64,000 bases of DNA, from contig NZ_JBBYXJ010000002.1 in NCBI RefSeq assembly GCF_039655775.1, positions 744,001-808,000 on the forward strand, read 5' to 3'. Shown here piece after piece: positions 1-64,000 of the stretch. The notes under the pieces were generated by a model that had not been told where the DNA came from, made no database searches, and was given only the letters and a program-made list of their open reading frames with translations. The position numbers were made by a program, and so were the translations under genes. Every line of letters begins with the position of its first letter. Positions within the stretch are counted from its first letter, which is position 1. The stretch comes from Iodidimonas sp. SYSU 1G8. GTDB taxonomy: Bacteria > Pseudomonadota > Alphaproteobacteria > SMXS01.

Positions 1-578
1 GTCAGCCAGCCCAGCAGCGCCACGGCGCCATCGCGCTCCAGCAGGGCCAGCGAGAACAGGCAGATGGCCAGGGCCGGCAGCATGTTGCCCAGCGGGATCG
101 GCAGAAACAATATCGCGGCGAGAACGACGCAGGCGGCGCCGATGATCTGGTCCAGCGGCCGCGTGGCCAACAGCGTCAGCCGCGGCCGCATCAGCCGCTC
201 CGCCCGTTCCATCAGCGGCGCGATTCGTGCGATGATCGCCGCGAAATCGGTCAGCAGCAACGACCGGCTGCCGATGATCCGGGGGAGCCATGGTACCCGC
301 ATGCCGATGGTCAACTGCGCGGCGAGAAACAGCAGCGGCGTGCCGAGGATCAACGATGTTCCCGGCGGTGTCGGCAGCAGGTTCGGCATCGCGAAAATGA
401 ACATCAGCGCGCCATACGCCCGGTCGTCCATGCGCGCCATGATGTCGGCGATGGAGATTCGCTCGCGCGGATGATCGGCGGCGATCTGGGTCAGCAGCTC
501 CGACAATTTGGGCCCATGCCCATCGCCGCGCCGGGGCGCTGCGGGAACGGGAAGCGATGGGTCGGGAGGCATGTCCAT
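1..578 (-). CDS. ExoD family exopolysaccharide-synthesis membrane protein (3' end cut by window edge)
   Basis: This gene has no stop before the left edge, so only about 192 N-terminal codons are visible. Translation of the minus strand from the ATG at 578 gives a Pro-rich head, then LSELLTQIAADHPRERISI, ALMFIFAMPNLLPTPPGTS and later hydrophobic stretches (ILFLPIPLGNMLPALAICLF). The FAMPNLLPTPPG segment is characteristic of ExoD family inner-membrane proteins, linked in rhizobia to exopolysaccharide production; the exact biochemical role is unknown. An in-frame ATG at 572 is an alternative start. No strong ribosome binding site precedes either. The 120 bases to rsmB, which is divergent, show no further gene. 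Confidence 0.8.
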   Translation of the reverse strand, partial: MDMPPDPSLPVPAAPRRGDGHGPKLSELLTQIAADHPRERISIADIMARMDDRAYGALMFIFAMPNLLPTPPGTSLILGTPLLFLAAQLTIGMRVPWLPRIIGSRSLLLTDFAAIIARIAPLMERAERLMRPRLTLLATRPLDQIIGAACVVLAAILFLPIPLGNMLPALAICLFSLALLERDGAVALLGWL

Positions 579-698
579 GATCACGAATGTCAGCCTTATC
601 AGATCATTCGGTGACTGTCTCCGCCCGTCTCCGTGAAATGCTTGCGACACATCCAAACAGCGCTTGAATAGCGCCTTGCCGCCGACTACTGAAAGGCC

Positions 699-1991
699 AT
701 GGATGTCGCTCGCCAGACTGCTCTCGCCCTGCTCGAAACGGTGCTCGCCAAGCGCCTTCCCTTCGACGATTCATTCGCGCGTGCCGCGGAGCCGTTGAGC
801 CCGCAGGATCGCGGCTTCGTCCGTCAGCTGACCGCGACCACCCTGCGCAGGCTGGGCCAGATCGACGATCTCATCGACGGCTGCCTGCAGAAACCGCTCC
901 CGCCGGCCATGCCCGTGCCGCGCGACATTCTGCGCCTCGGCGTCGCCCAGCTGCTGTTTCTCAATACGCCGGCCCATGCCGCCATCGACACCTCGGTCAC
1001 CCTGGCGGACGAGCATGCGGACCGGCGCGTGGCGAATTTCAAAGGTGTCATCAACGCCGTGCTGCGCCGTCTGTCGCAGGAGGGCGTGCCGAAGCGGGCC
1101 CAGCAGGACGGCCCGCGCCTCAACACGCCGAAATGGCTCTGGGACAGCTGGTCCAAGGCCTATGGTGGCAAGACCGCGCGCCAGATCGCCGAGTTGCATC
1201 TGCGTGAGGCGCCTCTCGATATCACGTTCAAGCCAGGCCAGGACCTGAAGCCATGGGCGGCCAAACTGGGCGGGCAGGTGTTGCCGACCGGGACGGTGCG
1301 GATGCCCGCGGGCGGCCGGATCGAGGAATTGCCGGGCTACAGTGATGGCCTGTGGTGGATTCAGGATGCGGCGGCGGCCATGCCGGTGCGTCTGTTCGGC
1401 GATGTCGCCGGAAAGACCGCGGTGGATCTGTGCGCGGCGCCCGGTGGCAAGACGGCGCAGCTCGCCTCGGGCGGCGCGGCGGTGACCGCCATCGATCGTT
1501 CCGCGCCCCGCCTGCGCACCCTCAACGCCAATCTGCGCCGGCTGAAGTTGACGGCCGAGGTCGTGACCGCCGATGGCGCGGCCTGGACACCGCCCGCGCC
1601 GGTCGACATCGTGCTGCTCGATGCGCCCTGTTCCGCCACCGGCACCATCCGGCGCCACCCCGACGTGCTCTGGCTGAAGACCGAGCGGGACGTCGCCACC
1701 GTGCGCCCCGTCCAGGCCCAGCTGCTGAAGAACGCCGCGTCCATGCTGAAGCCCGGCGGCATGCTGGTCTATTGCGTCTGCTCGCTGCAGCCCGAGGAAG
1801 GCCCCCAGCAGATCGCGGGCTTCCTGAAAGCCAATCCGGACTTCCGCCGCGCCCCCGTGACCGCCGCCGAAGTTGGCGGCCTCGCCGACCTGATCACCGG
1901 CGACGGCGACCTGCGGACTCTGCCGTTCCATCTCGCCGAACAGGGCGGCATGGACGGCTTTTACGCGGCACGCCTGGTCAAGCAGGGCTAA
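699..1991 (+). CDS. rsmB: 16S rRNA (cytosine-967-C5)-methyltransferase RsmB
   Basis: The 430-residue protein matches the RsmB/Fmu layout: an N-terminal NusB-like RNA-binding helical domain (about residues 1-135), then a Rossmann methyltransferase domain. The SAM-binding motif LCAAPGGKTAQLA, the motif IV DAPCSATGTIRRHPD with its release cysteine, and the motif VI VYCVCSLQPEEG with the catalytic cysteine are all present. It methylates C967 of 16S rRNA in the cytoplasm. The start at the ATG at 699 gives the normal family N-terminus. Its TAA stop overlaps the stop codon of the convergent ATPase gene by a few bases. Confidence 0.93.
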   Translation: MDVARQTALALLETVLAKRLPFDDSFARAAEPLSPQDRGFVRQLTATTLRRLGQIDDLIDGCLQKPLPPAMPVPRDILRLGVAQLLFLNTPAHAAIDTSVTLADEHADRRVANFKGVINAVLRRLSQEGVPKRAQQDGPRLNTPKWLWDSWSKAYGGKTARQIAELHLREAPLDITFKPGQDLKPWAAKLGGQVLPTGTVRMPAGGRIEELPGYSDGLWWIQDAAAAMPVRLFGDVAGKTAVDLCAAPGGKTAQLASGGAAVTAIDRSAPRLRTLNANLRRLKLTAEVVTADGAAWTPPAPVDIVLLDAPCSATGTIRRHPDVLWLKTERDVATVRPVQAQLLKNAASMLKPGGMLVYCVCSLQPEEGPQQIAGFLKANPDFRRAPVTAAEVGGLADLITGDGDLRTLPFHLAEQGGMDGFYAARLVKQG

Positions 1992-2695
1992 GGCCGGGCA
2001 GTAACGGTCCCGCTCATTCCATCCGTCGCGATACGGCCGTCCACGATGTGGATCTGGCGGTCGCCGGCGCGCGCGAATTCGGGGTCGTGCGTCACCGCGA
2101 GGACCGTCTTGTTCCGCTCGTGTACCAGTTCGGACAGGATGTCGCGCACATTGGCGCTGGACACGGAGTCCAGATTTCCGGTCGGTTCATCGGCCAGGAT
2201 GATCAGCGGGTCATTGGCCAGCGCGCGGGCGATGGCGACGCGCTGGCGCTGGCCACCGGACAGCTGGTCAGGCCGCTTGCGCAGGTGATCCTCGAGCCCC
2301 AGGTCGATCAGCAGTTCCTCGGCGCGCGCGCGCCGTTGCTTGTCGTTCAGCCGGCCCAGCTTGGCCATGGGCAGCATGACGTTGTCCATCACGGAGAATT
2401 CGGCCAGCAGGAAATGGAACTGGAAGACGAAGCCCAGTTTTTCCAGCCTGATATGGGCGATCTCGTCCTCACGCAGGTTGCTGACCTCCTGCCCGTCAAG
2501 CCGAATGGTCCCGGAGGTGGGCATGTCGAGCAGGCCCAGGAGATACAGCAGCGAGGACTTGCCCGAGCCGGAAGGCCCCATGATGCTGACGAACTCGCCC
2601 CGGTTGATGCTTACATGGGCGCCGCGCACGAGCGTCACGGGAACCGGTCCGGGCAGGATGCGGGTCACGTTCTCGGCGTGCAGCACCTCGGTCAT
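1988..2695 (-). CDS. LolD/MacB-type ABC transporter ATP-binding protein
   Basis: This 235-residue ATPase has Walker A GPSGSGKSSLLYLLG, signature LSGGQRQRVAIARAL and Walker B LIILADEPTGNLD, the set typical of the LolD/MacB/FtsE branch. The true start is the ATG at 2695, which overlaps the permease stop by one base (TGATG), implying translational coupling; the open frame upstream is only a shadow of the permease gene. With the permease and periplasmic adaptor upstream it forms a tripartite mechanotransmission-type exporter. The substrate cannot be read from sequence. LolD of the lipoprotein-sorting system is an alternative, but the adaptor protein favours a MacAB-like role. Confidence 0.9.
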   Translation of the reverse strand: MTEVLHAENVTRILPGPVPVTLVRGAHVSINRGEFVSIMGPSGSGKSSLLYLLGLLDMPTSGTIRLDGQEVSNLREDEIAHIRLEKLGFVFQFHFLLAEFSVMDNVMLPMAKLGRLNDKQRRARAEELLIDLGLEDHLRKRPDQLSGGQRQRVAIARALANDPLIILADEPTGNLDSVSSANVRDILSELVHERNKTVLAVTHDPEFARAGDRQIHIVDGRIATDGMSGTVTARP

Positions 2696-3939
2696 CAGGC
2701 CTGTCCCCGCAGAATGTCGACCGGATGAACCTGACCGGCCTTGCGCGCCGGAAAATACGCCGCGCCCATGGCCGACAGCGTGGCGAAGGCGCAGGCGAGC
2801 AGCGCCTGGTCGATGCCCCAGTAGATCGGCAGGTTGATGGCGCCCGTGATGCCGGGCGGCTCGAACTGCAGCGACCCCAGCAGGGCCATCAGCGCCAATC
2901 CAAGGCCGATGCCGCCGACGCTGCCCATGGCGCCGATGATGGTGCCTTCCCAAAGGAAGATGCGGCGGATGTCGCGTGCCGAGAAGCCCATGGATTTCAG
3001 GATGGCGATGTCGCGGCGCTTTTCCATCACCACCGTCGAGATGATGTTGTAGATGCCGAACGACGCGACGACCAGGATGGCACTGACCACGCTGTACATG
3101 ATGATGTTGCGCACCAGCAGGACCGACATGAGGCTTTCCGAGGCCTCCTGCCAGGATTGCGCGCGGTAGCCGATCTGCTTTTCGATCCGCGCGGCGATCT
3201 CGCGCGAGGCGTACGCGTCGTCCAGCTGCATCACCAGCAGGTTGGCGCGGTCGGGCCGGCCCAGCAGGACTTGCGCGCGCTTCAGCAGAACATAGGCCTG
3301 GCCCTCATCGACGCTGGTCACGCCGGTGTCGAACAGGCCGACGATCTTCATGGTGCGCACCAGACCGACAGGCGACGACACGGTCAGGGTGTCGCCCATG
3401 TCCAGGTTCATCTTCTTCGCCAGCGAGCGGCCGATGATGATGCCGTTGGGATTACCCGACAGCACGTCCAGCGAGCCGGCGACGATCTTGTCCTCGATGT
3501 CGCTGACGCCCTTCATCAGGTCCGGCACCACGCCGTTCATGAGAACGCCTTCTTCCTTGCCGGCGAAGGTGAGAATGATCTGCCCGGATAGGACCGGGGC
3601 GACCCGCACGCCGGGCAGACGCGCGATATAGGCCATCTTCTGCTTGTAGCCGCGAATACCGCGCACTTCGGTGCGCGGCTTGACGTTGGTGATGGCCACC
3701 GCGGCATCCGGATATCGGATCGCGGCCGGCTGAGGAGGCGGATCGCGGAATTCGTCGCTGACGGTGATGTGCGGGGCGGAATCGACCAACCGCTCGATGA
3801 AGTCCCGTTCGGATCCGCGCATCAGCGAACTGACCGCCATGAAGAAGGCCACGCCCAGCATGACACCGAGCAGCGACATCAGCGTCTGGCGTCGCCGGCT
3901 CGATAGATGGGTGATGGCGATCTTGAGGTTAAGGGCCAC
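2695..3939 (-). CDS. FtsX/MacB-like ABC transporter permease
   Basis: The 414-residue protein has the MacB/LolC topology: an N-terminal membrane helix (MSLLGVMLGVAFFMAVSSL), a large periplasmic MacB_PCD-like domain of about 240 residues, and three C-terminal helices starting near YSVVSAILVVASFGIYNII, followed by MEKRRDIAILKSMGFSARDI, the FtsX-type coupling segment. The C-terminus FPARKAGQVHPVDILRGQA is also typical. Its start overlaps the 3' end of the adaptor gene by 11 bases, and its stop overlaps the ATPase start, so the three genes are one operon. It would form the inner-membrane channel component; the exported molecule is unknown. Confidence 0.9.
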   Translation of the reverse strand: MALNLKIAITHLSSRRRQTLMSLLGVMLGVAFFMAVSSLMRGSERDFIERLVDSAPHITVSDEFRDPPPQPAAIRYPDAAVAITNVKPRTEVRGIRGYKQKMAYIARLPGVRVAPVLSGQIILTFAGKEEGVLMNGVVPDLMKGVSDIEDKIVAGSLDVLSGNPNGIIIGRSLAKKMNLDMGDTLTVSSPVGLVRTMKIVGLFDTGVTSVDEGQAYVLLKRAQVLLGRPDRANLLVMQLDDAYASREIAARIEKQIGYRAQSWQEASESLMSVLLVRNIIMYSVVSAILVVASFGIYNIISTVVMEKRRDIAILKSMGFSARDIRRIFLWEGTIIGAMGSVGGIGLGLALMALLGSLQFEPPGITGAINLPIYWGIDQALLACAFATLSAMGAAYFPARKAGQVHPVDILRGQA

Positions 3940-4954
3940 TCTTTTTCGTCCCGGGCACCGTGATGGTCACGCGGCGCCCCTCACGCAACGTGTCGGCCGG
4001 ATTGACGACGACCTTGTCCTTGCGGGTCAGACCTTTCGTGACCTCGACCCAGTCCGCGCCGGACGCGCCCGTCGTGACGGGAATTTGCGCGAGCTTATCG
4101 CCCCGGACGACCCAGGCCTTGCCATCATTCACCGAGCCGGCGGGCAGCAGCAGGGCATTCTGCCGGGTCGCGGTGACGATATTCGTATCGGCGGTCATGC
4201 CGATCAGCAGGGGCGTGTCTTCGGGCAGGCCGATGCGGACGCGAAAGCTGCGTGCGACCGGGTCGCCCTTGGGCGTGATCTCGCTGACCTTGCCGTCGAG
4301 CACCTTGCCGGGAAACGCCTCAGAACGGATCAGGGCCTGCTGGCCCGGCTTGACGCGGGGGATGTCTTCCTCGTCCACTTCGACCGACACGCGCAGCGGC
4401 GCGCAACAGGACATCCAGAACAGCGCCTCGCCGGCGGGAAATACCTGGCCCACCTCGCCATCGCGCCGGATGATGGTGCCGGTTTCCGGCGCGGTCAACG
4501 CCATCTCGCTCATCTGCTTGCGCACCCGCGCCAGCGAGGCCTTGGCGGTTTCCAGGTCATTGCGCGCCGAATCCCGCGCCACGCCCGTGCCGACGCCGCG
4601 CCCGAACAGCTCGGCGGCGCGGTCGTACTGGCTCTGGCTGAAGCGCACCCGCGCCTCCCATTCCCGCACGGACTGGGCCATTTCCTCGTTGTCGAACACG
4701 GCCAGTTTCTGCCCCTTCGTGACCGAGGCGCTTTCGTCCACCAGCATCTGCACCAGCCGCCCGCTGAGCTTGGGGGCGATGGGCATCATCACGGTCGGCT
4801 CCACCGTCCCGGAGGCATAGACCGCCTCCACGGCCGGACCGATCCGGGGCGAGGCGACTTCGACCGCCACTGGCCCGGTCCGCCACCACAGCACGCCGCC
4901 GGCCACCGCGATCAGGGCGGCGGCAACAAGAGATCGAACAATCCATTTCCGCAT
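3929..4954 (-). CDS. HlyD/RND-type periplasmic adaptor (membrane fusion protein)
   Basis: The 341-residue protein starts with a short basic end and one membrane anchor (VRSLVAAALIAVAGGVLWW), then shows the adaptor fold: a first barrel/lipoyl half (VEVASPRIGPAVEAVYASGTVEP), a coiled-coil hairpin around residues 85-150, and a second lipoyl/beta-barrel half (TAPETGTIIRRDGEVGQVFPAG). It bridges the inner-membrane permease to the outer membrane. It is the first gene of the adaptor-permease-ATPase operon. A Cys-Cys pair (WMSCCAPLRV) lies in the beta-barrel region, which is unusual for this family. No outer-membrane TolC homologue lies in the window. Confidence 0.88.
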   Translation of the reverse strand: MRKWIVRSLVAAALIAVAGGVLWWRTGPVAVEVASPRIGPAVEAVYASGTVEPTVMMPIAPKLSGRLVQMLVDESASVTKGQKLAVFDNEEMAQSVREWEARVRFSQSQYDRAAELFGRGVGTGVARDSARNDLETAKASLARVRKQMSEMALTAPETGTIIRRDGEVGQVFPAGEALFWMSCCAPLRVSVEVDEEDIPRVKPGQQALIRSEAFPGKVLDGKVSEITPKGDPVARSFRVRIGLPEDTPLLIGMTADTNIVTATRQNALLLPAGSVNDGKAWVVRGDKLAQIPVTTGASGADWVEVTKGLTRKDKVVVNPADTLREGRRVTITVPGTKKSGP

Positions 4955-5119
4955 CGAGGGTCACCGGCAGGCAAGCTTGGAGGGCGCGAGGCACCAGGCA
5001 TAGCAGACAAATAGTTACCTGTCGGTACCATCGCCAACGCCATGACCTAAAACAATGAGGCGCATGAAAAAACATGCGTCATGCTTGCGGGCGCAATGCC
5101 AAGTTGGTAAGCACGGTCT

Positions 5120-5788
5120 ATGCAGCAACAGGTCCGTATCTCACCGTCCATCCTATCCGCTGATTTCGCGAAGTTGGGCGAAGAAGTTCGCGCAATCACC
5201 GAAGCGGGCGCGGACTACATCCATATCGACGTGATGGACGGGCATTTCGTGCCCAATCTCACCATCGGCCCGTCGGTCATCAAGGCGCTCCGGCCGCACA
5301 GCGACAAGCCGTTCGACGTGCATCTGATGATCTCGCCAGTGGATCCGTTCATTCAGGCCTTCGCCGACGCGGGCGCCGACATCATCACCGTGCATCCCGA
5401 AGCCGGCCCGCACCTGCACCGCACCATCCAGAGCATCAAGGCGACCGGGGCGAAAGCGGGAGTCTCGCTCAATCCGGCGACGCCGGTCGAAGCGGTGGAC
5501 TTCGTGCTGGACGATATCGACCTGATTTTGGTGATGAGCGTCAATCCGGGCTTCGGTGGCCAATCTTTCATCGACAGTCAGCTTGCCAAGATCGAAAGGC
5601 TGCGTACGATGATCGACCGTAGCGGCCGCCAGATCGATCTCGAAGTCGATGGCGGTGTCGGCGCGGATAATGCCGCCCGCGTGATTGCGGCCGGCGCCGA
5701 CGTGCTGGTCGCGGGGACCGCGGCGTTCAAGGGAGGACCGGCGCAGTATGCCGGGAATATTCGCCAGTTACGCGGCCTGACGGCCTGA
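5120..5788 (+). CDS. rpe: Ribulose-phosphate 3-epimerase
   Basis: The 222-residue TIM-barrel protein carries the family hallmarks: [17 protein letters not shown] at the N-terminus, the metal-binding [34 protein letters not shown] with the active-site loop, and [12 protein letters not shown]. It interconverts D-ribulose 5-phosphate and D-xylulose 5-phosphate in the pentose phosphate and Calvin-type pathways. Length and motifs are normal. Only 14 bases separate it from the heparinase-fold gene, so the two are probably cotranscribed. The ribosome binding site before the ATG is weak. Confidence 0.96.
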
Positions 5789-5802
5789 AACTTCGGAGCG
5801 CC

Positions 5803-7473
5803 ATGCCCAGGAAGGCGAAAAGCAAGTTCATCGACCCGACGCGCGCCGTATCGCGCAGTCTGCGTCAGCGGCTTCGCAACTCCTATTATGATACGTTCCT
5901 GTACCGCCGCGTGCTCAAGGGCGCGCATCCGGTACAGATCAAGTTCAATCCCAAGAACCATTGGGGCGGCGATGTCGCCGTGGCCGATGCGCTGTTCCGT
6001 GGACAATATACCTTCGCGGGTCACACGGTCAGCGCGCCCAATGAAAACCCCTGGCGCCTGCAGGCGCCGAGCCAGGCCTGGCTCGACGAGCTGCATGGCT
6101 TTTCGTGGCTGCGGCATTTCCGCGCCCAGGGCGGCGATGCGGCCAAGCGGCATGTGGAAGTACTGATCAAGAAGTGGCTGCAGGATTTCCACGACTGGGA
6201 TCCGGTCGCCTGGCAGCCGGAAGTGATCGCCCACCGACTGATCGCCTGGATGAGCAACGCCAGCATGGCGGTCAGCACGCAGGATCTGGTGCATCACAGC
6301 GCGGTGATGAACAGCATGGCCCGCCAGGCGCGCCATCTGGCCCGCACCGCGCCGACGGCCCGTGACGGTCTGCCCCGTTTGCTGGCGCTGATCGGTCTGA
6401 TCTATAGCGGTTTCTGCCTGCCGGAAGGTGCGCGGCGCCTGTCCAAGGGCCTGCAGCTTCTCGAGCGCGAGCTGGACCGACTGGTCCTCGCCGATGGCTG
6501 CATCGTCACCCGCAATCCCAGCGATCAGTACGAGGCGCTCAAGGCCCTGGTGGCGCTCAAGGCCGATTTGAAGGCCGCCAGCCAGGACATGCCCAACTAT
6601 ATCCAGCGCGCCATCGACCGCATGGCGCCGATGCTGCGGTTCTTCCGTCTTGGCGACAGCAAGCTCGCCCTGTTCAACGGCAGTTTCGAGGAAAGCGTCG
6701 AGGAACTGGATCAGGTTCTCGATGCCGCCAAAGCCCAGGGCAAGCCGCTGGGCGGCGCCATCTATTCGGGATTCCAGCGCGTGCAGGCGGGCCAGACCAT
6801 CGTGCTGATGGATGCGGGATCGCCGCCGCCGGGCGACCTCAGCATCAGCGCCCATGCCAGCGCCAACAGTTTCGAAATGTCGGTCGGCGCGGAACGGCTG
6901 ATCGTCAATTGCGGCTCCAGCGATGAAATCCTGTATGACGGCCTGCACAAGGTCAGCCGAACCACGGCCGCCCATTCGACGCTGATCATCGACAACAAGA
7001 ACTCGTTCCCGATCCTGGACAACCAGCGGATCGGCAAGCGGCCCAAGAAGGTTCTCGCCGTCCGGGACGAGATGGACGATACGGTCGGTCTCGACATCAC
7101 CCACTATGGCTACGTCACCGCCTTCGGCTACGAGCACGAGCGAATCCTGAAGGTCGCGCGCAGCGGCAAGGTCATCGAGGGTATCGATGCGCTCAAGTCG
7201 GTGAACCGCAAGAAGCGGCCCAAATCGCCCATCGACATCCGCTTCCACCTGCATCCCGGCGTCGAGGCGCGGCGCACGGTTGATGGCGGCGCCGTCGAAC
7301 TGACCCTGCCCAGTGGCGCGCTGTGGCGGTTCGAATCGACCCACGGCGTCAATGTCGAAGAGAGCCTCTATCTGGGGGAGCGCGGCCATGTGGAGCGCAC
7401 CCGGCAACTGGTCGTCAGCGGCACCAGCGGCGCGCCGCGCCTGCAGATAAACTGGCGACTGCTGAAGATCTGA
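5803..7473 (+). CDS. Heparinase II/III family protein
   Basis: The 556-residue protein has an N-terminal alpha/alpha toroid (about residues 30-310, with [20 protein letters not shown] and the [18 protein letters not shown] segment) and a C-terminal beta-sandwich typical of the heparinase II/III-like lyase family ([30 protein letters not shown]). There is no signal peptide, so it is likely cytoplasmic, unlike true heparin lyases. A gene of this family commonly lies between rpe and purH in alphaproteobacteria; its substrate there is not established to my knowledge. It follows rpe by 14 bases and precedes purH by 29. Confidence 0.85.
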
Positions 7474-7502
7474 CACCCGCAAGAACAAGAAGAAAGACGA
7501 CC

Positions 7503-9083
7503 ATGACCGATCAACCCATTCGCAGGGCGCTGCTCTCCGTTTCCGATAAGGCTGGCCTGATCGAGCTGGCCCGTTTCCTCGCCGATCGCGGTGTCGAGCT
7601 CCTGTCGACCGGCGGCTCGGCCAAGCTGATTGCCGACGAGGGCATCCCTGTCCGCGAGGTCGCGGACTATACGGGCTTCCCCGAAATGATGGACGGAAGG
7701 GTCAAGACGCTGCACCCCAAGGTGCATGGCGGCCTGCTCGGGCTGCGCGACAAGCACGCGGATGCCATGGCGCAGCACGAGATCGGCGCCATCGATCTGC
7801 TGGTGGTCAACCTCTACCCGTTCGAGGCCACCGTGGCGCGCGGCGCGGATTTCGAGACCTGCATCGAAAACATCGACATTGGCGGCCCTGCCATGATCCG
7901 CTCGGCCGCCAAGAACCATCACTTCGTCACCGTGGTGGTGTCGCCCGACGATTACCGCGCGGTGATGGATGACATGGCCGCGAACAATGGCGCCACCACC
8001 CTGGCCACGCGCCGTCGGCTCGCCGCCGTGGCCTATGGCCGTACCGCATCCTATGATTCCGCCATTTCCGGCTGGTTCGCGGGCCAGCTCGGCGACACCT
8101 TCCCCGAGCGTTTGACCATCGCAGGCACTCGGCGCCAGACCCTGCGCTATGGCGAGAACCCCCACCAGCAGGCGGCCTTCTATGTCTCGGGCGACGAGCG
8201 TCCGGGCGTCGCCACCGCGCGACAACTGCAGGGCAAGGAACTCAGCTACAACAACCTCAACGACACCGACGCCGCCTACGAGGCGGTCGCTGAATTCGAT
8301 CCCGCCGAGACGCCGGCCGTGGTCATCGTCAAGCATGCCAATCCCTGCGGCGTCGCCATCGCGCCGTCCATGGCCGAGGCCTATCGTCGGGCGCTGGCCT
8401 GCGATCCGGTCAGTGCGTTCGGCGGCATCATCGCGCTGAATCGCACCCTCGACGGCGAAACCGCCGCGGAGATCGCCAAGATCTTCACCGAGGTGATCAT
8501 CGCCCCGGACGCCACCGACGAGGCCCGCGAGATCATCGCGGGCAAGAAGAATCTGCGCCTTTTATTGGCAGGTGGCCTGCCCGATCCGGCGGCGCCCGGC
8601 ATGACGGTGAAATCCGTCGCGGGCGGTTATCTGCTGCAGAACCGGGACAATGGCCGCGTGTTCCGCGAGGGCTTGAAGGTCGTGACCAAGCGGGCGCCGA
8701 CCGAGCGGGAGCTGACCGACCTGTTGTTCGCCTTCCGTGTTTGCAAGCACGTCAAGTCGAACACCATCGTCTATGTGAAGGACGGCGCCACGGTTGGCGT
8801 CGGCGCCGGACAGATGAGCCGCGTGGATTCAGCCCGCATCGCCGCCCGCAAGGCGATCGACGCCGCCGAGGCCAACGGATACCCCGAGCCACTGACCAAG
8901 GGCTCGGTCGTCGCCTCCGACGCGTTCTTCCCCTTCGCCGACGGCCTGCTGGCCGCCGCCGACGCGGGCGCGACGGCGGTGATCCAGCCCGGTGGATCCA
9001 TGCGTGACCAGGAAGTGATCGACGCCGCCGACGCCGCCGGTCTGGCCATGGTGTTCACCGGCATGCGCCACTTCAGGCACTGA
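7503..9083 (+). CDS. purH: Bifunctional AICAR formyltransferase / IMP cyclohydrolase
   Basis: The 526-residue protein performs the last two steps of de novo IMP synthesis. The N-terminal cyclohydrolase domain ([42 protein letters not shown]) and C-terminal transformylase domain ([65 protein letters not shown]) are complete. The ATG at 7503 gives the standard N-terminus; a longer open frame upstream is a shadow of the preceding gene. The gene converges on the glutamate dehydrogenase gene with a single base between the stop codons and no terminator hairpin. Confidence 0.97.
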
Positions 9084-9084
9084 T

Positions 9085-12000
9085 CTAGACCGAGGCGAAC
9101 AGGCCCCTGATCTGCCGGGCGACGTAGCCCAGTTTGGCCACCGTGATGGTGCCGCTGGAGCGGAGTTCGGCATTCAGCTCGCGCACCCGCTGCAGCGCCT
9201 TGGCATGGGTTTCGTCCCACGCCTCGGGCCCGCCCGCCTCCAGCGCCATGGCGGTGAGATCGCGCTGCTGGTCGTAGAGATCCTCGATGATGCTGCCGAG
9301 CGCGAGACTGTCCCAGTGGTCGTTGGTGACGGCCAGATCGGCTGCGTCCCGCAGCCATTCCAGCCCGACCGCCTCGCCAATGGCGAAATAGGCGCGAGCG
9401 ACCGCGTCGAGTTCGCCTTGCACGCGTTCGTTCAACAGCACGATGTCCACGGCCGAGGCGAGCGGTCCCATGCTCGCGATCTTGCGCGCCAGCGCCGACG
9501 GCACACCGTCCTTCTCAAGGGCCGCGGCATGCTCGGCCAGGTCATCGCGGGATTGTGCGTCCATCAGCGTCGTCGAATTGAACAACGCCGCCACGCCCGG
9601 CGCGAAGCGCTCCACCGTGGCCGCCATGTCCAGCGGCAGCGCCAGATGCGTCAGGAACCAGATGGCCTTCCGGTGCAGGACTTCCTTGGCTTCCAGGCGC
9701 ATGGCGGTCTGTACGGAAGCCGGCACCTTGTTGTCGAGGCTGTCGATTTCGTCCCAGATGGCGCGCAAGCCCATCACGTCGCGGGCGACGATGTAGGCGG
9801 CTGCGATCTGGTCCACCGCCGCGCCGGTTTCCTCGGCGACCCGGGTGACGAAGGTGATGCCGGCACGATTGATGATCTCGTTCGCCAGAATCGTCGAGGC
9901 GATGTCGCGCCGCAACTGATGCCGGGGAATATCCGCCTCGAAGCGCGACCGCATGGCTGACGGGAAATAGCCGATCAGGTCGGGCATGACCTGAGGATCG
10001 TCCGGCAGGTCGCTGCGTTCCAGCCGGCGGTAGAGGGAGATCTTGGCGTAGGCCATCAGCACGGCCAGTTCCGGACGGGTCAGGCCGATGCCGGACGACT
10101 GGCGGCGGGCGATGTCCTCGTCATCGGGGAGGAACTCGATGTCGCGGTCCAGCGATCCTTCCTGCGCCAGCCGCCGCATGAAGCGCGCCTGCGAATCCAG
10201 GAGTTCGGCGGCCCGCGCCTCGGTGGTCGACAGCATTTCCGTCTGCCGGTAGTTCGTCTCCAGCACGTGGGCGGCCACGTCCTCGGTCATCTCCTGCAGC
10301 AGGACGTTGCGCTGCTTCATGGTCAGATCGCCTTCGGCGACCAGCGCGTTCAGCAGGATCTTGATATTGACCTCGTTGTCCGAGCAATCGACGCCGCCCG
10401 AATTGTCCACCGCGTCCGTGTTCAGCCGCCCGCCGGTAAGGGCGTATTCGATGCGGCCGCGCTGGGTAAATCCCAGATTGCCGCCTTCGCCGACGACCCT
10501 CACCTTCAGGTCGCGGCCGTCAATGCGCAGGGCGTCGTTGGCCCGGTCGCCCACATCGGCATGGGTTTCGGTATGGGCTTTCACATAGGTGCCGATGCCG
10601 CCGACGAAGAGCAGGTCGGCCTCGGCCATCAGCACCGCGCGGATCAGTTCCGCGGGTGTCATCTTGTCCGTCTCGACGTTCAGCATGGCCTGGATCTGCG
10701 GCGTCAGCGTCACCGACTTGGCCGAACGCGGGAAGACGCCGCCGCCTTTGGAGATCAGGTCGGTATTGTAGTCGCCCCAGCTCGAGCGTGGCAGCTCGAA
10801 CAGGCGCTGGCGCTCGGCGAAGCTGGTCTCCGGATCGGGGTCGGGGTCGATGAAGACGTGGCGGTGATCGAACGCCGCCACCAGCTTGATCGTCTTCGAC
10901 CGCAGCATGCCGTTGCCGAACACGTCACCCGACATGTCACCGATGCCGATGACGCGGATCGTCTGGGACTGGACGTCGATCCCCAGTTCCCGGAAATGAC
11001 GCTGCACGCCGATCCAGGCGCCGCGCGCGGTGATGCCTATCTCCTTGTGGTCATAGCCGTTGCTGCCGCCCGAGGCGAAGGCATCATCGAGCCAGAAGCC
11101 ATAGTTCCGCGAGAGTTCGTTGGCGATGTCGGAAAAACTCGCCGTTCCCTTGTCCGCCGCCACGACCAGATAGGGATCGTCGTCGTCATAACGCACGACC
11201 CGCGCCGGCGGGACCGGCAGGCCCGACACGATGTTGTCGGTGATGTCGAGCAGGCCCGAGATCAGCGTGCGGTAACAGTGGATGCCCTCGGCTTGGATGG
11301 CCTCGCGACTGCCGCCTTCCGGCAGGCGCTTCGGCACGAAGCCGCCCTTGGCGCCGACCGGCACGATGACCGAGTTCTTGACCATCTGCGCCTTCATCAG
11401 GCCGAGGATTTCGGTGCGGAAATCCTCCGGACGGTCGGACCAGCGGATGCCGCCGCGGGAAATCTTGCCGCCGCGCAGGTGGATGCCTTCCATCCAGGGG
11501 GAATAGACGAAGACCTCCACCATCGGCCGCGGCTTGGGCAGCATGTCGACGAGATTGCTGGCCAGCTTGATCGCCAGATAATGCTTCGGCGCGCCGTCGG
11601 CGTCGGTCTGGAAGTAGTTGGTCCGCAGGCTGGAGCAGATCATGTCCATGAAATTGCGGATGATGCGGTCTTCGTCGAGACTGGCCACCGATTCCAGCTG
11701 GGTGTTGATCTCATCGACGATCCGGCCTCTTTCCTCGCTGTTGGCGGTGTCGGGGTCGAAGCGTGCCTTGAACAGGGCCACCAGATTACGGGCGATGGCC
11801 GCGTTGGCCGTCAGGGAGCGGCGGAGGTAACCCTGCGAGAAGGTCGATCCGGCCTGGCGCATGTATTTGAGGTACGCGCGCAGGATCACGACATCGCGCC
11901 AGACCATGCCGGTGTTCAGCACCAGGCTGTTCAGGCTGTCGTCTTCCGCGTGGCCGGCCCAAAGTTCGGCCAGGATCTGCTCCAGCGGCTCCTTCACAAC

Positions 12001-13872
12001 GCTCAGTTCCAGATCGTCGCCGGCCGCGTCCATGGCATAGAATTCGTGGATCCAGGCCTCGCGGCTTTCACCCTTGGGCCGGATCGAGTGGGTCTGTTCC
12101 TCGATCACCTTCAGGCCGAGGTTCTCCAGCTTGGGCAGGCACTCGCTCAGCGGGATCAGCCGGCTGGCATGATAGATCTTGATCCGCACCACGCCCGGGG
12201 CATCCTCGGGGCGGCGGTAGGCGTTGAACGCCATGCCGTCCGGGGCCTTGAGATTGTTCAGTTTCTCGATGTCGAAAACCGCGAGCCCCGGTTCATAGGC
12301 TTCGCAATAGGACGATGCGAAACCATGCGCATAGCGGATCCAGTGACGGTTGCCGGCTTCCTCGCCGAACCGTTCGTGCAGGCGGTCCTTCAAGTGATCG
12401 GTCCATGTTCTCACCACGGCGGCGATCCGGCGGTCGATGTCCTCCGGGTTCACGTCGGGCACCGCCCCCGGCGGCGTGCTCAGCATCAGATGCAGCCGGG
12501 CCAGCGGCGAATCGCCGACCTGGGTATGCTCGGCGCTGATTTCACCGCCATAGGCCTCGGTGAAGATTTTCTCGATCTGCTTGAGACGGGCCGTGGTGAA
12601 GGCTTCCTTCGGGATGTAGATCAGCGCCGAAACGAACAGTCCGAAGGGACCGATGCGGATGAAGGATTTGGCGTGCGGCCGTTCCATCAGCCGCACGATG
12701 CCGATCGCGATTTCGTACAGTTCATCCGGGTGGATCTGGAACAGTTCGTCGCGCGGATAGGTCTGCAGGACGTTGTTCAGGATCTTGCCGTCATGGCTGT
12801 AGCGATTGTAGCCGGCCTCGCGCACGACCAGGTCGATCTTGCGCCGGAGCAGCGGAATCGAGCGGGGATGCATGCTGTAGGCGAGGCTGGTGAACAGGCC
12901 GACGAACTGCCACTCGCCGACCAGCTTGCCGTCAGCGTCATAGCGCTTCACACCCACATAGTTCAACTGGACCGGGCGATGGACGCGCGAGCGCTGATCG
13001 GCCTTGATGACGATCAGCGGCGTCGGCTCGTTCAGGAACTCCTGCACATCCGCTGACAGGACCCTGTTGTCGACCCGGCCCTTGAAGATCAGGAAGTCCG
13101 GATCGCGAAGCAGGCCCAAACCCTGCGCATGGTCAGGGACGGCCTTGATCGCGCCGCTCTCGGCATGGAAGCTGTAATCGCGAAAGCCCAGAAACGTAAA
13201 GTTGTTGTCGATCAGCCATTCCAGGAAAGCCAGTGCTTCCTTTGTCTCGGATGGATCGGACGGCCCCGGGAATTCGGCCAGATGGTCACGGCTTTCCTTC
13301 AGCTTCGCCAGCATGGGCTGCCAGTCGTCGAAGGTAATCCGGACATCGGCGAGAACGCCCTGAAGGCCGCGTTCGATCTCCGCGAGCGCGACCGGATCGG
13401 TCAGCTGATCGACTTCCAGATACATGTAGGACTCCGCGAAGGCGAGGCCATTCGCGTCCCGCTTGCCGTCGATGTTTCGCTCCACCGTCATCACCGGGTG
13501 GATCAGCATATGGATTTCGCGGCCCTGCCGGCTCAGCTCCGCCGATACGGAATCGACCAGGAAAGGCATGTCGTCGTTGACGATCTCGATGGTCGTTCTG
13601 TGGTCCTGCCATCCGGCGTCTTCCACGGTCGGGTTGAACACGCGCACCTTCGGCGCGCCCGGTTGGCGCGTGGCGGCGAAGCGCCACATGGACAGTGCGA
13701 TGCCGAACAGGCTCGACGTCCGGCGCTCGATGATGTCCTCCGGTGGCACCCGCGCGTAGAACCTCTCGGCAAACGCCAGGAATGTCTCGGCCTCCTCCGG
13801 AGCCAGTTTGGCACGGGCCATGTCGGCGACGCTGGAGAGGTGTTGCTGTTTCCGGTCCCAGCGATTGTCCAT
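9085..13872 (-). CDS. Large NAD-specific glutamate dehydrogenase (GDH_2 / L-GDH180 class)
   Basis: The 1595-residue protein matches the 180 kDa NAD-dependent GDH class, which deaminates glutamate to 2-oxoglutarate and ammonia during amino acid catabolism. The N-terminal half is regulatory (ACT-like regions, for example [23 protein letters not shown] split over residues 60-110). The catalytic core lies near residues 780-1250, with [38 protein letters not shown] (glutamate-binding lysine), [16 protein letters not shown] and [17 protein letters not shown], followed by a helical C-terminal region. The GTG-free ATG start at 13872 is preceded by a G-rich Shine-Dalgarno (CAGGGGGACGGCAAG). It is monocistronic. 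Confidence 0.95.
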
Positions 13873-14073
13873 CTTGCCGTCCCCCTGTTTGCACGCGAGG
13901 TGTCAACGCCCCAGCCGCGGTGAAGTTTTCAGCGGCTTGCCGCGGAATGGTCGATCGTCTTCCGCGCGGGTCTTCATCCCTTACATTATATGGTGTCTGT
14001 GGCTGTTTGACGAAGGCGGCGACCCTGCAACACGGTATCTTTCGTCAGAGCTGCCGATCCGAAAGTCCCGAGA

Positions 14074-15792
14074 ATGCCTCCAGTACACGATCCGGCCATT
14101 CCATACCTGAATGAGCTGCTCACGTTTCTCGTGACGGCGCTCATCGTGGTGCCGGTCTCGCGCATGCTCAGGATCAGCCCGATTCTCGGCTTTCTCGGCG
14201 TGGGTGTCGTTGTCGGTCCGTCCGTTCTCGGGATCGCGACGGATGCCGACAACATCGAGGCGCTCGCGGAACTGGGCGTCGTCTTCCTGATGTTCACCAT
14301 CGGTCTCGAGCTTTCGCTCGATCGGCTGTGGAAGGCCCGGCGCTATGTCTTCGGGCTGGGTGCCCTGCAGCTCGCTGGCTGCGCGGCGGCCATCGGCGGA
14401 CTGGCCTATCTCTGGGGAAATCCGCCCGAGGCAAGCCTCCTGCTCGGTCTCAGCATGGCGCTTTCATCGACGGCGGTGGTCATGCAACTGCTCGTCGAAC
14501 GCGGGCAGATTTCGTCGCGACCCGGACGCGCGGCTTTCGCGATCCTGCTGTTTCAGGACCTGGCGGTGGTCCCCTTGCTGTTCCTCGTGGGCGTGCTGAG
14601 CGAACCGGGGGAAGGATCGAAACTCCTGTCCTTCGGCGTCGCGATGCTCAAGGCCGCCGGCTGCGTGCTGGTGATCTTGCTGCTGGGGCGGCTGCTCCTG
14701 AGGCCTCTGTTCCGCGCGGTGGCGGCATTGCGCAGCCCGGAAGTGTTTCTGGCGCTGACGCTGTTGGCCATTCTCGGCACCGCGCTGGCGACCGACGAGG
14801 CAGGCCTCTCCATGGCGCTGGGAGCGTTCCTCGCGGGGCTTCTGTTGTCGGAAAGTGAATTCCGGCACCAGATCGAAGCCGACATCCAGCCGTTCAAGGG
14901 CCTGCTGCTCGGGCTGTTCTTTATTTCCGTGGGGCTTCGGATCGACCTGTCTCTGGTGGTCGACCGCTGGCCCTTGGTGCTGGCCGCCGTGGCCGGTCTT
15001 TATATGATCAAGACCGCGATCATCGCGGGTTTGGCGCGCCTGTGGCGCTTTCCGCTCGGGCAATCGATGCGGATCGGTCTCTATCTGGGGCAGGGCGGAG
15101 AATTCGCCTTCGTCGTCGTGGCGGCGGCGGTTTCCGGAGGCATCATGGCGACCGAGCCTGCCCAGTTCATGCTGGTCGTGACGGGTTTGACCATGGTCCT
15201 CACGCCCTTCGCCAGCCTGTTGGGCGATGCGCTTGGCCGGCGCAGCCTTGGCCGGGCGCCGGTGGGCGGCCTTCCCGAGGAGTTTGGCGACCTGGACGAT
15301 CATGTCGTCATCGCCGGGTTCGGGCGCGTCGGGCGCACCGTTGGTCGGATGCTGACCATGCAGAAAGTCCCTTACGTGGCGCTGGACCTTGATGCCGAAA
15401 GCCTGGCGCCGCTCTATCGGGCGGGCGCCCCCGTATTCTTCGGCGATGCGAGGCGTGTGGACATACTGGACAAGGTCCGGGTCGAACAGGCGTCGTCGCT
15501 TGTCATCACGCTGGATGATCCGGCGGCGGTGCGGCAGTGCCTTGCCGCCGCTCATGAGCGCTGGCCGCATCTGACAATCTTTGTTCGGGCCCGCGATATG
15601 GACGATGCGCGTGAGTTGATGAAAAGTCGTTCGTGCACGGCGGTTCCGGAGATGATGGAATCGAGCCTGCAACTCGCGGCTGAAGTGCTGCGCGGGCGCG
15701 GATTGCCCGATGATGCGATCCTCCCGCTGGTCGACTCGTTCCGCCAGCAGATCTACACCGGCATCAAGCCGTCCGCCGAGGAGAGGGAATAG
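14074..15792 (+). CDS. CPA2-type monovalent cation:proton antiporter with C-terminal RCK domain (KefB/KefC-like)
   Basis: The 572-residue protein has about 12 membrane helices in its first 380 residues (LLTFLVTALIVVPVSRML, ILGFLGVGVVVGPSVLG, VVFLMFTIGLELSLDRLW, FQDLAVVPLLFLVGVL, LGAFLAGLLLSESEF, LYLGQGGEFAFVVVAAAVS) and then a Rossmann RCK/TrkA-N domain opening with DHVVIAGFGRVGRTVGRML, the nucleotide-binding GxGxxG. It should exchange K+ or Na+ for protons in the inner membrane, gated by a nucleotide or thiol signal. Its 3' end overlaps the convergent AsnB-like gene by 40 bases. No KefF/KefG-type ancillary subunit is adjacent. Confidence 0.9.
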   Translation: MPPVHDPAIPYLNELLTFLVTALIVVPVSRMLRISPILGFLGVGVVVGPSVLGIATDADNIEALAELGVVFLMFTIGLELSLDRLWKARRYVFGLGALQLAGCAAAIGGLAYLWGNPPEASLLLGLSMALSSTAVVMQLLVERGQISSRPGRAAFAILLFQDLAVVPLLFLVGVLSEPGEGSKLLSFGVAMLKAAGCVLVILLLGRLLLRPLFRAVAALRSPEVFLALTLLAILGTALATDEAGLSMALGAFLAGLLLSESEFRHQIEADIQPFKGLLLGLFFISVGLRIDLSLVVDRWPLVLAAVAGLYMIKTAIIAGLARLWRFPLGQSMRIGLYLGQGGEFAFVVVAAAVSGGIMATEPAQFMLVVTGLTMVLTPFASLLGDALGRRSLGRAPVGGLPEEFGDLDDHVVIAGFGRVGRTVGRMLTMQKVPYVALDLDAESLAPLYRAGAPVFFGDARRVDILDKVRVEQASSLVITLDDPAAVRQCLAAAHERWPHLTIFVRARDMDDARELMKSRSCTAVPEMMESSLQLAAEVLRGRGLPDDAILPLVDSFRQQIYTGIKPSAEERE

Positions 15793-17594
15793 GCAATCGG
15801 CGCCGGCGGTGGATTGAGCGGCAGCCCCGCGGGGTCGCTGGAAGCATGTCGCTCCATCAGCAGGGCGAGATGCAGCGCCCGGACGAAAAAAGTGGGCAGG
15901 GTGGGGCCAGCACGGTATCGCCCCCAGTAACGGCGTTTCAGCCCGTCATGCAGCGCGTCGGGCACCAGATTTCGGTTCAATGCCGCCCTGGCAAGGAAAT
16001 CGGTCGCACGGCTCAGGCGACTGCGGCGGGCTGGCGGGCGAAGGGCGGCGTCCAGGAGGGCGTCCAGCTCCGTCGGAGCCATGATCCCGGGAATGCCATC
16101 GCGCAGGGCGCGGATCGTCGCGCGAAGCTCTTCCGACTGCAGGAGTATGGCCTTGTGAAGGTCGGGTTGCGACTGCCGGAACGACGCCCGTCTTGCGCGG
16201 AAGAGGGCAGGCAACCGGCGCATGGCAAGGGATTCGAAGCAACGCTTTTCGACCCGCATTCCGCTGGGAATATGGCGCGCCATGTCCAGCACGCCCAGAT
16301 CCAGGAACGGGGAGGCGAACGGCAGGAGGGGTGCCACGGCCAGATGGCGCATCTGCACCATGTTGGCGATCAGGAAGGTATCGAGAAACAGGCTGTCCTT
16401 GATGTCGTCGAGATTTGAGGACTTCGGCGCGGCGCTCAGAATTTCGCCGTAGACCAACCGCAGCGCGGCGCGCAACGTGGCGGCTGTCTCGTTCGTCAGG
16501 GCCGGCACTATCGCGCCGAGCAGGGCCGGATCCTTGAGTGCCGCCGAGCCCAGAAGATCCTCGTTGGTATCAAGGCGGTATGCGGACTGGCCGAATGCCT
16601 CGTCGCCGAAGCAGAACATGGATGTGGGATCACGTTCGCGCGCATGGGCCGCGGCGCGCGCGAAGGCATCCACTTCGAAGCAGCCCTTGCGCATGAACAG
16701 ACCGTCGCGGACATGACTGCCGATCATGCCCGTGACGCTGAAATCATCGATCCTGTAGACCCGATGCGGCACGCCGAGTAGTGCCGCCTGGCGCCGCGCC
16801 GCATCGGGATCGCTGCCGCGCCGCGGCTCGCCCATGCTGAACGAGAAGGTGCTGGTCTGGACGCCCGCCCCGTGAAGGATACCGAGGATGGCCGTCGAAT
16901 CGTAACCGCCCGAGAGCGCGAGCAAAGGGTGCCGGCCTGCCACATGGGACAGCACGGCCCCGGTGATCCGCGACCAGAGCTCGTGTTCCATCTCCTTTTT
17001 GTCCCGCCATACATCGTCGCCGGGGCGGTAGCGCCAGTAAGCCGTGGCCGAAAGACGGTTCGGTCCGATGCGCACCAGGCTGGCGGGGGGCAGGCTGCGC
17101 AGGCCGCTGAACAGGGTGCGTCCGCGCAGCATGCAGCCATTGACCAGGAAGCTGGCGATCATCGCCGGGTCGATACCGGCTGCGAAACCGGCCGCCATTC
17201 CGGCGTCGTCCGTGATCAGGTCGCAGCGCTCGGTCCGAATGTGATAGAGCCGCGATATGCCGAGATGATCCGTCCAGCAGGACAGGACGCCGGTCTTGTC
17301 CAGCCAAAGATAGCTGCGGTGCTGGACCGCGATCGAACGCAGGCCTTCCGGCGCGCGGGCCATGTCGATGAGATGGTGCGGTACCGCGACGTCGGGCGCG
17401 CCCCCGGTGCCGTCGACGGTTGCCAGCAACGGCTCGCCTGGCTTGGGCGGCTGGTTCCACCAGCCGAACATCAACGCGCCGTCGGCGAGCATCATATGTT
17501 CGACACCGACCGGCGCGCAGGCCGACATGATGCGCCGCGCCGCCGGAGCGGCGTCCTCGGCGTAAACGATCGCCAGGAATGTGGGTGTCGCCAC
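15753..17594 (-). CDS. Asparagine-synthetase-like amidoligase without N-terminal glutaminase Cys
   Basis: The 613-residue protein has an N-terminal Ntn-hydrolase-like half (about residues 1-180) that begins MATPTF instead of MC, so it lacks the glutaminase nucleophile. The ATP-pyrophosphatase half follows, with LALSGGYDSTAILG (PP-loop at residues 228-233) and later conserved acidic and basic segments (FCFGDEAFGQ, APLLPFASPFLDLGVLDMA). Such proteins adenylate a carboxylate and form an amide with ammonia, an amine or a peptide. The start is GTG at 17594. It lies 98 bases downstream of the RimK-like ligase on the same strand. Lasso-peptide cyclases share this architecture, but no B-protein or precursor is seen nearby. 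Substrate unknown. Confidence 0.75.
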   Translation of the reverse strand: MATPTFLAIVYAEDAAPAARRIMSACAPVGVEHMMLADGALMFGWWNQPPKPGEPLLATVDGTGGAPDVAVPHHLIDMARAPEGLRSIAVQHRSYLWLDKTGVLSCWTDHLGISRLYHIRTERCDLITDDAGMAAGFAAGIDPAMIASFLVNGCMLRGRTLFSGLRSLPPASLVRIGPNRLSATAYWRYRPGDDVWRDKKEMEHELWSRITGAVLSHVAGRHPLLALSGGYDSTAILGILHGAGVQTSTFSFSMGEPRRGSDPDAARRQAALLGVPHRVYRIDDFSVTGMIGSHVRDGLFMRKGCFEVDAFARAAAHARERDPTSMFCFGDEAFGQSAYRLDTNEDLLGSAALKDPALLGAIVPALTNETAATLRAALRLVYGEILSAAPKSSNLDDIKDSLFLDTFLIANMVQMRHLAVAPLLPFASPFLDLGVLDMARHIPSGMRVEKRCFESLAMRRLPALFRARRASFRQSQPDLHKAILLQSEELRATIRALRDGIPGIMAPTELDALLDAALRPPARRSRLSRATDFLARAALNRNLVPDALHDGLKRRYWGRYRAGPTLPTFFVRALHLALLMERHASSDPAGLPLNPPPAPIAYSLSSADGLMPV

Positions 17595-17692
17595 CGTCTG
17601 AGCCCCCGTAGCACGCCGTGATGATCGCGCTACGGGTCATACTAGAATGCCTTTGGAGCCAATGGAATGGCAGGTTCGACCGTGATGCCGGT

Positions 17693-19153
17693 TCAGCGGG
17701 CTTCGATCCGGCGCACGAAGTCGTTCAGCAGCAGACGATAGAGGTCGTCCTTGAGAACCCCATCCTCGACGCCTCTGTCGATATTGGGGTTGTCGTTGAT
17801 CTCGATGACGAACACGCCGTCCTCTCGCTGTTTCAGATCGACTCCGTAAAGGCCGTCGCCGACAAGGTTGGCGGCGCGCACGCCGGCCTCCACCACGGCG
17901 CGGGGCGCATCCTCGACCGCCACGGACTTGAAGGCGCCCTCGGCGAAGCCGCCGCCGGGCTTGTGGTTGATGATCTGCCAGTGCTTGCGCGACATGAAGT
18001 ATTGCGACACGAAAATGGGTTTGCGGTTCAACACGCCGACACGCCAGTCATACTCGGTGTACATGAACTCCTGCGCCAGGATCACGGCGGAATGGCGGAA
18101 CAGGCGCTTCGAGTGCTCAAGCAAATCCGACCGGTTATCGACCTTCACGACGCCGCGCGAGAACGAGCCGTCCGGAATCTTCAGCACCAGCGGGTAGGAC
18201 AGGGCCGCTTCCGCGTTCAGCACGTTCTGCCGGCCGATGATGACGGTTCTTGGCGCGGCCACCTTGTTGGTCTGCAGCAGTTCGGCCAGGTAAACCTTGT
18301 TGGTGCAGCGCAGGATCGACACCGGATCGTCGATCACCGGAATGCCCTCGAACACCGCCTTCTGGGCAAACCGGAACGTGTGGTTCTCGAGCGTGGTGGT
18401 TTCGCGGATGAACAGGGCGTCGTATTCCGCCAGACGCAGATAGTCCTTGCGCTCAAGGGTCTCGACGTCGATGCCCATCTGGGCGCCGATGGCGATCAGC
18501 TTTTTGATCGTCTCGGGCGACGAGGGCGGCAGTTTCGCGTTCTGGTCATAAAGCACGCCCAAGGCAAATCGCGCGGTGGGGCGGGCTTTCGGCGCGCGCC
18601 AGTCGGCGCGGGTATAGTGCTCCAGGCGAGTTAGGAAGAAGTCGAACTCGTCCGGGTTGAGAGCACGCGGCGCGATGGCCTCCAGCGTTTTCACGCTCCA
18701 GCGTTCGTCGAACTCCACATGCACCCGCAGCAACGGGCAGCGGAACCGGTCGAATAACTGCCGGGCGAAGGTTCGGAAGCGCGCGCCCGCTGGCTGGCCG
18801 AAATAGACGGTCAGTGTAAAAGCCGCCTGGGGAGGATTGGCCAGCTTGGCGATTTCGTCGCGCAGCGTATGATTGAGGTCAGGCAGCTCGACGCTGTAGA
18901 GCGCCTTGCGCGACAGATTCAGGATGGTCTCGACCGTCGGCACCACCTTCTGGCCACGTGCCTCGGCCAGCAGGGAGCAGTAATATCCCAGGTCCAGATA
19001 TTCCAGATCGCCGCTGAGGTTGATCACGCGCGCGCTCTTGCTCGAAAGCCCGTCCGGCGTTTCCACATATTGCTGCAGGGTGACGGCCTTGCCTGCCTTG
19101 CGCGCCCATTCGCAGTCGGCGGTGGAGTCGACGATAATGATATGTCGTGTCAT
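17693..19153 (-). CDS. RimK-like ATP-grasp ligase with N-terminal RLAN-type domain
   Basis: The protein of 486 residues, taking the ATG at 19153 (AAAGG upstream), starts MTRHIIIVDSTADCEWARK, typical of the RLAN domain that precedes a RimK ATP-grasp domain. The ATP-grasp portion occupies the C-terminal 250 residues: PLVLKIPDGSFSRGVVKV, ILAQEFMYTEYDWRVGVLNR, and FVIEINDNPNIDRGVEDG with the Mg2+-binding Glu/Asn pair. RimK family enzymes add glutamate or other amino acids to a carboxylate of a protein or small molecule. The gene sits between a GNAT gene upstream and an AsnB-like gene downstream, all on the minus strand, suggesting one pathway. The acceptor is not identifiable. Confidence 0.85.
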   Translation of the reverse strand: MTRHIIIVDSTADCEWARKAGKAVTLQQYVETPDGLSSKSARVINLSGDLEYLDLGYYCSLLAEARGQKVVPTVETILNLSRKALYSVELPDLNHTLRDEIAKLANPPQAAFTLTVYFGQPAGARFRTFARQLFDRFRCPLLRVHVEFDERWSVKTLEAIAPRALNPDEFDFFLTRLEHYTRADWRAPKARPTARFALGVLYDQNAKLPPSSPETIKKLIAIGAQMGIDVETLERKDYLRLAEYDALFIRETTTLENHTFRFAQKAVFEGIPVIDDPVSILRCTNKVYLAELLQTNKVAAPRTVIIGRQNVLNAEAALSYPLVLKIPDGSFSRGVVKVDNRSDLLEHSKRLFRHSAVILAQEFMYTEYDWRVGVLNRKPIFVSQYFMSRKHWQIINHKPGGGFAEGAFKSVAVEDAPRAVVEAGVRAANLVGDGLYGVDLKQREDGVFVIEINDNPNIDRGVEDGVLKDDLYRLLLNDFVRRIEAR

Positions 19154-19249
19154 GACGCCTTTAAGGAGACGCTGAGGTAAGGTCGTTGGTCGCCGAGCCG
19201 GGCGGATGATGCGCGCGGCCATGGTCTCAGTAAAGATAGCGTTTGTGGT

Positions 19250-19717
19250 CTAATCCGGTACGGTGGCGAGGAATTTTTCCAGTACCAGGGCAGCGGCGCC
19301 GTCATCGTAGAAATCCGGCTTGCGCCCGGCCCGCGCATACCCGGTCGCGAGATAGCGCCGGATCGCCGCGTCATTGTCTTCCCGGACTTCGAGAGTCATG
19401 CGCCGGCGCCCGGTCGCGGCCGCGAGCCGTTCGGCTTGGGCGAGCAGGCCCGTGCCGATCCCCCTGCCTCGGCGGTCCGGATCGACCGCGAGGGAGTACA
19501 GCCTTGCGGCCTTGCTGTTCCGGCGAAGCAACACGATGGCATCGCCAGCCAGGCCGGCATCGTCCTCGGCGACGAGGCAGAGGGCGGTATCGCGTCCCAC
19601 GAGACGCCGCATGGCGCGCCGCGACAGACGGTCTCCCGGAAACGCCGCCAGTTCCAGCCGCTGCATGGCCTCGACATCGTCCTGCTGCGCTGGCCGAATC
19701 CTGATCGTTGACGCCAT
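19250..19717 (-). CDS. GNAT family N-acetyltransferase associated with RimK-like ligase
   Basis: The 155-residue protein, taking the ATG at 19717 preceded by a GGGGAAA sequence, is a single GNAT domain: IRIRPAQQDDVEAMQRLELAAF split across residues 4-25, the LYSLAVDPDRRGRGIGTGLL acetyl-CoA loop, and LEVREDNDAAIRRYLATGY at the C-terminal half. The DRLSRRAMRRL segment resembles the GNAT-C39-peptidase family that neighbours RimK-like genes in other bacteria, from memory of that family. Here the protein ends right after the GNAT domain, and no C39-like peptidase follows. An upstream ATG at 19735 is an alternative start. The RimK-like gene begins about 100 bases downstream. Confidence 0.8.
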   Translation of the reverse strand: MASTIRIRPAQQDDVEAMQRLELAAFPGDRLSRRAMRRLVGRDTALCLVAEDDAGLAGDAIVLLRRNSKAARLYSLAVDPDRRGRGIGTGLLAQAERLAAATGRRRMTLEVREDNDAAIRRYLATGYARAGRKPDFYDDGAAALVLEKFLATVPD

Positions 19718-19818
19718 TGCGGCTGGTTTCCCCATACGATGATGATCGGGACGCCGGGGACGGTTGTGCGGCCCGCCGTCTGAGCCGATAGTCTGAGCAT
19801 GCAATGAAAGGGACTACA

Positions 19819-20511
19819 ATGGTTGCCGCTGTTCCTCAGTCAGCCCAGGCGTTCAGCGCCGACGCACGCAAATACGATGCTCTTCGCCGCGGCCTGGTGC
19901 CCTGCTTTGAGTCCTTCTATGGAGAGATCGGGCTGCTCATGGCCGACTGGGGCGGCCCCGAGGCGCCGCGCGTGCTGGACCTGGGGGCCGGGACGGGTCT
20001 GGCGGCGTCCTTCGTCCTCGCCACCCGGCCTCGGGCGCGTCTGACTCTCATGGACGGCTCGGACGCCATGCTCGATGTCGCACGGGGGCGTTTTTCGCTG
20101 GTTCCTGACGTCCATTATGTTCTCGCCGATTTCTCTTCGGCGGATCTGGGCGGTGACTGGGACCTGATCGTCTCAGGTCTGGCTATCCATCACCTTGAGC
20201 ACGAGGACAAGCAGGCGCTGTTCGCCCGCATCGCGGCGGCGCTGGCGCCGGGCGGCCTGTTCATCAACGCAGAGCAGATTCTCGGGCCCACCGCGGCGCT
20301 GGAGGCCCGCAACGAACGGATCTGGACGGCGCAGGCGGCGGCGTTGGGTGTGCCGGACGCGGAGATCTACAATGCGCGCCAGCGCATGCTGCACGACCGC
20401 TGCGCCCCGGTGGAGGACCAGCTGAACTGGATGCGCGTGGCGGGGCTCGCGGACGTGGACTGCAGCTTCAAATCGCACCGCTTCGCCGTGATGAGCGGGC
20501 GGCGGCCCTGA
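19819..20511 (+). CDS. Class I SAM-dependent methyltransferase
   Basis: The protein of about 230 residues has the class I SAM fold: motif I VLDLGAGTGLAASFVL, motif II acidic residue in LTLMDGSDAMLDVARG, and post-motif FDLIVSGLAIHHLEHEDK-like sequence (here WDLIVSGLAIHHLEHED), matching the Methyltransf_25/12 type. The ATG at 19819 is chosen because AAAGGGA lies seven bases upstream; an ATG at 19804 would add five residues. It is divergent from the GNAT gene and could serve the same pathway, but there is no overlap or shared operon to prove it. Substrate unknown; small-molecule O- or N-methylation is most likely. Confidence 0.8.
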   Translation: MVAAVPQSAQAFSADARKYDALRRGLVPCFESFYGEIGLLMADWGGPEAPRVLDLGAGTGLAASFVLATRPRARLTLMDGSDAMLDVARGRFSLVPDVHYVLADFSSADLGGDWDLIVSGLAIHHLEHEDKQALFARIAAALAPGGLFINAEQILGPTAALEARNERIWTAQAAALGVPDAEIYNARQRMLHDRCAPVEDQLNWMRVAGLADVDCSFKSHRFAVMSGRRP

Positions 20512-20527
20512 CCGAGGGAGAGACCGG

Positions 20528-21244
20528 TCAGGCGAGGACTTCTGCCAGAAAGGCCGTCATCGCCGACCACGAGCGGCGGGCAGCCGCCTCATTGTACTGC
20601 ATGCCCTGGTCAGGTGCGTCGGCGGCTTTGTTGGTGAAGGCGTGACGGGCATGGCCATAGGCGTGCAGTTGCCAGTCGGCGCCCGCATCCGTCAGTTCCT
20701 TGGCCACGCCGATTACGTCGGGCGGGGGCGCCAGCGGGTCTTCCCAGCCATGCAGGATGAGAACCTTGGCCGTGATCGGCCCTTGTCGCTCTAGATTCGG
20801 TGGCGGGAAGATGCCGTGAATACTGGCTACTCCCTTGATGTCCGGTGTTCCGCTCCGGGCCATGTCCAGGACGCACAGGCCGCCAAAGCAATAGCCCATG
20901 GCCGCGATCCGTTCGGGATCCACCGCCGGATGTGCCTTCGCCGCCGTGACGGCCGCGATAAGCCGGTCTCGCAACAGGGCGCGATCTTCCAGAAAGGGCT
21001 GCATCAGCGCGGTATTGTCGCCAGCCAGATCGCCGCGCCGGCCCTTGCCGTAAACATCGATGGCGATCGCCACATATCCCAGTTCGGCAAGGCGCCGGGC
21101 AGCGCCGCGTTCAGCCTCGCTCTGGCCGGCCCATTGATGCACCACCAGCACGCAGGGCCGCTTGCCATCCTGGGTATTGTCATACGCCGCGAACGCTTCG
21201 CAGGTCACGTCGCCATGGGCATAGTCGAACGTGCCGGTGTCCAT
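20528..21244 (-). CDS. Dienelactone hydrolase family protein
   Basis: The 238-residue alpha/beta hydrolase has the dienelactone hydrolase triad: nucleophile Cys in MGYCFGGLCVLD, Asp in LHGWEDPLAPP and His in GHARHAFTN. The family hydrolyses carboxymethylenebutenolide-type lactones in chlorocatechol degradation, though most genomic members act on unknown esters or lactones. The ATG at 21244 is preceded by GGAG at good spacing. It starts four bases after the stop of the DUF3297 gene, so the two form an operon. No other aromatic-ring-cleavage gene lies beside it. Confidence 0.88.
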   Translation of the reverse strand: MDTGTFDYAHGDVTCEAFAAYDNTQDGKRPCVLVVHQWAGQSEAERGAARRLAELGYVAIAIDVYGKGRRGDLAGDNTALMQPFLEDRALLRDRLIAAVTAAKAHPAVDPERIAAMGYCFGGLCVLDMARSGTPDIKGVASIHGIFPPPNLERQGPITAKVLILHGWEDPLAPPPDVIGVAKELTDAGADWQLHAYGHARHAFTNKAADAPDQGMQYNEAAARRSWSAMTAFLAEVLA

Positions 21245-21248
21245 GAAC

Positions 21249-21533
21249 TTACTCCGGGCTGCCGGTTCCGTCGGGCTTGCCCTCTTCTTCCGGCGGGGTC
21301 TCGTGGAAATAGGGTTCCACGTCACCCTTCAGCTTCACCGTCATGGGATTGCCGTAGCGGTCGCGCGTATTGCCGACGCTGAGGCGCACCCAGCCTTCGC
21401 TAACGCAGTATTCATCCACATTGGTCTTCTCGACGCCCTTGAAACGGATGCCGACGCCCCGCCGCAGAAGCTCTTCGTCATAGAACGGGCTTTTCGGATT
21501 GGTGGCCAGGCGGTCAGGAGGCGTGTCGGTCAT
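21249..21533 (-). CDS. DUF3297 family protein
   Basis: The 94-residue protein reads MTDTPPDRLATNPKSPFYD, then LRRGVGIRFKGVEKTNVDEY and GNTRDRYGNPMTVKLKGDVEPYF, which I recognise as the DUF3297 family, small conserved cytoplasmic proteins of proteobacteria with no known function. The start at 21533 gives the conserved N-terminus; an in-frame extension upstream has no family similarity. It is cotranscribed with the dienelactone hydrolase gene, four bases away. About 227 bases upstream, to the kinase gene, hold no further gene that I can see. Confidence 0.85.
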   Translation of the reverse strand: MTDTPPDRLATNPKSPFYDEELLRRGVGIRFKGVEKTNVDEYCVSEGWVRLSVGNTRDRYGNPMTVKLKGDVEPYFHETPPEEEGKPDGTGSPE

Positions 21534-21760
21534 GGGCTGAACTCTCGGTCGGTCATTTCCGGGCCACATTGCCCCAAGCGCACCGTCCGTGCCAATCCCA
21601 AATCCCTTTGCGCCACCAGTGTCATGACCCGGTGTCGGCATTAACCTGGATCAGCGACGGGCGTGACGATAGATGGCATTGTGCGTCCTTGCGCCCGATG
21701 CGGGCCGCGTCGTTGCGGTCAACCGCCATCCGCGCCCGACCATGAAAAGGTGTCCTGCGG

Positions 21761-22933
21761 GTGATTGAACGACCTGGCTATCCCAGTTGGGAGGAGCATC
21801 GCATTGCTGCGCTGCACCGGTACGACATTCTGGATACGCCGCCCGACGGCGCCTTCGACCGGATCACCGCGATGGCCGCCGATCTGTTCGATGTGCCGAT
21901 TTCGATCATCAGCCTTGTCGATCAGGACCGCATCTGGTTCAAGTCGCGGCATGGCGTCGATACCGTGCAGATCGACCGCGCGCCGGGCCTATGCGCGTCC
22001 GCCATCCTGCAGGGCGAGCCATGGGTCCTGACCGATGCCCGCCGCGACGTCCGCTCCCTGACCAATCCACTGGTCGCGGGCGAGTTCGGGCTGCAGTTCT
22101 ATGTCGGGGTACCGCTCCGAACGACCGATGGCTTCAATCTGGGCACGCTCTGCGTCATCGACCGTGAACCACGCGCGATCACCGAACGGCAACTGGCGCA
22201 ACTGCGCAATCTGGCTGCCATGGTCATGGACCAGATGGAACTCCGGCTCTCGGCCCGCAACTCCATCGACGAGCTCTCGCGGGCCGTCGCCGAGAAGGAA
22301 ACGGCGCTGCGGCGCGCCGAGGTGTTGGCCAAGGAGGTCGATCACCGGGTGATGAACAGCCTGCAACTCGTCGCCGCGCTGCTCAGGGTCCAGAGCCGGG
22401 CCGTCGATGACGCCCACAGTGCCGAGCAACTCAAACGCGCGAGTGGCCGGGTCATCGCGGTGGCGAGGGTGCACCAGCATATCTACCTCAACAACCAGGG
22501 CGATGTCGGCGAGTGCCGCGATTATCTTACCCGGCTCGGGCATGATCTGGCGGGCATGCTCGGCACCGGTGAGCATGCCCGGATTGTCGTCGATTCCATC
22601 GAGGCACGGGTCGCCATCGATCGTCTCGTGCCCTTGGGCATCATCATGAACGAGCTGGTGACGAATGCGTCGAAACAGGGCGCGAGGACGATCCGCGTGA
22701 CATTGCGTCATGCTGATCCGGACCGTTACCTCCTGCGTGTCACCGATGACGGGCCCGGCCTGCCCGACCATTTCGACAGCACCGCGACAGAAGGCCTCGG
22801 CATGAAGGTGGTCGGCACCCTGGTCGAGCAACTGGGCGGCGAACTGGTGCTGGCCCACGCGGACGATCTGGGCGGCGCCAGCGTCGGCGTGCTCTTTCCC
22901 GTGCGTTCGCCGGATGAGACGATCATTCCCTAG
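21761..22933 (+). CDS. GAF-domain sensor histidine kinase, HisKA_2/HWE type
   Basis: The 390-residue soluble kinase has an N-terminal GAF domain (about residues 20-165; FDRITAMAADLFDVPISIIS, GVPLRTTDGFNLGTLCVID), a short coiled coil, and a HisKA_2-type phosphoacceptor region (EVDHRVMNSLQLVAALLRVQ, with His at the HRVMN motif). The ATPase domain has the N box IIMNELVTNASKQG, and RVTDDGPGLP and GLGMKVVGTLVEQLGG as G boxes. The start is GTG at 21761, preceded by AAAAGG. No response regulator is adjacent. In alphaproteobacteria such kinases often feed the general stress response through PhyR; that link is inference here. Confidence 0.88.
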   Translation: MIERPGYPSWEEHRIAALHRYDILDTPPDGAFDRITAMAADLFDVPISIISLVDQDRIWFKSRHGVDTVQIDRAPGLCASAILQGEPWVLTDARRDVRSLTNPLVAGEFGLQFYVGVPLRTTDGFNLGTLCVIDREPRAITERQLAQLRNLAAMVMDQMELRLSARNSIDELSRAVAEKETALRRAEVLAKEVDHRVMNSLQLVAALLRVQSRAVDDAHSAEQLKRASGRVIAVARVHQHIYLNNQGDVGECRDYLTRLGHDLAGMLGTGEHARIVVDSIEARVAIDRLVPLGIIMNELVTNASKQGARTIRVTLRHADPDRYLLRVTDDGPGLPDHFDSTATEGLGMKVVGTLVEQLGGELVLAHADDLGGASVGVLFPVRSPDETIIP

Positions 22934-24225
22934 GGTCGGCGCGGTTTCGGCGTGAAGTCGATGAACAGGTTCTGCTTAATGCGCAGGGCGTAGTTCGGAA
23001 GGTGCCGGAAGGTATTCTCCGGCGCCAGGCGGAAGTCCTCGATTCTGTCGATGAAGGCCTTGAAGCCCCAGTAGAGTTCTCGGCGGGCAAGTGGCGCGCC
23101 GAGGCAATGATGCACGCCCGAACTGAAGCCCAGATGGGCGCCGGCGTTCTTGCGCTCGAGATCGACCTCGTTCGGACACTCGAACTTCTCCGGGTCGCGG
23201 TTCGCCGCCGCGAACCGGACACACACGATGCCGCCCCTGGGGATCGTAACCCCGTGCAGCCTGACCTCCCGGGTGGCGAGACGCGTCAGGCCCTGCACCG
23301 GGCTCTCGAGCCGGACCACCTCTTCGCAGAAGGTCTTCAGATAACGCTCAGGGTCCGATTTCAGCCGATCCCAGACAGCGGGATTCTGGCCCAGCAGCAT
23401 GAGTCCGCCGGTGAGTGCGTTGGTCGTCGTCTCCGACCCGCCGACAAACGTGTCCTGCATCATTTCGGCGTGGAGCTCGTTGTCGGTCAGCGGGCGACCC
23501 CATTCCGGGATCACCGTATTCACCAGGTCCGACAGCAGCGTTCCGTCGGGCTCCCGGCGAAGGCGCTCGAAGATCGGTTGGAAATAATGCTGTGCCTCGA
23601 TCTCTTTGTCGGCCGACCACAAGGCTTCGTCCTCGGTCAGCCCGAAGCCGCGGCCTCGAATCCAGGCATCGGTCCACTCCTTGATCCGCCACACATCCTC
23701 GTCCCGCGCGCCCATCTGGCGGCAGATGATGATCAGCGGCAGCGGCACGGCGTACTGGCTGACGAATTCGCAGCGTCCTTCGTCGACGAACCGGTCGATC
23801 AGGTCGTAGGCAAGCGTTTCGACGAACGAGTCGATTTCCCTGATCTTGCCGGCGGTAAAGGCCTTGTCGAACATGGCGCGCATCTGCTTGTGCTCGGGCT
23901 CGTCGCGGCCGGCCAGCGAAATGCCCGGTACCCATCCCTTTTCCAGATATCTGTCGTGGATTCGCCTGGCGAGGCCGGTGAGATTTTGATGGTCCTCCCC
24001 GGGACGCTTGTTCGAGAAAGTCTCCGTGTCCCGAAGGATCTGGCGCAGGTCCTCGTACCGCGTGATGTTGTAAACGCCGGTCAACGGGTCGAGCCACACG
24101 GGCGCCTGCTCGCGCAGCAGGTCATAGGTCGGGTACGGACAGTCCAGCACCTCGGGATCGGCGAGCGCAGCCTCGTCGAGCGTCCTGGGGCGCACGGGGT
24201 TTTCCATCCGGTTGATCGGAGACAT
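22930..24225 (-). CDS. Cytochrome P450
   Basis: The 431-residue bacterial class I P450 has the I-helix oxygen-binding motif FVGGSETTTNAL, the K-helix ExxR (EEVVRLES), and the heme loop FSSGVHHCLGAPLARRE with heme-ligating Cys374. It hydroxylates a hydrophobic substrate using a separate ferredoxin and reductase, neither of which is in the window. The ATG at 24225 follows a good AGAGGAAA ribosome binding site. Its stop codon overlaps the stop of the convergent sensor kinase. The nearby LuxR-type regulator and TonB receptor suggest a small uptake-and-oxidation unit for an unknown compound. Confidence 0.93.
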   Translation of the reverse strand: MSPINRMENPVRPRTLDEAALADPEVLDCPYPTYDLLREQAPVWLDPLTGVYNITRYEDLRQILRDTETFSNKRPGEDHQNLTGLARRIHDRYLEKGWVPGISLAGRDEPEHKQMRAMFDKAFTAGKIREIDSFVETLAYDLIDRFVDEGRCEFVSQYAVPLPLIIICRQMGARDEDVWRIKEWTDAWIRGRGFGLTEDEALWSADKEIEAQHYFQPIFERLRREPDGTLLSDLVNTVIPEWGRPLTDNELHAEMMQDTFVGGSETTTNALTGGLMLLGQNPAVWDRLKSDPERYLKTFCEEVVRLESPVQGLTRLATREVRLHGVTIPRGGIVCVRFAAANRDPEKFECPNEVDLERKNAGAHLGFSSGVHHCLGAPLARRELYWGFKAFIDRIEDFRLAPENTFRHLPNYALRIKQNLFIDFTPKPRRP

Positions 24226-24424
24226 GGCTTTCCTCTTCCGCTCTGTTCGCCGGGGCATCCCGCCCCGGTGCTCGAGTGGCCAACCTTAGCGGCAGGAAAA
24301 CGGGCTGCCGCCTGTGTGATCTGACAGGTCTCGCCAGATCACCCTGCGTCTCGACTGGCCGCATTGGTGCCAATTCTGGTGCAGAGGATGGATTTCGAGG
24401 TTCAATAACGGGACACATTGAGCC

Positions 24425-25207
24425 ATGCTTGGCCCCGTGCATTCGAGCAAGGATGGTTCTGGAATGATTGTCATTCCGCTCCCTGACGTCTCCGATCCGG
24501 CGGGCGCCCACGCCCTGGATACCTATGCCAGCCGGCGAGGCTGGGCTGGCTACATCTGTTCCGTCGAGGACGCACGGGCCGGGCAGGGCGCCGAACCGGC
24601 AGTGGCCGGCGCGGTGTCGTCGTCGGCGTGCCGGCTGATCGAGCAGTATGGCGAAAAGGGTTTCGCCGAGACCGATCCCGTTCAGGGGTGGGTCCGGGAA
24701 CATACCGTCCCGGTCATCTGGACCGTCGATGAGTTCCGGAGTTCCGGCGATCAGCGGCAGCGAGACCTCTTCTCCCTGGTCGCGGATCACGGGTTCAAAA
24801 GCGGCGTATCCATTCCGTTTTTCGGCCCGTTCAATATCCGGGGAACGCTGGTCGCGCTCGATCGGGCCGACAGCATCAACATGGACAGGGCGATCGAAGA
24901 GGTAAAGGAGTCGGCGCCGATCGGAAATTCGCTCGTGACCTGCGCCTGCAGGCAGACCCAACCGGCCTCGCCCTCCCTGACAGCGCGAGAGCGGGAATGC
25001 ATGCGCTGGGTGGCGATGGGAAAGACGTCCTGGGAAATCGCGCTTATTCTGAGCATCAGTTCCCGGACGGTGGATTTTCACGTGCAGAACGCCATGTCGA
25101 AGCTGGATGCCACGTCCCGGCAGCAGGCCATCTACAATGCGATGAGCCTGGGGATTTTGAACGCGCCCGTGTCCGGCGCCAGACCGGGCGGTCCGCTCCT
25201 GTTCTAG
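24425..25207 (+). CDS. LuxR-family regulator with autoinducer-binding-like domain (LuxR solo)
   Basis: The 260-residue protein has an N-terminal autoinducer-binding-like domain and a C-terminal LuxR/FixJ helix-turn-helix (LTARERECMRWVAMGKTSWE, then SISSRTVDFHVQNAMSKLDA). In the ligand domain the conserved Asp-Pro (ETDPV), a Trp in PVIWTVDEF and the Gly before VSIPF are visible, whereas the position matching the invariant Trp57 of TraR appears to be Leu (RLIEQY). No luxI synthase is present in the window. An ATG at 24464 is a possible shorter start. It is divergent from the P450 gene and lies upstream of a TonB receptor, so it may regulate either. Confidence 0.85.
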   Translation: MLGPVHSSKDGSGMIVIPLPDVSDPAGAHALDTYASRRGWAGYICSVEDARAGQGAEPAVAGAVSSSACRLIEQYGEKGFAETDPVQGWVREHTVPVIWTVDEFRSSGDQRQRDLFSLVADHGFKSGVSIPFFGPFNIRGTLVALDRADSINMDRAIEEVKESAPIGNSLVTCACRQTQPASPSLTARERECMRWVAMGKTSWEIALILSISSRTVDFHVQNAMSKLDATSRQQAIYNAMSLGILNAPVSGARPGGPLLF

Positions 25208-25264
25208 TTCGTCGGTCTCGTCGACGGCCTCGGCCCCGGCCTCCAAACCCTCGTAAATCTATCA

Positions 25265-25294
25265 GGTAGTCACCCCTGCATGGGCCACTCTACC
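25265..25294. promoter_or_regulatory. Imperfect inverted repeat upstream of TonB receptor gene
   Basis: Arms GGTAG and CTACC are perfectly complementary and lie 20 bases apart, with a partly symmetric centre CCC-TGCAT-GGG. The dyad sits about 75 bases before the TonB receptor start and just after the LuxR solo gene, where an operator would be expected. It is not a close match to the classical lux box, so this is only a candidate site. Confidence 0.25.
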
Positions 25295-25367
25295 CTTTCT
25301 CGGCGTCGCGCGGGCGTCGCGGGAAATATTCCCATGATTGACGCGCAGATAACGGGGGAAGGAAACA

Positions 25368-27803
25368 ATGAACAAGCACGCAGGGCTTGACCATAAATCA
25401 TGCCGGGGAAACGGTTGGCGATCGGTTTCACTGATATTGTCTGTCGGCATCTGGTCGGCGGTACTGCCAATAAAGGCTTCGGCACAGGAAGGCGCGGACA
25501 CCAGGCGGGTCGCAGAGACGGTGACGGTGACGGCGCGCAAACAGGTCGAGACGCTCCAGGAAGTGCCGGTGACCGTATCCACCGTCGGCGGGGCGGATAT
25601 CGAGCGCTTCAATTACGATCAGGTCTCCGACATCACGACCCGCATTCCGACGCTGAGCGTGCAGACGGGAGGCTCTGGTTCCGGCGCGTCCATGAGTTTG
25701 CGCGGCGTCGGGTCATCCTACATCTCGGCCGCGTTCGATTCCGCGGTGGCGCTCGATTTCGACGGCATGCAGGTCAGTTCCATGCGCGTTCTGCAATCCG
25801 CCTTCGTGGACGTCCGCCAGATCGAGGTGCTCAAGGGGCCGCAGTCCCTGTATTTCGGCAAGAGCGCGTCGGCCGGCGTCCTGTCGATCAAGTCGGCGGA
25901 CCCCACCGATGAATGGGAGGTCGGCGGCAAGGTGGCCTACGAGTTCGAGGAGCGGGGCGTTACGACCCAGGCCTATCTGTCGGGGCCGCTCAGCGACAAG
26001 GTCGGCATCCGGCTGGTGGCGCGCTACAACAATATCCACGAGGTCTATCTCAACAGCGCACCCGTCGCGGACCCGCATCGCGGCGAGCGGAACATCAATG
26101 TCCGTGCGACACTGGACTGGGAGCCGACCGACGATTTCGACGCCAGCCTGAAACTCAACTACATCCGGCATGCCAATGATGGGGCGATCCAGCGATCGGC
26201 ATTCGACTGCGGCGCGAACGGTGTGCCGGACCCCGTTTTCCTGCTCAGCGGCGCGGTGGTGCTTCCGGCGGGCTATGGCTGTGATACGCCTGGCGGCAGG
26301 AAAACCTTCTATCTCACCGATCCCGCGCCGCCGCTTTCCGTCCAGGCGCCCAGCGAGGGGCCGGACCAGAATGGCGGGGTCCCTTATGGCCGGTCGACCA
26401 TCTTTTTCGGCGTGCTCAAATGGGATTGGCAGCTGAGCGAGAGCCTTTCTCTCTCCTCCGTCACCGGCTACATCGACCAGTCGGCGCAGGATCTCGACGC
26501 CTACAGCTATGGCGGTGTCGTCGGCGGTGTCAGTTATGGCGCGGGAACCGGCCTGACCGACAACCAGCTGCGTCAGTTCAGCCAGGAGTTGCGCCTGCGC
26601 AGCGATTTCGATCACTGGTTCAACTTCATGGTCGGCGCCTTCTACGAAGACCGGCACATCGAGTTCAACACCAGCCAGAACGCCGTGAACATCTCGTTCT
26701 TCGGCCCCGACCCGGTGACCGGCAACACCTTCGACTGGTTCAAGCAGCATCCGACCGATACGCGTGCGATCTCGGTTTTCGGCAGCGCCGCCATCAACTT
26801 CACCGATCAGCTCGAATTGTCCGGCGGCGTGCGCTGGACCCATGAGAAGAAGGTGAACCATATTGTCGTGCCCTATGTGCACGCGTTCCTTGCGGGCACG
26901 GGCGCCTTCATCCAGAGCGGTTTTGACTCCGGTCCCATCGAATTCCGCGACAGCAACATCTCGCCGGAGGTGACGCTGAGCTACAAGGCGACCGACGACC
27001 TGAACTTCTACGCTTCCTACAAGGCCGGCTTCAAATCGGGCGGCATCGACAACAGCGCGCTGCCGTCGTCCAACCTGCTCGGCTTCGCCAGTTCCGATCC
27101 CGCCGTGCGCGAGGCGACGGCCGATGCGCTGATCTATGGCTCCGAGACGGCCAGGGGCGGCGAGGTCGGCGTGAAGTCGCAATGGGCGGACCGGACGCTG
27201 ACCCTGAACCTGTCGGCCTTCTATTACGTGTTCAAGAACCTCCAGGTTCAGAACTTCGACGCGGTCGCCATCCAGTTCCTGACCACCAATGCCGGCGAGG
27301 TCACCTCGAAGGGACTGGACCTGGACTGGCGCTGGGAAACGCCGGTGCAGGGACTGAGCTTCTACGGCTCGATGACCTATCTGGACACCAAGTATACCGC
27401 GCCGTTCGATCCCAACCCGCTCGACGGCATCGATGCCAACCTGCAGGGAAGGCAGGGCCTCCAGGCGCCTCACCTGGCCGGCAACGCGACCGCGGACCTG
27501 CGGGTGCCGCTGGGGAATGCGTGGGAGTTCGGTCTGACCGGAAGTGCCCAGTACAGCGGCTCCTACTTCACATCGTTCGACAATTTCCGCCAGAAGTCGT
27601 TCTGGACTTTCGACCTGGCCGCTTCCATCGGCGATCCCGACGGCAGCTGGCAATTGGCGGTCATCGGGACCAATCTCGCGAACAAGCGGTACCTCAACAG
27701 CAGCGGGCCACGCCCCTTCCTGCAGGGCGGCGTGGGCGACGATATCATCCGCACCTATTCTCGCGGACGCCAGATATCGATCGAGGCATCGTTCCGGTTC
27801 TAG
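25368..27803 (+). CDS. TonB-dependent outer-membrane receptor
   Basis: The 811-residue protein starts with a Sec signal peptide (SLILSVGIWSAVLPIKASAQ), a TonB-box-like ETVTVTARKQ, a plug domain (VPVTVSTVGGADIERF, MSLRGVGSS, IEVLKGPQSLYFGKSASAGV) and a 22-strand barrel ending in an aromatic residue (IEASFRF). It takes up an unknown ligand through the outer membrane. The strong GGGGGAAGGAAACA upstream supports the start. It is not linked to a siderophore or sugar operon; it follows a LuxR-type gene and is terminated by a clear hairpin. Sphingomonad-like iron or substrate receptors of this type are often coupled to catabolic genes. Confidence 0.92.
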   Translation: MNKHAGLDHKSCRGNGWRSVSLILSVGIWSAVLPIKASAQEGADTRRVAETVTVTARKQVETLQEVPVTVSTVGGADIERFNYDQVSDITTRIPTLSVQTGGSGSGASMSLRGVGSSYISAAFDSAVALDFDGMQVSSMRVLQSAFVDVRQIEVLKGPQSLYFGKSASAGVLSIKSADPTDEWEVGGKVAYEFEERGVTTQAYLSGPLSDKVGIRLVARYNNIHEVYLNSAPVADPHRGERNINVRATLDWEPTDDFDASLKLNYIRHANDGAIQRSAFDCGANGVPDPVFLLSGAVVLPAGYGCDTPGGRKTFYLTDPAPPLSVQAPSEGPDQNGGVPYGRSTIFFGVLKWDWQLSESLSLSSVTGYIDQSAQDLDAYSYGGVVGGVSYGAGTGLTDNQLRQFSQELRLRSDFDHWFNFMVGAFYEDRHIEFNTSQNAVNISFFGPDPVTGNTFDWFKQHPTDTRAISVFGSAAINFTDQLELSGGVRWTHEKKVNHIVVPYVHAFLAGTGAFIQSGFDSGPIEFRDSNISPEVTLSYKATDDLNFYASYKAGFKSGGIDNSALPSSNLLGFASSDPAVREATADALIYGSETARGGEVGVKSQWADRTLTLNLSAFYYVFKNLQVQNFDAVAIQFLTTNAGEVTSKGLDLDWRWETPVQGLSFYGSMTYLDTKYTAPFDPNPLDGIDANLQGRQGLQAPHLAGNATADLRVPLGNAWEFGLTGSAQYSGSYFTSFDNFRQKSFWTFDLAASIGDPDGSWQLAVIGTNLANKRYLNSSGPRPFLQGGVGDDIIRTYSRGRQISIEASFRF

Positions 27804-27861
27804 GCCTTCTGGCGCGGGCTACATCCGGCCAGCCCATGGCGCTGGCAGGGATCAAGATCAC

Positions 27862-27896
27862 AACCCCTCGGCAGGTTTCCGAGGGGTTGTTTTTTT
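27862..27896 (+). terminator. Rho-independent terminator after TonB receptor gene
   Basis: A perfect ten-base-pair stem (AACCCCTCGG / CCGAGGGGTT) with a seven-base loop is followed by GTTTTTTT. It lies about 60 bases after the receptor stop codon. Confidence 0.9.
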
Positions 27897-28026
27897 GTGG
27901 TCGCCGCCGGGATGAGGCCATGCCTTCCGATGGGCCATGATCGCTCATGCGCATGGCAAGGCGACAAGGCCTCTCGGCGTCGCTGTGACACGATCTTCAT
28001 TAGGAAGTTGTTTCCGTCCGTGACGG

Positions 28027-28048
28027 AAAGCCTTCGCGAAAAGGCTTT
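28027..28048 (-). terminator. Probable terminator downstream of tRNA-Gly
   Basis: Read on the minus strand, an eight-base-pair stem (AAAGCCTT / AAGGCTTT) with a TTCGCG loop lies immediately after the tRNA 3' end. The T run is short and part of the stem, so efficiency is uncertain. Confidence 0.6.
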
Positions 28049-28051
28049 TAT

Positions 28052-28126
28052 TGGAGCGGGCGATGAGATTCGAACTCACGACCCTAACCTTGGCAAGGTT
28101 ATGCTCTACCCCTGAGCTACGCCCGC
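28052..28126 (-). tRNA. tRNA-Gly (anticodon GCC)
   Basis: The minus-strand cloverleaf has acceptor stem GCGGGCG / CGCCCGC, D arm AGCTCAGGGGTAGAGC, anticodon stem TAACC / GGTTA around loop TTGCCAA (anticodon GCC, glycine), T arm with GTTCGAATC, discriminator T and an encoded CCA. A sigma-70-like promoter and a terminator hairpin flank it, so it is a single-gene unit. Confidence 0.96.
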
Positions 28127-28158
28127 GCTCCGTTTGCACCCTGGGGTGCAGGCGGCGG

Positions 28159-28186
28159 ATATTACGCATTGGTTTCGGCTTTGCAA
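28159..28186 (-). promoter_or_regulatory. Sigma-70-type promoter for tRNA-Gly
   Basis: On the minus strand TTGCAA (-35) and TAATAT (-10) are separated by 16 bases. The -10 box ends about 33 bases before the tRNA 5' end, a suitable distance for a short leader. Confidence 0.65.
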
Positions 28187-28349
28187 CCCCAATCTTTTCA
28201 GAAAATTTCACCTTTTTCCGGTGCCGCCGATACGCGGCAAACCTTGACGGCAGGCTTAATTTCACCACCTCATTGTGCTAGGTCACGCCCAGCGCGGAAA
28301 CCGGGGCATTCGGCGACTCCCGCCCCCATAACGAAACCGGAAGGCAAGC

Positions 28350-29243
28350 ATGAGCACGTTGCAGGCGCCGCAAGGCGAACTGGTGAAAGACTCCGATACC
28401 GCCCGATTCATGGCGGATGTGATCGAGATGTCGCGCACGGTGCCGGTCATCGTCGATTTCTGGGCGCCATGGTGCGGCCCGTGCAAGCAGCTGGGCCCGG
28501 CGCTGGAAAAGGTCGTCAACGGCTTTGGCGGGCGGGTGCGCATGGTCAAGATCAATGTGGACGAAAACCAGCAACTGGCCGGTCAGCTCCGGGTGCAGAG
28601 CATTCCGGCGGTGTTCGCCTTCCATAATGGCCAGCCGGTCGATGGCTTCATGGGCGCGTTGCCGGAAAGCCAGGTGAAGCAGTTCGTCGAACGGGTCGCG
28701 GCGCTGTCCGGTCCCGGTCCCATCGCAGAACTGCTGGAAGAAGCCCGCGCCGCGGCCGAGGCCGGCGATCATGCGACGGCCGAGGCGGTCTACCGCGAAG
28801 TGCTGGCGGCCGAGCCGGACAATCTGGATGCCTATGCGGGCATGATCGCGGGACGACTGAAAACCGACGATATGGAAACCGCGCGCCAGATGTTCGACTC
28901 GCTCGATGCCGAAACCCAGGCCCGCAAGGAATTCGCCGGCGTGCGCGCCACGTTCCAGCTTGCCGAACAGGCGGGCGACGCGGGTGACGTGGCCGAACTA
29001 CGCGCCAAGGTGGATGCGGACCCGGCCGACAGCCAAGCCCGTTTCGACCTGGCGCTGGCGCTTGTCGGTGCGGGGCGGAACGATGAGGCGGCCGCCGAAC
29101 TGCTTCATATCGTGCGCAATGACCGGGCCTGGAACGAGGATGGCGCGCGCAAGCAGCTCATCACCCTGTTCGAGGCCTGGGGACCCACCAGCCCGCTGAC
29201 GGTGCAGACCCGCAAGGCGCTGTCGTCGCTGCTGTTCTCATGA
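28350..29243 (+). CDS. CnoX/YbbN-type thioredoxin with tetratricopeptide region
   Basis: The 297-residue protein has a thioredoxin domain (about residues 10-115) with active site FWAPWCGPCKQLGP, followed by a helical TPR region (residues 125-297; AEAGDHATAEAVYREVLAAE and AGRNDEAAAELLHIVRND). This is the CnoX (YbbN) architecture: a cytoplasmic holdase and redox protein that cooperates with GroEL and DnaK. The intact CxxC is as in the alphaproteobacterial members rather than the E. coli SxxC form. Its stop overlaps the next start by four bases (ATGA), so it heads a four-gene operon. Confidence 0.9.
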   Translation: MSTLQAPQGELVKDSDTARFMADVIEMSRTVPVIVDFWAPWCGPCKQLGPALEKVVNGFGGRVRMVKINVDENQQLAGQLRVQSIPAVFAFHNGQPVDGFMGALPESQVKQFVERVAALSGPGPIAELLEEARAAAEAGDHATAEAVYREVLAAEPDNLDAYAGMIAGRLKTDDMETARQMFDSLDAETQARKEFAGVRATFQLAEQAGDAGDVAELRAKVDADPADSQARFDLALALVGAGRNDEAAAELLHIVRNDRAWNEDGARKQLITLFEAWGPTSPLTVQTRKALSSLLFS

Positions 29244-29887
29244 TCCAGGACTGGACGCAGCTTCCCGATATCCTGCCGGTTTTTCCGCTGACCGGCGCGC
29301 TGCTGCTGCCGCGCGGCGCCCTGCCGCTCAACATCTTCGAGGCGCGCTATCGCACCATGATCGAGGATGCGCTGAAGGGGCGGCGCGTGATCGGGATGGT
29401 CCAGCCCCGTACGCTCGAGTCCGAGTCCCAGGAGCCGCCGGTCTATGACATCGGCTGCGCCGGCCGGCTCACGGCCTTCCAAGAACTGGAGGACGGCCGC
29501 TATATCATCACCCTGACCGGCATCCGCCGGTTCCGGATCGTCGAGGAATTGGCCCGGACCACGCCTTACCGCCTGTTCAAGGTGGACTACGCCGGCTTCA
29601 TGCGCGACTTCGAGCCGGAAACGGCCCATTCGGCGAACCGGGACTACTTCCTGAAGCTGATCCGTCAATATGTGGATCTACAGGGATACCAGGTCGACTG
29701 GGACATGATCGAGAACACGGATACGGAAACCCTCATCCACGCCTCATCGACGCTGGCGCCTTGGGCGCCGAATGAGAAGCAGGCGCTGCTGGAGGCGGCC
29801 GATATCGAGCGGCGTTACCAGACGCTGATCGCGCTCTATGAAATGGCCATCGCCCAGGCCGCCGGCACCGGCGGTTCATTGCAATAG
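29240..29887 (+). CDS. LON N-terminal (substrate-binding) domain protein
   Basis: The 215-residue protein is a stand-alone LON-SB domain: [41 protein letters not shown], and [20 protein letters not shown], with no AAA or protease domain. Stand-alone LON domain proteins occur widely; their function is not settled, although a role in protein quality control is suspected. It is translationally coupled to the CnoX-type gene (four-base overlap), which fits such a role. The Trm112-like gene starts 11 bases downstream. Confidence 0.88.
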
Positions 29888-29898
29888 GAGGCGTCGCG

Positions 29899-30087
29899 AT
29901 GCCCTCATCCAATGAAATCGATCCCAAACTATTGGAAATCCTGGTCTGCCCGGTGACCAAGGGGCCGCTTCACTATGACCGCGAGGCGCAGGAGTTGGTC
30001 AGTCGTCAGGCCGGGGTCGCGTTTCCGATCCGTGATGGTATCCCCATCATGCTCATCGACGAGGCCCGCAGCCTCGATCCGTCGTGA
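29899..30087 (+). CDS. Trm112 / UPF0434 family protein
   Basis: The 62-residue protein contains [15 protein letters not shown] followed by [16 protein letters not shown], the YcaR/UPF0434 signature, a small Trm112-fold protein. Only one cysteine of the zinc site is present (CPVT; the second position is not Cys), as in many bacterial members. In eukaryotes and archaea Trm112 activates methyltransferases; the bacterial role is not established. It overlaps the next gene by four bases. Confidence 0.9.
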
Positions 30088-30443
30088 CCGCGCGCCCTTG
30101 GCCCGCCGACCTCCGCTTCCGGCAGGAGGAGCGGCTGCTCGAGATCGATTTCGAGGATGGCAGCCGTTTCAGCCTGCCTTACGAATTGCTGCGCGTGGAA
30201 AGCCCGTCCGCCGAAGTGCAGGGCCATGGCGGCGATCAGAAGATGATCGTGCCGGGCAAGAGGAACGTCAACGTCACCGGCGTCGTGCCCACCGGGAATT
30301 ACGCCGTGCGCATCCAGTTCGATGACGGTCACGATACCGGCATCTACAGCTGGGACTATCTCTATGATCTCGGCACGCGGCAGGATCAGGTCTGGCAGAC
30401 GTACCTGCAGGCGCTGGACTGGAAGGGGCTGAAGCGGGACTGA
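30084..30443 (+). CDS. DUF971 (GBBH-like N-terminal) domain protein
   Basis: The 119-residue protein reads [20 protein letters not shown], then [20 protein letters not shown] and [15 protein letters not shown], the DUF971 family pattern also found as the N-terminal domain of gamma-butyrobetaine hydroxylase. In bacteria it occurs alone or fused to Mrp/ApbC-type Fe-S proteins, so an iron-sulfur-related role is suspected. The start is GTG at 30084, within the stop of the Trm112-like gene (GTGA overlap). It converges on the DJ-1 gene with seven bases between. Confidence 0.88.
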
Positions 30444-30450
30444 CCCGCTT

Positions 30451-31068
30451 TCAGTCGGTGGTGAAGGGCGGCTTGGGCGCGTACTGGATCACCTTCTGCG
30501 TCATGTGGCCATGCGCGGCGCCGAAGCGCTCTCCGGTCAGCCACAGGGCCATGTCGATTCCCGCCGATACGCCGGCCGAGGTGACCACGTTGCCATCGCG
30601 CACATAGCGCTGGTCCCGCACCATTTCCCCGACACCCCCGATCGCCGCCAGCTCGCCGAACGCGGCCCAATGGGTCGTGACGCGCTTGCCCTTGGCGGGG
30701 CCTGCGGCGACCAGCACGAACGCGCCGGTACACACGCTGGTGATCCAGGTGCAATGAGCGGATTGACGCCGCACGAAGTCCAGCATGGCCGGATTGCCGA
30801 CCTCGCGCCGCGTGCCCTGGCCGCCCGGAACCAGGATGATGTCCAGGTCCGGGCAACTGGCGAAGGAATGATCGGCTTCCACGCGCATGCCCTTGGCGCA
30901 GCGCACCGTGGCGCCGGTTTCGGATATGGTGAAGATCTCGTCCGGCGCGGGCTGCTTTTGCCACTCGAAGAGCTTGTTGGCGCTGGTCAGTACCTCCCAG
31001 GGGCCAACGAAATCCAGTTCTTCCGCGTCGTCAAAGAGAATGATGCCGATGTTCACGGTTGGTCTCAT
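30451..31068 (-). CDS. DJ-1/PfpI family protein, isonitrile hydratase-like
   Basis: The 205-residue protein is a DJ-1/GATase1-like domain: MRPTVNIGIILFDDAEELDF, DIILVPGGQGTRRE and the nucleophile elbow ITSVCTGAFVLVAAG with the family cysteine, followed by VTTHWAAFGEL. Isonitrile hydratase and related hydrolases share this layout, so an amidase or hydratase is plausible, but the substrate is unknown. The start at 31068 overlaps the last 38 bases of the upstream GlxA-type regulator gene, indicating coupling; the regulator probably controls this gene or its own transcription. Confidence 0.82.
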   Translation of the reverse strand: MRPTVNIGIILFDDAEELDFVGPWEVLTSANKLFEWQKQPAPDEIFTISETGATVRCAKGMRVEADHSFASCPDLDIILVPGGQGTRREVGNPAMLDFVRRQSAHCTWITSVCTGAFVLVAAGPAKGKRVTTHWAAFGELAAIGGVGEMVRDQRYVRDGNVVTSAGVSAGIDMALWLTGERFGAAHGHMTQKVIQYAPKPPFTTD

Positions 31069-32062
31069 GATGGGTTGGCAGCCGCCGGAAGCGGTCGCGA
31101 TAGGCTTTGGGCCCGACGCCGAGGCGCCGTATGAAGGCACGGCGCATGCGCTCGGCCGCGCCGAAGCCGCGCTCGCTGGCGATCTGCTCGATGGACCGCG
31201 CCGTATGCTCGAGATCGCGCCGCGCCGCTTCGGTCCGGGCGCGTTCGACGAACTCGGCGGGCGTGGCGCCTGATTCGGCGTGGAACACCCGGGCGAAATT
31301 TCGCTCCGACATGCCGGCGCGCGCGGCGAGCGCCGTGACGGTGAGATCGGCGCCGGGATGATCGACGATCCAGGAAAACAGCGCCGCCAGCCGGCCGCCC
31401 TGATGCGCCTGCGCCTCGAGCTGCGCGCTGAACTGGGACTGTCCGCCTGGCCGGATCATGAACAGGACATGCCGCCGGGCGATCTGGACGGCCACATCGT
31501 GCCCCCAGTCCTCCTCGATCAACGCCAGGGTGAGGTCCATGCCGGCGGTGATTCCGGCGGAACTCCAGAGATTGCCGTCGCGGACATAGAGCGCGTCGGG
31601 ATCGATCCTGAGATCGGGGAAGGCCCGCGCCATCAGCGCGCTCGCGTTCCAGTGAGTCGCGACCCGGCGCCCGGGGATCAGGCCGGCACTGGCGAGCAAG
31701 GCGATTCCGCTGCAGATTGAAACGATGCGCCGGGCTCTGGGCGCGGCACGCCTGAGGAAGGCAAGGTACCGTTCATCCCGCATGGCCTGCATGATGCCAT
31801 CGCCGCCGGAGACGATCAGCGTATCGAGACGGGCGAGTTCATCATCACCAATGTCATTGAACGCACGGTCGATGACGAGCTTGAGGCCGCTGGTCGTGTT
31901 GATATGGCCGCCTTCGGGCGCGGCCAGAGTCAGTGTGTACGCCGATGCCCCCAGGTCGTTCACCGCCGACAGGATCTGCATCGGACCGGTGATATCGAGC
32001 ACCTGCGCCTGCTCGAACCCGATCATGATGACGGTACGTGGTCGTGACGCCGACTGTTCCAT
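31031..32062 (-). CDS. GlxA-type AraC family regulator with N-terminal DJ-1-like domain
   Basis: The 343-residue protein joins a DJ-1-like ligand domain (TVIMIGFEQAQVLDITGPMQ, IVSICSGIALLASAGLIPGR with the elbow Cys, VATHWNASALMARAF) to a C-terminal AraC/XylS double HTH (LTVTALAARAGMSERNFARV, IEQIASERGFGAAERMRRAF). This is the GlxA/FtrA-type arrangement. It starts at the ATG at 32062, preceded by GCGGAGG. Its 3' end overlaps the start of the DJ-1 enzyme gene. Related regulators respond to small molecules or to amidated compounds; here the ligand is unknown. Confidence 0.9.
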   Translation of the reverse strand: MEQSASRPRTVIMIGFEQAQVLDITGPMQILSAVNDLGASAYTLTLAAPEGGHINTTSGLKLVIDRAFNDIGDDELARLDTLIVSGGDGIMQAMRDERYLAFLRRAAPRARRIVSICSGIALLASAGLIPGRRVATHWNASALMARAFPDLRIDPDALYVRDGNLWSSAGITAGMDLTLALIEEDWGHDVAVQIARRHVLFMIRPGGQSQFSAQLEAQAHQGGRLAALFSWIVDHPGADLTVTALAARAGMSERNFARVFHAESGATPAEFVERARTEAARRDLEHTARSIEQIASERGFGAAERMRRAFIRRLGVGPKAYRDRFRRLPTHHETNREHRHHSL

Positions 32063-32140
32063 GAGTGTGCCTCCGCTGCGCAGCGTAGGCGAAGCGGACT
32101 TTGGCTGGAATGACAATCACCCCACTATTTCCGCCATGGC

Positions 32141-32174
32141 AAAAAAGTGGGCCGCCTGCTCTCGCGGACGGCCC
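32141..32174 (-). terminator. Rho-independent terminator after hsp20
   Basis: Read on the minus strand, an eleven-position stem (GGGCCGTCCGC / GCAGGCGGCCC, one mismatch and one G-T pair) with loop GAGA is followed by ACTTTTTTG. It lies about 30 bases after the hsp20 stop. Confidence 0.85.
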
Positions 32175-32206
32175 AGTCACAGGCAAAGGATGGAGGGAGT
32201 GGAAGG

Positions 32207-32695
32207 TCAGGCGATCTCTTGCTCGATGACCTTGGCGCCCGACCCATTGATGGGAATCTGGCGCGGTTTGCGCTCTTCCGGAATTTCGCGCACCAGGCTG
32301 ACATGCAGCAGGCCGTTCTCAAGCGACGCGCCGGTCACCTTGATGGTGTCCGCCAGATGGAAGCGGCGCTCGAAGGCGCGCTTGGCGATGCCGCGATGCA
32401 GATAGACCGGCTGTGGAGCCTGTTCGGTCTCGCTGCCTTCCGCGGTCTCTGGGTCCGCTTTCGCGGCGCGGCCGGAAATGACGAGCACGTCGTCCTTGAC
32501 CGTCACGTCGAGCTCGTCGTCGGTAAAGCCGGCCACCGCCATGGTGACGCGATAGTTGTCATCCCCGAGCTTTTCGATGTCGTAGGGGGGATAGCCGCCG
32601 TCGCCGTTAAAGCGCGTCGCGCTATCCAGCATCCGCACGAGATTGTCGAAACCCACGGCAGAACGCATCAGGGGATTGGTGTCGAATACACGCAT
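32207..32695 (-). CDS. Small heat-shock protein, Hsp20/IbpA family
   Basis: The 162-residue protein has an alpha-crystallin domain (YPPYDIEKLGDDNYRVTMAV, GFTDDELDVTVKDDVLVISG, AFERRFHLADTIKVTGASLE) and the C-terminal IxI motif as QIPI. It is an ATP-independent holdase in the cytoplasm. The ATG at 32695 is preceded by GGAGAG inside a ROSE-like RNA structure, and a sigma-32-type promoter lies just upstream. An insertion rich in Glu and Asp (AKADPETAEGSETEQ) interrupts the mid-domain loop, as in the IbpA branch. It ends with a strong terminator. Confidence 0.95.
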   Translation of the reverse strand: MRVFDTNPLMRSAVGFDNLVRMLDSATRFNGDGGYPPYDIEKLGDDNYRVTMAVAGFTDDELDVTVKDDVLVISGRAAKADPETAEGSETEQAPQPVYLHRGIAKRAFERRFHLADTIKVTGASLENGLLHVSLVREIPEERKPRQIPINGSGAKVIEQEIA

Positions 32696-32787
32696 CTTAC
32701 TCTCCACGATTGAGCAATAAGGATCATATGGCCCACCGAAGTCGGACCGGTGTCTTGCGTCGGGCCCGTCAGCGGCACCCGACGAAT
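32696..32787 (-). promoter_or_regulatory. ROSE-like RNA thermosensor in hsp20 leader
   Basis: The leader folds into three hairpins: CGTCGGG / CCCGACG, CACCG / CGGTG, and a final hairpin in which TTGCTC pairs with GAGAG of the Shine-Dalgarno GGAGAG with the central G bulged. That TTGCT-type strand facing the ribosome binding site next to the start codon is the signature of alphaproteobacterial ROSE elements, which melt on heating to allow translation. Pairing was done by eye; no free-energy computation was possible. Confidence 0.65.
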
Positions 32788-32789
32788 GC

Positions 32790-33263
32790 TCATTTGGGAA
32801 AGGTTCGAGACTGTTCAAGAGGGGAAACGGGCTTTCTGAAATAGACACGGTGAAAGCCATCTTCCTCGCCCCGGTGGATCTCGGTGAAACCCAGGGAGCG
32901 GTAGTAGCTGATGTTCTCGATCATCAGCACGTTCGTATACAGCTCGATCGCGGCCAGACCGCGCGCGACCGCTGCTGTTTCGGCATGCCGCAGCAGCATC
33001 CTGCCCAACCCCTTGCCCCGTGCTTCCGGCACCACCGCCACGGTCTCCACATGGACGTGGTCACCGCGCGGATGGAAGACGATCACGCCCGTCACCTTGT
33101 CGCGCACCGCCACGTGGACCTTGCCGTCGGTGATCAGGCGCGCATGGTCCGTCTGCAGCGGCGCGGGCAACTTGCCGAGCCGTTCCACATAGGGCGTGTA
33201 CGCCGCGCGGACACAGGCGATCACCGCGTCCAGATCGGCGGGTTCAGCGGGCCGGATGTCCAT
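32790..33263 (-). CDS. GNAT family N-acetyltransferase
   Basis: The 157-residue single-domain GNAT protein has IRPAEPADLDAVIACVRAAY at the N-terminus, the acetyl-CoA loop VVPEARGKGLGRMLLRHAE and the ENISYYRSLGFTEI strand-helix near the C-terminus. It acetylates an amine of an unknown small molecule or protein. The first 20 bases overlap the end of the serine hydrolase gene, so the two are cotranscribed. Its 3' end contains the promoter of the next gene, hsp20. Confidence 0.88.
   Translation of the reverse strand: MDIRPAEPADLDAVIACVRAAYTPYVERLGKLPAPLQTDHARLITDGKVHVAVRDKVTGVIVFHPRGDHVHVETVAVVPEARGKGLGRMLLRHAETAAVARGLAAIELYTNVLMIENISYYRSLGFTEIHRGEEDGFHRVYFRKPVSPLEQSRTFPK
32792..32819 (-). promoter_or_regulatory. 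Sigma-32 (RpoH)-like promoter for hsp20
   Basis: On the minus strand CTTGAA and CCCAAAT are separated by 15 bases, close to the RpoH pattern CTTG then CYTATNT. The site lies in the last 30 bases of the upstream GNAT gene and would start a leader of about 90 bases covering the ROSE-like element. Confidence 0.55.
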
Positions 33264-34539
33264 GCCGCACCTCGCTCAGGGCCTGATAGACGAGCGCTTT
33301 CAGGTCCTCGCGCAGTGGCAGCGTTCCGGCCGGGTATTGCTGCGTGACCAGAAGGGCGATCAGGTTCTCGCGCGGGTCGATGAAGAAATAGGTGTTGGCC
33401 GCGCCGGCCCAGTTGTACTCGCCCACCGACCCAGGCAGTTGCGAGCGGCCCAAATCCTCCAGCACGGCAAAGCCAAGGCCGACTCCATAGCCGGGCATGA
33501 AGGATTGCAGCGACGCCGTCTGATCGCGGGCAAGCTGGCCGGTGGTCATCAGCTCGATGGTCTTGGGTGACAGGAGGCGCTTGCCGTCCAGTTCACCGCC
33601 ATTGAGCAGCATCTGGCAAAAGCGCAGATAGTCATCGGCGGTGGAGATCATGCCGCCACCGCCCGAGATAAGCTTGGCGTCGGCGCGAAATCGCGTGCGT
33701 TGCAGCGCCTCCGAAACCGGCCGAAGGCCGCCCTCGGGCGCCTTTTCGTAAAGCGCGGCGAATCGGTCCACCTTTTCCTCCGGCAACGTGAAGCTGCTGT
33801 CGGACATGGCGAGCGGCTCGAAAATCCGCTGTTGGACGAACCGGTCGAAAGGCTGTCCCGAGACCACCTCGACGAGACGCCCGAGAATATCGGTCGACAC
33901 ACCGTAATTGTAGGTCGTGCCGGGCTCGACGGCGAGGGGGAGCGAGGCGACCAGCCTGCTGAACTCGGCGAGGGTGCGGTCCGGCCGCTGGACCTGTGCG
34001 GCGTCATAGAGCTTTCCTACCGGAGTCCGCGCGAAAAGCCCGCCGCCATAGGTCAGGCCGGACGTGTGGGTAAGCAAATGATGGACGAGAATCGGGCGGG
34101 CGGCCTTTTCCGTCTCCGGCCCGTCGCCGACCATCACGCGGGCATCGGCGAATTCGGGCAGGTAATCGGCCAGTCGGTCGGTCAGGCGCAGCTTGCCTTC
34201 CTCGACCAGCATCATCACGGCGACCGCGGTCACCGGCTTGGTCATGGAATAGAACCGGGCCAGGGTATCGGCGCGCATGGGGCGCGCCGCCTCCATATCG
34301 GCCATGCCGGCGGAACGCTCGTAGGCAACCTTGCCATCGCGGGCGATGACGACCGTCACCCCGGCCAGTGTCTTGTCATCCACATAGCGCTGCAGCGCGG
34401 TATCGATTCGCGCGAGACGGTCCGGCGCGAAGCCGAGCGATTCCGGCGGTGATGCGGGCAGCCCGCTGGCCGCGGCCGGCGCGGCAAGAAACAGCAGGAC
34501 CGCTCCCAGGCGAAGCGGTTGCATGAGTCGAAAATTCAT
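33244..34539 (-). CDS. Serine hydrolase of the beta-lactamase class C / esterase EstB family
   Basis: The 431-residue exported protein has a signal peptide (LRLGAVLLFLAAPAAASG) and the penicilloyl-serine transferase fold: SxxK as FYSMTKPVTA, YxN as YNYGVSTDILG and a KTG-equivalent near GYGVGLGF. Members hydrolyse esters, short peptides or beta-lactams; EstB-like enzymes are mostly esterases, so resistance should not be assumed. The ATG at 34539 places the signal peptide correctly; longer frames upstream have no family similarity. It precedes the GNAT gene with a 20-base overlap. Confidence 0.88.
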   Translation of the reverse strand: MNFRLMQPLRLGAVLLFLAAPAAASGLPASPPESLGFAPDRLARIDTALQRYVDDKTLAGVTVVIARDGKVAYERSAGMADMEAARPMRADTLARFYSMTKPVTAVAVMMLVEEGKLRLTDRLADYLPEFADARVMVGDGPETEKAARPILVHHLLTHTSGLTYGGGLFARTPVGKLYDAAQVQRPDRTLAEFSRLVASLPLAVEPGTTYNYGVSTDILGRLVEVVSGQPFDRFVQQRIFEPLAMSDSSFTLPEEKVDRFAALYEKAPEGGLRPVSEALQRTRFRADAKLISGGGGMISTADDYLRFCQMLLNGGELDGKRLLSPKTIELMTTGQLARDQTASLQSFMPGYGVGLGFAVLEDLGRSQLPGSVGEYNWAGAANTYFFIDPRENLIALLVTQQYPAGTLPLREDLKALVYQALSEVRHGHPAR

Positions 34540-34620
34540 CACGGCCCCCATTCTCGGGCCGGTCTCCCCAGACCGGCGTAATGGAGGCATTATGCGCGTG
34601 ACCGGCTTCGCACGCGACGG

Positions 34621-34650
34621 CAAAAAGAAACGGCGCCCGAAGGCGCCGTT
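34621..34650 (-). terminator. Rho-independent terminator after rpmE
   Basis: On the minus strand a nine-base-pair stem (AACGGCGCC / GGCGCCGTT) with the stable TTCG loop is followed by TCTTTTTG. It begins about 25 bases after the rpmE stop. Confidence 0.92.
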
Positions 34651-34674
34651 CCAAAACTCTGCGATTGGGCCGGA

Positions 34675-34893
34675 TTAGAGGCCGAGATTCGCGAAGCGCT
34701 TGTTGAACTTGGCCACCTGGCCAGTTTCAAGGACGCGCTGCACGCCACCGGTCCAGGCCGGGTGCGACTTGGGATCAATGTCGAGCGTCAGCGTGTCGCC
34801 TTCCTTGCCCATCGTCGAACGGGTGTTGAAGGTCGTGCCATCGGTCATCACGATCTTGATCGTGTGGTAGTCCGGGTGAATGCCGGTTTTCAT
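34675..34893 (-). CDS. rpmE: 50S ribosomal protein L31
   Basis: The 72-residue protein starts [19 protein letters not shown] and carries [27 protein letters not shown] and [11 protein letters not shown], all typical L31 sequence. It lacks the zinc-binding CxxC motif, so it is of the zinc-independent type common in alphaproteobacteria. It belongs to the large ribosomal subunit at the intersubunit bridge. The start at 34893 follows GGAG at suitable spacing. It is monocistronic, ending in a strong terminator, and divergent from the thioesterase gene. Confidence 0.97.
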
Positions 34894-35036
34894 CTTCAGC
34901 TCCGGTGAAAGTCGAGGGCGCTGTATAGACGAGCCTTCGGTGCTTCGCAACCCCGATATACGGCCTTTTCCGCCGCGCATGCCCGTTGCCTTGGCGGCGG
35001 GCGCGGGCTAACCCTTGCGAGGGAAGAATAGCGGGG

Positions 35037-35975
35037 ATGGCGATGATCGATATCTACAAAGGCATGGCGAACACCTGGGAATGCGACGAGAACGGGCATC
35101 TCAATGTCCGTTACTACGCCGCCAAGGTGGGCGAGGGGCTGGCCAGTCTCTGGCATGCCATCGGCCTACCGCGCACGGCACGGCGTGCTTCGGGCCTCGA
35201 AATGGCCGTCGTCGACCAGCACTTGCGCTTCCTGCGCGAGATGCATCCGGGCTGGGGCCTCTATGGCCGCGCCGGCTTTCTCGAGGTCGGCACCGATCAC
35301 GTTCGTGTTTATGTGGAGCTGCTGAACGGCCATACCGACGCCGTGTCCGCCACCTTCAACATGCTGATCGTCTCGCGCGACCGGAAAACCGGCGTGCCCA
35401 TGCCGCTGCCTGGCCCCGTGCGCGCCCGTGCCGAAGCACTGATGACCGACCTGCCGGCCCATGGTGCTCCCCGCAGCATCGACCTCGGCCCGCCCGGTAT
35501 CTTCGCCGCTGGCGCGCCCACGCTGGCGCAAACCGAAGGCATGGGCCTGATCGAGATCACCCGCGGCGTCGTCCAGCCTATCGAGTGCGACGAGGGCGGC
35601 CGCATGCGGCCCGAATTCTACATCGGCAGGATTTCTGACGGCGTCGTGCACCTCAGCCGCCATTTTCGCCCGGTCGAAACAGGCAAGGAGCGGTCCACGA
35701 CCCGATATGGCGGCGCGGTCCTCGAATACCGGCTCCGCTTCAACAAGCCGCTGCACGAAGGCAACATCGTCGTCGTCCGCTCGGGCCTGAAACATGTGGG
35801 CGAGAAGGCCAACCACATCATCCACTGGACGTTCAACGGCGAGACCGGCGAACTGGTCTCGGCCTCCGAGGCCATCGGCATCACGCTGGATCTTGAGGCG
35901 CGCAAGGTCGTCCCCATGCCCGAAGACAGGAAGCGCCATCTCGAGACGCTGGTGGTGCCCGGGCTGACCGCGTAG
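35037..35975 (+). CDS. Acyl-CoA thioesterase-like double hot-dog protein
   Basis: The protein of about 312 residues repeats a hot-dog fold twice: IYKGMANTWECDENGHLNVR in the N-terminal half (the WECDENGHLNVRYY segment carries the active-site Asp and is typical of 4-hydroxybenzoyl-CoA thioesterase-like enzymes) and ITRGVVQPIECDEGGRMRPE in the second half. It probably hydrolyses an acyl-CoA or aryl-CoA ester. The ATG at 35037 is used; 35043 is an alternative two codons later. The TolA-C-like gene starts seven bases downstream. Confidence 0.82.
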   Translation: MAMIDIYKGMANTWECDENGHLNVRYYAAKVGEGLASLWHAIGLPRTARRASGLEMAVVDQHLRFLREMHPGWGLYGRAGFLEVGTDHVRVYVELLNGHTDAVSATFNMLIVSRDRKTGVPMPLPGPVRARAEALMTDLPAHGAPRSIDLGPPGIFAAGAPTLAQTEGMGLIEITRGVVQPIECDEGGRMRPEFYIGRISDGVVHLSRHFRPVETGKERSTTRYGGAVLEYRLRFNKPLHEGNIVVVRSGLKHVGEKANHIIHWTFNGETGELVSASEAIGITLDLEARKVVPMPEDRKRHLETLVVPGLTA

Positions 35976-35982
35976 TTCCAAG

Positions 35983-36468
35983 GTGGAAACTTTCGCGGCC
36001 ACCAAAGATTATTGGCGTATCGGGATCACCGCCGCCATGATCCTGGTTGGCGCTGGTGACGCGCGGGGAGCAGACACGTCAGCTTCTGTCGATCCTCATC
36101 TGGCTCTCCGCGAAGCAAAGTTATCCGACGTGCTGGCAATGCGACTGGCCTCCTGTTGGCTGCCTCCATCGCCCTATGGGCATCACCCTGTGCCCGTGAC
36201 CATCAGGGTTGAACTCAACAGGGACGGGACTCTCGCCAAGCCACCACTCGTGGTGGAAAAGGAGCTTCTGGCGCACGATCCTGAATTTCGGAAGGCGGCG
36301 ACCAATGCCCTGGATGCGCTTCGAACCTGCTTACCGCTAAAACTGCCCGCCGAAGAATACGAGCTCTGGAAAGAGGTAGAACTTCGGTTTGATCCGTTTC
36401 TTTCAGTCCCGTTAGATTTGTCTCCTCCGGAAGTGCACGAGTCGGTTTTGAACGGACCCCGCCCTTGA
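35983..36468 (+). CDS. Secreted stand-alone TolA C-terminal-like protein
   Basis: The 161-residue protein has a signal peptide (YWRIGITAAMILVGAGDARGA) and a domain whose pattern VTIRVELNRDGTLAKPPLVV, ATNALDALRTCLPLKLPAEE and ELWKEVELRFDP resembles the TolA/TonB C-terminal fold of alphaproteobacterial TolA, but it lacks the membrane anchor and the long helical linker. The two Cys (ASCWLP, LRTCLP) could form the TolA-type disulfide. It starts at GTG 35983, directly after the thioesterase gene. It uses more AT-ending codons (TTA, TCA, AAA) than its neighbours, which hints at a different history. Function unknown. Confidence 0.65.
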   Translation: METFAATKDYWRIGITAAMILVGAGDARGADTSASVDPHLALREAKLSDVLAMRLASCWLPPSPYGHHPVPVTIRVELNRDGTLAKPPLVVEKELLAHDPEFRKAATNALDALRTCLPLKLPAEEYELWKEVELRFDPFLSVPLDLSPPEVHESVLNGPRP

Positions 36469-36582
36469 TCGGTGGCCTCGCCGCGGTGCTTTCCTCTTCC
36501 AATGAATACGCGCCTGATAGTGACTTGCAGGGCAGGGCACCCTATGTTTCGCACTCGGACGACGCGAACAGGGAGTGTGGCG

Positions 36583-37599
36583 ATGCGGCGGTGGGGCAGT
36601 GTGGTGGCGGGGCTTTGCATGGCGGCGATCTGCGGATCGGCGGCCGCCAGTGAGGTGAACGTCTATTCCTACCGCCAGCCCGAGCTGATCGAGCCCCTGT
36701 TCAAGGCGTTCACCAAAAAGACCGGCGTGAAGGTCAACATGGTCTATGCCCAGGCAGGCCTGCTGGAGCGCCTCAAGGCGGAAGGCGCCCGGTCGCCGGC
36801 TGATATCGTCCTGTCGTCCGACCTCACCCGCCTGATCGAGGTGGTCGATGCGGGCCTGTCCGCGCCGGTGCAATCGCCGTCGCTCGTGGCCGCCATTCCG
36901 GCGCAGTACCGCGATCCGGACGGCCGCTGGTATGGCCTGACCATGCGGGCCCGCATCATCTATGCCTCGAAGGAGCGGGTGCCCGTGGACAGCATCCGGT
37001 CCTATCTGGACCTCGCCAAGCCGGAATGGAGGCAGCGCATCTGCACGCGTCCCGGCGATCACCCCTACAATCTCGGCCTGATCGCCGGCATGATCTCGCG
37101 GCACGGCGTCGACAAGACGCGGGCATGGCTGCTGAGCGTGAAGGCCAATCTGGCGCAAAAGCCCCAGGGCAACGACCGCAGCCAGGTCAAGGGCATCCAT
37201 GAGGGCCTGTGCGACGTGTCGCTGGGCAACACCTATTACATGGGCAAGATGCTTGCCGACCCGAAGGAGACGGCCTGGGCGCAGTCCGTCTACATGGTGT
37301 TCCCCGACCAGAACAGCGGCGGCACCCACGTGAACATCTCGGGCGCCACGGTTCTAAAAGCAGCGCCCAACCGTGCCGAAGCGGTCAAGCTGCTCGAGTT
37401 TCTCGCGACCGAGGAAGCACAGCGGATTTATGCCGATGCGAACTCCGAGTATCCGGTGCGCCAGGATGTCGCTCCCTCCGCCCTCGTCGCCGCCTGGGGC
37501 AAGTTCAAGGCCGACACGGTCGGCCTCGCCGATGTGGCAAAGCTGCAGGGCGACGCGCTTCGACTGGTCAACGAAACCCGCTTCAACGACGGTCCCTGA
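36583..37599 (+). CDS. Ferric iron-type ABC transporter periplasmic binding protein
   Basis: The 338-residue protein has a signal peptide (SVVAGLCMAAICGSAAASEV) and the FbpA/AfuA pattern: VNVYSYRQPELIEPLFKAF, a tyrosine pair in LGNTYYMGKML that coordinates Fe3+ in FbpA, and the C-terminal lobe VFPDQNSGGTHVNISGATV. It would bind ferric iron or a similar complex in the periplasm. The ATG at 36583, preceded by GGGAG, is chosen over upstream in-frame ATGs because it gives a normal signal peptide. It heads the binding protein / permease / ATPase operon. No Fur-type box was recognised in the 114 bases upstream. Confidence 0.88.
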   Translation: MRRWGSVVAGLCMAAICGSAAASEVNVYSYRQPELIEPLFKAFTKKTGVKVNMVYAQAGLLERLKAEGARSPADIVLSSDLTRLIEVVDAGLSAPVQSPSLVAAIPAQYRDPDGRWYGLTMRARIIYASKERVPVDSIRSYLDLAKPEWRQRICTRPGDHPYNLGLIAGMISRHGVDKTRAWLLSVKANLAQKPQGNDRSQVKGIHEGLCDVSLGNTYYMGKMLADPKETAWAQSVYMVFPDQNSGGTHVNISGATVLKAAPNRAEAVKLLEFLATEEAQRIYADANSEYPVRQDVAPSALVAAWGKFKADTVGLADVAKLQGDALRLVNETRFNDGP

Positions 37600-37623
37600 C
37601 GCGCCGCGCGTGCACACCAGCTG

Positions 37624-39306
37624 ATGCAGGACTCCGGGACCTACCAGCATCGCCCGAGCCGTCTTGGCTCGGGTTTCACCATCGCCGTCGCCGGCGTGGT
37701 GGCCCTGCCGATCCTGTCCGTGTTGTGGAGCGCCGCCGAAAGCGGCTTCAGCCCTAACTGGGCCCATCTCTGGTCGACCGTGCTGCCCGACTATGTGGCC
37801 AACACGCTGCTCCTCTCGTTCTGGGTGGCGCTGGGCGTCTCCATCGTCGGCGTGTCGACGGCCTGGCTGGTGACCATGTGCCGTTTTCCCGGCAGCGGCT
37901 TTTTCGAGTGGGCGCTGGTGCTGCCGATGGCGCTGCCGGCCTATGTGGTCGCGTTTCTGTTCACCGACCTGCTCGATTATGCCGGCCCGGTGCAGAAGGC
38001 GCTGCGGGACTGGTTCGAATGGCGGACGCGGCGCGACTACTGGTTTCCCGAAATCCGCTCGCTCGGCGGCGCGGCCTTCGTCATGACCATGGCGTTCTAT
38101 CCCTATGTGTATCTGCTCGCCCGCTCGGCCTTTCTCGAGCAGTCCCATGACGCGTGGGAGGTTTCCCGCACGCTCGGCGCCAACAGCTGGCGGGCGTTCC
38201 GGCGCGTCGCCCTGCCCATGGCCTGGCCGTCCGTCGTCGTCGGGCTGGCGCTCGCCCTGATGGAAACGCTCAGCGACTACGGCGTCGTCAGCTTCTTCTC
38301 GGTCCAGACCCTGACCAATGGTCTGTTCAATGTCTGGCTCGTGCTGGGCGACCGGGCCGCCGGCGCGCAGATGGCGCTGATCCTGCTGGTGTTCGTGGTG
38401 GCGCTGGTGCTCATCGAGCGCCGCGCCCGCTCACGGCGGGCGTACTTCGCCCTGTCCAGCCGCGCCCGGCCCGGGACGCCGCAGGCGCTCGGCGGAATGG
38501 CGGCGGCCGTGGCCTGCATCGTGTGCGCGCTGCCCGTCCTGATCGGGTTCGTCCTCCCGGTCTGGCTGCTGCTCGACCTGGCATCCGAGCATGGCGCGGG
38601 ACTGCTGACACCTGAATTCCTGACGGTGACGCTGCGCAGTCTCCTGCTGGCCGCCGCTGCCGCCGCGCTGGCGGTGACCGTGGCGCTCGGCATGGTCTAC
38701 GCGGCGCGGATCGGCCTCTCGCGTGCCGCCCGTGCCGCCGTGCGAATCGCGTCCTTCGGCTATGCCATCCCCGGCGCGGTGCTCGCGATCGGCGTTCTCA
38801 TTCCCTTCGGCGCCATGGACAGGCTGATCGGTACGCTCCTGCAGGGCGCCTTCGGTATCTCGACCGGCCTGCTGCTCAGCGGCACCGTCTTCACCCTGCT
38901 CGCCGCCTATCTGGTCCGGTTTCTCACCGTGTCCCATGGCACGCTCGAGGCTGGCCTGCAGCGCGTGCGCCCGACGCTGGACATGGCCGCGCGCACACTC
39001 GGGCGCGGCCCGGTCGCTACCTTGGCCAGCGTGCATCTGCCCATGCTGCGCGGCACGGTGCTGACCGCGACGCTGCTCGTCTTCGTCGATGTCATGAAGG
39101 AGCTGCCGGCCACGCTGGTGTTGCGGCCGTTCAACTTCGAAACCCTGGCCACGTCGGTCTACACGCTGGCCTCCGACGAGCGCTATGGCGAGGCGGCGCT
39201 GCCGGCGCTGGCGCTCACCCTGGCCGGACTGATCCCCGCCATCCTGCTTAGCCGGGCCATCGCCGGTGCGCGCCGGACGCCGGCCCTGACCGAGGCAATC
39301 GCATGA
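37624..39306 (+). CDS. Iron(III)-type ABC transporter permease (fused two-domain, FbpB-like)
   Basis: The 560-residue membrane protein has two copies of the binding-protein-dependent permease domain, each with an EAA-type loop (EVSRTLGANSWRAFRRVALP in the first half, DMAARTLGRGPVATLASVHL in the second), as in FbpB/AfuB. About 12 hydrophobic segments are visible. It forms the full channel of the importer in one polypeptide. It starts 24 bases after the binding-protein gene and overlaps the ATPase gene by four bases. Confidence 0.9.
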   Translation: MQDSGTYQHRPSRLGSGFTIAVAGVVALPILSVLWSAAESGFSPNWAHLWSTVLPDYVANTLLLSFWVALGVSIVGVSTAWLVTMCRFPGSGFFEWALVLPMALPAYVVAFLFTDLLDYAGPVQKALRDWFEWRTRRDYWFPEIRSLGGAAFVMTMAFYPYVYLLARSAFLEQSHDAWEVSRTLGANSWRAFRRVALPMAWPSVVVGLALALMETLSDYGVVSFFSVQTLTNGLFNVWLVLGDRAAGAQMALILLVFVVALVLIERRARSRRAYFALSSRARPGTPQALGGMAAAVACIVCALPVLIGFVLPVWLLLDLASEHGAGLLTPEFLTVTLRSLLLAAAAAALAVTVALGMVYAARIGLSRAARAAVRIASFGYAIPGAVLAIGVLIPFGAMDRLIGTLLQGAFGISTGLLLSGTVFTLLAAYLVRFLTVSHGTLEAGLQRVRPTLDMAARTLGRGPVATLASVHLPMLRGTVLTATLLVFVDVMKELPATLVLRPFNFETLATSVYTLASDERYGEAALPALALTLAGLIPAILLSRAIAGARRTPALTEAIA

Positions 39307-40334
39307 GCGCGGCGCTTGATTTCGAGAACATCCGACATGGGTTCGCGGGCAAAGCGGTGCTCGACGGGCTGACGCTCCACGTGCCCGAGGGCAAGGTCAC
39401 CTGCTTGCTGGGGCCGTCCGGCTGCGGCAAGACCACGCTGCTGCGCATCGCCGCCGGGCTCGAACGGCCCTGGTCGGGGCAGGTCCGGCTCGGCGGCCGC
39501 GACGTGGACGGCGCGGCCGGTCACCTGCCGCCCGAGGATCGTAATGTCGGGTTCCTGTTTCAGGATTTCGCCCTGTTCCCCCATCTCACCGTGCTCGACA
39601 ACGTCGCGTTCGGCATCCGCACCGGCAGCCGTGGCCAGCGGCGCGACCGGGCGCGTGATCTGCTGGGCCGCCTGGGTATCGCCGACAAGGCGGGTGTGTA
39701 CCCGCACCTGCTCTCCGGCGGCCAGCAGCAGCGGGTCGCGCTGGCAAGGGCGCTGGCGCCCGATCCCGTCCTGCTGCTGCTGGACGAGCCCTTCTCGGGA
39801 CTGGACACGGTACTCCGGCGCGGCATCTACGACGAGTTGCGCCTGCTGCTCAACCAGACGGGTGTCACGGCGGTGGTGGTCACCCACGATCCGGTCGAGG
39901 CGATGGTGCTGGGCGACAGGGTCGTGCTGATGAACCAGGGCCGGATCGAACAGCAGGGCGTGCCCGAGGATCTTTACTTGAAGCCTGCCAATGCTTTTGC
40001 CATGACCTTCCTCGGCGAGGCGAACCTGCTTCCCGTCCGGGTGGACGGCGGGCGGGTCGAGACGCCCCTGGGGCGCGCGGCGCTCGGCGCGACGGGCGCC
40101 GTCACCGCGCTGATCCGGCCGGAACATATCCGTGTCGCCGCCGCTAGCGCCGATGGAACGCCCGCGCGGGTGGAATCGCGGGTCTTCGTGGGCCGGGCCA
40201 CGCGGCTCAGGCTCGTGCTCGACGACGGCACCGTGCTGACGGCCGAAGTGCCGGGTGTCGTCGATGTCGCGCCGGGCTCGGCTGTCACCGTATCAGTCCA
40301 GGCGGCCGACATTCACGTCTTTCCAGGCGACTGA
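39303..40334 (+). CDS. Iron(III)-type ABC transporter ATP-binding protein (FbpC-like)
   Basis: The 343-residue ATPase has Walker A GPSGCGKTTLLRIAAG, signature LLSGGQQQRVALARAL, Walker B LLLLDEPFSGLD and a C-terminal TOBE-like extension (EANLLPVRVDGGRVETPLG) as in FbpC and PotA-type ATPases. The start codon sits in the stop of the permease gene (ATGA overlap). Together the three genes form one complete importer. The 76 bases after it hold no gene. Confidence 0.92.
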   Translation: MSAALDFENIRHGFAGKAVLDGLTLHVPEGKVTCLLGPSGCGKTTLLRIAAGLERPWSGQVRLGGRDVDGAAGHLPPEDRNVGFLFQDFALFPHLTVLDNVAFGIRTGSRGQRRDRARDLLGRLGIADKAGVYPHLLSGGQQQRVALARALAPDPVLLLLDEPFSGLDTVLRRGIYDELRLLLNQTGVTAVVVTHDPVEAMVLGDRVVLMNQGRIEQQGVPEDLYLKPANAFAMTFLGEANLLPVRVDGGRVETPLGRAALGATGAVTALIRPEHIRVAAASADGTPARVESRVFVGRATRLRLVLDDGTVLTAEVPGVVDVAPGSAVTVSVQAADIHVFPGD

Positions 40335-40410
40335 ACGAACGCCCGGTTGATTCACCCGCGCGGCTGGGTGATCCTGCCTGTCTGTGCACACGCTGGGGAG
40401 GGTGGCCGCC

Positions 40411-41382
40411 ATGGAGTTTCCGCAACCGAAATTCGTCCAGACCAACGGCATCCGCCTTGCCTATTACGAGATGGGCGAAGGCCCGCCGGTGCTGCTGTGC
40501 CATGGCTTTCCGGAGCTGGCCTTCTCCTGGCACCGGGTGATGCCGCGCCTTGCCGCGGCCGGCTTCCGCGCCATCGCGGCGGATCAGCGCGGTTACGGCC
40601 ACACGGACTGCCCGCCCCGGACCGAGGATTACGGGGTCACCCAACTGGCCGCCGACATGGCAGGACTGCTGGACGCACTGGGCATCGACCGCGCGGTCTA
40701 TGTGGGACACGACTGGGGCGGTCCCGTGGTCTGGTCCTCGGCGTTGCTGCGGCGCGCCCATGTGGCCGGCGTCATCGGCGTCAACACGCCCTACCGGCCG
40801 GCACCGCTCATCCCCAAGGACCCGTTGCAGGCGCTGCGCGAGGAATGGGGCGACGATCAGTACATCGTCAACTTTCACAACAAGGGTCCCGACAACCCGG
40901 ACTCGTCCGACGCCAAATTCAACGCCCATCAGGAGAAGCTGTTCACCGGCCTCTACCGCAAGGCCCTGTTCAGGATGAGCGACTTCCAGGCCCTGCCGAA
41001 GGAAAAGCGCATCCTGACCATGGAGAACCTGGTGTTCGCCGAAAACCCGCGCGGCGAGTTCGTCCTCACCCAGGATGAACTGGACTATTTCCTCGCCGCC
41101 TTCCGCCGTACCGGCATCACGCCGGGCCTGAACTGGTACCGCAACATCTCGGCCAACTGGCGCGCGACCAAGGATCTCGACCCGAACATCGACGTGCCCT
41201 GCCTGATGATCGAGGCGACCGACGATCCATCCGGCCCGCCCGGCTGTTCCGAGCCGATGAAGCCCTATGTGAAAGACCTCGAGGTCGCGGTCCTCGCGGA
41301 CTGTGGCCACTGGACCGGCCACGAAAAGCCCGATGAACTCTGCGACCTCATGATCCCGTGGCTCAAGCGCAAATTTGGGTAG
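40411..41382 (+). CDS. Alpha/beta hydrolase, epoxide hydrolase-like
   Basis: The 323-residue protein has the epoxide hydrolase layout: oxyanion motif HGFPELAFSWH, nucleophile elbow VGHDWGGPVVWS (Asp as nucleophile), a cap domain around residues 130-220, and the catalytic His in LADCGHWTGHEKPDEL. It would convert an epoxide to a diol, or be a related haloalkane or ester hydrolase. The ATG at 40411 is preceded by GGAGGGTGG. It is near but not overlapping the nitroreductase gene, which is convergent. Substrate unknown. Confidence 0.85.
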   Translation: MEFPQPKFVQTNGIRLAYYEMGEGPPVLLCHGFPELAFSWHRVMPRLAAAGFRAIAADQRGYGHTDCPPRTEDYGVTQLAADMAGLLDALGIDRAVYVGHDWGGPVVWSSALLRRAHVAGVIGVNTPYRPAPLIPKDPLQALREEWGDDQYIVNFHNKGPDNPDSSDAKFNAHQEKLFTGLYRKALFRMSDFQALPKEKRILTMENLVFAENPRGEFVLTQDELDYFLAAFRRTGITPGLNWYRNISANWRATKDLDPNIDVPCLMIEATDDPSGPPGCSEPMKPYVKDLEVAVLADCGHWTGHEKPDELCDLMIPWLKRKFG

Positions 41383-41397
41383 GGCGTCGCGCGCCGC

Positions 41398-42030
41398 TTA
41401 CGCGCGCAGATCGCCCTGCCAGCCGTTGCGGTGCACGAAATCCTCGACCGGGCGCCGGGCAAGCGGGCCGAAATTGATCGCGGGCCAGCCGACCGGGATG
41501 AACGCGGCGATGTAGACGTCGGCCGGAATGTGCAGCAACTCGCGCAACTCCTTCTCGCAGGTGTTCTGGTACGTGGTGAAGCAGGTGCCGAGGCCCAGCG
41601 CCCGCGCCGCCAGCAGGATGTTCTGGGCCGCCGGATACAGCGCCGACCACACGAACTGCTCCGTCGGCGCCTGCGGGGGATAGACCTTCTTGCCGCAGAC
41701 CAGGATGATCGCCGGGATATCACCCAGCGTCTTCGCCATGTTCACCGTACCTTGCAGCATGCGGCGGGTGACGTCGTCCAGCGCGTCGAGACCGCCCATG
41801 CTCTGCTGGATCGCGCCGACGGTTGCGTCCATCACGGTGCTGATCTTCGCGGACAAGGCCTGCTTGATGGTAGCGTCCGTCACCACGATGAAGTCCCAGC
41901 CTTGCGAATTCCCCGGGCTGGGCGCGCGGGTCGCGGCGTACAGAATCTTGTCGATCATCTCGTCCGGTACCGGCTCCTTCGTGAAGAAGCGGATCGCCCG
42001 GCAGGTTTCCATCGCCTCGAAAACATCCAT
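41398..42030 (-). CDS. Nitroreductase family protein
   Basis: The 210-residue protein has the FMN-binding nitroreductase pattern: FEAMETCRAIRFFTKEPVPD, AATRAPSPGNSQGWDFIVVT, and AAQNILLAARALGLGTCFTT, followed by a C-terminal FMN-contacting segment ending in VGWPAINFGPLARRPVEDF. These NAD(P)H:FMN enzymes reduce nitro groups, quinones or enoyl compounds. It is convergent with the epoxide hydrolase gene. It is likely cytoplasmic, with no signal peptide. Confidence 0.88.
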   Translation of the reverse strand: MDVFEAMETCRAIRFFTKEPVPDEMIDKILYAATRAPSPGNSQGWDFIVVTDATIKQALSAKISTVMDATVGAIQQSMGGLDALDDVTRRMLQGTVNMAKTLGDIPAIILVCGKKVYPPQAPTEQFVWSALYPAAQNILLAARALGLGTCFTTYQNTCEKELRELLHIPADVYIAAFIPVGWPAINFGPLARRPVEDFVHRNGWQGDLRA

Positions 42031-42184
42031 TATCGTCTCCCCTCATGAACGCGGTGCCAGTCTACCCCAATTTTTTTCAATGAATCAGAACCGGGGCCGT
42101 GCTGCGCCGTTGATTACCGGCGGTCGGTATCCCACAGTTTAGGGGCCGACCATCGGAAGGCAAACAAACCTGGAGGGCTGGAAC

Positions 42185-42325
42185 ATGAAAAGCGAAAACC
42201 TGAAGAAGCTTGCGGTCTTGGCGCTGGTGACCATGGTCGCTGCCTGCAACACGGTGCAGGGCGCGGGCAAGGACGTTGAAAGCGTCGGCAAGGCCGGCGA
42301 GCGCGCCATCGACAGCGCGAAGTAA
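42185..42325 (+). CDS. Entericidin A/B family lipoprotein (copy 1)
   Basis: This 46-residue protein starts MKSENLKKLAVLALVTMVAA and has the lipobox cysteine in AACNTVQG, followed by the conserved GAGKDVESVGKAGERAID entericidin core. The mature lipopeptide of about 26 residues would be anchored in the membrane. Entericidins form a toxin/antidote pair under stress in E. coli; the alphaproteobacterial function is unclear. The ATG is preceded by GGAGGG. Its own terminator follows, and a second copy lies 150 bases downstream. Confidence 0.85.
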   Translation: MKSENLKKLAVLALVTMVAACNTVQGAGKDVESVGKAGERAIDSAK

Positions 42326-42330
42326 TCGGG

Positions 42331-42368
42331 ACGCCGCCCGGGCCATCCCGCGCGGGCGGCGTTTGTTT
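42331..42368 (+). terminator. Rho-independent terminator after entericidin copy 1
   Basis: A ten-base-pair stem (ACGCCGCCCG / CGGGCGGCGT) closes a 12-base loop and is followed by TTGTTT. It starts five bases after the stop codon. Confidence 0.85.
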
Positions 42369-42477
42369 CGGCGATGGGTAGAACTTAACCGCCGCTCCGG
42401 CGTTGTTTGCCTGGAGCCGTCATCCTGCACCACAGGAATTCGGCCATCCGCCACATATCAACCTGGAGTGCAGGACC

Positions 42478-42642
42478 ATGACATCAGACACCATCAAGAA
42501 GCTGGCCATCCTCGGTATCGTCGCGGCGCTGGGCGCCTGTAACGCCGTTCAGGGCGCGGGCCAGGACGTGGAGAGCGTCGGCAAGGCCGGCGAGCGCGAG
42601 CTCGACAAGGCGCAGGATCGCCCGGCCGACACCAGCAAGTAA
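42478..42642 (+). CDS. Entericidin A/B family lipoprotein (copy 2)
   Basis: This 54-residue protein (MTSDTIKKLAILGIVAALGA then CNAVQGAGQDVESVGKAGER) is the tandem paralogue of the upstream gene, identical in the core GAG-DVESVGKAGER and with a longer charged tail (LDKAQDRPADTSK). The lipobox is GACNAV. The ATG at 42478 is chosen because longer in-frame extensions destroy the signal sequence; GGAG lies upstream. A terminator follows. Two copies suggest paired toxin- and antidote-like lipopeptides, but sequence alone does not say which is which. Confidence 0.85.
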   Translation: MTSDTIKKLAILGIVAALGACNAVQGAGQDVESVGKAGERELDKAQDRPADTSK

Positions 42643-42653
42643 CCCGACATGAA

Positions 42654-42692
42654 AAAGCCGCCCGCTTCCCTTCGGAGGCGGGCGGCTTTCTC
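42654..42692. terminator. Probable bidirectional terminator between entericidin copy 2 and class II aldolase
   Basis: A twelve-base-pair stem (AAAGCCGCCCGC / GCGGGCGGCTTT) with A residues on the left arm and TCTCTT on the right can stop both the plus-strand entericidin transcript and the convergent minus-strand transcript. Confidence 0.85.
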
Positions 42693-42702
42693 TTGTTCGT
42701 GA

Positions 42703-43506
42703 TCAGTCCGCGTAGCCGGGATTGGCGCGGTCCAGCTTGCGCAGCAGCGCCGGCCAACCGATCTTGGCGGTGCCGCCGTCGAAGCTCCACTGCACCATTC
42801 CGGCTGTATGCTCGGGCACACCCTGGTTCGGCAGGTTGAGATGCTCGACACCCGCCGACAGTGCCTTCACCTGATAGGTGCAGGCACGCTCCAGATAATA
42901 GAGGCGCATGAAGGCATCGGCGCAGCTCTTGCCCATGGTCAGCAGGCCGTGATTGCGCAGGATCATGCAGTGCTTGTCGCCCATGTCCTCGACCAGCCGC
43001 TCGCGTTCGCTGTGATCCAGCGCGACGCCTTCATAGTCGTGATAGGCGATGTCGCCCCATAGGACCATGGCGTTCTGGGATACCGGCAACAGGCCGTGAT
43101 CCTGTGCCGCGACCGCCGCGCCATCCGGCGAATGCGTGTGAATGACACAGTTGGCGTCCGGACTGTGTATGTGCATGGCGCTGTGGATGGTGAAACCGGC
43201 GGCATTGACGTAGTGCGGCGTCGAATGCTGCGGCCGGCCTTCCAGGTCGATCTTCACCAGGCTCGAGGCGGTGATCTCGTCGAAGCCGAGACCATAGGGA
43301 TTGATCAGGAAGTGATGTTCCGGGCCCGGCACGCGCGCCGAGATGTGGGTGAACACCAGATCGTCCCAGCCATAGAGCGCGACCAGGCGGTAGGTCGCGG
43401 CCAGATCGACGCGAACCTGCCATTCCGCCGCGGAAATCGACTCGCGGTCGAAGGGCGGCAGGTTCTTGCGGTCGACCTTCATCGCCACGGATTGTTGCGT
43501 TGCCAT
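42703..43506 (-). CDS. Class II aldolase/adducin family protein
   Basis: The 267-residue protein has the class II aldolase/adducin zinc site: CVIHTHSPDGAAVAAQDHGL with the His pair and LRNHGLLTMGKSCADAFMRL with the third His. Members include fuculose-phosphate aldolase and related enzymes, but many genomic copies with this sequence type act on unknown sugars or acids. The ATG at 43506 is preceded by GGAGAT. It is next to the 2-hydroxyacid dehydrogenase gene on the same strand, 95 bases away, so an aldol-acid route is possible. Confidence 0.88.
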   Translation of the reverse strand: MATQQSVAMKVDRKNLPPFDRESISAAEWQVRVDLAATYRLVALYGWDDLVFTHISARVPGPEHHFLINPYGLGFDEITASSLVKIDLEGRPQHSTPHYVNAAGFTIHSAMHIHSPDANCVIHTHSPDGAAVAAQDHGLLPVSQNAMVLWGDIAYHDYEGVALDHSERERLVEDMGDKHCMILRNHGLLTMGKSCADAFMRLYYLERACTYQVKALSAGVEHLNLPNQGVPEHTAGMVQWSFDGGTAKIGWPALLRKLDRANPGYAD

Positions 43507-43601
43507 CTTTATCTCCAGAGTCCCTGAGTTGCGCGCATTGTGGAACCGGGCAGGCGGGGCGTCAACCGGCGCGCCCGCACGGCCCGGGTGCCTTTTAGCC
43601 G

Positions 43602-44564
43602 TCAGAAGTCGACGACGAGGCGGAGCGGTTCCCCCTTGAGATAGCGCGACAGGTTGCCGAGGAAAACCTCGTCGCCGCGGGCGATGTTCATGGGGCTGTC
43701 GGCGGCGCAGTGGGCGCTGAGCAGCACGCGCGGGTGATCCCAGAACGGGCTGTCGGTCGGCAGCGGCTCCTTCTCGAACACGTCGAGTACGGCCACCGAC
43801 GGCTTACCCGCGTCCAGGCCGGCGAGCAGCGCGGCTTCGTCCACCAGGCGGCCGCGCGCGATGTTCACGAACACCGCATCCTCCTTCATGGCGGCGATGA
43901 AGCCCGCGTCCACCAGCTTGTCGGTTTCGCCCGAATGCGGCGCGGCCAGCACGACCACGTCGGCGCGGGGCAGCGCTTCGATGATCCGATCAGGCGTGAT
44001 CATCTCGTCGGCGGGATCGTTTCCATCGGGCGTCCGGCGCACGCCGATCACGCGCGCGCCAAAGGCGCGGGCGCGGATGCCGATCTCGCTGCCGATGGCG
44101 CCATAGCCGATGATCAGCCAGGTACTGCCCCAGACATCGCGAAATTCGTGGCGCTTCCACTCGTGGGCGGCCTGTTTGGCCGCGCGGCCGGCGGTGTCAT
44201 GGAACGCCTCCAGCGTGCGCGCCAGCACGAATTCGGCGATGGCGATGCCCTGCGCGTCGCTGCGTGTCATGATGGTGCCGGTGGCGGCGACCTTGGTGAA
44301 GATGGGATGGTCGAATCCGGCGGCGCCGGACTGGAACCATTTCATGTCCTTCGCGGCGGTCAGCAGGCCGAAATTGAACCGTCCCGGCCCCTTGATGTAA
44401 AGGTCGGTCGAGGCCCAGGCGATCTCGAAACGGGCGTCCTCGGGGGCGACGGGCTGACCGTTCAGCGTCAGTGTTTCGTTCTGGTGGATCAGCAACGGCG
44501 TGACGCCAGCGGGCATGCGGTCGCGGATGCGTTCGTAAGCTGGAGCGTAGATCAACAGATTCAT
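43602..44564 (-). CDS. D-2-hydroxyacid dehydrogenase family protein
   Basis: The 320-residue protein has a Rossmann NAD site (LIIGYGAIGSEIGIRARAFG), the catalytic Arg in NIARGRLVDEAALLAG, the Glu in VFEKEPLPTDSPFW and the His in LLSAHCAADSPMNI, the full R-E-H triad of the family. It reduces a 2-oxoacid or hydroxypyruvate with NAD(P)H. Its N-terminal domain begins LLIYAPAYERIRDRMPAGVT. It is divergent from the acyl-CoA synthetase gene, 132 bases away. Confidence 0.9.
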   Translation of the reverse strand: MNLLIYAPAYERIRDRMPAGVTPLLIHQNETLTLNGQPVAPEDARFEIAWASTDLYIKGPGRFNFGLLTAAKDMKWFQSGAAGFDHPIFTKVAATGTIMTRSDAQGIAIAEFVLARTLEAFHDTAGRAAKQAAHEWKRHEFRDVWGSTWLIIGYGAIGSEIGIRARAFGARVIGVRRTPDGNDPADEMITPDRIIEALPRADVVVLAAPHSGETDKLVDAGFIAAMKEDAVFVNIARGRLVDEAALLAGLDAGKPSVAVLDVFEKEPLPTDSPFWDHPRVLLSAHCAADSPMNIARGDEVFLGNLSRYLKGEPLRLVVDF

Positions 44565-44696
44565 GCTATTTCTCCCTCGACTCGCTTGATATCAGGACCA
44601 ACCCGAACATGCGAGGTAGCAGGTTGCGGACCGGGGACTTCACTGTAAAATCGCCGGCCACATGTAAAGACGGTTCAAACGGGAGCACTGGCGATC

Positions 44697-46295
44697 ATGC
44701 CTGAGTACCAGATCAAGGAAGCGTTCAACGTCGGCGATAGCGTCCGCTATCACGCGGAGCGCACGCCCAACAAAGTCGCGACGGTGTTCGAGGATCGCTC
44801 GACCACGTTCGCGCAGGTGGATCGCTACAGCAACCAGATCGCCAACGGGCTGGCCAAGCTGGGCGTGAAGCAGCAGGAACGTGTCGGCTATTACGGCAAG
44901 AATTCGGACTATCATCCTCAGCTGATGGCCGGCGTTAACAAGGCTAACGCCGTGCTGGTACCGGTGAACTGGCGCCTCGCGCCGCCGGAAGTCCGGTATG
45001 TCATGGACAACGCGGACATCAAGGTGCTCGTCGTCGGCAGCGAATTCGCTGGTCTGGTCGAGAGCCTGATCGACGAACTGCCGACCCTGGAAACCGTGCT
45101 GGTGATCGATGGTCCGTACAAGAACTGGGGCGATTTCGCCCAGTGGCGCGACGCCCAGGATCCCACCGACCCGAAGATTCCGGTTGGTCCGCGCGATGTG
45201 TATGTCCAGCTTTACACCAGCGGCACCACCGGCAAACCCAAGGGCGTGATGATCCCGAACAATGCGGCTTATCTGGGTTGGGAAGGTCATCCGCCCGATC
45301 CGGAGCCGCTCAAGGGCACCTACAAGGAATACAGTCCGGACGAGGTCGCGCTCTGCATCGCGCCGAATTTCCACCTCAGTGGGAACGGTTCGGTGCTGAC
45401 CGGCCTGCGCATGGGCACCACCGTGGTGATTCACCCGGATTTCGACGTGACCCGCATGGTCGACGCGGTGCTGGAATACAAGGTCGCCAAGATTTTCATG
45501 GTGCCCGCCGTGCTCAAGATCCTGCTCGACAAGGCCAAGCAGGGCGCCGATCTCAGCTCCATCCGACTGATCTCCTACGGCGCCTCGCCGATTCCGCCCG
45601 AGCTTATGCGCGAGGCGGTCGAGATCATCGGCTGCGGCTTCCTGCAGATGTACGGCATGACCGAAATCGGCGGCAGCGCCACCTTCCTCGAGCCGGCCGA
45701 CCACACGCTGGTGCCGACCGAGAAGATGAAGAGCTGCGGCAGGCCGGGCGAGCTTCACGAGATGAAGATCGTCGATCCGGTGACGCGCAAGGAATTGCCG
45801 CCCCGCACGCCGGGCGAGGTCGCTCTGCGGACCGCGGCGCCCATGGTGGGATACTACAAGAATCCGGAAGCGACGGCCCAGGTGCTGGACGCCGATGGCT
45901 GGTACTATTCCGGCGACGTCGGCTACATGGACGAGGAAAACTACGTCTATATCCAGGACCGCCTGAAGGACATGATCGTCACCGGCGGCGAGAACGTCTA
46001 TTCGGCCGAGGTTGAAAGCGCGCTCTACGAGCATCCTGCGGTGAAGGAAGCCGCCGTGATCGGCGTCCCCAGCGAAAGATGGGGCGAAGAGGTCAAGGCG
46101 ATCGTCGTGCTCGAGCCCGGCAAGGAGCTTACGGCGGACGAGCTGATCATGTTCGCCCGTCAGCACATCGCCGGCTACAAGGTGCCGAAATCGGTCGAGT
46201 TCATCGCCGAGTTGCCGCGCAACGGCACCGGCAAGCTGATGAAGCACGTCCTGCGCGAGCCCTACTGGGCAGGCCGCGAACGTCAGGTCAGCTAA
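44697..46295 (+). CDS. AMP-forming acyl-CoA synthetase
   Basis: The 532-residue protein is a complete ANL-superfamily ligase: P-loop-like YTSGTTGKPKGVMIPNNAAY, QMYGMTEIGG, adenylate contact WYYSGDVGYMDEENYVYIQD and the C-terminal lysine in LPRNGTGKLMKHVLRE. It activates a carboxylic acid to its CoA ester through an acyl-AMP. The chain length or aromatic substrate cannot be read from sequence. The ATG at 44697 follows GGGAG. A terminator follows at 46308. Its neighbours (2-hydroxyacid dehydrogenase, class II aldolase, thioesterase) suggest acid catabolism. Confidence 0.9.
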   Translation: MPEYQIKEAFNVGDSVRYHAERTPNKVATVFEDRSTTFAQVDRYSNQIANGLAKLGVKQQERVGYYGKNSDYHPQLMAGVNKANAVLVPVNWRLAPPEVRYVMDNADIKVLVVGSEFAGLVESLIDELPTLETVLVIDGPYKNWGDFAQWRDAQDPTDPKIPVGPRDVYVQLYTSGTTGKPKGVMIPNNAAYLGWEGHPPDPEPLKGTYKEYSPDEVALCIAPNFHLSGNGSVLTGLRMGTTVVIHPDFDVTRMVDAVLEYKVAKIFMVPAVLKILLDKAKQGADLSSIRLISYGASPIPPELMREAVEIIGCGFLQMYGMTEIGGSATFLEPADHTLVPTEKMKSCGRPGELHEMKIVDPVTRKELPPRTPGEVALRTAAPMVGYYKNPEATAQVLDADGWYYSGDVGYMDEENYVYIQDRLKDMIVTGGENVYSAEVESALYEHPAVKEAAVIGVPSERWGEEVKAIVVLEPGKELTADELIMFARQHIAGYKVPKSVEFIAELPRNGTGKLMKHVLREPYWAGRERQVS

Positions 46296-46307
46296 GTCTT
46301 TGCAAGG

Positions 46308-46345
46308 AAGCGCCGTTCCGCGATGTCGGGACGGCGCTTTTTTTG
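46308..46345 (+). terminator. Rho-independent terminator after acyl-CoA synthetase gene
   Basis: A nine-base-pair stem (AAGCGCCGT / ACGGCGCTT) with an inner extension is followed by TTTTTT. It is 12 bases after the stop codon. Confidence 0.88.
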
Positions 46346-46355
46346 TGCCCGCCGT

Positions 46356-46823
46356 TCAGGACCGCCTGGTCAGTTGCGTGTCGGGCGCGACGCCGTCCTG
46401 TCCCGCGATGATGGCGGCGGCATCGATGGCTGCTTCGAAGGGCAGCATCACCGCGCCATGCCGCGTCTTGTGATCATGCACCGGCGCCAGGATGCCAAGG
46501 CTCGACCAGTCGCCATCCGGCGGAACGGCCCCGTCGACCAGCATGGCGCGCAGGGCGCTCGCCGTTTCCCGCAACTCATCCAGGGTTTTACCGACGATCT
46601 TCTCCGCCAGGATCGCGGCCGAGGACTGGCCCAGCGCGCAGGCGTGCACGTCCTGGGCATAGTCGCTGACGACGCCCTCCTCCATCTTGATGTCCACGGT
46701 GATCCGGCTGCCGCAGACCGGCGAGACACGGGTCACGGACGCGCCGGGCGTCTCCAGCCGGCCGATCCGGCTGATGGTGGCGGCGCGCCGCAGAACATCC
46801 TTGCTGTAGAGGGCATCAAGCAT
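46356..46823 (-). CDS. IscU-like Fe-S scaffold protein with altered ligand set
   Basis: The 155-residue protein has the NifU/IscU fold with Cys37 in SPVCGSRITVD and Cys62 in VHACALGQSSAAI, both in scaffold positions. In the third ligand region it reads TRHGAVMLPFEA, with His122 where IscU has HC, but Gly where the third Cys (Cys106) should be. The IscU Asp39 next to the first Cys is Ser here. The start is the ATG at 46823. It lies 32 bases downstream of mobB, so an Fe-S or cofactor-transfer role linked to molybdoenzymes is possible. Confidence 0.8.
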   Translation of the reverse strand: MLDALYSKDVLRRAATISRIGRLETPGASVTRVSPVCGSRITVDIKMEEGVVSDYAQDVHACALGQSSAAILAEKIVGKTLDELRETASALRAMLVDGAVPPDGDWSSLGILAPVHDHKTRHGAVMLPFEAAIDAAAIIAGQDGVAPDTQLTRRS

Positions 46824-46855
46824 GGGTAGTTGATATAGGCGGACCGGCGAAGCCG

Positions 46856-47365
46856 TCAAACGGTTCCGAGGCCGAGATGCGCCATGATGAAATCCGCCAC
46901 CTGCGCCGGGTCGGACCGGCTCAGCACGGGAACCGATACGGGCGGCAGCGCCGCCGCGTCGCTAGCGAGGGCGATGACATGCGGATCGTCCAGCGTCAGC
47001 AGCCGGCCCTCGAACGCCGCCGGGACGACCTCGATCTTGGCGTGGCGGTCCCGCTTGAAGCCTTCCACGAGCACGATGTCCAGGTCCGGCGACAGGCGTG
47101 GCAGCAGGTCGTCCAGTTCAGGCTCCGCCTCGCCGCGCAATTCGTGAACCTGAGCCCAGCGCGCGCCCGAGGCGACGATCACATCGGTCGCGCCCGCTTC
47201 CCGGTGGCGGTAGCTGTCCTTGCCGGGATGATCGATATCGAAATCATGGTGGGCGTGCTTGATGGTCCCCACCCGCAGGCCGCGCGCGGTCAGCAGGCGC
47301 ACCAGTTCGACAACGAGCGTGGTCTTGCCGCTGTTCTTCCAGCCGACGATGCCCATTACGTGCAT
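46856..47365 (-). CDS. mobB: Molybdopterin-guanine dinucleotide biosynthesis adaptor protein MobB
   Basis: The 169-residue protein has the P-loop GIVGWKNSGKTTLVVELVRL with the conserved Asp/His pair in IKHAHHDFDIDHPGKDSYRH and the VIVASGARWAQVHEL segment, the MobB pattern. It is a GTP-binding adaptor that helps deliver molybdopterin guanine dinucleotide. It is divergent from mobA, 46 bases apart, and precedes the IscU-like gene. Its presence near the molybdopterin oxidoreductase fits a local demand for the cofactor. The ATG at 47365 follows GGGGAG. Confidence 0.92.
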   Translation of the reverse strand: MHVMGIVGWKNSGKTTLVVELVRLLTARGLRVGTIKHAHHDFDIDHPGKDSYRHREAGATDVIVASGARWAQVHELRGEAEPELDDLLPRLSPDLDIVLVEGFKRDRHAKIEVVPAAFEGRLLTLDDPHVIALASDAAALPPVSVPVLSRSDPAQVADFIMAHLGLGTV

Positions 47366-47411
47366 TGGCGCCGCTCCCCGCTATAGTTGGCCGGTATCTT
47401 AGGCGGCGGAC

Positions 47412-48026
47412 ATGGAAAATAAAGCTGCAAGCGGTGTGCTGGGCGTCATCCTCGCTGGTGGCCTCTCGCGCCGCATGGGCGGCGGCGACAAGGGCATGCT
47501 GCGTCTTGGCGGTCGGCCCGTGATCAGCCACGTCGCCGCCCGTCTGGCGCCGCAGGTAGACGTCGTGGTGTTGAGCGCCAATGGCGAGGCCGCCCGCTGG
47601 GCGTCGCTGGGGGTGCCCATCGTACCGGACGGCGTGGCGGGTTATCCGGGCCCCCTGGCGGGATTGCTGGCCGCCATGGAATGGGCGGCCGCGCCATCGC
47701 GACGCTTTGGCTGGGTCATGTCCGTGCCATGCGATTCGCCGTTTCTGCCATATGACCTGGTCGCGCGCCTCACCGACGCGCTGGATGGTGGGCCTGCCGC
47801 GATCGCCGCGTCCCGTGGACGGCGGCATCCGGTCACGGGCTTGTTCAGCGTCAACCTTCGCGATGATCTCTCGGACTTCCTCGCTGCCGGTGAGCGCCGG
47901 GCCGGGGCGTGGGGCGCACGGATCGGGGCGCGCGAGGCGCGTTTCGGGGGCTCCGGCATCGATCCCTTTTTCAACATCAACACGCCCGAAGAACTGGCAG
48001 AGGCCGAGCGGCTGGGCGTAGACTGA
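47412..48026 (+). CDS. mobA: Molybdenum cofactor guanylyltransferase MobA
   Basis: The 204-residue nucleotidyltransferase has the MobA signature LGVILAGGLSRRMGGGDKG, the Mg2+-binding Asp region SVPCDSPFLP and PFFNINTPEELAEAE near the C-terminus. It attaches GMP to molybdopterin to give the bis-MGD form needed by the molybdopterin oxidoreductases of the DMSO reductase family. It is divergent from mobB. The VOC family gene starts 21 bases downstream on the same strand. Confidence 0.94.
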   Translation: MENKAASGVLGVILAGGLSRRMGGGDKGMLRLGGRPVISHVAARLAPQVDVVVLSANGEAARWASLGVPIVPDGVAGYPGPLAGLLAAMEWAAAPSRRFGWVMSVPCDSPFLPYDLVARLTDALDGGPAAIAASRGRRHPVTGLFSVNLRDDLSDFLAAGERRAGAWGARIGAREARFGGSGIDPFFNINTPEELAEAERLGVD

Positions 48027-48047
48027 GGTGGAATCGGGGAGATTGTC

Positions 48048-48584
48048 ATGACTGCTTTGCCGCTGGGCCTTCGGGTATTCCAGAACTCCTATGTCGTGCC
48101 TGACATCGACGCGGCGCTGCAGCGCTGGACGGGCAAGCTGGGCGTCGGACCTTTCTACATCTACCGCCATCTGGATCTGGGACCCGTGACCTACCGGGGC
48201 AGGCCGTCCACGCTCGATGCGTCCTTCGCGCTGGCGCAGGCGGGCGATATCGAGATCGAACTGATCCAGCAGCACAACGAGGCGCCCAGCGCCTATCGCG
48301 ACGTGTTCGATGCCGACAAGGGCGGCTTCCATCATGTCGGCGCGTGGGTCGATGATTTCGACGCGGTGAAGGCGCACTACGAGAGCCTCGGCTATCCCGC
48401 GGTAACCACCGGCGGCGCCCCCGATATCGGGGGCCGATTCGCGTACATGGACGCCCGCGCCGATCTGGGCGTGATGGTCGAACTGGTGGAAAAGCGTCAG
48501 GACCTGCTGGATTTCCAGACCATGCTGATTCGGGAGTCGACCGATTGGGATGGTGTCGATCCCGTGCGCGAGGTCGCGCTCTAG
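48048..48584 (+). CDS. VOC (glyoxalase/dioxygenase superfamily) protein
   Basis: The 178-residue protein has a beta-alpha-beta VOC fold: FQNSYVVPDIDAALQRWTGK, then IEIELIQQHNEAPSAYRDVF, and GGFHHVGAWVDDFDAVKAHY in the second half. The motifs fit the Glyoxalase_4 group. Metal-binding His/Glu positions are partly visible (the GFHHVG His and the EIELIQQ Glu). The substrate is unknown: isomerases, epimerases and hydrolases share this fold. It follows mobA closely, and a small alpha/beta-barrel gene follows 76 bases later, so they may share a transcript. Confidence 0.82.
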   Translation: MTALPLGLRVFQNSYVVPDIDAALQRWTGKLGVGPFYIYRHLDLGPVTYRGRPSTLDASFALAQAGDIEIELIQQHNEAPSAYRDVFDADKGGFHHVGAWVDDFDAVKAHYESLGYPAVTTGGAPDIGGRFAYMDARADLGVMVELVEKRQDLLDFQTMLIRESTDWDGVDPVREVAL

Positions 48585-48660
48585 CCTTGCTTGTCAAAGC
48601 GGCGGGGCTCGCCTAGGCTCCTGCCGAACCTTCACAGATGAATGAAACGGGAGAGACACC

Positions 48661-48999
48661 ATGGGCAAGCTGGTACTGATCGGTCTGGTCGAGCCGAAGA
48701 CGCAAGACCACGTTCAGGCGTTCAAGGACTGGTATCTGGATAATCACGTCGAAGACACCTTCAACTGTCCCAACGTGACCGCCGTACGCTGCTTCAAGGC
48801 GCTAAAGGGTTTCCTGGGCGAGCCGCCGGCCGGATACATCACGGTTTACGAGTTCGAGGGCGATGACGCCGTCGCGGCGCAGAAGATTCTCGATGCCTAT
48901 CAGGCCGATCCCAAGGGCTGGGACAAGCGCCAGCCCAACAACCAGTCCATGAAGATCATCGGCGCGGGCTGGTACGAGGAAGAAGTAGTCTTCGGCTGA
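48661..48999 (+). CDS. Small protein with EthD-like dimeric alpha/beta-barrel pattern
   Basis: The 112-residue protein has ferredoxin-like alternation: GKLVLIGLVEPKTQDHVQAF, KDWYLDNHVEDTFNCPNVTA, then GYITVYEFEGDDAVAAQKIL and a C-terminal strand IIGAGWYEEEVVFG. This resembles EthD and other small dimeric barrel domains found beside catabolic oxidoreductases, but I cannot assign a family with certainty. The conserved His in DNHVED sits where the EthD family has its catalytic residue. The preceding AACGGGAGAGACACC gives a good ribosome binding site. Confidence 0.6.
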   Translation: MGKLVLIGLVEPKTQDHVQAFKDWYLDNHVEDTFNCPNVTAVRCFKALKGFLGEPPAGYITVYEFEGDDAVAAQKILDAYQADPKGWDKRQPNNQSMKIIGAGWYEEEVVFG

Positions 49000-49024
49000 T
49001 CGGCGAACACGGGAGGGGATGCAC

Positions 49025-49942
49025 ATGAATGTGACGGAAATCGCTTCGGGGCTGCGTTTCCCCGAAGGCCCGATCGCCATGCCCGACGGCTCGGTGATCC
49101 TGGTGGAAATCGAACGGGGCACCCTTTCCCGGGTTCAGCCCAATGGCGACATCGAGGTGATCGCGAAGGTCGGCGGCGGGCCGAACGGCGCCGCCATGGG
49201 GCCCGATGGCTGGATTTATATCTGCAACAATGGCGGATTCGCCTGGCATAATCTGCCCAATGGCGGGCTCATGCCCGGCAATCAGTCCGATGACTACACG
49301 GGTGGCCGGATCGAGCGCGTCAACCCGGAAACGGGCGAGCATGAGGTGGTCTTCACCGAATGCGACGGCGTGCCGCTGAAAGGTCCGAACGATCTGGTGT
49401 TCGACCGCAGCGGCGGCTTCTACTTCACCGATCTGGGCAAACGCCGCCAGTGGGACATGGATCTCAGCTCGGTCTACTATGCCCGACCGGACGGCAAGAC
49501 CATCACCCGGCTCGTCCACGGCGTCATCACTGCCAATGGTTGCGCCCTGTCGCCGGACGAAACCGTTCTGTATTTTGCCGAGACCACGACCGGCCGCCTC
49601 TGGGCCGTCGATCTGGACTCGCCGGGCAAGGCCAGGAAGCAGCCGGGCGGCCAGCCGCACCGGCTGGTGCGCGGTCTTGATGGACATCAGCTGCTCGATT
49701 CCATGGCCGTCGATGCCGAGGGCAATGTGTGCGTCGCGACCCTGATCAATGGCGGCATCACCAGCTTCGCGCCTGATGGCTCGGGCATCGAACATTTTCC
49801 GTTCGACGATATCTTGGTGACGAACATCTGCTTCGGCGGCAAGGACCTGCGGACGGCCTACATCACGCTCTCGACGACGGGCAAGCTGATCAAGTGCGAG
49901 TGGCCGCGTCCGGGCCTCGCTCTGAACTTCCTGAACAAATAA
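49025..49942 (+). CDS. SMP-30/gluconolactonase-like protein
   Basis: The protein of about 305 residues is a six-bladed beta-propeller of the SMP-30/Gluconolactonase/LRE-like type: LRFPEGPIAMPDGSVILVEI, GPNGAAMGPDGWIYICNNGG, KGPNDLVFDRSGGFYFTDLG, and ITANGCALSPDETVLYFAET. These metal-dependent enzymes open lactones. The start at 49025 is preferred because GGGAGGGG lies six bases upstream; ATG 49019 would leave no spacer. It follows the small barrel gene by 25 bases and could act on a lactone made by the nearby dehydrogenases. Confidence 0.85.
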   Translation: MNVTEIASGLRFPEGPIAMPDGSVILVEIERGTLSRVQPNGDIEVIAKVGGGPNGAAMGPDGWIYICNNGGFAWHNLPNGGLMPGNQSDDYTGGRIERVNPETGEHEVVFTECDGVPLKGPNDLVFDRSGGFYFTDLGKRRQWDMDLSSVYYARPDGKTITRLVHGVITANGCALSPDETVLYFAETTTGRLWAVDLDSPGKARKQPGGQPHRLVRGLDGHQLLDSMAVDAEGNVCVATLINGGITSFAPDGSGIEHFPFDDILVTNICFGGKDLRTAYITLSTTGKLIKCEWPRPGLALNFLNK

Positions 49943-50071
49943 CATTTCTCTCGGTTTCTCGCGCCTGGCCGGGATCGGTATACGCCGGTTCCGGCCGTTG
50001 CCGTTGCGCCGCCGCTCGGATCAGCCGATGGCGGGCCTGTAGACCTCGGAAGCAATCCTGTCGAAGCCAGG

Positions 50072-50096
50072 GCGCCCTCTATGGGGGCGCCTTTTC
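50072..50096 (+). terminator. Rho-independent terminator in the 49943-50277 gap
   Basis: A seven-base-pair stem (GGCGCCC / GGGCGCC) with a TCTATGG-type loop is followed by TTTT. It lies 130 bases after the lactonase gene. The remainder of this 335-base gap contains no gene that I can support, only the terminator described next. Confidence 0.7.
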
Positions 50097-50220
50097 GCAT
50101 GCCTTCCCTGGGCCAAAGCTGGGCCCGATGCCGTGCTGCGCCGTGCAGGGTGCAACGATGCTGCCGGTCACCTCGCCCGCCACCGAGGCAGGGAGCCGCA
50201 CCGGCGATCGCCCGCGCACA

Positions 50221-50253
50221 AAGAAAAAGGGCGCGTGCCGAAGCACGCGCCCT
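50221..50253 (-). terminator. Rho-independent terminator after OmpA family gene
   Basis: On the minus strand a ten-base-pair stem (GGGCGCGTGC / GCACGCGCCC) with the tetraloop TTCG is followed by TTTTTCTT. It lies about 25 bases after the OmpA-type gene. Confidence 0.92.
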
Positions 50254-50277
50254 CGATCTTGGCGTCAGGACTGGATC

Positions 50278-51225
50278 CTAGCGGAAGATCCAGATGCCTT
50301 CCACACGGCGGTTCTGCGGTTCGCGAACACCGTCGGCAGTCGGGACGAGCGGATCGGATTCACCGCGTCCTTCAACCGTGATGGTCGAACCAGAGATGCC
50401 CTGCTTCTCAAGCTCGGCCTTGACCGCATTGGCGCGGCGCAGCGAGAGCCTGTCGTTGTAAGCCGGCGGACCCGAGCGATCGGCGTGACCGATAACCTGG
50501 ATCGAAACGGCGCCTTCCTGCTTGGCACGGCTGGCGGCCTGCGCGATGACCTGGGCCGATTCCGGCGTGATGTTCGACTTGTCGAAGTCGAAGAACACGA
50601 GGAAGGGCTCGGGCTTCTCTTCCGCGGCAGCCGGCGGCGGCGGCGGCGGGGCAAGAGCCTGCTCGACTTCAGCCAGGGCATCGAGGAAGCCCTGACGGCA
50701 GCGCGCGATATCCTGCGGCTGGTAGTTCTCTTCCAGCTGCTCCAGCCAGCAATCGAAGTAGGTCTGCGCGCGAGCGGCGGCAGCCGGGGCCTTGTCACGG
50801 GCACCCTGATCGAAAGCCGCCATCAGCCGCGCACGGCCGTCGGTGGCTTCGGCAACCGCCTCACCGGGGATCGGACGCGAGTCCGGAACGGCGGTGCACG
50901 GTGCGGATTCCTGATCATCGCCACAGCCTTCCGGCGGCAGCGGTCCGGCGACGTTCGTCGGCAGAACGGTCTGACCGGCGGCCGAATCGATGGCCTTCTG
51001 CGAGTAGTAGTCACGATCGCGCGGATCGATCACATAGTCGCCGTACGGATTCTGTTCTTCCGTCGCGAGCTGAATGTAGCCATTGAAGAGGCCAACGTTG
51101 AACTCCGACCCAGACGGGGTCGTGCCTTTGGCTTTGTTGTAAAGATCGACATTATCTGTCGTTGCGCAGGCGGTGAGCGTCAGAGCGCCCAGCCCGAGCA
51201 CGACATATTTTCCAATTCGGTTCAT
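50278..51225 (-). CDS. OmpA family outer-membrane lipoprotein
   Basis: The 315-residue protein has a lipoprotein signal with lipobox LTLTAC, a variable N-terminal region, a Pro-rich linker (ALAPPPPPPAAAEEKPEP) and an OmpA-type peptidoglycan-binding domain near residues 205-310 (VFFDFDKSNITPESAQVIAQ, IGHADRSGPPAYNDRLSLRR, GESDPLVPTADGVREPQNRR with the NDRLSLRRA motif). It links the outer membrane to peptidoglycan. The ATG at 51225 follows AAGGAGGG by eight bases; GTG 51231 is a possible alternative. It is monocistronic and divergent from the molybdoenzyme gene. Confidence 0.92.
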   Translation of the reverse strand: MNRIGKYVVLGLGALTLTACATTDNVDLYNKAKGTTPSGSEFNVGLFNGYIQLATEEQNPYGDYVIDPRDRDYYSQKAIDSAAGQTVLPTNVAGPLPPEGCGDDQESAPCTAVPDSRPIPGEAVAEATDGRARLMAAFDQGARDKAPAAAARAQTYFDCWLEQLEENYQPQDIARCRQGFLDALAEVEQALAPPPPPPAAAEEKPEPFLVFFDFDKSNITPESAQVIAQAASRAKQEGAVSIQVIGHADRSGPPAYNDRLSLRRANAVKAELEKQGISGSTITVEGRGESDPLVPTADGVREPQNRRVEGIWIFR

Positions 51226-51427
51226 ACGCACAACCCTCCTTGCGTTTCACCCATAGCCCAGCTCCGTTGATATATATCGCATATATGCGGCAAAAGATGA
51301 AAGTGTATTCGCAGCTTGCGACGTTTAGAGTCTTGGTTTCCTTCGGCCCTTGTCAAGGCCCCTGGCGCGTCGTACGCTCACCTTCAAGCTTGCATGTAAG
51401 CGTAGGGCCTGAAGCGGGGAGACGGTC

Positions 51428-53596
51428 ATGGCTGAGACGCATACGGCGATATGCCGATTCTGTCACTCGTTCTGTGGCATCAAGGTCACTATCGAGGACG
51501 GCAAGGTCGCTAAGGTTATCGGCGACAAGGATAATCCGATGTATTTCGGATATTCCTGCGTGAAGGGGCGGCAGCTGCCGCAGCAACACTACAATCCGGA
51601 GCGCCTGCTGCACCCGCACAAAAAAGTTGGCGGCCATCACGAAACCGTGACCTCCGGCGAGGCGCTCGACGATATCGCCGCGACTCTTTCGGACCTGATC
51701 GCCCGGCACGGCCCGCGCTCCGTTGCCCTCTACACCGGCACCTACGCATTTCCCTATCCGGCCAGCAGCGCCCTGGCCGGCGCCTTCATGCAGGCCATCG
51801 GCTCGCGCATGAAATTCTCCTCCGGCAGCATCGACCAGCCGGGCAAGCCGCTGGCCATCGCGCTCCATGGCCGCTGGAACGCGGGGCCGCAGCCCTTTTC
51901 CGAATCCGATACCTGGATGCTCGTGGGCGCCAATCCGGTGGTGTCGAAGTGGGGCGGCATACCCCAGTACAATCCGGCCAAGCGCCTGCATGAGGCGCTC
52001 AAGCGCGGCATGAAGCTGATCGTCATCGACCCCCGCAGGACCGAGGCGGCGGAGAAGGCGCACATTCATCTGCAATGCAAGCCGGGCGAGGATCCCACCA
52101 TTCTGGCGGGCATTGCCAACCTCATCATCGAGGAAGGCCTGTTCGACCGGGACTTCATCGAGCAGGAGGTCGACGGATTCGAGGCGCTGCGCCAGGCCGT
52201 CGCGCCGTTTACCCCCGATTACGTGGCCCGACGCGCCGACGTGCCGAGGGACCTGCTGATCGAAGCGGCCCGGACCTATGCACGGAGCACGCGCGGCATG
52301 ACCACGGCCGGCACCGGCCCCAACATGGCGCCGCGCGGCACGCTGACCGAATATCTGGTGCTGGTCATCAACACCCTGTGCGGCCGCTGGCTGCGCGAGG
52401 GCGAGAAGATGCCCAACCCCTTCGTGCTGATTCCCGAGCGCCGCGGCAAGGCCCAGGCCGAGCCCAAGCCGCAGGGATGGGGCTACGGCGAGAAGCTGCG
52501 TGTCCGCGATCTCGGCGACAATGCGGGCGGCCTGACGGCGGCGGCGCTGGCCGACGAGATTCTTCTCGAAGGCGAGGGACAGGTGAAAGCGCTGATCAGC
52601 GTCGGCGGCAACCCCATGGCGGCCTGGCCGGACCAGCTGAAGACCTACGAAGCCATGAAGGCGCTGGCGCTCAACGTTACGCTCGACATCAAGATGTCGG
52701 CGACGGCCAAGCTCGCGGACTACGTCATTCCCTCCAAGCTCGGCCTCGAGACGCCGGCCATGAGCCAGCCGAACGAGTTCATCTGGTTCTACGGCTTCTC
52801 CACCGGCTATCCCGAGCCCTATGCCATGTATCAACCCAAGCTGATCGATCCGCCGGCCGGCTCGGACCTGATCGAGGAATGGGAATTCTTCTATGGCCTT
52901 GCCCAGCGCATGGGCCTGCAACTCGTGCTGGCTGGTGAGCCGCTCGACATGGTCAACAAGCCGACCACCGATGAACTGTTCGAGCTGCTGGCGAAAGGCT
53001 CGCGCATTCCGCTCGACGAGGTCAAGAAGTACGAGCACGGCCACATCTTCGACGATCCGTCGATCACCGTGCTGGCCAAGGACGCCGACTGCGCCGAGAA
53101 GCTGGATATCGGCAATGTCCACATGATGGACGAGTTGCGCGAGGTCATCGCCGAACCGGTCACCGATCATGCCGGCTACACCGCCATGCACTTCACCCAT
53201 CGGCTGGTGAGCCGCCGCATGCATGACGTCTACAATTCCTCGGGCCGGGACATTCCGGCGCTGGTGCGCAACCACAGCTACAATCCGGCCTTCATGAATC
53301 CGGGCGACATCGCCGCCCTGGGACTGAACGCGGGTGACGTGGTCAAGATATCGTCCGATCACGCGTCGATCCTGGGCATCATCGAGGAAGCGCCGGATGT
53401 GAAGCCGGGCGTGATTTCCATGGCCCATTCCTTCGGCGACGCGCCGGAGTTCGACAACCAGGTGTTCTTCATCGGCTCCAATACGGGGCGGCTGACGAAC
53501 GTCGAGAAAGACTATGACCCGCGTACCGGCATGCCGCGCATGAGCGCCATTCCGGTGAACCTGACGCGGGTCGACCAGAACATCGCAGCCCAATAA
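51428..53596 (+). CDS. Molybdopterin oxidoreductase (DMSO reductase family)
   Basis: The 722-residue soluble enzyme has a [4Fe-4S] motif at residues 9-44 (C9, C12, C16 and C44 in YSCVKGR), a central Mo-bisMGD body with PHKKVGGHHETVTSGEALDD and MLVGANPVVSKWGGIPQYNP, and a C-terminal molydop-binding barrel (ALVRNHSYNPAFMNPGDIAA, GDVVKISSDHASILGIIEEA). There is no Tat signal peptide, so it is cytoplasmic. The residue coordinating Mo is not clear from the sequence. It heads a tight operon with four SDR genes. The reaction is unknown; a reductive or hydroxylating step on a ring compound is possible. Confidence 0.85.
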   Translation: MAETHTAICRFCHSFCGIKVTIEDGKVAKVIGDKDNPMYFGYSCVKGRQLPQQHYNPERLLHPHKKVGGHHETVTSGEALDDIAATLSDLIARHGPRSVALYTGTYAFPYPASSALAGAFMQAIGSRMKFSSGSIDQPGKPLAIALHGRWNAGPQPFSESDTWMLVGANPVVSKWGGIPQYNPAKRLHEALKRGMKLIVIDPRRTEAAEKAHIHLQCKPGEDPTILAGIANLIIEEGLFDRDFIEQEVDGFEALRQAVAPFTPDYVARRADVPRDLLIEAARTYARSTRGMTTAGTGPNMAPRGTLTEYLVLVINTLCGRWLREGEKMPNPFVLIPERRGKAQAEPKPQGWGYGEKLRVRDLGDNAGGLTAAALADEILLEGEGQVKALISVGGNPMAAWPDQLKTYEAMKALALNVTLDIKMSATAKLADYVIPSKLGLETPAMSQPNEFIWFYGFSTGYPEPYAMYQPKLIDPPAGSDLIEEWEFFYGLAQRMGLQLVLAGEPLDMVNKPTTDELFELLAKGSRIPLDEVKKYEHGHIFDDPSITVLAKDADCAEKLDIGNVHMMDELREVIAEPVTDHAGYTAMHFTHRLVSRRMHDVYNSSGRDIPALVRNHSYNPAFMNPGDIAALGLNAGDVVKISSDHASILGIIEEAPDVKPGVISMAHSFGDAPEFDNQVFFIGSNTGRLTNVEKDYDPRTGMPRMSAIPVNLTRVDQNIAAQ

Positions 53597-53613
53597 GACC
53601 AGGGGAGAAATTA

Positions 53614-54381
53614 ATGGGAATGCACGAGCGGTTCCGCTTGGACGGGAAAGTCGCGGTCGTCACCGGCGGCGGCAGGGGTATCGGCAAGGGCATCGCCCTG
53701 GCCTTCGCGGAATGCGGCGCCGATGTGGTCGTCGTCGCGCGCCGCCAGGCGGATGTGGACGAGGTCGCGAGCGAGATCCAGCAGCGCGGCCAGCGCGGCC
53801 TCGGCATCTCCGCCGACGTGCTGGACTGGGACGCCATCCCGGCCGTGCTCGACCGGGTGGTGAAGGAATTCGGCCATCTGGACATCATGGTCAACAATGC
53901 GGGCGGCAATCTCGATCGCAAAACCTATCCGCTGCCCGAGATTCCGATCGAGAAGTGGGACGAGCAGATCGCCCTCAACATGAAGACCAAGTTCTGGGGC
54001 GCGCAACAGGCGGCCAAGCGCATGACCAATGGCGGCCGGATCATCAACATCATTTCCGTGGCCGCCCACAATGCCTCGCTCGGCTTCGGCGCCTATTCGT
54101 CGGCCAATAACGGCATGATCGCGTTTACCCGCACCATGGCGGTGGAACTGGCGCCCAAGAAGATCACGGTCAACTGCATCGCGCCGGGCATCATCGTGAC
54201 CGACATGTTCAAGGAAACCCTGAACATGACCGAGGAACAGGCGCTGAAGATGGCCGCCGACGCGACGCCGCTGGGCCGCACCGGCTATCCGGAAGACGTC
54301 GCCGCCGCCGCCGTGTTCTTCGCCTCGCCGGCCGCCGAATGGACGACGGGCCAGTTCCTCGATGTGGCGGGAGGACGTTGA
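53614..54381 (+). CDS. SDR family oxidoreductase 1, with Asn in place of catalytic Lys
   Basis: The 255-residue protein has the classical SDR cofactor motif VTGGGRGIGKGIAL, NNAGGN, and a helix with Ser148 in IINIISVAAHN. In the active site it reads AYSSANNGMIAFTR, so the usual YxxxK is Y161-S-S-A-N165: the lysine that anchors the NAD(P) ribose and lowers the Tyr pKa is Asn. This may mean altered or lost oxidoreductase activity. Sequence elsewhere (ELAPKKITVNCIAPGIIVTD) is normal. It starts 17 bases after the molybdoenzyme gene, with GGGGAGA upstream, and its stop overlaps the next start. Confidence 0.9.
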   Translation: MGMHERFRLDGKVAVVTGGGRGIGKGIALAFAECGADVVVVARRQADVDEVASEIQQRGQRGLGISADVLDWDAIPAVLDRVVKEFGHLDIMVNNAGGNLDRKTYPLPEIPIEKWDEQIALNMKTKFWGAQQAAKRMTNGGRIINIISVAAHNASLGFGAYSSANNGMIAFTRTMAVELAPKKITVNCIAPGIIVTDMFKETLNMTEEQALKMAADATPLGRTGYPEDVAAAAVFFASPAAEWTTGQFLDVAGGR

Positions 54382-55274
54382 TGAGTGTTTCGCTGAAAGG
54401 CAGGACGGCGATTGTCACCGGCGCCGCCGTCGGCATCGGCAACGCCTATGCCAAGGCTCTGGCCCGCGAAGGGTGCGACGTGGCCGTGATCGATATCCGC
54501 CCGGATATCGCCGATCTCCCCAAGGAGCTCGAGAAGAGCGGGATCAAATCCTTCGCCGTGCAGGGTGACGTGTCCGATGCCCCGACCGTGCGCAAGTTCG
54601 TCGATCAGGTCGCCAGCCAGTTCGGCGGCGTCGACATTCTGATCAACAATGCCGGCCAGTGCTGGGTCAGCATGGTGGATGACGACCTGGAGAAGTCCGA
54701 GAAGGACTATGACGGCATGGTCGGCACCAATCTGCGCGGCGAGTACCTGATGGGCCGCGCCGTGATTCCGCTGATGCTGAAGCAGGGCAGCGGCGAGATC
54801 GTCAATATCGGCACCGATCACGGCGTCACCTGCGGCTCGCCCAACGAGATCTGCATCCATGTGGACTCCACCTGTCCCTGGAACGAGACACCCCGCCCGA
54901 CCGGCGGCGGCACCGTGCTCGACATCTATGACGCCAGCAAGTACGGCACCTACGCGCTCACCTTCGCGTGGGCCAAGGCGCTGAAGCCGAAGAATATCCG
55001 CGTCAATTGCATCTGCATGGGCGCGACCGATTCCCACATGATTCGCGGTTTCTTCGGCGAGCGCGCCACGCCCGAGGAAGTGGCCACCTGGATGACCGCC
55101 GAAAACTCGGCCCAGGTCGTGGTCGATATCCTGAAGGAAGGCCCGAAGGGCCGCACCGGCGAGACCATCAATCTGTGCATCGGCCGCCCGACCGTGCTCG
55201 AGCCGGAACGCAAGCCCATCTACGTGACGCCCGAGAGCGTCGGTTACAATGCGAGGGAGACCGTCGATGCTTAA
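54381..55274 (+). CDS. SDR family oxidoreductase 2, with Cys-rich insertion
   Basis: The 297-residue protein has the Rossmann GxxxGxG (VTGAAVGIGNAYAK), NNAGQCW, and YDASK at Tyr183/Lys187. Between the NIGTDHG strand and YDASK it carries an insertion with Cys151, Cys158 and Cys165 (TCGSPNEIC then STCPW), and a further Cys94 next to NNAG. The start at 54381 overlaps the previous stop by one base (TGATG). It is a close paralogue of the SDR at 56126 (shared GTDHGVTCGSP, MGATDSHM/TSM and a GETINLC tail with GRPTVLEPER). Confidence 0.93.
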   Translation: MSVSLKGRTAIVTGAAVGIGNAYAKALAREGCDVAVIDIRPDIADLPKELEKSGIKSFAVQGDVSDAPTVRKFVDQVASQFGGVDILINNAGQCWVSMVDDDLEKSEKDYDGMVGTNLRGEYLMGRAVIPLMLKQGSGEIVNIGTDHGVTCGSPNEICIHVDSTCPWNETPRPTGGGTVLDIYDASKYGTYALTFAWAKALKPKNIRVNCICMGATDSHMIRGFFGERATPEEVATWMTAENSAQVVVDILKEGPKGRTGETINLCIGRPTVLEPERKPIYVTPESVGYNARETVDA

Positions 55275-56055
55275 GGGAAAGATCGCCATCGTCAGCGGCG
55301 CGGCTCAGGGCCTGGGTGAGGCCTTTGCCCGCCGCCTGGCTCACGAAGGCGCGACCGTTCTCGCCTTCGACGTGCAGGACAAGATCAAGGACGTGGCCAC
55401 GAAGATTGCCGCTGAAACCGGCAGCAAGGTCGTCGGCATGAAGGCCGATGTCTCCAAGCGTGCCGACGTGGAAAAGGTGGTCGCCGCCGCCGCCGACCTG
55501 GGCGGCATCGACATCCTGGTCAACAATGCGGGCACCTGGAAGAAGACGCCGGTCGATACGTCCTGGGATCAGGCCGTCGCCGACTGGGACTTCATCATGG
55601 ACACCAACTTCAAGGGCGTCCTGATGCTGACCCGTGCCAGCGTGCCACACATGAAGGCCCGGGGCGGCGACATCGTCAACATCAGCACCTATTACGTCAT
55701 GCCGGCCCGCAGCGACGGCACCAACCAGCCGGACACGGACCTCTACAACGCGTCCAAATGGGCGCTGAACGGCTTCACCGATTCCTGGGCCAAGGCGCTC
55801 GAGGAATTCAACATCCGGGTCAACGCCCTGTGCATGGGCGCCACCGACACGCCCATGCTGCGCGGCCTGTTCCCTGACAAGCAACTCCCCGCCGACATGG
55901 CCAGCGTCGTGATGAAGCCGGAGCAGATCGCCCAGCAGATGATCGACCTTTTCAAGGACGGCCGCACCGGCGAGAACATCGGCGCCTGGGTCGGCTATCC
56001 GGTCGAGCTGGGGCCGCGCAAGGCGGCCCACAAGCGTATCTCGGGCGTCGCCTGA
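55267..56055 (+). CDS. SDR family oxidoreductase 3
   Basis: The 262-residue protein has the SDR cofactor motif SGAAQGLGEAFARRLA, NNAGTWKK and YNASK, so its catalytic residues are intact. A short insertion before YNASK (YYVMPARSDGTNQPDTDL) lacks the cysteines found in the flanking paralogues. It shares with them the MGATDTPM and LRGLFPDK segments. The start overlaps the preceding gene by eight bases, with GAGGGAGA upstream. It is very likely cotranscribed with its neighbours. Confidence 0.93.
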   Translation: MLKGKIAIVSGAAQGLGEAFARRLAHEGATVLAFDVQDKIKDVATKIAAETGSKVVGMKADVSKRADVEKVVAAAADLGGIDILVNNAGTWKKTPVDTSWDQAVADWDFIMDTNFKGVLMLTRASVPHMKARGGDIVNISTYYVMPARSDGTNQPDTDLYNASKWALNGFTDSWAKALEEFNIRVNALCMGATDTPMLRGLFPDKQLPADMASVVMKPEQIAQQMIDLFKDGRTGENIGAWVGYPVELGPRKAAHKRISGVA

Positions 56056-56125
56056 GAGTGAAGACGCCGCCGGCGGGGAGGGGATGCCCCGCCGGTGGAT
56101 TTCAGAATTTGACGGGGATCGCGTG

Positions 56126-57007
56126 ATGACAAATTCGCTTATCGGTAAGACCGCCATCGTGACGGGCGCCGCCATCGGTATTGGCCGGGCCTACGCAAAG
56201 GCCATGGCGCGCGAAGGCTGCAATGTGGCGGTCATCGACATTATGCCGGAAATTCAGGACTTGCCGAAGGAACTGGAGCAGCGCGGCGTCACGGCATTCG
56301 CCGTGGTTGGCGACGTGTCCGATCCCGCGGTGGTGCGCAAGTTCGTCGATGACGTGATCGCGCGGTTCGGCGGCGTCGACATCCTCATCAACAATGCCGG
56401 CAAGTGCTGGATCAGCTCGTCCCACGACGATCTGGACAAATCGCTCGCCGATTACGACGGCATGGTCGGCACCAATCTGAAGGGCGAGTACCTGATGGGG
56501 CGCGCGGTGATCCCGAACATGATCGCGCGGGGCGGCGGCAACATCGTCAACATCGGCACCGATCACGGCGTCACCTGCGGATCGCCGCGCGAGCTGTGCC
56601 CGAAACTGTCCAGCTGTCCGTGGGCGGACTCGCCCCGGCCGACCGGCGGCAGCATCGTCTTCGATCTTTACGACGCCAGCAAGTACGGCACCTATGCGCT
56701 GACCTATGCCTGGGCCAAGGCGCTGCGCCCGCACAACATCCGGGTCAACGGCATGGCCATGGGCGCCACCGATACCTCCATGCTCCGCAACTTCCTCGGC
56801 GATGCCGTCACCCCGGAGCTGGCCGCCACCTGGATGCGGCCCGAGGATTCGGCCCAGATCGTCGTCGATATCATCAAGGAAGGCCCCGGGGGTCGCACGG
56901 GCGAGACCATCAATCTGTGCCATGGCCGGCCGACCGTGCTGGAGCCGGAACGCGATCCCATTTACGTGACGCCGGCGAGCATCGGCTACGATTCGCGGCA
57001 CGCCTGA
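56126..57007 (+). CDS. SDR family oxidoreductase 4, with Cys-rich insertion
   Basis: The 293-residue protein is the closest paralogue of the SDR at 54381. It has VTGAAIGIGRAYAK, NNAGKCW, YDASK at Tyr182/Lys186, and the same insertion with Cys151, Cys158 and Cys164 (TCGSPRELC then SSCPWADS). The ATG at 56126 is preceded by GGGG. It begins 70 bases after SDR 3, so it may use the same transcript or a separate one. The C-terminal half shares TGETINLCHGRPTVLEPERD with its paralogue. Confidence 0.92.
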   Translation: MTNSLIGKTAIVTGAAIGIGRAYAKAMAREGCNVAVIDIMPEIQDLPKELEQRGVTAFAVVGDVSDPAVVRKFVDDVIARFGGVDILINNAGKCWISSSHDDLDKSLADYDGMVGTNLKGEYLMGRAVIPNMIARGGGNIVNIGTDHGVTCGSPRELCPKLSSCPWADSPRPTGGSIVFDLYDASKYGTYALTYAWAKALRPHNIRVNGMAMGATDTSMLRNFLGDAVTPELAATWMRPEDSAQIVVDIIKEGPGGRTGETINLCHGRPTVLEPERDPIYVTPASIGYDSRHA

Positions 57008-57216
57008 CTGGCCGGCGCTCGTCCGGAGCGCCGCTCGCCAGCAGGCCAGGCGGGCACGGGGATAGACCTGCGCGGGGCGACCGGCGTGACCGGTTCGCCC
57101 CCCGTTGAAACCGTGCGGCGCTGGAATACGTTTCACTCTGAGCAGGGCATGTTTTCCGTCCCGAATTGACTTAACAATCCTGTCGGCCGCTTGCGGCGCG
57201 CGGGCAAAGGCCGCTG

Positions 57217-58293
57217 ATGACGAGATCGACCGGACTGCCGCGCATCGACCGGACCGGCCTGCTTTCGGTGGCGACGGCGGTCCCGCCGCATCTGCTGACC
57301 CAGGTCGATGCGGCCCGTATCGCCCGCACCCTTTTCGCCGCCCGTTACCCTGACTTCGACCGCCTGGAGAAAGTATTCGCCACGACCGGCATCCAAACCC
57401 GGCACCTGATACGTCCGGTGGACTGGTATCTGGAACAGCGTGGCTGGGGCGAGCGCACGGAAGGGTACCTGGACGGCGCCTGCGACCTGTTCGTCGATGC
57501 CGCGCGCCGCGCGCTCGATGCCGCGGGGTGCCAGGCTTGCGAGGTGGATACGGTCATCACCATCTCGTCCACCGGCATCGCCACGCCCAGCATCGAAGCG
57601 CGGGTCCACGGCCGCATGGGTTTCCGGCCCGATGTCCAGCGCGTGCCGGTCTTCGGATTGGGCTGCGCGGGTGGTGTTCAGGGCCTTGCCCTCGCCGACC
57701 GTCTGGCCCGCGCCGCGGCCGGTTCCACGGTATTGCTGGTCGCGGTCGAGGTTTGTTCCGCGGCCTTCCGCCTCGATACGCTGACCAAGGCCAATATCGT
57801 CGCCACCGCGCTGTTCGGTGATGGCGCCGCGGCCGCCGTGCTTCGATCCGGGGCCGTGGGACTGGCCAGCATCGAGGGCGCGGGCGAGCACCTGTGGGCG
57901 GATACTCTGGGCATCATGGGCTGGAGCGTGGACGAAGTCGGTCTCGGGGTGATCTTCGACCGCGAGATTCCACCCTTCGCGCGTGACAATGTCGGACCGG
58001 CCATCGACGAAATCCTCCGGCGGATCGGGGTCGAACGGAGTGCCGTCGGCCGGTTCGTCTGTCATCCGGGCGGCGCCAAGGTGGTGCAGGCCCTCGAGGC
58101 GACACTGGATCTGGGACAGGGCACGCTCGACCATGAACGCGCCGTCCTCGCGGCCCACGGCAACATGTCGGCCCCGACCGTGCTGTTCGTCATGGACCGC
58201 GTGCTGAAGGCGGGGATGCCCGGCCGCGCCGTCATGACGGCGCTGGGACCCGGCTTCTCGTGCGGCTGCGTGTCGCTGGAGCGTGCTGCGTGA
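57217..58293 (+). CDS. Type III polyketide synthase
   Basis: The 358-residue protein has the chalcone/stilbene-synthase-type ketosynthase fold with the triad Cys150 in VFGLGCAGGVQGLA, His283 in FVCHPGGAKVVQ and Asn316 in HGNMSAPTVLF. It would extend an acyl starter with malonyl-CoA units to make a resorcinol or pyrone. The next gene overlaps it by four bases (GTGA) and encodes an isoprenylcysteine-methyltransferase-like protein, as in the alkylresorcinol (srs) systems of actinomycetes. A 209-base gap upstream separates it from SDR 4 and holds two GC-rich hairpins without T-runs. Confidence 0.92.
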   Translation: MTRSTGLPRIDRTGLLSVATAVPPHLLTQVDAARIARTLFAARYPDFDRLEKVFATTGIQTRHLIRPVDWYLEQRGWGERTEGYLDGACDLFVDAARRALDAAGCQACEVDTVITISSTGIATPSIEARVHGRMGFRPDVQRVPVFGLGCAGGVQGLALADRLARAAAGSTVLLVAVEVCSAAFRLDTLTKANIVATALFGDGAAAAVLRSGAVGLASIEGAGEHLWADTLGIMGWSVDEVGLGVIFDREIPPFARDNVGPAIDEILRRIGVERSAVGRFVCHPGGAKVVQALEATLDLGQGTLDHERAVLAAHGNMSAPTVLFVMDRVLKAGMPGRAVMTALGPGFSCGCVSLERAA

Positions 58294-58775
58294 CCCTCGT
58301 CCTGGGCATTCTGGTTTTCGTGACGATGCAGCGGCTGGCGGAACTTGTCCTCGCCAGGCGGAACACGGCCCGGCTCATGGCGCAGGGTGCCATCGAAGCC
58401 TCGCCCGGCCACTATCCGCTCATCGTGCTGCTGCACGGCGCCTGGTTGGCCGGGCTCTGGTATCTGGCCGTCGGACAGGACGTGAATGTGGGCTGGCTCG
58501 CCGTGTTCGCCGCGCTGCAGGCGCTGCGGGTCTGGGTATTGGTCACGCTAGGCCCGCGCTGGACCACGCGGATCATCATCCTGCCCGGCGCGCCGCTGGT
58601 GAGGAAAGGACCCTATCGCTTTCTGAGCCATCCCAACTACTGCGTCGTCGCCGGCGAGATGCTGGTGCTGCCGCTGGTCTTCGGGCTGCTCTGGTATGGT
58701 GTTGTGTTCAGCCTGCTGAATGCCGCCATCCTCGCCGTGCGTATTTCGGCCGAGAACAAGGCGCTCGCGCGGTGA
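58290..58775 (+). CDS. Isoprenylcysteine carboxyl methyltransferase (ICMT)-family membrane protein
   Basis: The 161-residue protein has several hydrophobic segments (TLVLGILVFVTMQRLAELVL, LLHGAWLAGLWYLAVG, VFGLLWYGVVFSLLNAAILA) and the ICMT/PEMT-type methyltransferase tail GPYRFLSHPNYCVVAGEMLV and ISAENKALAR. Adjacent to a type III PKS, it is expected to O-methylate the phenolic product, as SrsB does. The start is GTG at 58290 within the PKS stop (GTGA overlap), which matches the same coupling at its downstream end. Confidence 0.85.
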   Translation: MTLVLGILVFVTMQRLAELVLARRNTARLMAQGAIEASPGHYPLIVLLHGAWLAGLWYLAVGQDVNVGWLAVFAALQALRVWVLVTLGPRWTTRIIILPGAPLVRKGPYRFLSHPNYCVVAGEMLVLPLVFGLLWYGVVFSLLNAAILAVRISAENKALAR

Positions 58776-60319
58776 GCGTGCCGCCGGCCATGGAAAGACC
58801 GGTGTCGGTCGCGACATGGGTGGGCTTTGCCGCCATGTGCCTCGGCATGTTCATGGCGATCCTCGACATCCAGATCGTCGTCACGTCCATGCCGGCGATC
58901 CAGAGTGCGCTGGGTATTGCGCCCGAGCGCATGAGCTGGATCCAGACCTCCTATCTGATCGCCGAGATCATCGCGATTCCCCTAACGGGACTTCTGACAC
59001 GCATGCTCACCATGCGGGTGCTGTTCGTGGCCGCGGTCTGTCTGTTCAGCGCCGCCTCGCTGGGCTGCGCGCTCAGTGACGGGTTCGCCGGGCTGATCGC
59101 CTGGCGTGTCGTTCAGGGCTTTGCCGGCGGCGTTCTCATTCCGCTGGTGTTCGCCGCCGTCTTCCTGCTGTTTCCCGCGAGGCTGCAGGGCATCGCCACC
59201 ACCATTGGCGGCGTCCTCGCCGTGCTGGCGCCCACCATAGGTCCGCTGGTGGGCGGCTGGATCACCGAGACGTTCTCATGGCACTGGCTGTTCCTGGTCA
59301 ATGTGGCGCCGGGGATGCTCGCCGCCATGCTGGCATTTTTCGCTCTGCCGCGTCAGCGACCCGACTGGAAGCATGCGGCCGTGATCGACTGGCCGGCGCT
59401 GCTGCTGATGGCGTCGGCGCTGGCCGCGCTGGAGATCGGGCTCAAGGAGGCGCCGCAACGAGGGTGGGTCTCGACCGTGGTCGTCGGATTGCTGATCCTG
59501 AGTGTCGTGGCCTCCATCACCTTCGTGCGCCGGACACTGAAGCGATACTGGCCAATCGTCGATCTCAGGACATTCCATGACCGCCTCTTCAGCGTGGGAT
59601 GCGTGTTGAGTTTCGTGCTCGGCGTGGGCCTTTACGGCTCGGTTTACCTCATGCCGGTGTTCCTGGGATTCGTCCGGGGCTACGGACCGCTGGAGATCGG
59701 CACGGTCATGCTGGTAACTGGCCTGGCCCAGCTGGCGACCGCGCCTCTCGTGGTCTGGCTCGAACGGCGGGTCGACGCGAGGCTGCTGACGGCCTGCGGC
59801 TTTACCCTGTTTGGCATCGGCATGGGCATGAGCGTCTTCCAGACTCCGCAGGCGGGCTTCGACGAGATGCTTTGGCCGCAGATCGTGCGTGGCAGCGCGA
59901 TCATGCTCTGCCTCCTGCCGCCCACGCGTCTCGCGCTGGGTCACCTACCGCCCGAGCGCGTGGCGGACGCCAGCGGCCTGTTCAACCTGATGCGCAATCT
60001 GGGCGGGGCGATCGGTATTGCCCTCATCGACACGGTGATCTACGGCCGCGCGGCGCATCATGTCACCCAGCTGGCGGCGGATCTGATGGCTGGCAGCCGC
60101 GACGCGGCGCAGTTCGTCGGTTTGCCGCTCAAATTCTTCAAGGGCGTTCCGTTGAGCGGCCTGGACAGCGGCGCCATCGACTTCGCCCGTCCGCTGGTCG
60201 AGAAGGCCGGGCTGGTGATGGCGATCAACGAGGCGTGGGCCATGCTGAGTGCGATCACTGTTCTGGCCGTGCTCGCCCTGCTGGCGGTCGCTCCGCGCCG
60301 TCGGCGCCCGCGCGGCTGA
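58772..60319 (+). CDS. DHA2-type (EmrB/QacA) MFS drug/metabolite exporter
   Basis: The protein of about 515 residues has 14 hydrophobic segments of the DHA2 family (AAMCLGMFMAILDIQIVVTS with the motif-C-like GVLAVLAPTIGPLVGGWI, and FNLMRNLGGAIGIALIDTVI). The start is GTG at 58772, overlapping the methyltransferase stop (GTGA); ATG 58790 is a possible alternative. As the third gene of the PKS operon it is likely to export the methylated product. The gene ends 65 bases before the cobalamin riboswitch. Confidence 0.85.
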   Translation: MSVPPAMERPVSVATWVGFAAMCLGMFMAILDIQIVVTSMPAIQSALGIAPERMSWIQTSYLIAEIIAIPLTGLLTRMLTMRVLFVAAVCLFSAASLGCALSDGFAGLIAWRVVQGFAGGVLIPLVFAAVFLLFPARLQGIATTIGGVLAVLAPTIGPLVGGWITETFSWHWLFLVNVAPGMLAAMLAFFALPRQRPDWKHAAVIDWPALLLMASALAALEIGLKEAPQRGWVSTVVVGLLILSVVASITFVRRTLKRYWPIVDLRTFHDRLFSVGCVLSFVLGVGLYGSVYLMPVFLGFVRGYGPLEIGTVMLVTGLAQLATAPLVVWLERRVDARLLTACGFTLFGIGMGMSVFQTPQAGFDEMLWPQIVRGSAIMLCLLPPTRLALGHLPPERVADASGLFNLMRNLGGAIGIALIDTVIYGRAAHHVTQLAADLMAGSRDAAQFVGLPLKFFKGVPLSGLDSGAIDFARPLVEKAGLVMAINEAWAMLSAITVLAVLALLAVAPRRRRPRG

Positions 60320-60384
60320 TCCGGAACCGCACGGGAGATACGCCTTTCTCGGCAATTGTAATCCGCCTGTAAGCGGCGTAGGTT

Positions 60385-60562
60385 CCGCCGCGATGGTGCC
60401 CGTGAGGGCTTCAAAGGGAACACGGAAAGGCTGAAGCAGGCCCAGGCCGTGGCTGTCCCCGCAACTGTAAGCGGCGAGTTTCGATGCGATTGACCACTGA
60501 GGCCTTGTGCCTTGGGAAGGTGCATCGAGGCGGCGACCCGCGAGCCAGGAGACCTGCCATCG
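60385..60562 (+). promoter_or_regulatory. Cobalamin (AdoCbl) riboswitch
   Basis: The sequence contains the conserved core GGTGCCCGTGAGGGCTTC then AAAGGGAACACGG, the CCGCAACTGTAAGCGG segment and the B12 box AGCCAGGAGACCTGCC at 60544-60559. The layout is the standard cobalamin aptamer, with the expression platform between 60560 and the btuB start at 60756. It should lower expression of the B12 uptake genes when adenosylcobalamin is present. Confidence 0.95.
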
Positions 60563-60755
60563 CGTCGTCCTTCCAGCTACCGGGGTAGTGGGTGGTGCGG
60601 GTTTCCGCTGTGACGACACCGTAACTGGGTCGCACGCTGGTGGAAGCCGTACAATGGGACGTTGCCTGTCCTTCCTTTCAAGACAAACGACGCGAAACGC
60701 GTCCGGCTCGCCGTGCCCGTTCGACCTCCTGACCTTGTGGCTGTGGAGGAAACCG

Positions 60756-62723
60756 ATGCCAATCAATAGAACAAGCCGGCGCAACCGGACATTCGTCAGC
60801 GCGGTCGCGCTTTTCGCGGTCGCGACTGGTCACGCCGTCGCCGCCGATGGCGTGCTGCCCGGCGATACCATCGTGGTGACCGGGGCCATGACGCCCGCGC
60901 CCGCCTCGGAGCTGGGCTATTCCCTGTCGGTGCTCACCGAGCAGGATATCGTGCAGCGCCAGAATCCGGTCGTCTCGGATCTGCTGCGCAGCGTGCCCAG
61001 CGTATCGGTCAGCCGCTCGGGCGGCCCGGGACAGCTCACCCAGATCCGCATGCGCGGCGCGGAAGGCAACCATACGCTGGTACTGATCGACGGCGTCGAG
61101 GCCAACGAGCTGAACTTCAACGGCGAATTCGACTATGCCTCGCTGCTGGCCGTGGGCGTCGAGCGAATCGAGGTGCTGCGCGGTGCCCAGAGCGCGCTCT
61201 ATGGTTCAGATGCCTTGGGCGGCGTCATCAACATCATCACCAAGGGCGGCAAGCCGGGCTTCCAGGCGGAAGGCTCGGTCGAAGGCGGCTCGTTCGGGCA
61301 GCGCCAGGTGACGGCGCTGATGTCCGGCGGCGTCGAACGCTTCTATGGCGCGGTCTCTGCCGGCTATTTCGGTACTGACGGCATCAACTTGTCCCGCATG
61401 GGCACGGAAAAGGATGGATCGCGCGTCTTCACGGTCAGCGGCAAGGCGACAGCTCTGCTCAGTGACAGCTTCCGGCTGGATGGCACCGCGCGGCTGGTCG
61501 ACAGCCACAGCGAGACCGACCGGCAGGATTTCGATTTTCCGTCGACGCCGACCAACGGCCTGATCATTGATTCCAGCGACGAGCAGGACAATCGCCAGTT
61601 CTATGGCCGGCTGGGCGGCGAACTCTCGCTGTTCGAGGGCACGTGGATTCACAAGGCGGCGGTTCTCTATGCCGACACCGAACGTGAATACATCAACGAC
61701 AGCAGCGATCTCACGGGCAACAGCGGCTCGCGGCTGAAGTTCGAGTACCAGAACACGGTCAACTTCCAGACCCCGTCCTTTCTCGACGCGGACCACCATG
61801 TCACTGTCGCGTTCGAGCGCGAGGAGCAGGATTTCCAGAACTACGGCGCCGTCCCGGACGCGCTGGAGAACCAGAAGCGTTCCGACAGCCAGAACAGCTT
61901 CATCGGCGAGTACCGCGTCGGCTTTGCCGAACAGGTGTTCCTGTCCGCCGGCGTGCGTCATGACGACAACGAACTGTTCGCCGACGCCACCACCTACCGC
62001 CTCGCGGCGTCCTGGCGGATTCCTGGCAGCGGTACACGCCTGCACGGCAGCCACGGCACGGCGATCACCAATCCCGGCTTCTTCGAACTGTTCGGTTACT
62101 TCCCGGATTTCTTCGTCGGCAACCCCGGCCTGAGCCCGGAACGCTCGAGCAGCTTCGACGTCGGTGTCGAGCAGAAGTTCTGGGGTGACCGGATCACCGT
62201 CGACGTGACCTATTTCGACGCCAATCTGCACGACGAGATCGTCACGGTATTCGACTCCAATACCTTCCTGACCTCGGTGGAGAATCTGGTCGGCAAAAGC
62301 CGCCGCAAGGGTCTCGAGCTGATGCTTTCGGCCAATCTGACGGACGAGCTGTCCATCGGCGGCAGCTATACCTACACCAGCTCCAGGCAGCCGGCCGGCG
62401 GTCGTGAAGTGCGCCGTCCCAAGCATCTGGGCAATATCAACGTGAACTACGCGTTCGCGTCCGGTCGCGGCAACGTCAATCTCGACCTGTCGTATAATGG
62501 CAAGCAACTCGACAATGAATTCGTCGATACGACGCCTGAATTCATGGTGACGCTCGACGATTACCTGTTGGTGACCCTGGCGGCGAGCTATCGCCTGACC
62601 GAAGCCGTCGAAATCTACGGCCGGGTCGAGAATATGATCGACCAGGATTACGAGGAAGTGTTCTCCTACCGCTCCCCGGGCATTGGCGCGTTCGCCGGCC
62701 TGCGGGTGAAACTGGGAGAGTAA
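60756..62723 (+). CDS. btuB: TonB-dependent vitamin B12 receptor BtuB
   Basis: The 655-residue protein has a signal peptide (FVSAVALFAVATGHAVAADG), a TonB box (DTIVVTGAM), a plug with RMRGAEGNHTLVLIDGVEAN and EVLRGAQSALYGSDALGGVI, and a 22-strand barrel. The start at 60756, preceded by GGAGGAAACC, lies about 195 bases downstream of the riboswitch. It imports cobalamin through the outer membrane. It is followed four bases later by the binding-protein gene, so the btuB, btuF and btuC genes form one operon. Confidence 0.93.
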   Translation: MPINRTSRRNRTFVSAVALFAVATGHAVAADGVLPGDTIVVTGAMTPAPASELGYSLSVLTEQDIVQRQNPVVSDLLRSVPSVSVSRSGGPGQLTQIRMRGAEGNHTLVLIDGVEANELNFNGEFDYASLLAVGVERIEVLRGAQSALYGSDALGGVINIITKGGKPGFQAEGSVEGGSFGQRQVTALMSGGVERFYGAVSAGYFGTDGINLSRMGTEKDGSRVFTVSGKATALLSDSFRLDGTARLVDSHSETDRQDFDFPSTPTNGLIIDSSDEQDNRQFYGRLGGELSLFEGTWIHKAAVLYADTEREYINDSSDLTGNSGSRLKFEYQNTVNFQTPSFLDADHHVTVAFEREEQDFQNYGAVPDALENQKRSDSQNSFIGEYRVGFAEQVFLSAGVRHDDNELFADATTYRLAASWRIPGSGTRLHGSHGTAITNPGFFELFGYFPDFFVGNPGLSPERSSSFDVGVEQKFWGDRITVDVTYFDANLHDEIVTVFDSNTFLTSVENLVGKSRRKGLELMLSANLTDELSIGGSYTYTSSRQPAGGREVRRPKHLGNINVNYAFASGRGNVNLDLSYNGKQLDNEFVDTTPEFMVTLDDYLLVTLAASYRLTEAVEIYGRVENMIDQDYEEVFSYRSPGIGAFAGLRVKLGE

Positions 62724-62727
62724 AGGA

Positions 62728-63579
62728 ATGAAGGCGGCGGGTTGGCATGGCGTTTTGTTCTGCCTGCTCGCCGCCTGTTTCTGCCTGCCCGCCGAGGCGG
62801 CGCCCCGGCGCATCGTCTCCATGGGTCTGTGCACCGACCAGCTCGTGATGATGCTGGCCGATGAAGACACCATCCAGTCGGTCCACTGGGTCACGCAGGA
62901 AGCGGATGACTCCGCCATGGCCGGACGGGCCGCCCGCTACACAGCCAATCATGGCCTGGCCGAGGAGGTGCTGCGCATGCGGCCGGACCTCGTCTTCGCC
63001 GATGGTACCACATCGCCCCTCGCCACCGCCCTGCTGCGGCGCCAGGGCATTCCCATCGTCACCGTGCCCGTCGCCGATACGTTCGAGGGGACACGACGTA
63101 ACATCCGGCAGGTGGCGGCCGCGCTGGGACGGCCCGCGAAGGGCGAGGCGATGGTCGCCGACTTCGACGCCGCGCTGGTTCGCACGAAGGGCGCCTTGGC
63201 CGGCGAAAACAGGCGCGCCCTGGTCTATGGCGCGAACGGCTTCTCCGCCGGCGTGCCCAGCCTGTTCAACGACGTCCTGACCCATCTCGGCTTGACGAAT
63301 ATCGCGGCCAGGCCGGGCATGGCCGGCTGGGTCAGCATGTCGGTCGAGGATGTGCTGCGGGCCGATCCGGATCTGCTGATCCTGGGCGAATATCGTCCCG
63401 AAGCGCCCTCCCAGGCCAATCTGATGCTGGAGCATCCGGCGCTGCGGGCCTTGCGGCGTGACCGTCCCGTCGTCAGCGTGGCGACCAATCTCTGGAACTG
63501 CGGCACGCCCTTCGTGGCCCGCGCGGCCGCCGTTCTTGTCGAACAGGTGCGCGGCATCGACACGGTGGCGCGGCCATGA
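62728..63579 (+). CDS. btuF: Cobalamin ABC transporter substrate-binding protein BtuF
   Basis: The 283-residue protein has a signal peptide (GVLFCLLAACFCLPAEAA) and the BtuF/FecB-type helical-backbone fold: RRIVSMGLCTDQLVMMLADE, then MRPDLVFADGTTSPLATALL and VVSVATNLWNCGTPFVARAA at the C-terminal lobe. It receives B12 from BtuB in the periplasm. It overlaps the next permease gene by four bases (ATGA). The operon context and the upstream riboswitch support the assignment over an iron-siderophore binding protein. Confidence 0.85.
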   Translation: MKAAGWHGVLFCLLAACFCLPAEAAPRRIVSMGLCTDQLVMMLADEDTIQSVHWVTQEADDSAMAGRAARYTANHGLAEEVLRMRPDLVFADGTTSPLATALLRRQGIPIVTVPVADTFEGTRRNIRQVAAALGRPAKGEAMVADFDAALVRTKGALAGENRRALVYGANGFSAGVPSLFNDVLTHLGLTNIAARPGMAGWVSMSVEDVLRADPDLLILGEYRPEAPSQANLMLEHPALRALRRDRPVVSVATNLWNCGTPFVARAAAVLVEQVRGIDTVARP

Positions 63580-64000
63580 CGGGGGCGCGCGTCATTCGGG
63601 GTCCGGTACTGTACGGGCTGCTGGGCGGCCTCGTCGTCGCGCTGTTCGTGCTCTCCATCATGATCGGGCGCGGCGGCGCGTGGCTTCCCGCGGGAAGCGG
63701 CCTCGATCCCGCGGTCGCCGATATCATCCTCTACGAGGTGAGGCTGCCGCGCGCCTTGCTCGGCGTGCTCGCCGGCGCGTCGCTGGGGCTTTGCGGGGCC
63801 GCGTTGCAGGGGTTGCTGCGCAACCCGTTGGCCGAACCCGGGCTGGTCGGCGCCTCGAGCGGCGCGGCGCTCGGGGCGGTGATCGTGTTCTATTTCGGCC
63901 TGTTCGGCGGCGTGCTCGCCGTGCCGCTCGGCGGGTTCATCGGCGCGCTGGGCGCCCTGCTGCTGCTGTACCTGCTGGCCGGCCGGGCGCCCGAGGCCAT
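63576..64000 (+). CDS. btuC: Cobalamin ABC transporter permease BtuC (5' part, cut by window edge)
   Basis: About 141 codons are visible before the window ends. They give FecCD-family sequence: a first helix YGLLGGLVVALFVLSIMIGR, then VRLPRALLGVLAGASLGLCG, AALQGLLRNPLAEPGLVGAS, and SGAALGAVIVFYFGLFGG, the conserved RLPR, GLLRNPLAEP and GASSGA motifs of BtuC and related permeases. The start overlaps the btuF stop by four bases. The ATPase gene, btuD, is expected just beyond the edge but cannot be seen. Confidence 0.88.
   Translation, partial: MTGARVIRGPVLYGLLGGLVVALFVLSIMIGRGGAWLPAGSGLDPAVADIILYEVRLPRALLGVLAGASLGLCGAALQGLLRNPLAEPGLVGASSGAALGAVIVFYFGLFGGVLAVPLGGFIGALGALLLLYLLAGRAPEA

Follow-up and report, generated by a model that had tools for sequence, protein, structure and literature searches.

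Do the three adjoining minus-strand genes for a GNAT acetyltransferase, an RLAN-RimK ATP-grasp ligase and an asparagine-synthetase-like (AsnB-like) protein in Iodidimonas sp. SYSU 1G8 form a single amide pathway, or does a conserved pair of genes stand beside a ligase with a history of its own? We studied this question for a stretch of 64,000 nucleotides (the window; G000:C2:744001-808000), taken from a genome of two contigs and 3.9 Mb. The features of the locus, with positions relative to the window, are:

14074..15792, plus strand: KefC-type antiporter (Na_H_Exchanger and TrkA_N), a neighbour for which no functional part is claimed
15753..17594, minus strand: AsnB-like ATP-pyrophosphatase protein without the glutaminase cysteine (613 aa, GTG start; Pfam Asn_synthase, E 2.9e-9)
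17638..17645, minus strand: -10-like element CTAGTATG in the RLAN to AsnB-like spacer, from the spacer alignment
17693..19153, minus strand: RLAN-RimK ATP-grasp carboxylate-amine ligase (486 aa; readable from 19222; Pfam RLAN, E 1.2e-42, and RimK, E 1.8e-5)
19250..19717, minus strand: GNAT acetyltransferase (155 aa; Pfam Acetyltransf_1, E 7e-16)
19804..20511, plus strand: divergent SAM methyltransferase (Methyltransf_25, E 2.5e-16)

An initial sequence-only reading had placed these three minus-strand genes in a row, and the Pfam matches together with GC3 values of 0.75-0.82 for the three ORFs confirmed it. For the ligase the RLAN match scored 145.5 bits (cut-off 25) and the RimK match 24.9 bits (cut-off 21). 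The Asn_synthase match is weak (37.5 bits) and spans residues 210-519 of the AsnB-like protein. The likely starts are the ATG at 19717 for the GNAT gene, in agreement with the sequence-only reading, and the GTG at 17594 for the AsnB-like gene. For RLAN-RimK we prefer the ATG at 19153 over a start at 19222, since most outgroup matches set in around residue 21-25 of the long ORF. With these starts the GNAT/RLAN spacer measures 96 bases and the RLAN/AsnB-like spacer 98 bases, which makes co-transcription of the three genes plausible. The order GNAT, RLAN, AsnB-like is repeated in five of the six other genomes of the same genus and thus the arrangement of the trio is not due to chance. No RNA family was found at the gathering threshold in 12,001 bases around the locus.

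An RLAN-RimK / GNAT(-C39) amidoligase pair was reportedly described by Iyer et al. in 2009. Our profile search detected RLAN in 32 of 289 genomes of the class, three of the 32 being members of the window's genus. We opened 27 of the 29 outgroup RLAN loci (lengths 3.6 to 19.5 kb; G170 and G272 were left out) and ran our own profiles over every frame. GNAT adjoins RLAN or is fused to it in 26 of the 27 loci, a count that is partly dependent as some genera are shared (e.g. G042 and G267, G143 and G243) and five of the very loci scanned supplied seeds for the GNAT profile; in the 27th locus RLAN is cut by the contig end. One locus (L137) encodes GNAT and RLAN-RimK in a single frame of 659 aa. Within the window's genus a GNAT orthologue adjoins RLAN in all seven genomes, and the pairing that the sequence-only reading had named as known from the amidoligase literature was thus borne out inside and outside the genus. 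A C39-like DUF3335 domain adjoins RLAN in 16 of the 27 outgroup loci, four of which supplied the C39 seeds, and was detected in none of the seven genus genomes. The locus therefore matches the reported pair in its two domains standing side by side, but differs from it in that the genus lacks DUF3335 and the AsnB-like genes come after RLAN. According to the accessible part of PMC10318531, fusion to GNAT domains is frequent among DUF3335 members.

The RLAN protein of the window is 88-90% identical to those of the six other genus genomes. Over 34 frames we counted 70 near-invariant positions, including E451, N453, D454, N455 and P456 and the END.P-type residues at the ATP-grasp end. The window GNAT carries an RRGRGIG motif. 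Among plasmid records, 11 contain RLAN. A Pseudomonas aeruginosa plasmid record shows no annotated GNAT within 5 kb of RLAN, and in Legionella adelaidensis the genes that come after RLAN are one of the glutamate-cysteine ligase family and one for an N-formylglutamate amidohydrolase. The pair, though usual in the class sampled, is thus not universal. The P. aeruginosa rlo operon also has an ATP-grasp protein, with no mention of RLAN or GNAT in the accessible part of PMC12239564. We conclude that GNAT and RLAN-RimK are an old conserved amidoligase pair, known in kind.

The distribution of the AsnB-like genes was considerably narrower. They adjoin RLAN in six of the seven genus genomes, on the side of RLAN away from GNAT, with one copy in the window, two each in G001, G003, G004 and G006 and three in G005. 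None of the 27 outgroup loci has an AsnB-like gene adjoining RLAN. The sole outgroup locus with an AsnB near RLAN (L128) encodes a cysteine-bearing asparagine synthase above the TIGR01536 cut-off, separated from GNAT-RLAN by methyltransferase-like and glycosyltransferase frames. The exception within the genus is G002, which has no AsnB-like member above the level of canonical AsnB (best score 42 bits) and where RLAN directly adjoins a KefC match (ends at 7857 and 7872 of L072). The RLAN tree nests G002 in a supported group (99/96) whose other four members carry AsnB-like genes, so that loss in G002 would be the simpler reading, on a tree built from a single conserved protein. The genus has two more copies, both at a distance from RLAN. 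The first (G000:C2:1207471) adjoins a cytochrome P450 and has a gene for a class-I glutamine amidotransferase close by; the second (G003:C37) stands where its contig ends, in the vicinity of genes of M48-peptidase and RNase E/G type. At E 1e-5 the stretches compared around these two copies share no gene besides the AsnB-like one.

We then consider the wider distribution. Across 385 genomes of the class the subfamily profile exceeded 600 bits only in the window's own genome, G001, G003, G005 and G191, and the scores dropped from 611 to 79 bits with nothing between. Across 398 genomes of the phylum a high score was obtained only in the window's own genome and the next best was 71 bits; both scans cover at most three candidates per genome with E ≤ 1e-14. 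A scan of one genome per species (84,980 species) with two peptide patterns, which the G191 copy does not fit, gave 281 pattern matches and five loci, apparently those of G001, G003 (two contigs), G004 and G006. On viral contigs the 67 pattern matches included no relative and on plasmids there was no AsnB-like match. The AsnB-like proteins are thus a narrow subfamily, found in one genus and one other genome. That other genome, G191, belongs to another family of the class and holds the only extra-genus copy we saw, which sits inside the subfamily in the tree (96/95). RLAN gave no match in G191, a draft genome (completeness 90%, contamination 5%), nor in any control genome of that scan; in a separate scan the same RLAN model matched 32 of 289 class genomes. 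Since the G191 copy falls inside the subfamily without an RLAN match, the subfamily would predate the RLAN neighbourhood or be more mobile, and would not be bound to it. The sequence-only reading had proposed that all three genes could form one amide pathway and suggested searching for the trio in other genomes. The pair stood up to that search. The trio was recovered in five of the six other genus genomes and in none of the 27 outgroup loci, and the AsnB-like gene as the pair's partner did not hold beyond six of the seven genus genomes.

The AsnB-like protein lacks the glutaminase cysteine, as the sequence-only reading had stated. The N-terminus is MATPTFLAIVYAED, MATPTF, with no cysteine after the first Met, versus MCG in the canonical AsnB rows, and the protein scored 39.3 bits in the asparagine synthase test (TIGR01536, cut-off 267). 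The lack of this residue argues against glutamine as the nitrogen donor. In three members (L071, L067:9897 and G191) a cysteine occurs among residues 1-12 of the frame that we took; those of L071 and L067:9897 do not align to the canonical position, and G191 stands outside that alignment and has an unsure start. We mapped the synthetase site by sequence and profile alignment alone, with AsnB rows as the reference, and ignored the L014 row, which is out of frame and is also absent from the canonical profile of the outgroup scan. The SGGxD motif of the ATP loop is present in 13 of 13 aligned members (SGGYDST in the window) and also in G191, and the DE aspartate is retained in 12 of 13. The canonical SG[DQ]G[GAS]DE is shortened to FG-DE in the subfamily; the canonical rows themselves vary between D and Q right after SG. 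The region of the canonical RxK lysine is replaced, with RPK aligned to RRA. We take the roles of these residues, including the lysine, to be those established for E. coli AsnB and beta-lactam synthetase. As the canonical lysine motif is not kept, adenylation by the AsnB-like protein may be impaired.

In the structure model (pLDDT 84.8, pTM 0.85) the N-terminal domain is folded. The next best folds, AsnB and the carbapenam and beta-lactam synthetases, were matched over near full length with Z of 17-19. Beta-lactam synthetase and carbapenam synthetase work without a glutaminase. They share the AsnB fold with our protein (Z ~17) but only 9-16% identity, and the lysine region is unlike that of the AsnB rows. 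Of the features of a glutaminase-free AsnB-type ligase we found the two-domain AsnB fold and the SGGxDS loop, but not the lysine motif. The closest solved structure over nearly the full length was the hydroxyamidotransferase TsnB9 (7ylz; Foldseek E 4.7e-17, Z 24.4, rmsd 3.9, 483 aligned residues), whose homologue SaHAT performs an ATP-dependent activation of a free carboxyl group according to the accessible part of PMC13418202. The identity to TsnB9 is 16%, however, and no amidooxygenase was found among the window neighbours scanned.

To describe the rate of change we compared dN/dS values. Among the AsnB-like copies of G001, G003, G004 and G005 they ranged from 0.20 to 0.32, bar one near-identical pair with 0.65 (dN 0.008, dS 0.012). 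Comparisons with the window and G006 copies gave 0.44-0.60; here dS was 1.0-1.4, close to saturation, and the copies compared may be paralogues. Within the genus we observed 0 to 0.11 for RLAN, 0.18-0.38 for KefC and 0.14-0.37 for GDH. Identity to the window copy is 35-47% for the AsnB-like members, counting paralogues, compared to ~90% for RLAN. These values suggest that the AsnB-like genes are under constraint between near species while diverging much faster than RLAN. The window GDH is ~67% identical to those of G001, G003 and G004, a deep divergence within the genus.

The spacer between RLAN and the AsnB-like gene contains TAGTATG (TACTATG in G005) in five of six genomes, and TAGTATG or TAGAATG occurs in three of five AsnB/AsnB spacers; G001 and G004 are near-identical in this comparison. 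In the window we counted one match versus 0.32 expected, and at least one match occurred in 28 of 100 shuffles. A sigma-70 consensus scan of positions 15500-20000 reported two sites, both on the plus strand and none in the spacer. The element is a weak hint, and we only tentatively suggest that the AsnB-like gene may have its own promoter there. The sequence-only reading had also suggested looking for a precursor peptide near the trio and had allowed for a further step by the divergent methyltransferase. The spacers hold no conserved ORF of at least 50 aa, shorter ones not being excluded. The methyltransferase had a tblastn match in one of the seven genus loci, the window itself; we rejected it as a conserved fourth step and it is probably unrelated to the function of the locus.

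On the other side of the locus the KefC-type antiporter is convergent and overlaps the 3' end of the AsnB-like gene. It is near full length in five of the seven genus loci, a remnant in G004 and unmatched in G003, so the neighbourhood persists without it and we rejected KefC as a partner. The adjacency of the AsnB-like gene and RLAN is kept across the deep divergence and across this loss (G003) or reduction (G004), which speaks against independence and is readable as a functional link.

The reading that we prefer, and for which we see an even chance, is that of a conserved GNAT/RLAN-RimK unit beside which stands a family of AsnB-like ligases that lack a glutaminase, are specific to this lineage and may be independent of the unit. 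It is built on the observed gene order, distribution, selective constraint, kept ATP loop and missing cysteine. From these we infer the chemistry, the substrates and the independence of the AsnB-like protein from the pair. RLAN-RimK would activate a carboxylate as an acyl-phosphate and link it to an amino acid, perhaps a glutamate-like one judging by the similarity of the enzyme to RimK/LysX/MptN. GNAT would acylate the amine of the same small product or target. The AsnB-like subfamily, directly downstream in the genus in one to three copies and presumably lost in one species, probably still binds ATP and activates a carboxylate as adenylate. By analogy to beta-lactam synthetase it would then couple this adenylate with an amine whose source is not a glutaminase site within the same protein. 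The AsnB-like protein would be a non-obligatory partner of the pair and may have its own substrate, though a functional tie is possible.

Another explanation, which we regard as unlikely, is a true three-step pathway similar to that of the osmolyte NAGGN: GNAT would acylate an amino acid, RLAN-RimK would add a second one and the AsnB-like protein would cap the carboxylate with an amine, the tandem copies yielding product variants. The common strand, the two spacer lengths and the conserved order in six of the seven genus genomes are consistent with it. Ngg is an ATP-grasp enzyme. NAGGN is made by Ngg (acetylation and peptide bond) and AsnO, as described in the accessible part of PMC8070244, and this set is a characterised precedent in which a single cluster provides acetylation, ATP-dependent formation of a peptide bond and an AsnB-type protein. 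The sequence-only reading had called the AsnB-like third member unusual, which this precedent contradicts as far as the make-up is concerned. The locus itself is not a NAGGN locus, a candidate that we rejected by the family tests. The window GNAT scored 22 bits against TIGR03103 (fused GNAT/ATP-grasp Ngg, cut-off 569) and the AsnB-like protein 32 bits against TIGR03104 (cut-off 570); GNAT and ligase are separate proteins, the ATP-grasp is of RLAN-RimK type and, unlike AsnO, the AsnB-like protein has no glutaminase cysteine. TIGR03103 exceeded 569 bits in none of the seven genus genomes, a point in favour of this explanation, but also in none of 14 control genomes. Matches below the cut-off occurred in all 7 genus and 14 control genomes, with up to 171.5 bits in the genus and the stronger matches at profile positions 237-543. 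The distribution stands against three obligatory steps: the AsnB-like gene is absent from all 27 outgroup loci, G002 keeps GNAT-RLAN without it, and it occurs without an RLAN match in G191 and away from RLAN in two copies. The missing cysteine for ammonia supply and the -10-like element, which hints weakly at separate transcription although the consensus scan did not report it, point in the same direction.

We consider it distinctly unlikely that the AsnB-like protein modifies a cell-envelope polysaccharide, e.g. by an amide on a uronic acid, independently of GNAT-RLAN. The G191 copy, the only one that we saw outside the genus, is located in a polysaccharide cluster with a flippase-type Polysacc_synt_3 gene and glycosyltransferases of family 2 (three genes), besides a gene resembling sulfotransferases; a beta-helix match there is weak (E 0.00057) and falls short of its curated cut-off. 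This context slightly raised our estimate. One AsnB of the XrtA/PEP-CTERM type in the window's genome also exceeded its cut-off, but it belongs to a different, cysteine-bearing branch. G191 is a single locus, and the annotated neighbours (not every neighbour is annotated) in the window, L071 and L073, where the copy lies at a contig end, include no polysaccharide genes.

There is a slim chance that the genus has an amide pathway of its own: RLAN-RimK and GNAT would build an acylated small peptide, and the tandem, fast-evolving, glutaminase-free AsnB-like ligases with their remodelled synthetase site would finish it with a non-ammonia amine to give new capped peptides. That the AsnB-like proteins have lost catalysis and are retained for binding or regulation is very doubtful: the missing cysteine, the shortened FG-DE, the replaced lysine and the low identity relative to RLAN would fit, but SGGxD and the DE aspartate are retained, there is selective constraint between near species, and the variable residue after SG in canonical rows makes its loss weak evidence. 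A RiPP or lasso-peptide reading was rejected, as the macrolactam cyclase families scored far below their cut-offs (NF033535 29.7 bits, cut-off 525; NF033561 31.5 bits, cut-off 300) and the spacers hold no conserved precursor of the length given above.

In the class sampled GNAT/RLAN-RimK is a common pairing, yet among open-licence papers we found no work on the pair or its product, though such work may exist elsewhere. The AsnB-like subfamily, with its apparently unusual synthetase site, would be of enzymatic interest. The genus offers a natural experiment, as one species is without the AsnB-like gene and the others carry one to three copies at the locus. A comparison of products across the genus could separate the product of the pair from the AsnB-like step.

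The copy of the AsnB-like protein beside RLAN-RimK in the congeneric genome G001 (locus L069:9771-11306) is 511 aa long, against 600 aa for its close relative in G004; some 90 residues are missing, in frame, from the N-terminal domain of the G001 copy. The convergent AsnB-like and KefC genes of the window overlap by 40 bases (15753-15792), and a similar overlap of 29 bases was observed in loci L067, L068 and L069. In G004 only a short remnant of KefC is left (L070:10175-10285). For G003 we found no match to KefC (L066:8745-8874), and there GDH directly adjoins the AsnB-like gene.

Members of the window's AsnB-like subfamily also occur in places other than beside RLAN-RimK. A further copy in the window's own genome (L071:7143-12116) adjoins a cytochrome P450 and is accompanied by a 77-aa ORF, a class-I glutamine amidotransferase and, judged by eye, a small EthD-like ORF. 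The sole member seen outside the genus lies in a polysaccharide cluster of G191 (L166:4496-15659), where three glycosyltransferases, a sulfotransferase-like gene and a flippase-type gene accompany it. A second kind of AsnB-like protein without the cysteine (576 aa, L081:7078-8808, G000:C1 near 1187380) falls outside this subfamily and scores 28 bits against TIGR01536; its gene adjoins a ZnuD-like TonB receptor.

RLAN-RimK itself was encountered in other arrangements. In the outgroup locus L137 a single 659-aa frame (6552-8531) encodes a fusion of GNAT and RLAN-RimK, adjoined by a separate GNAT-C39 frame. On a plasmid of Legionella adelaidensis (L168:41-3232) the genes after RLAN-RimK encode a member of the glutamate-cysteine ligase family and an N-formylglutamate amidohydrolase, which makes this another amidoligase-like grouping.
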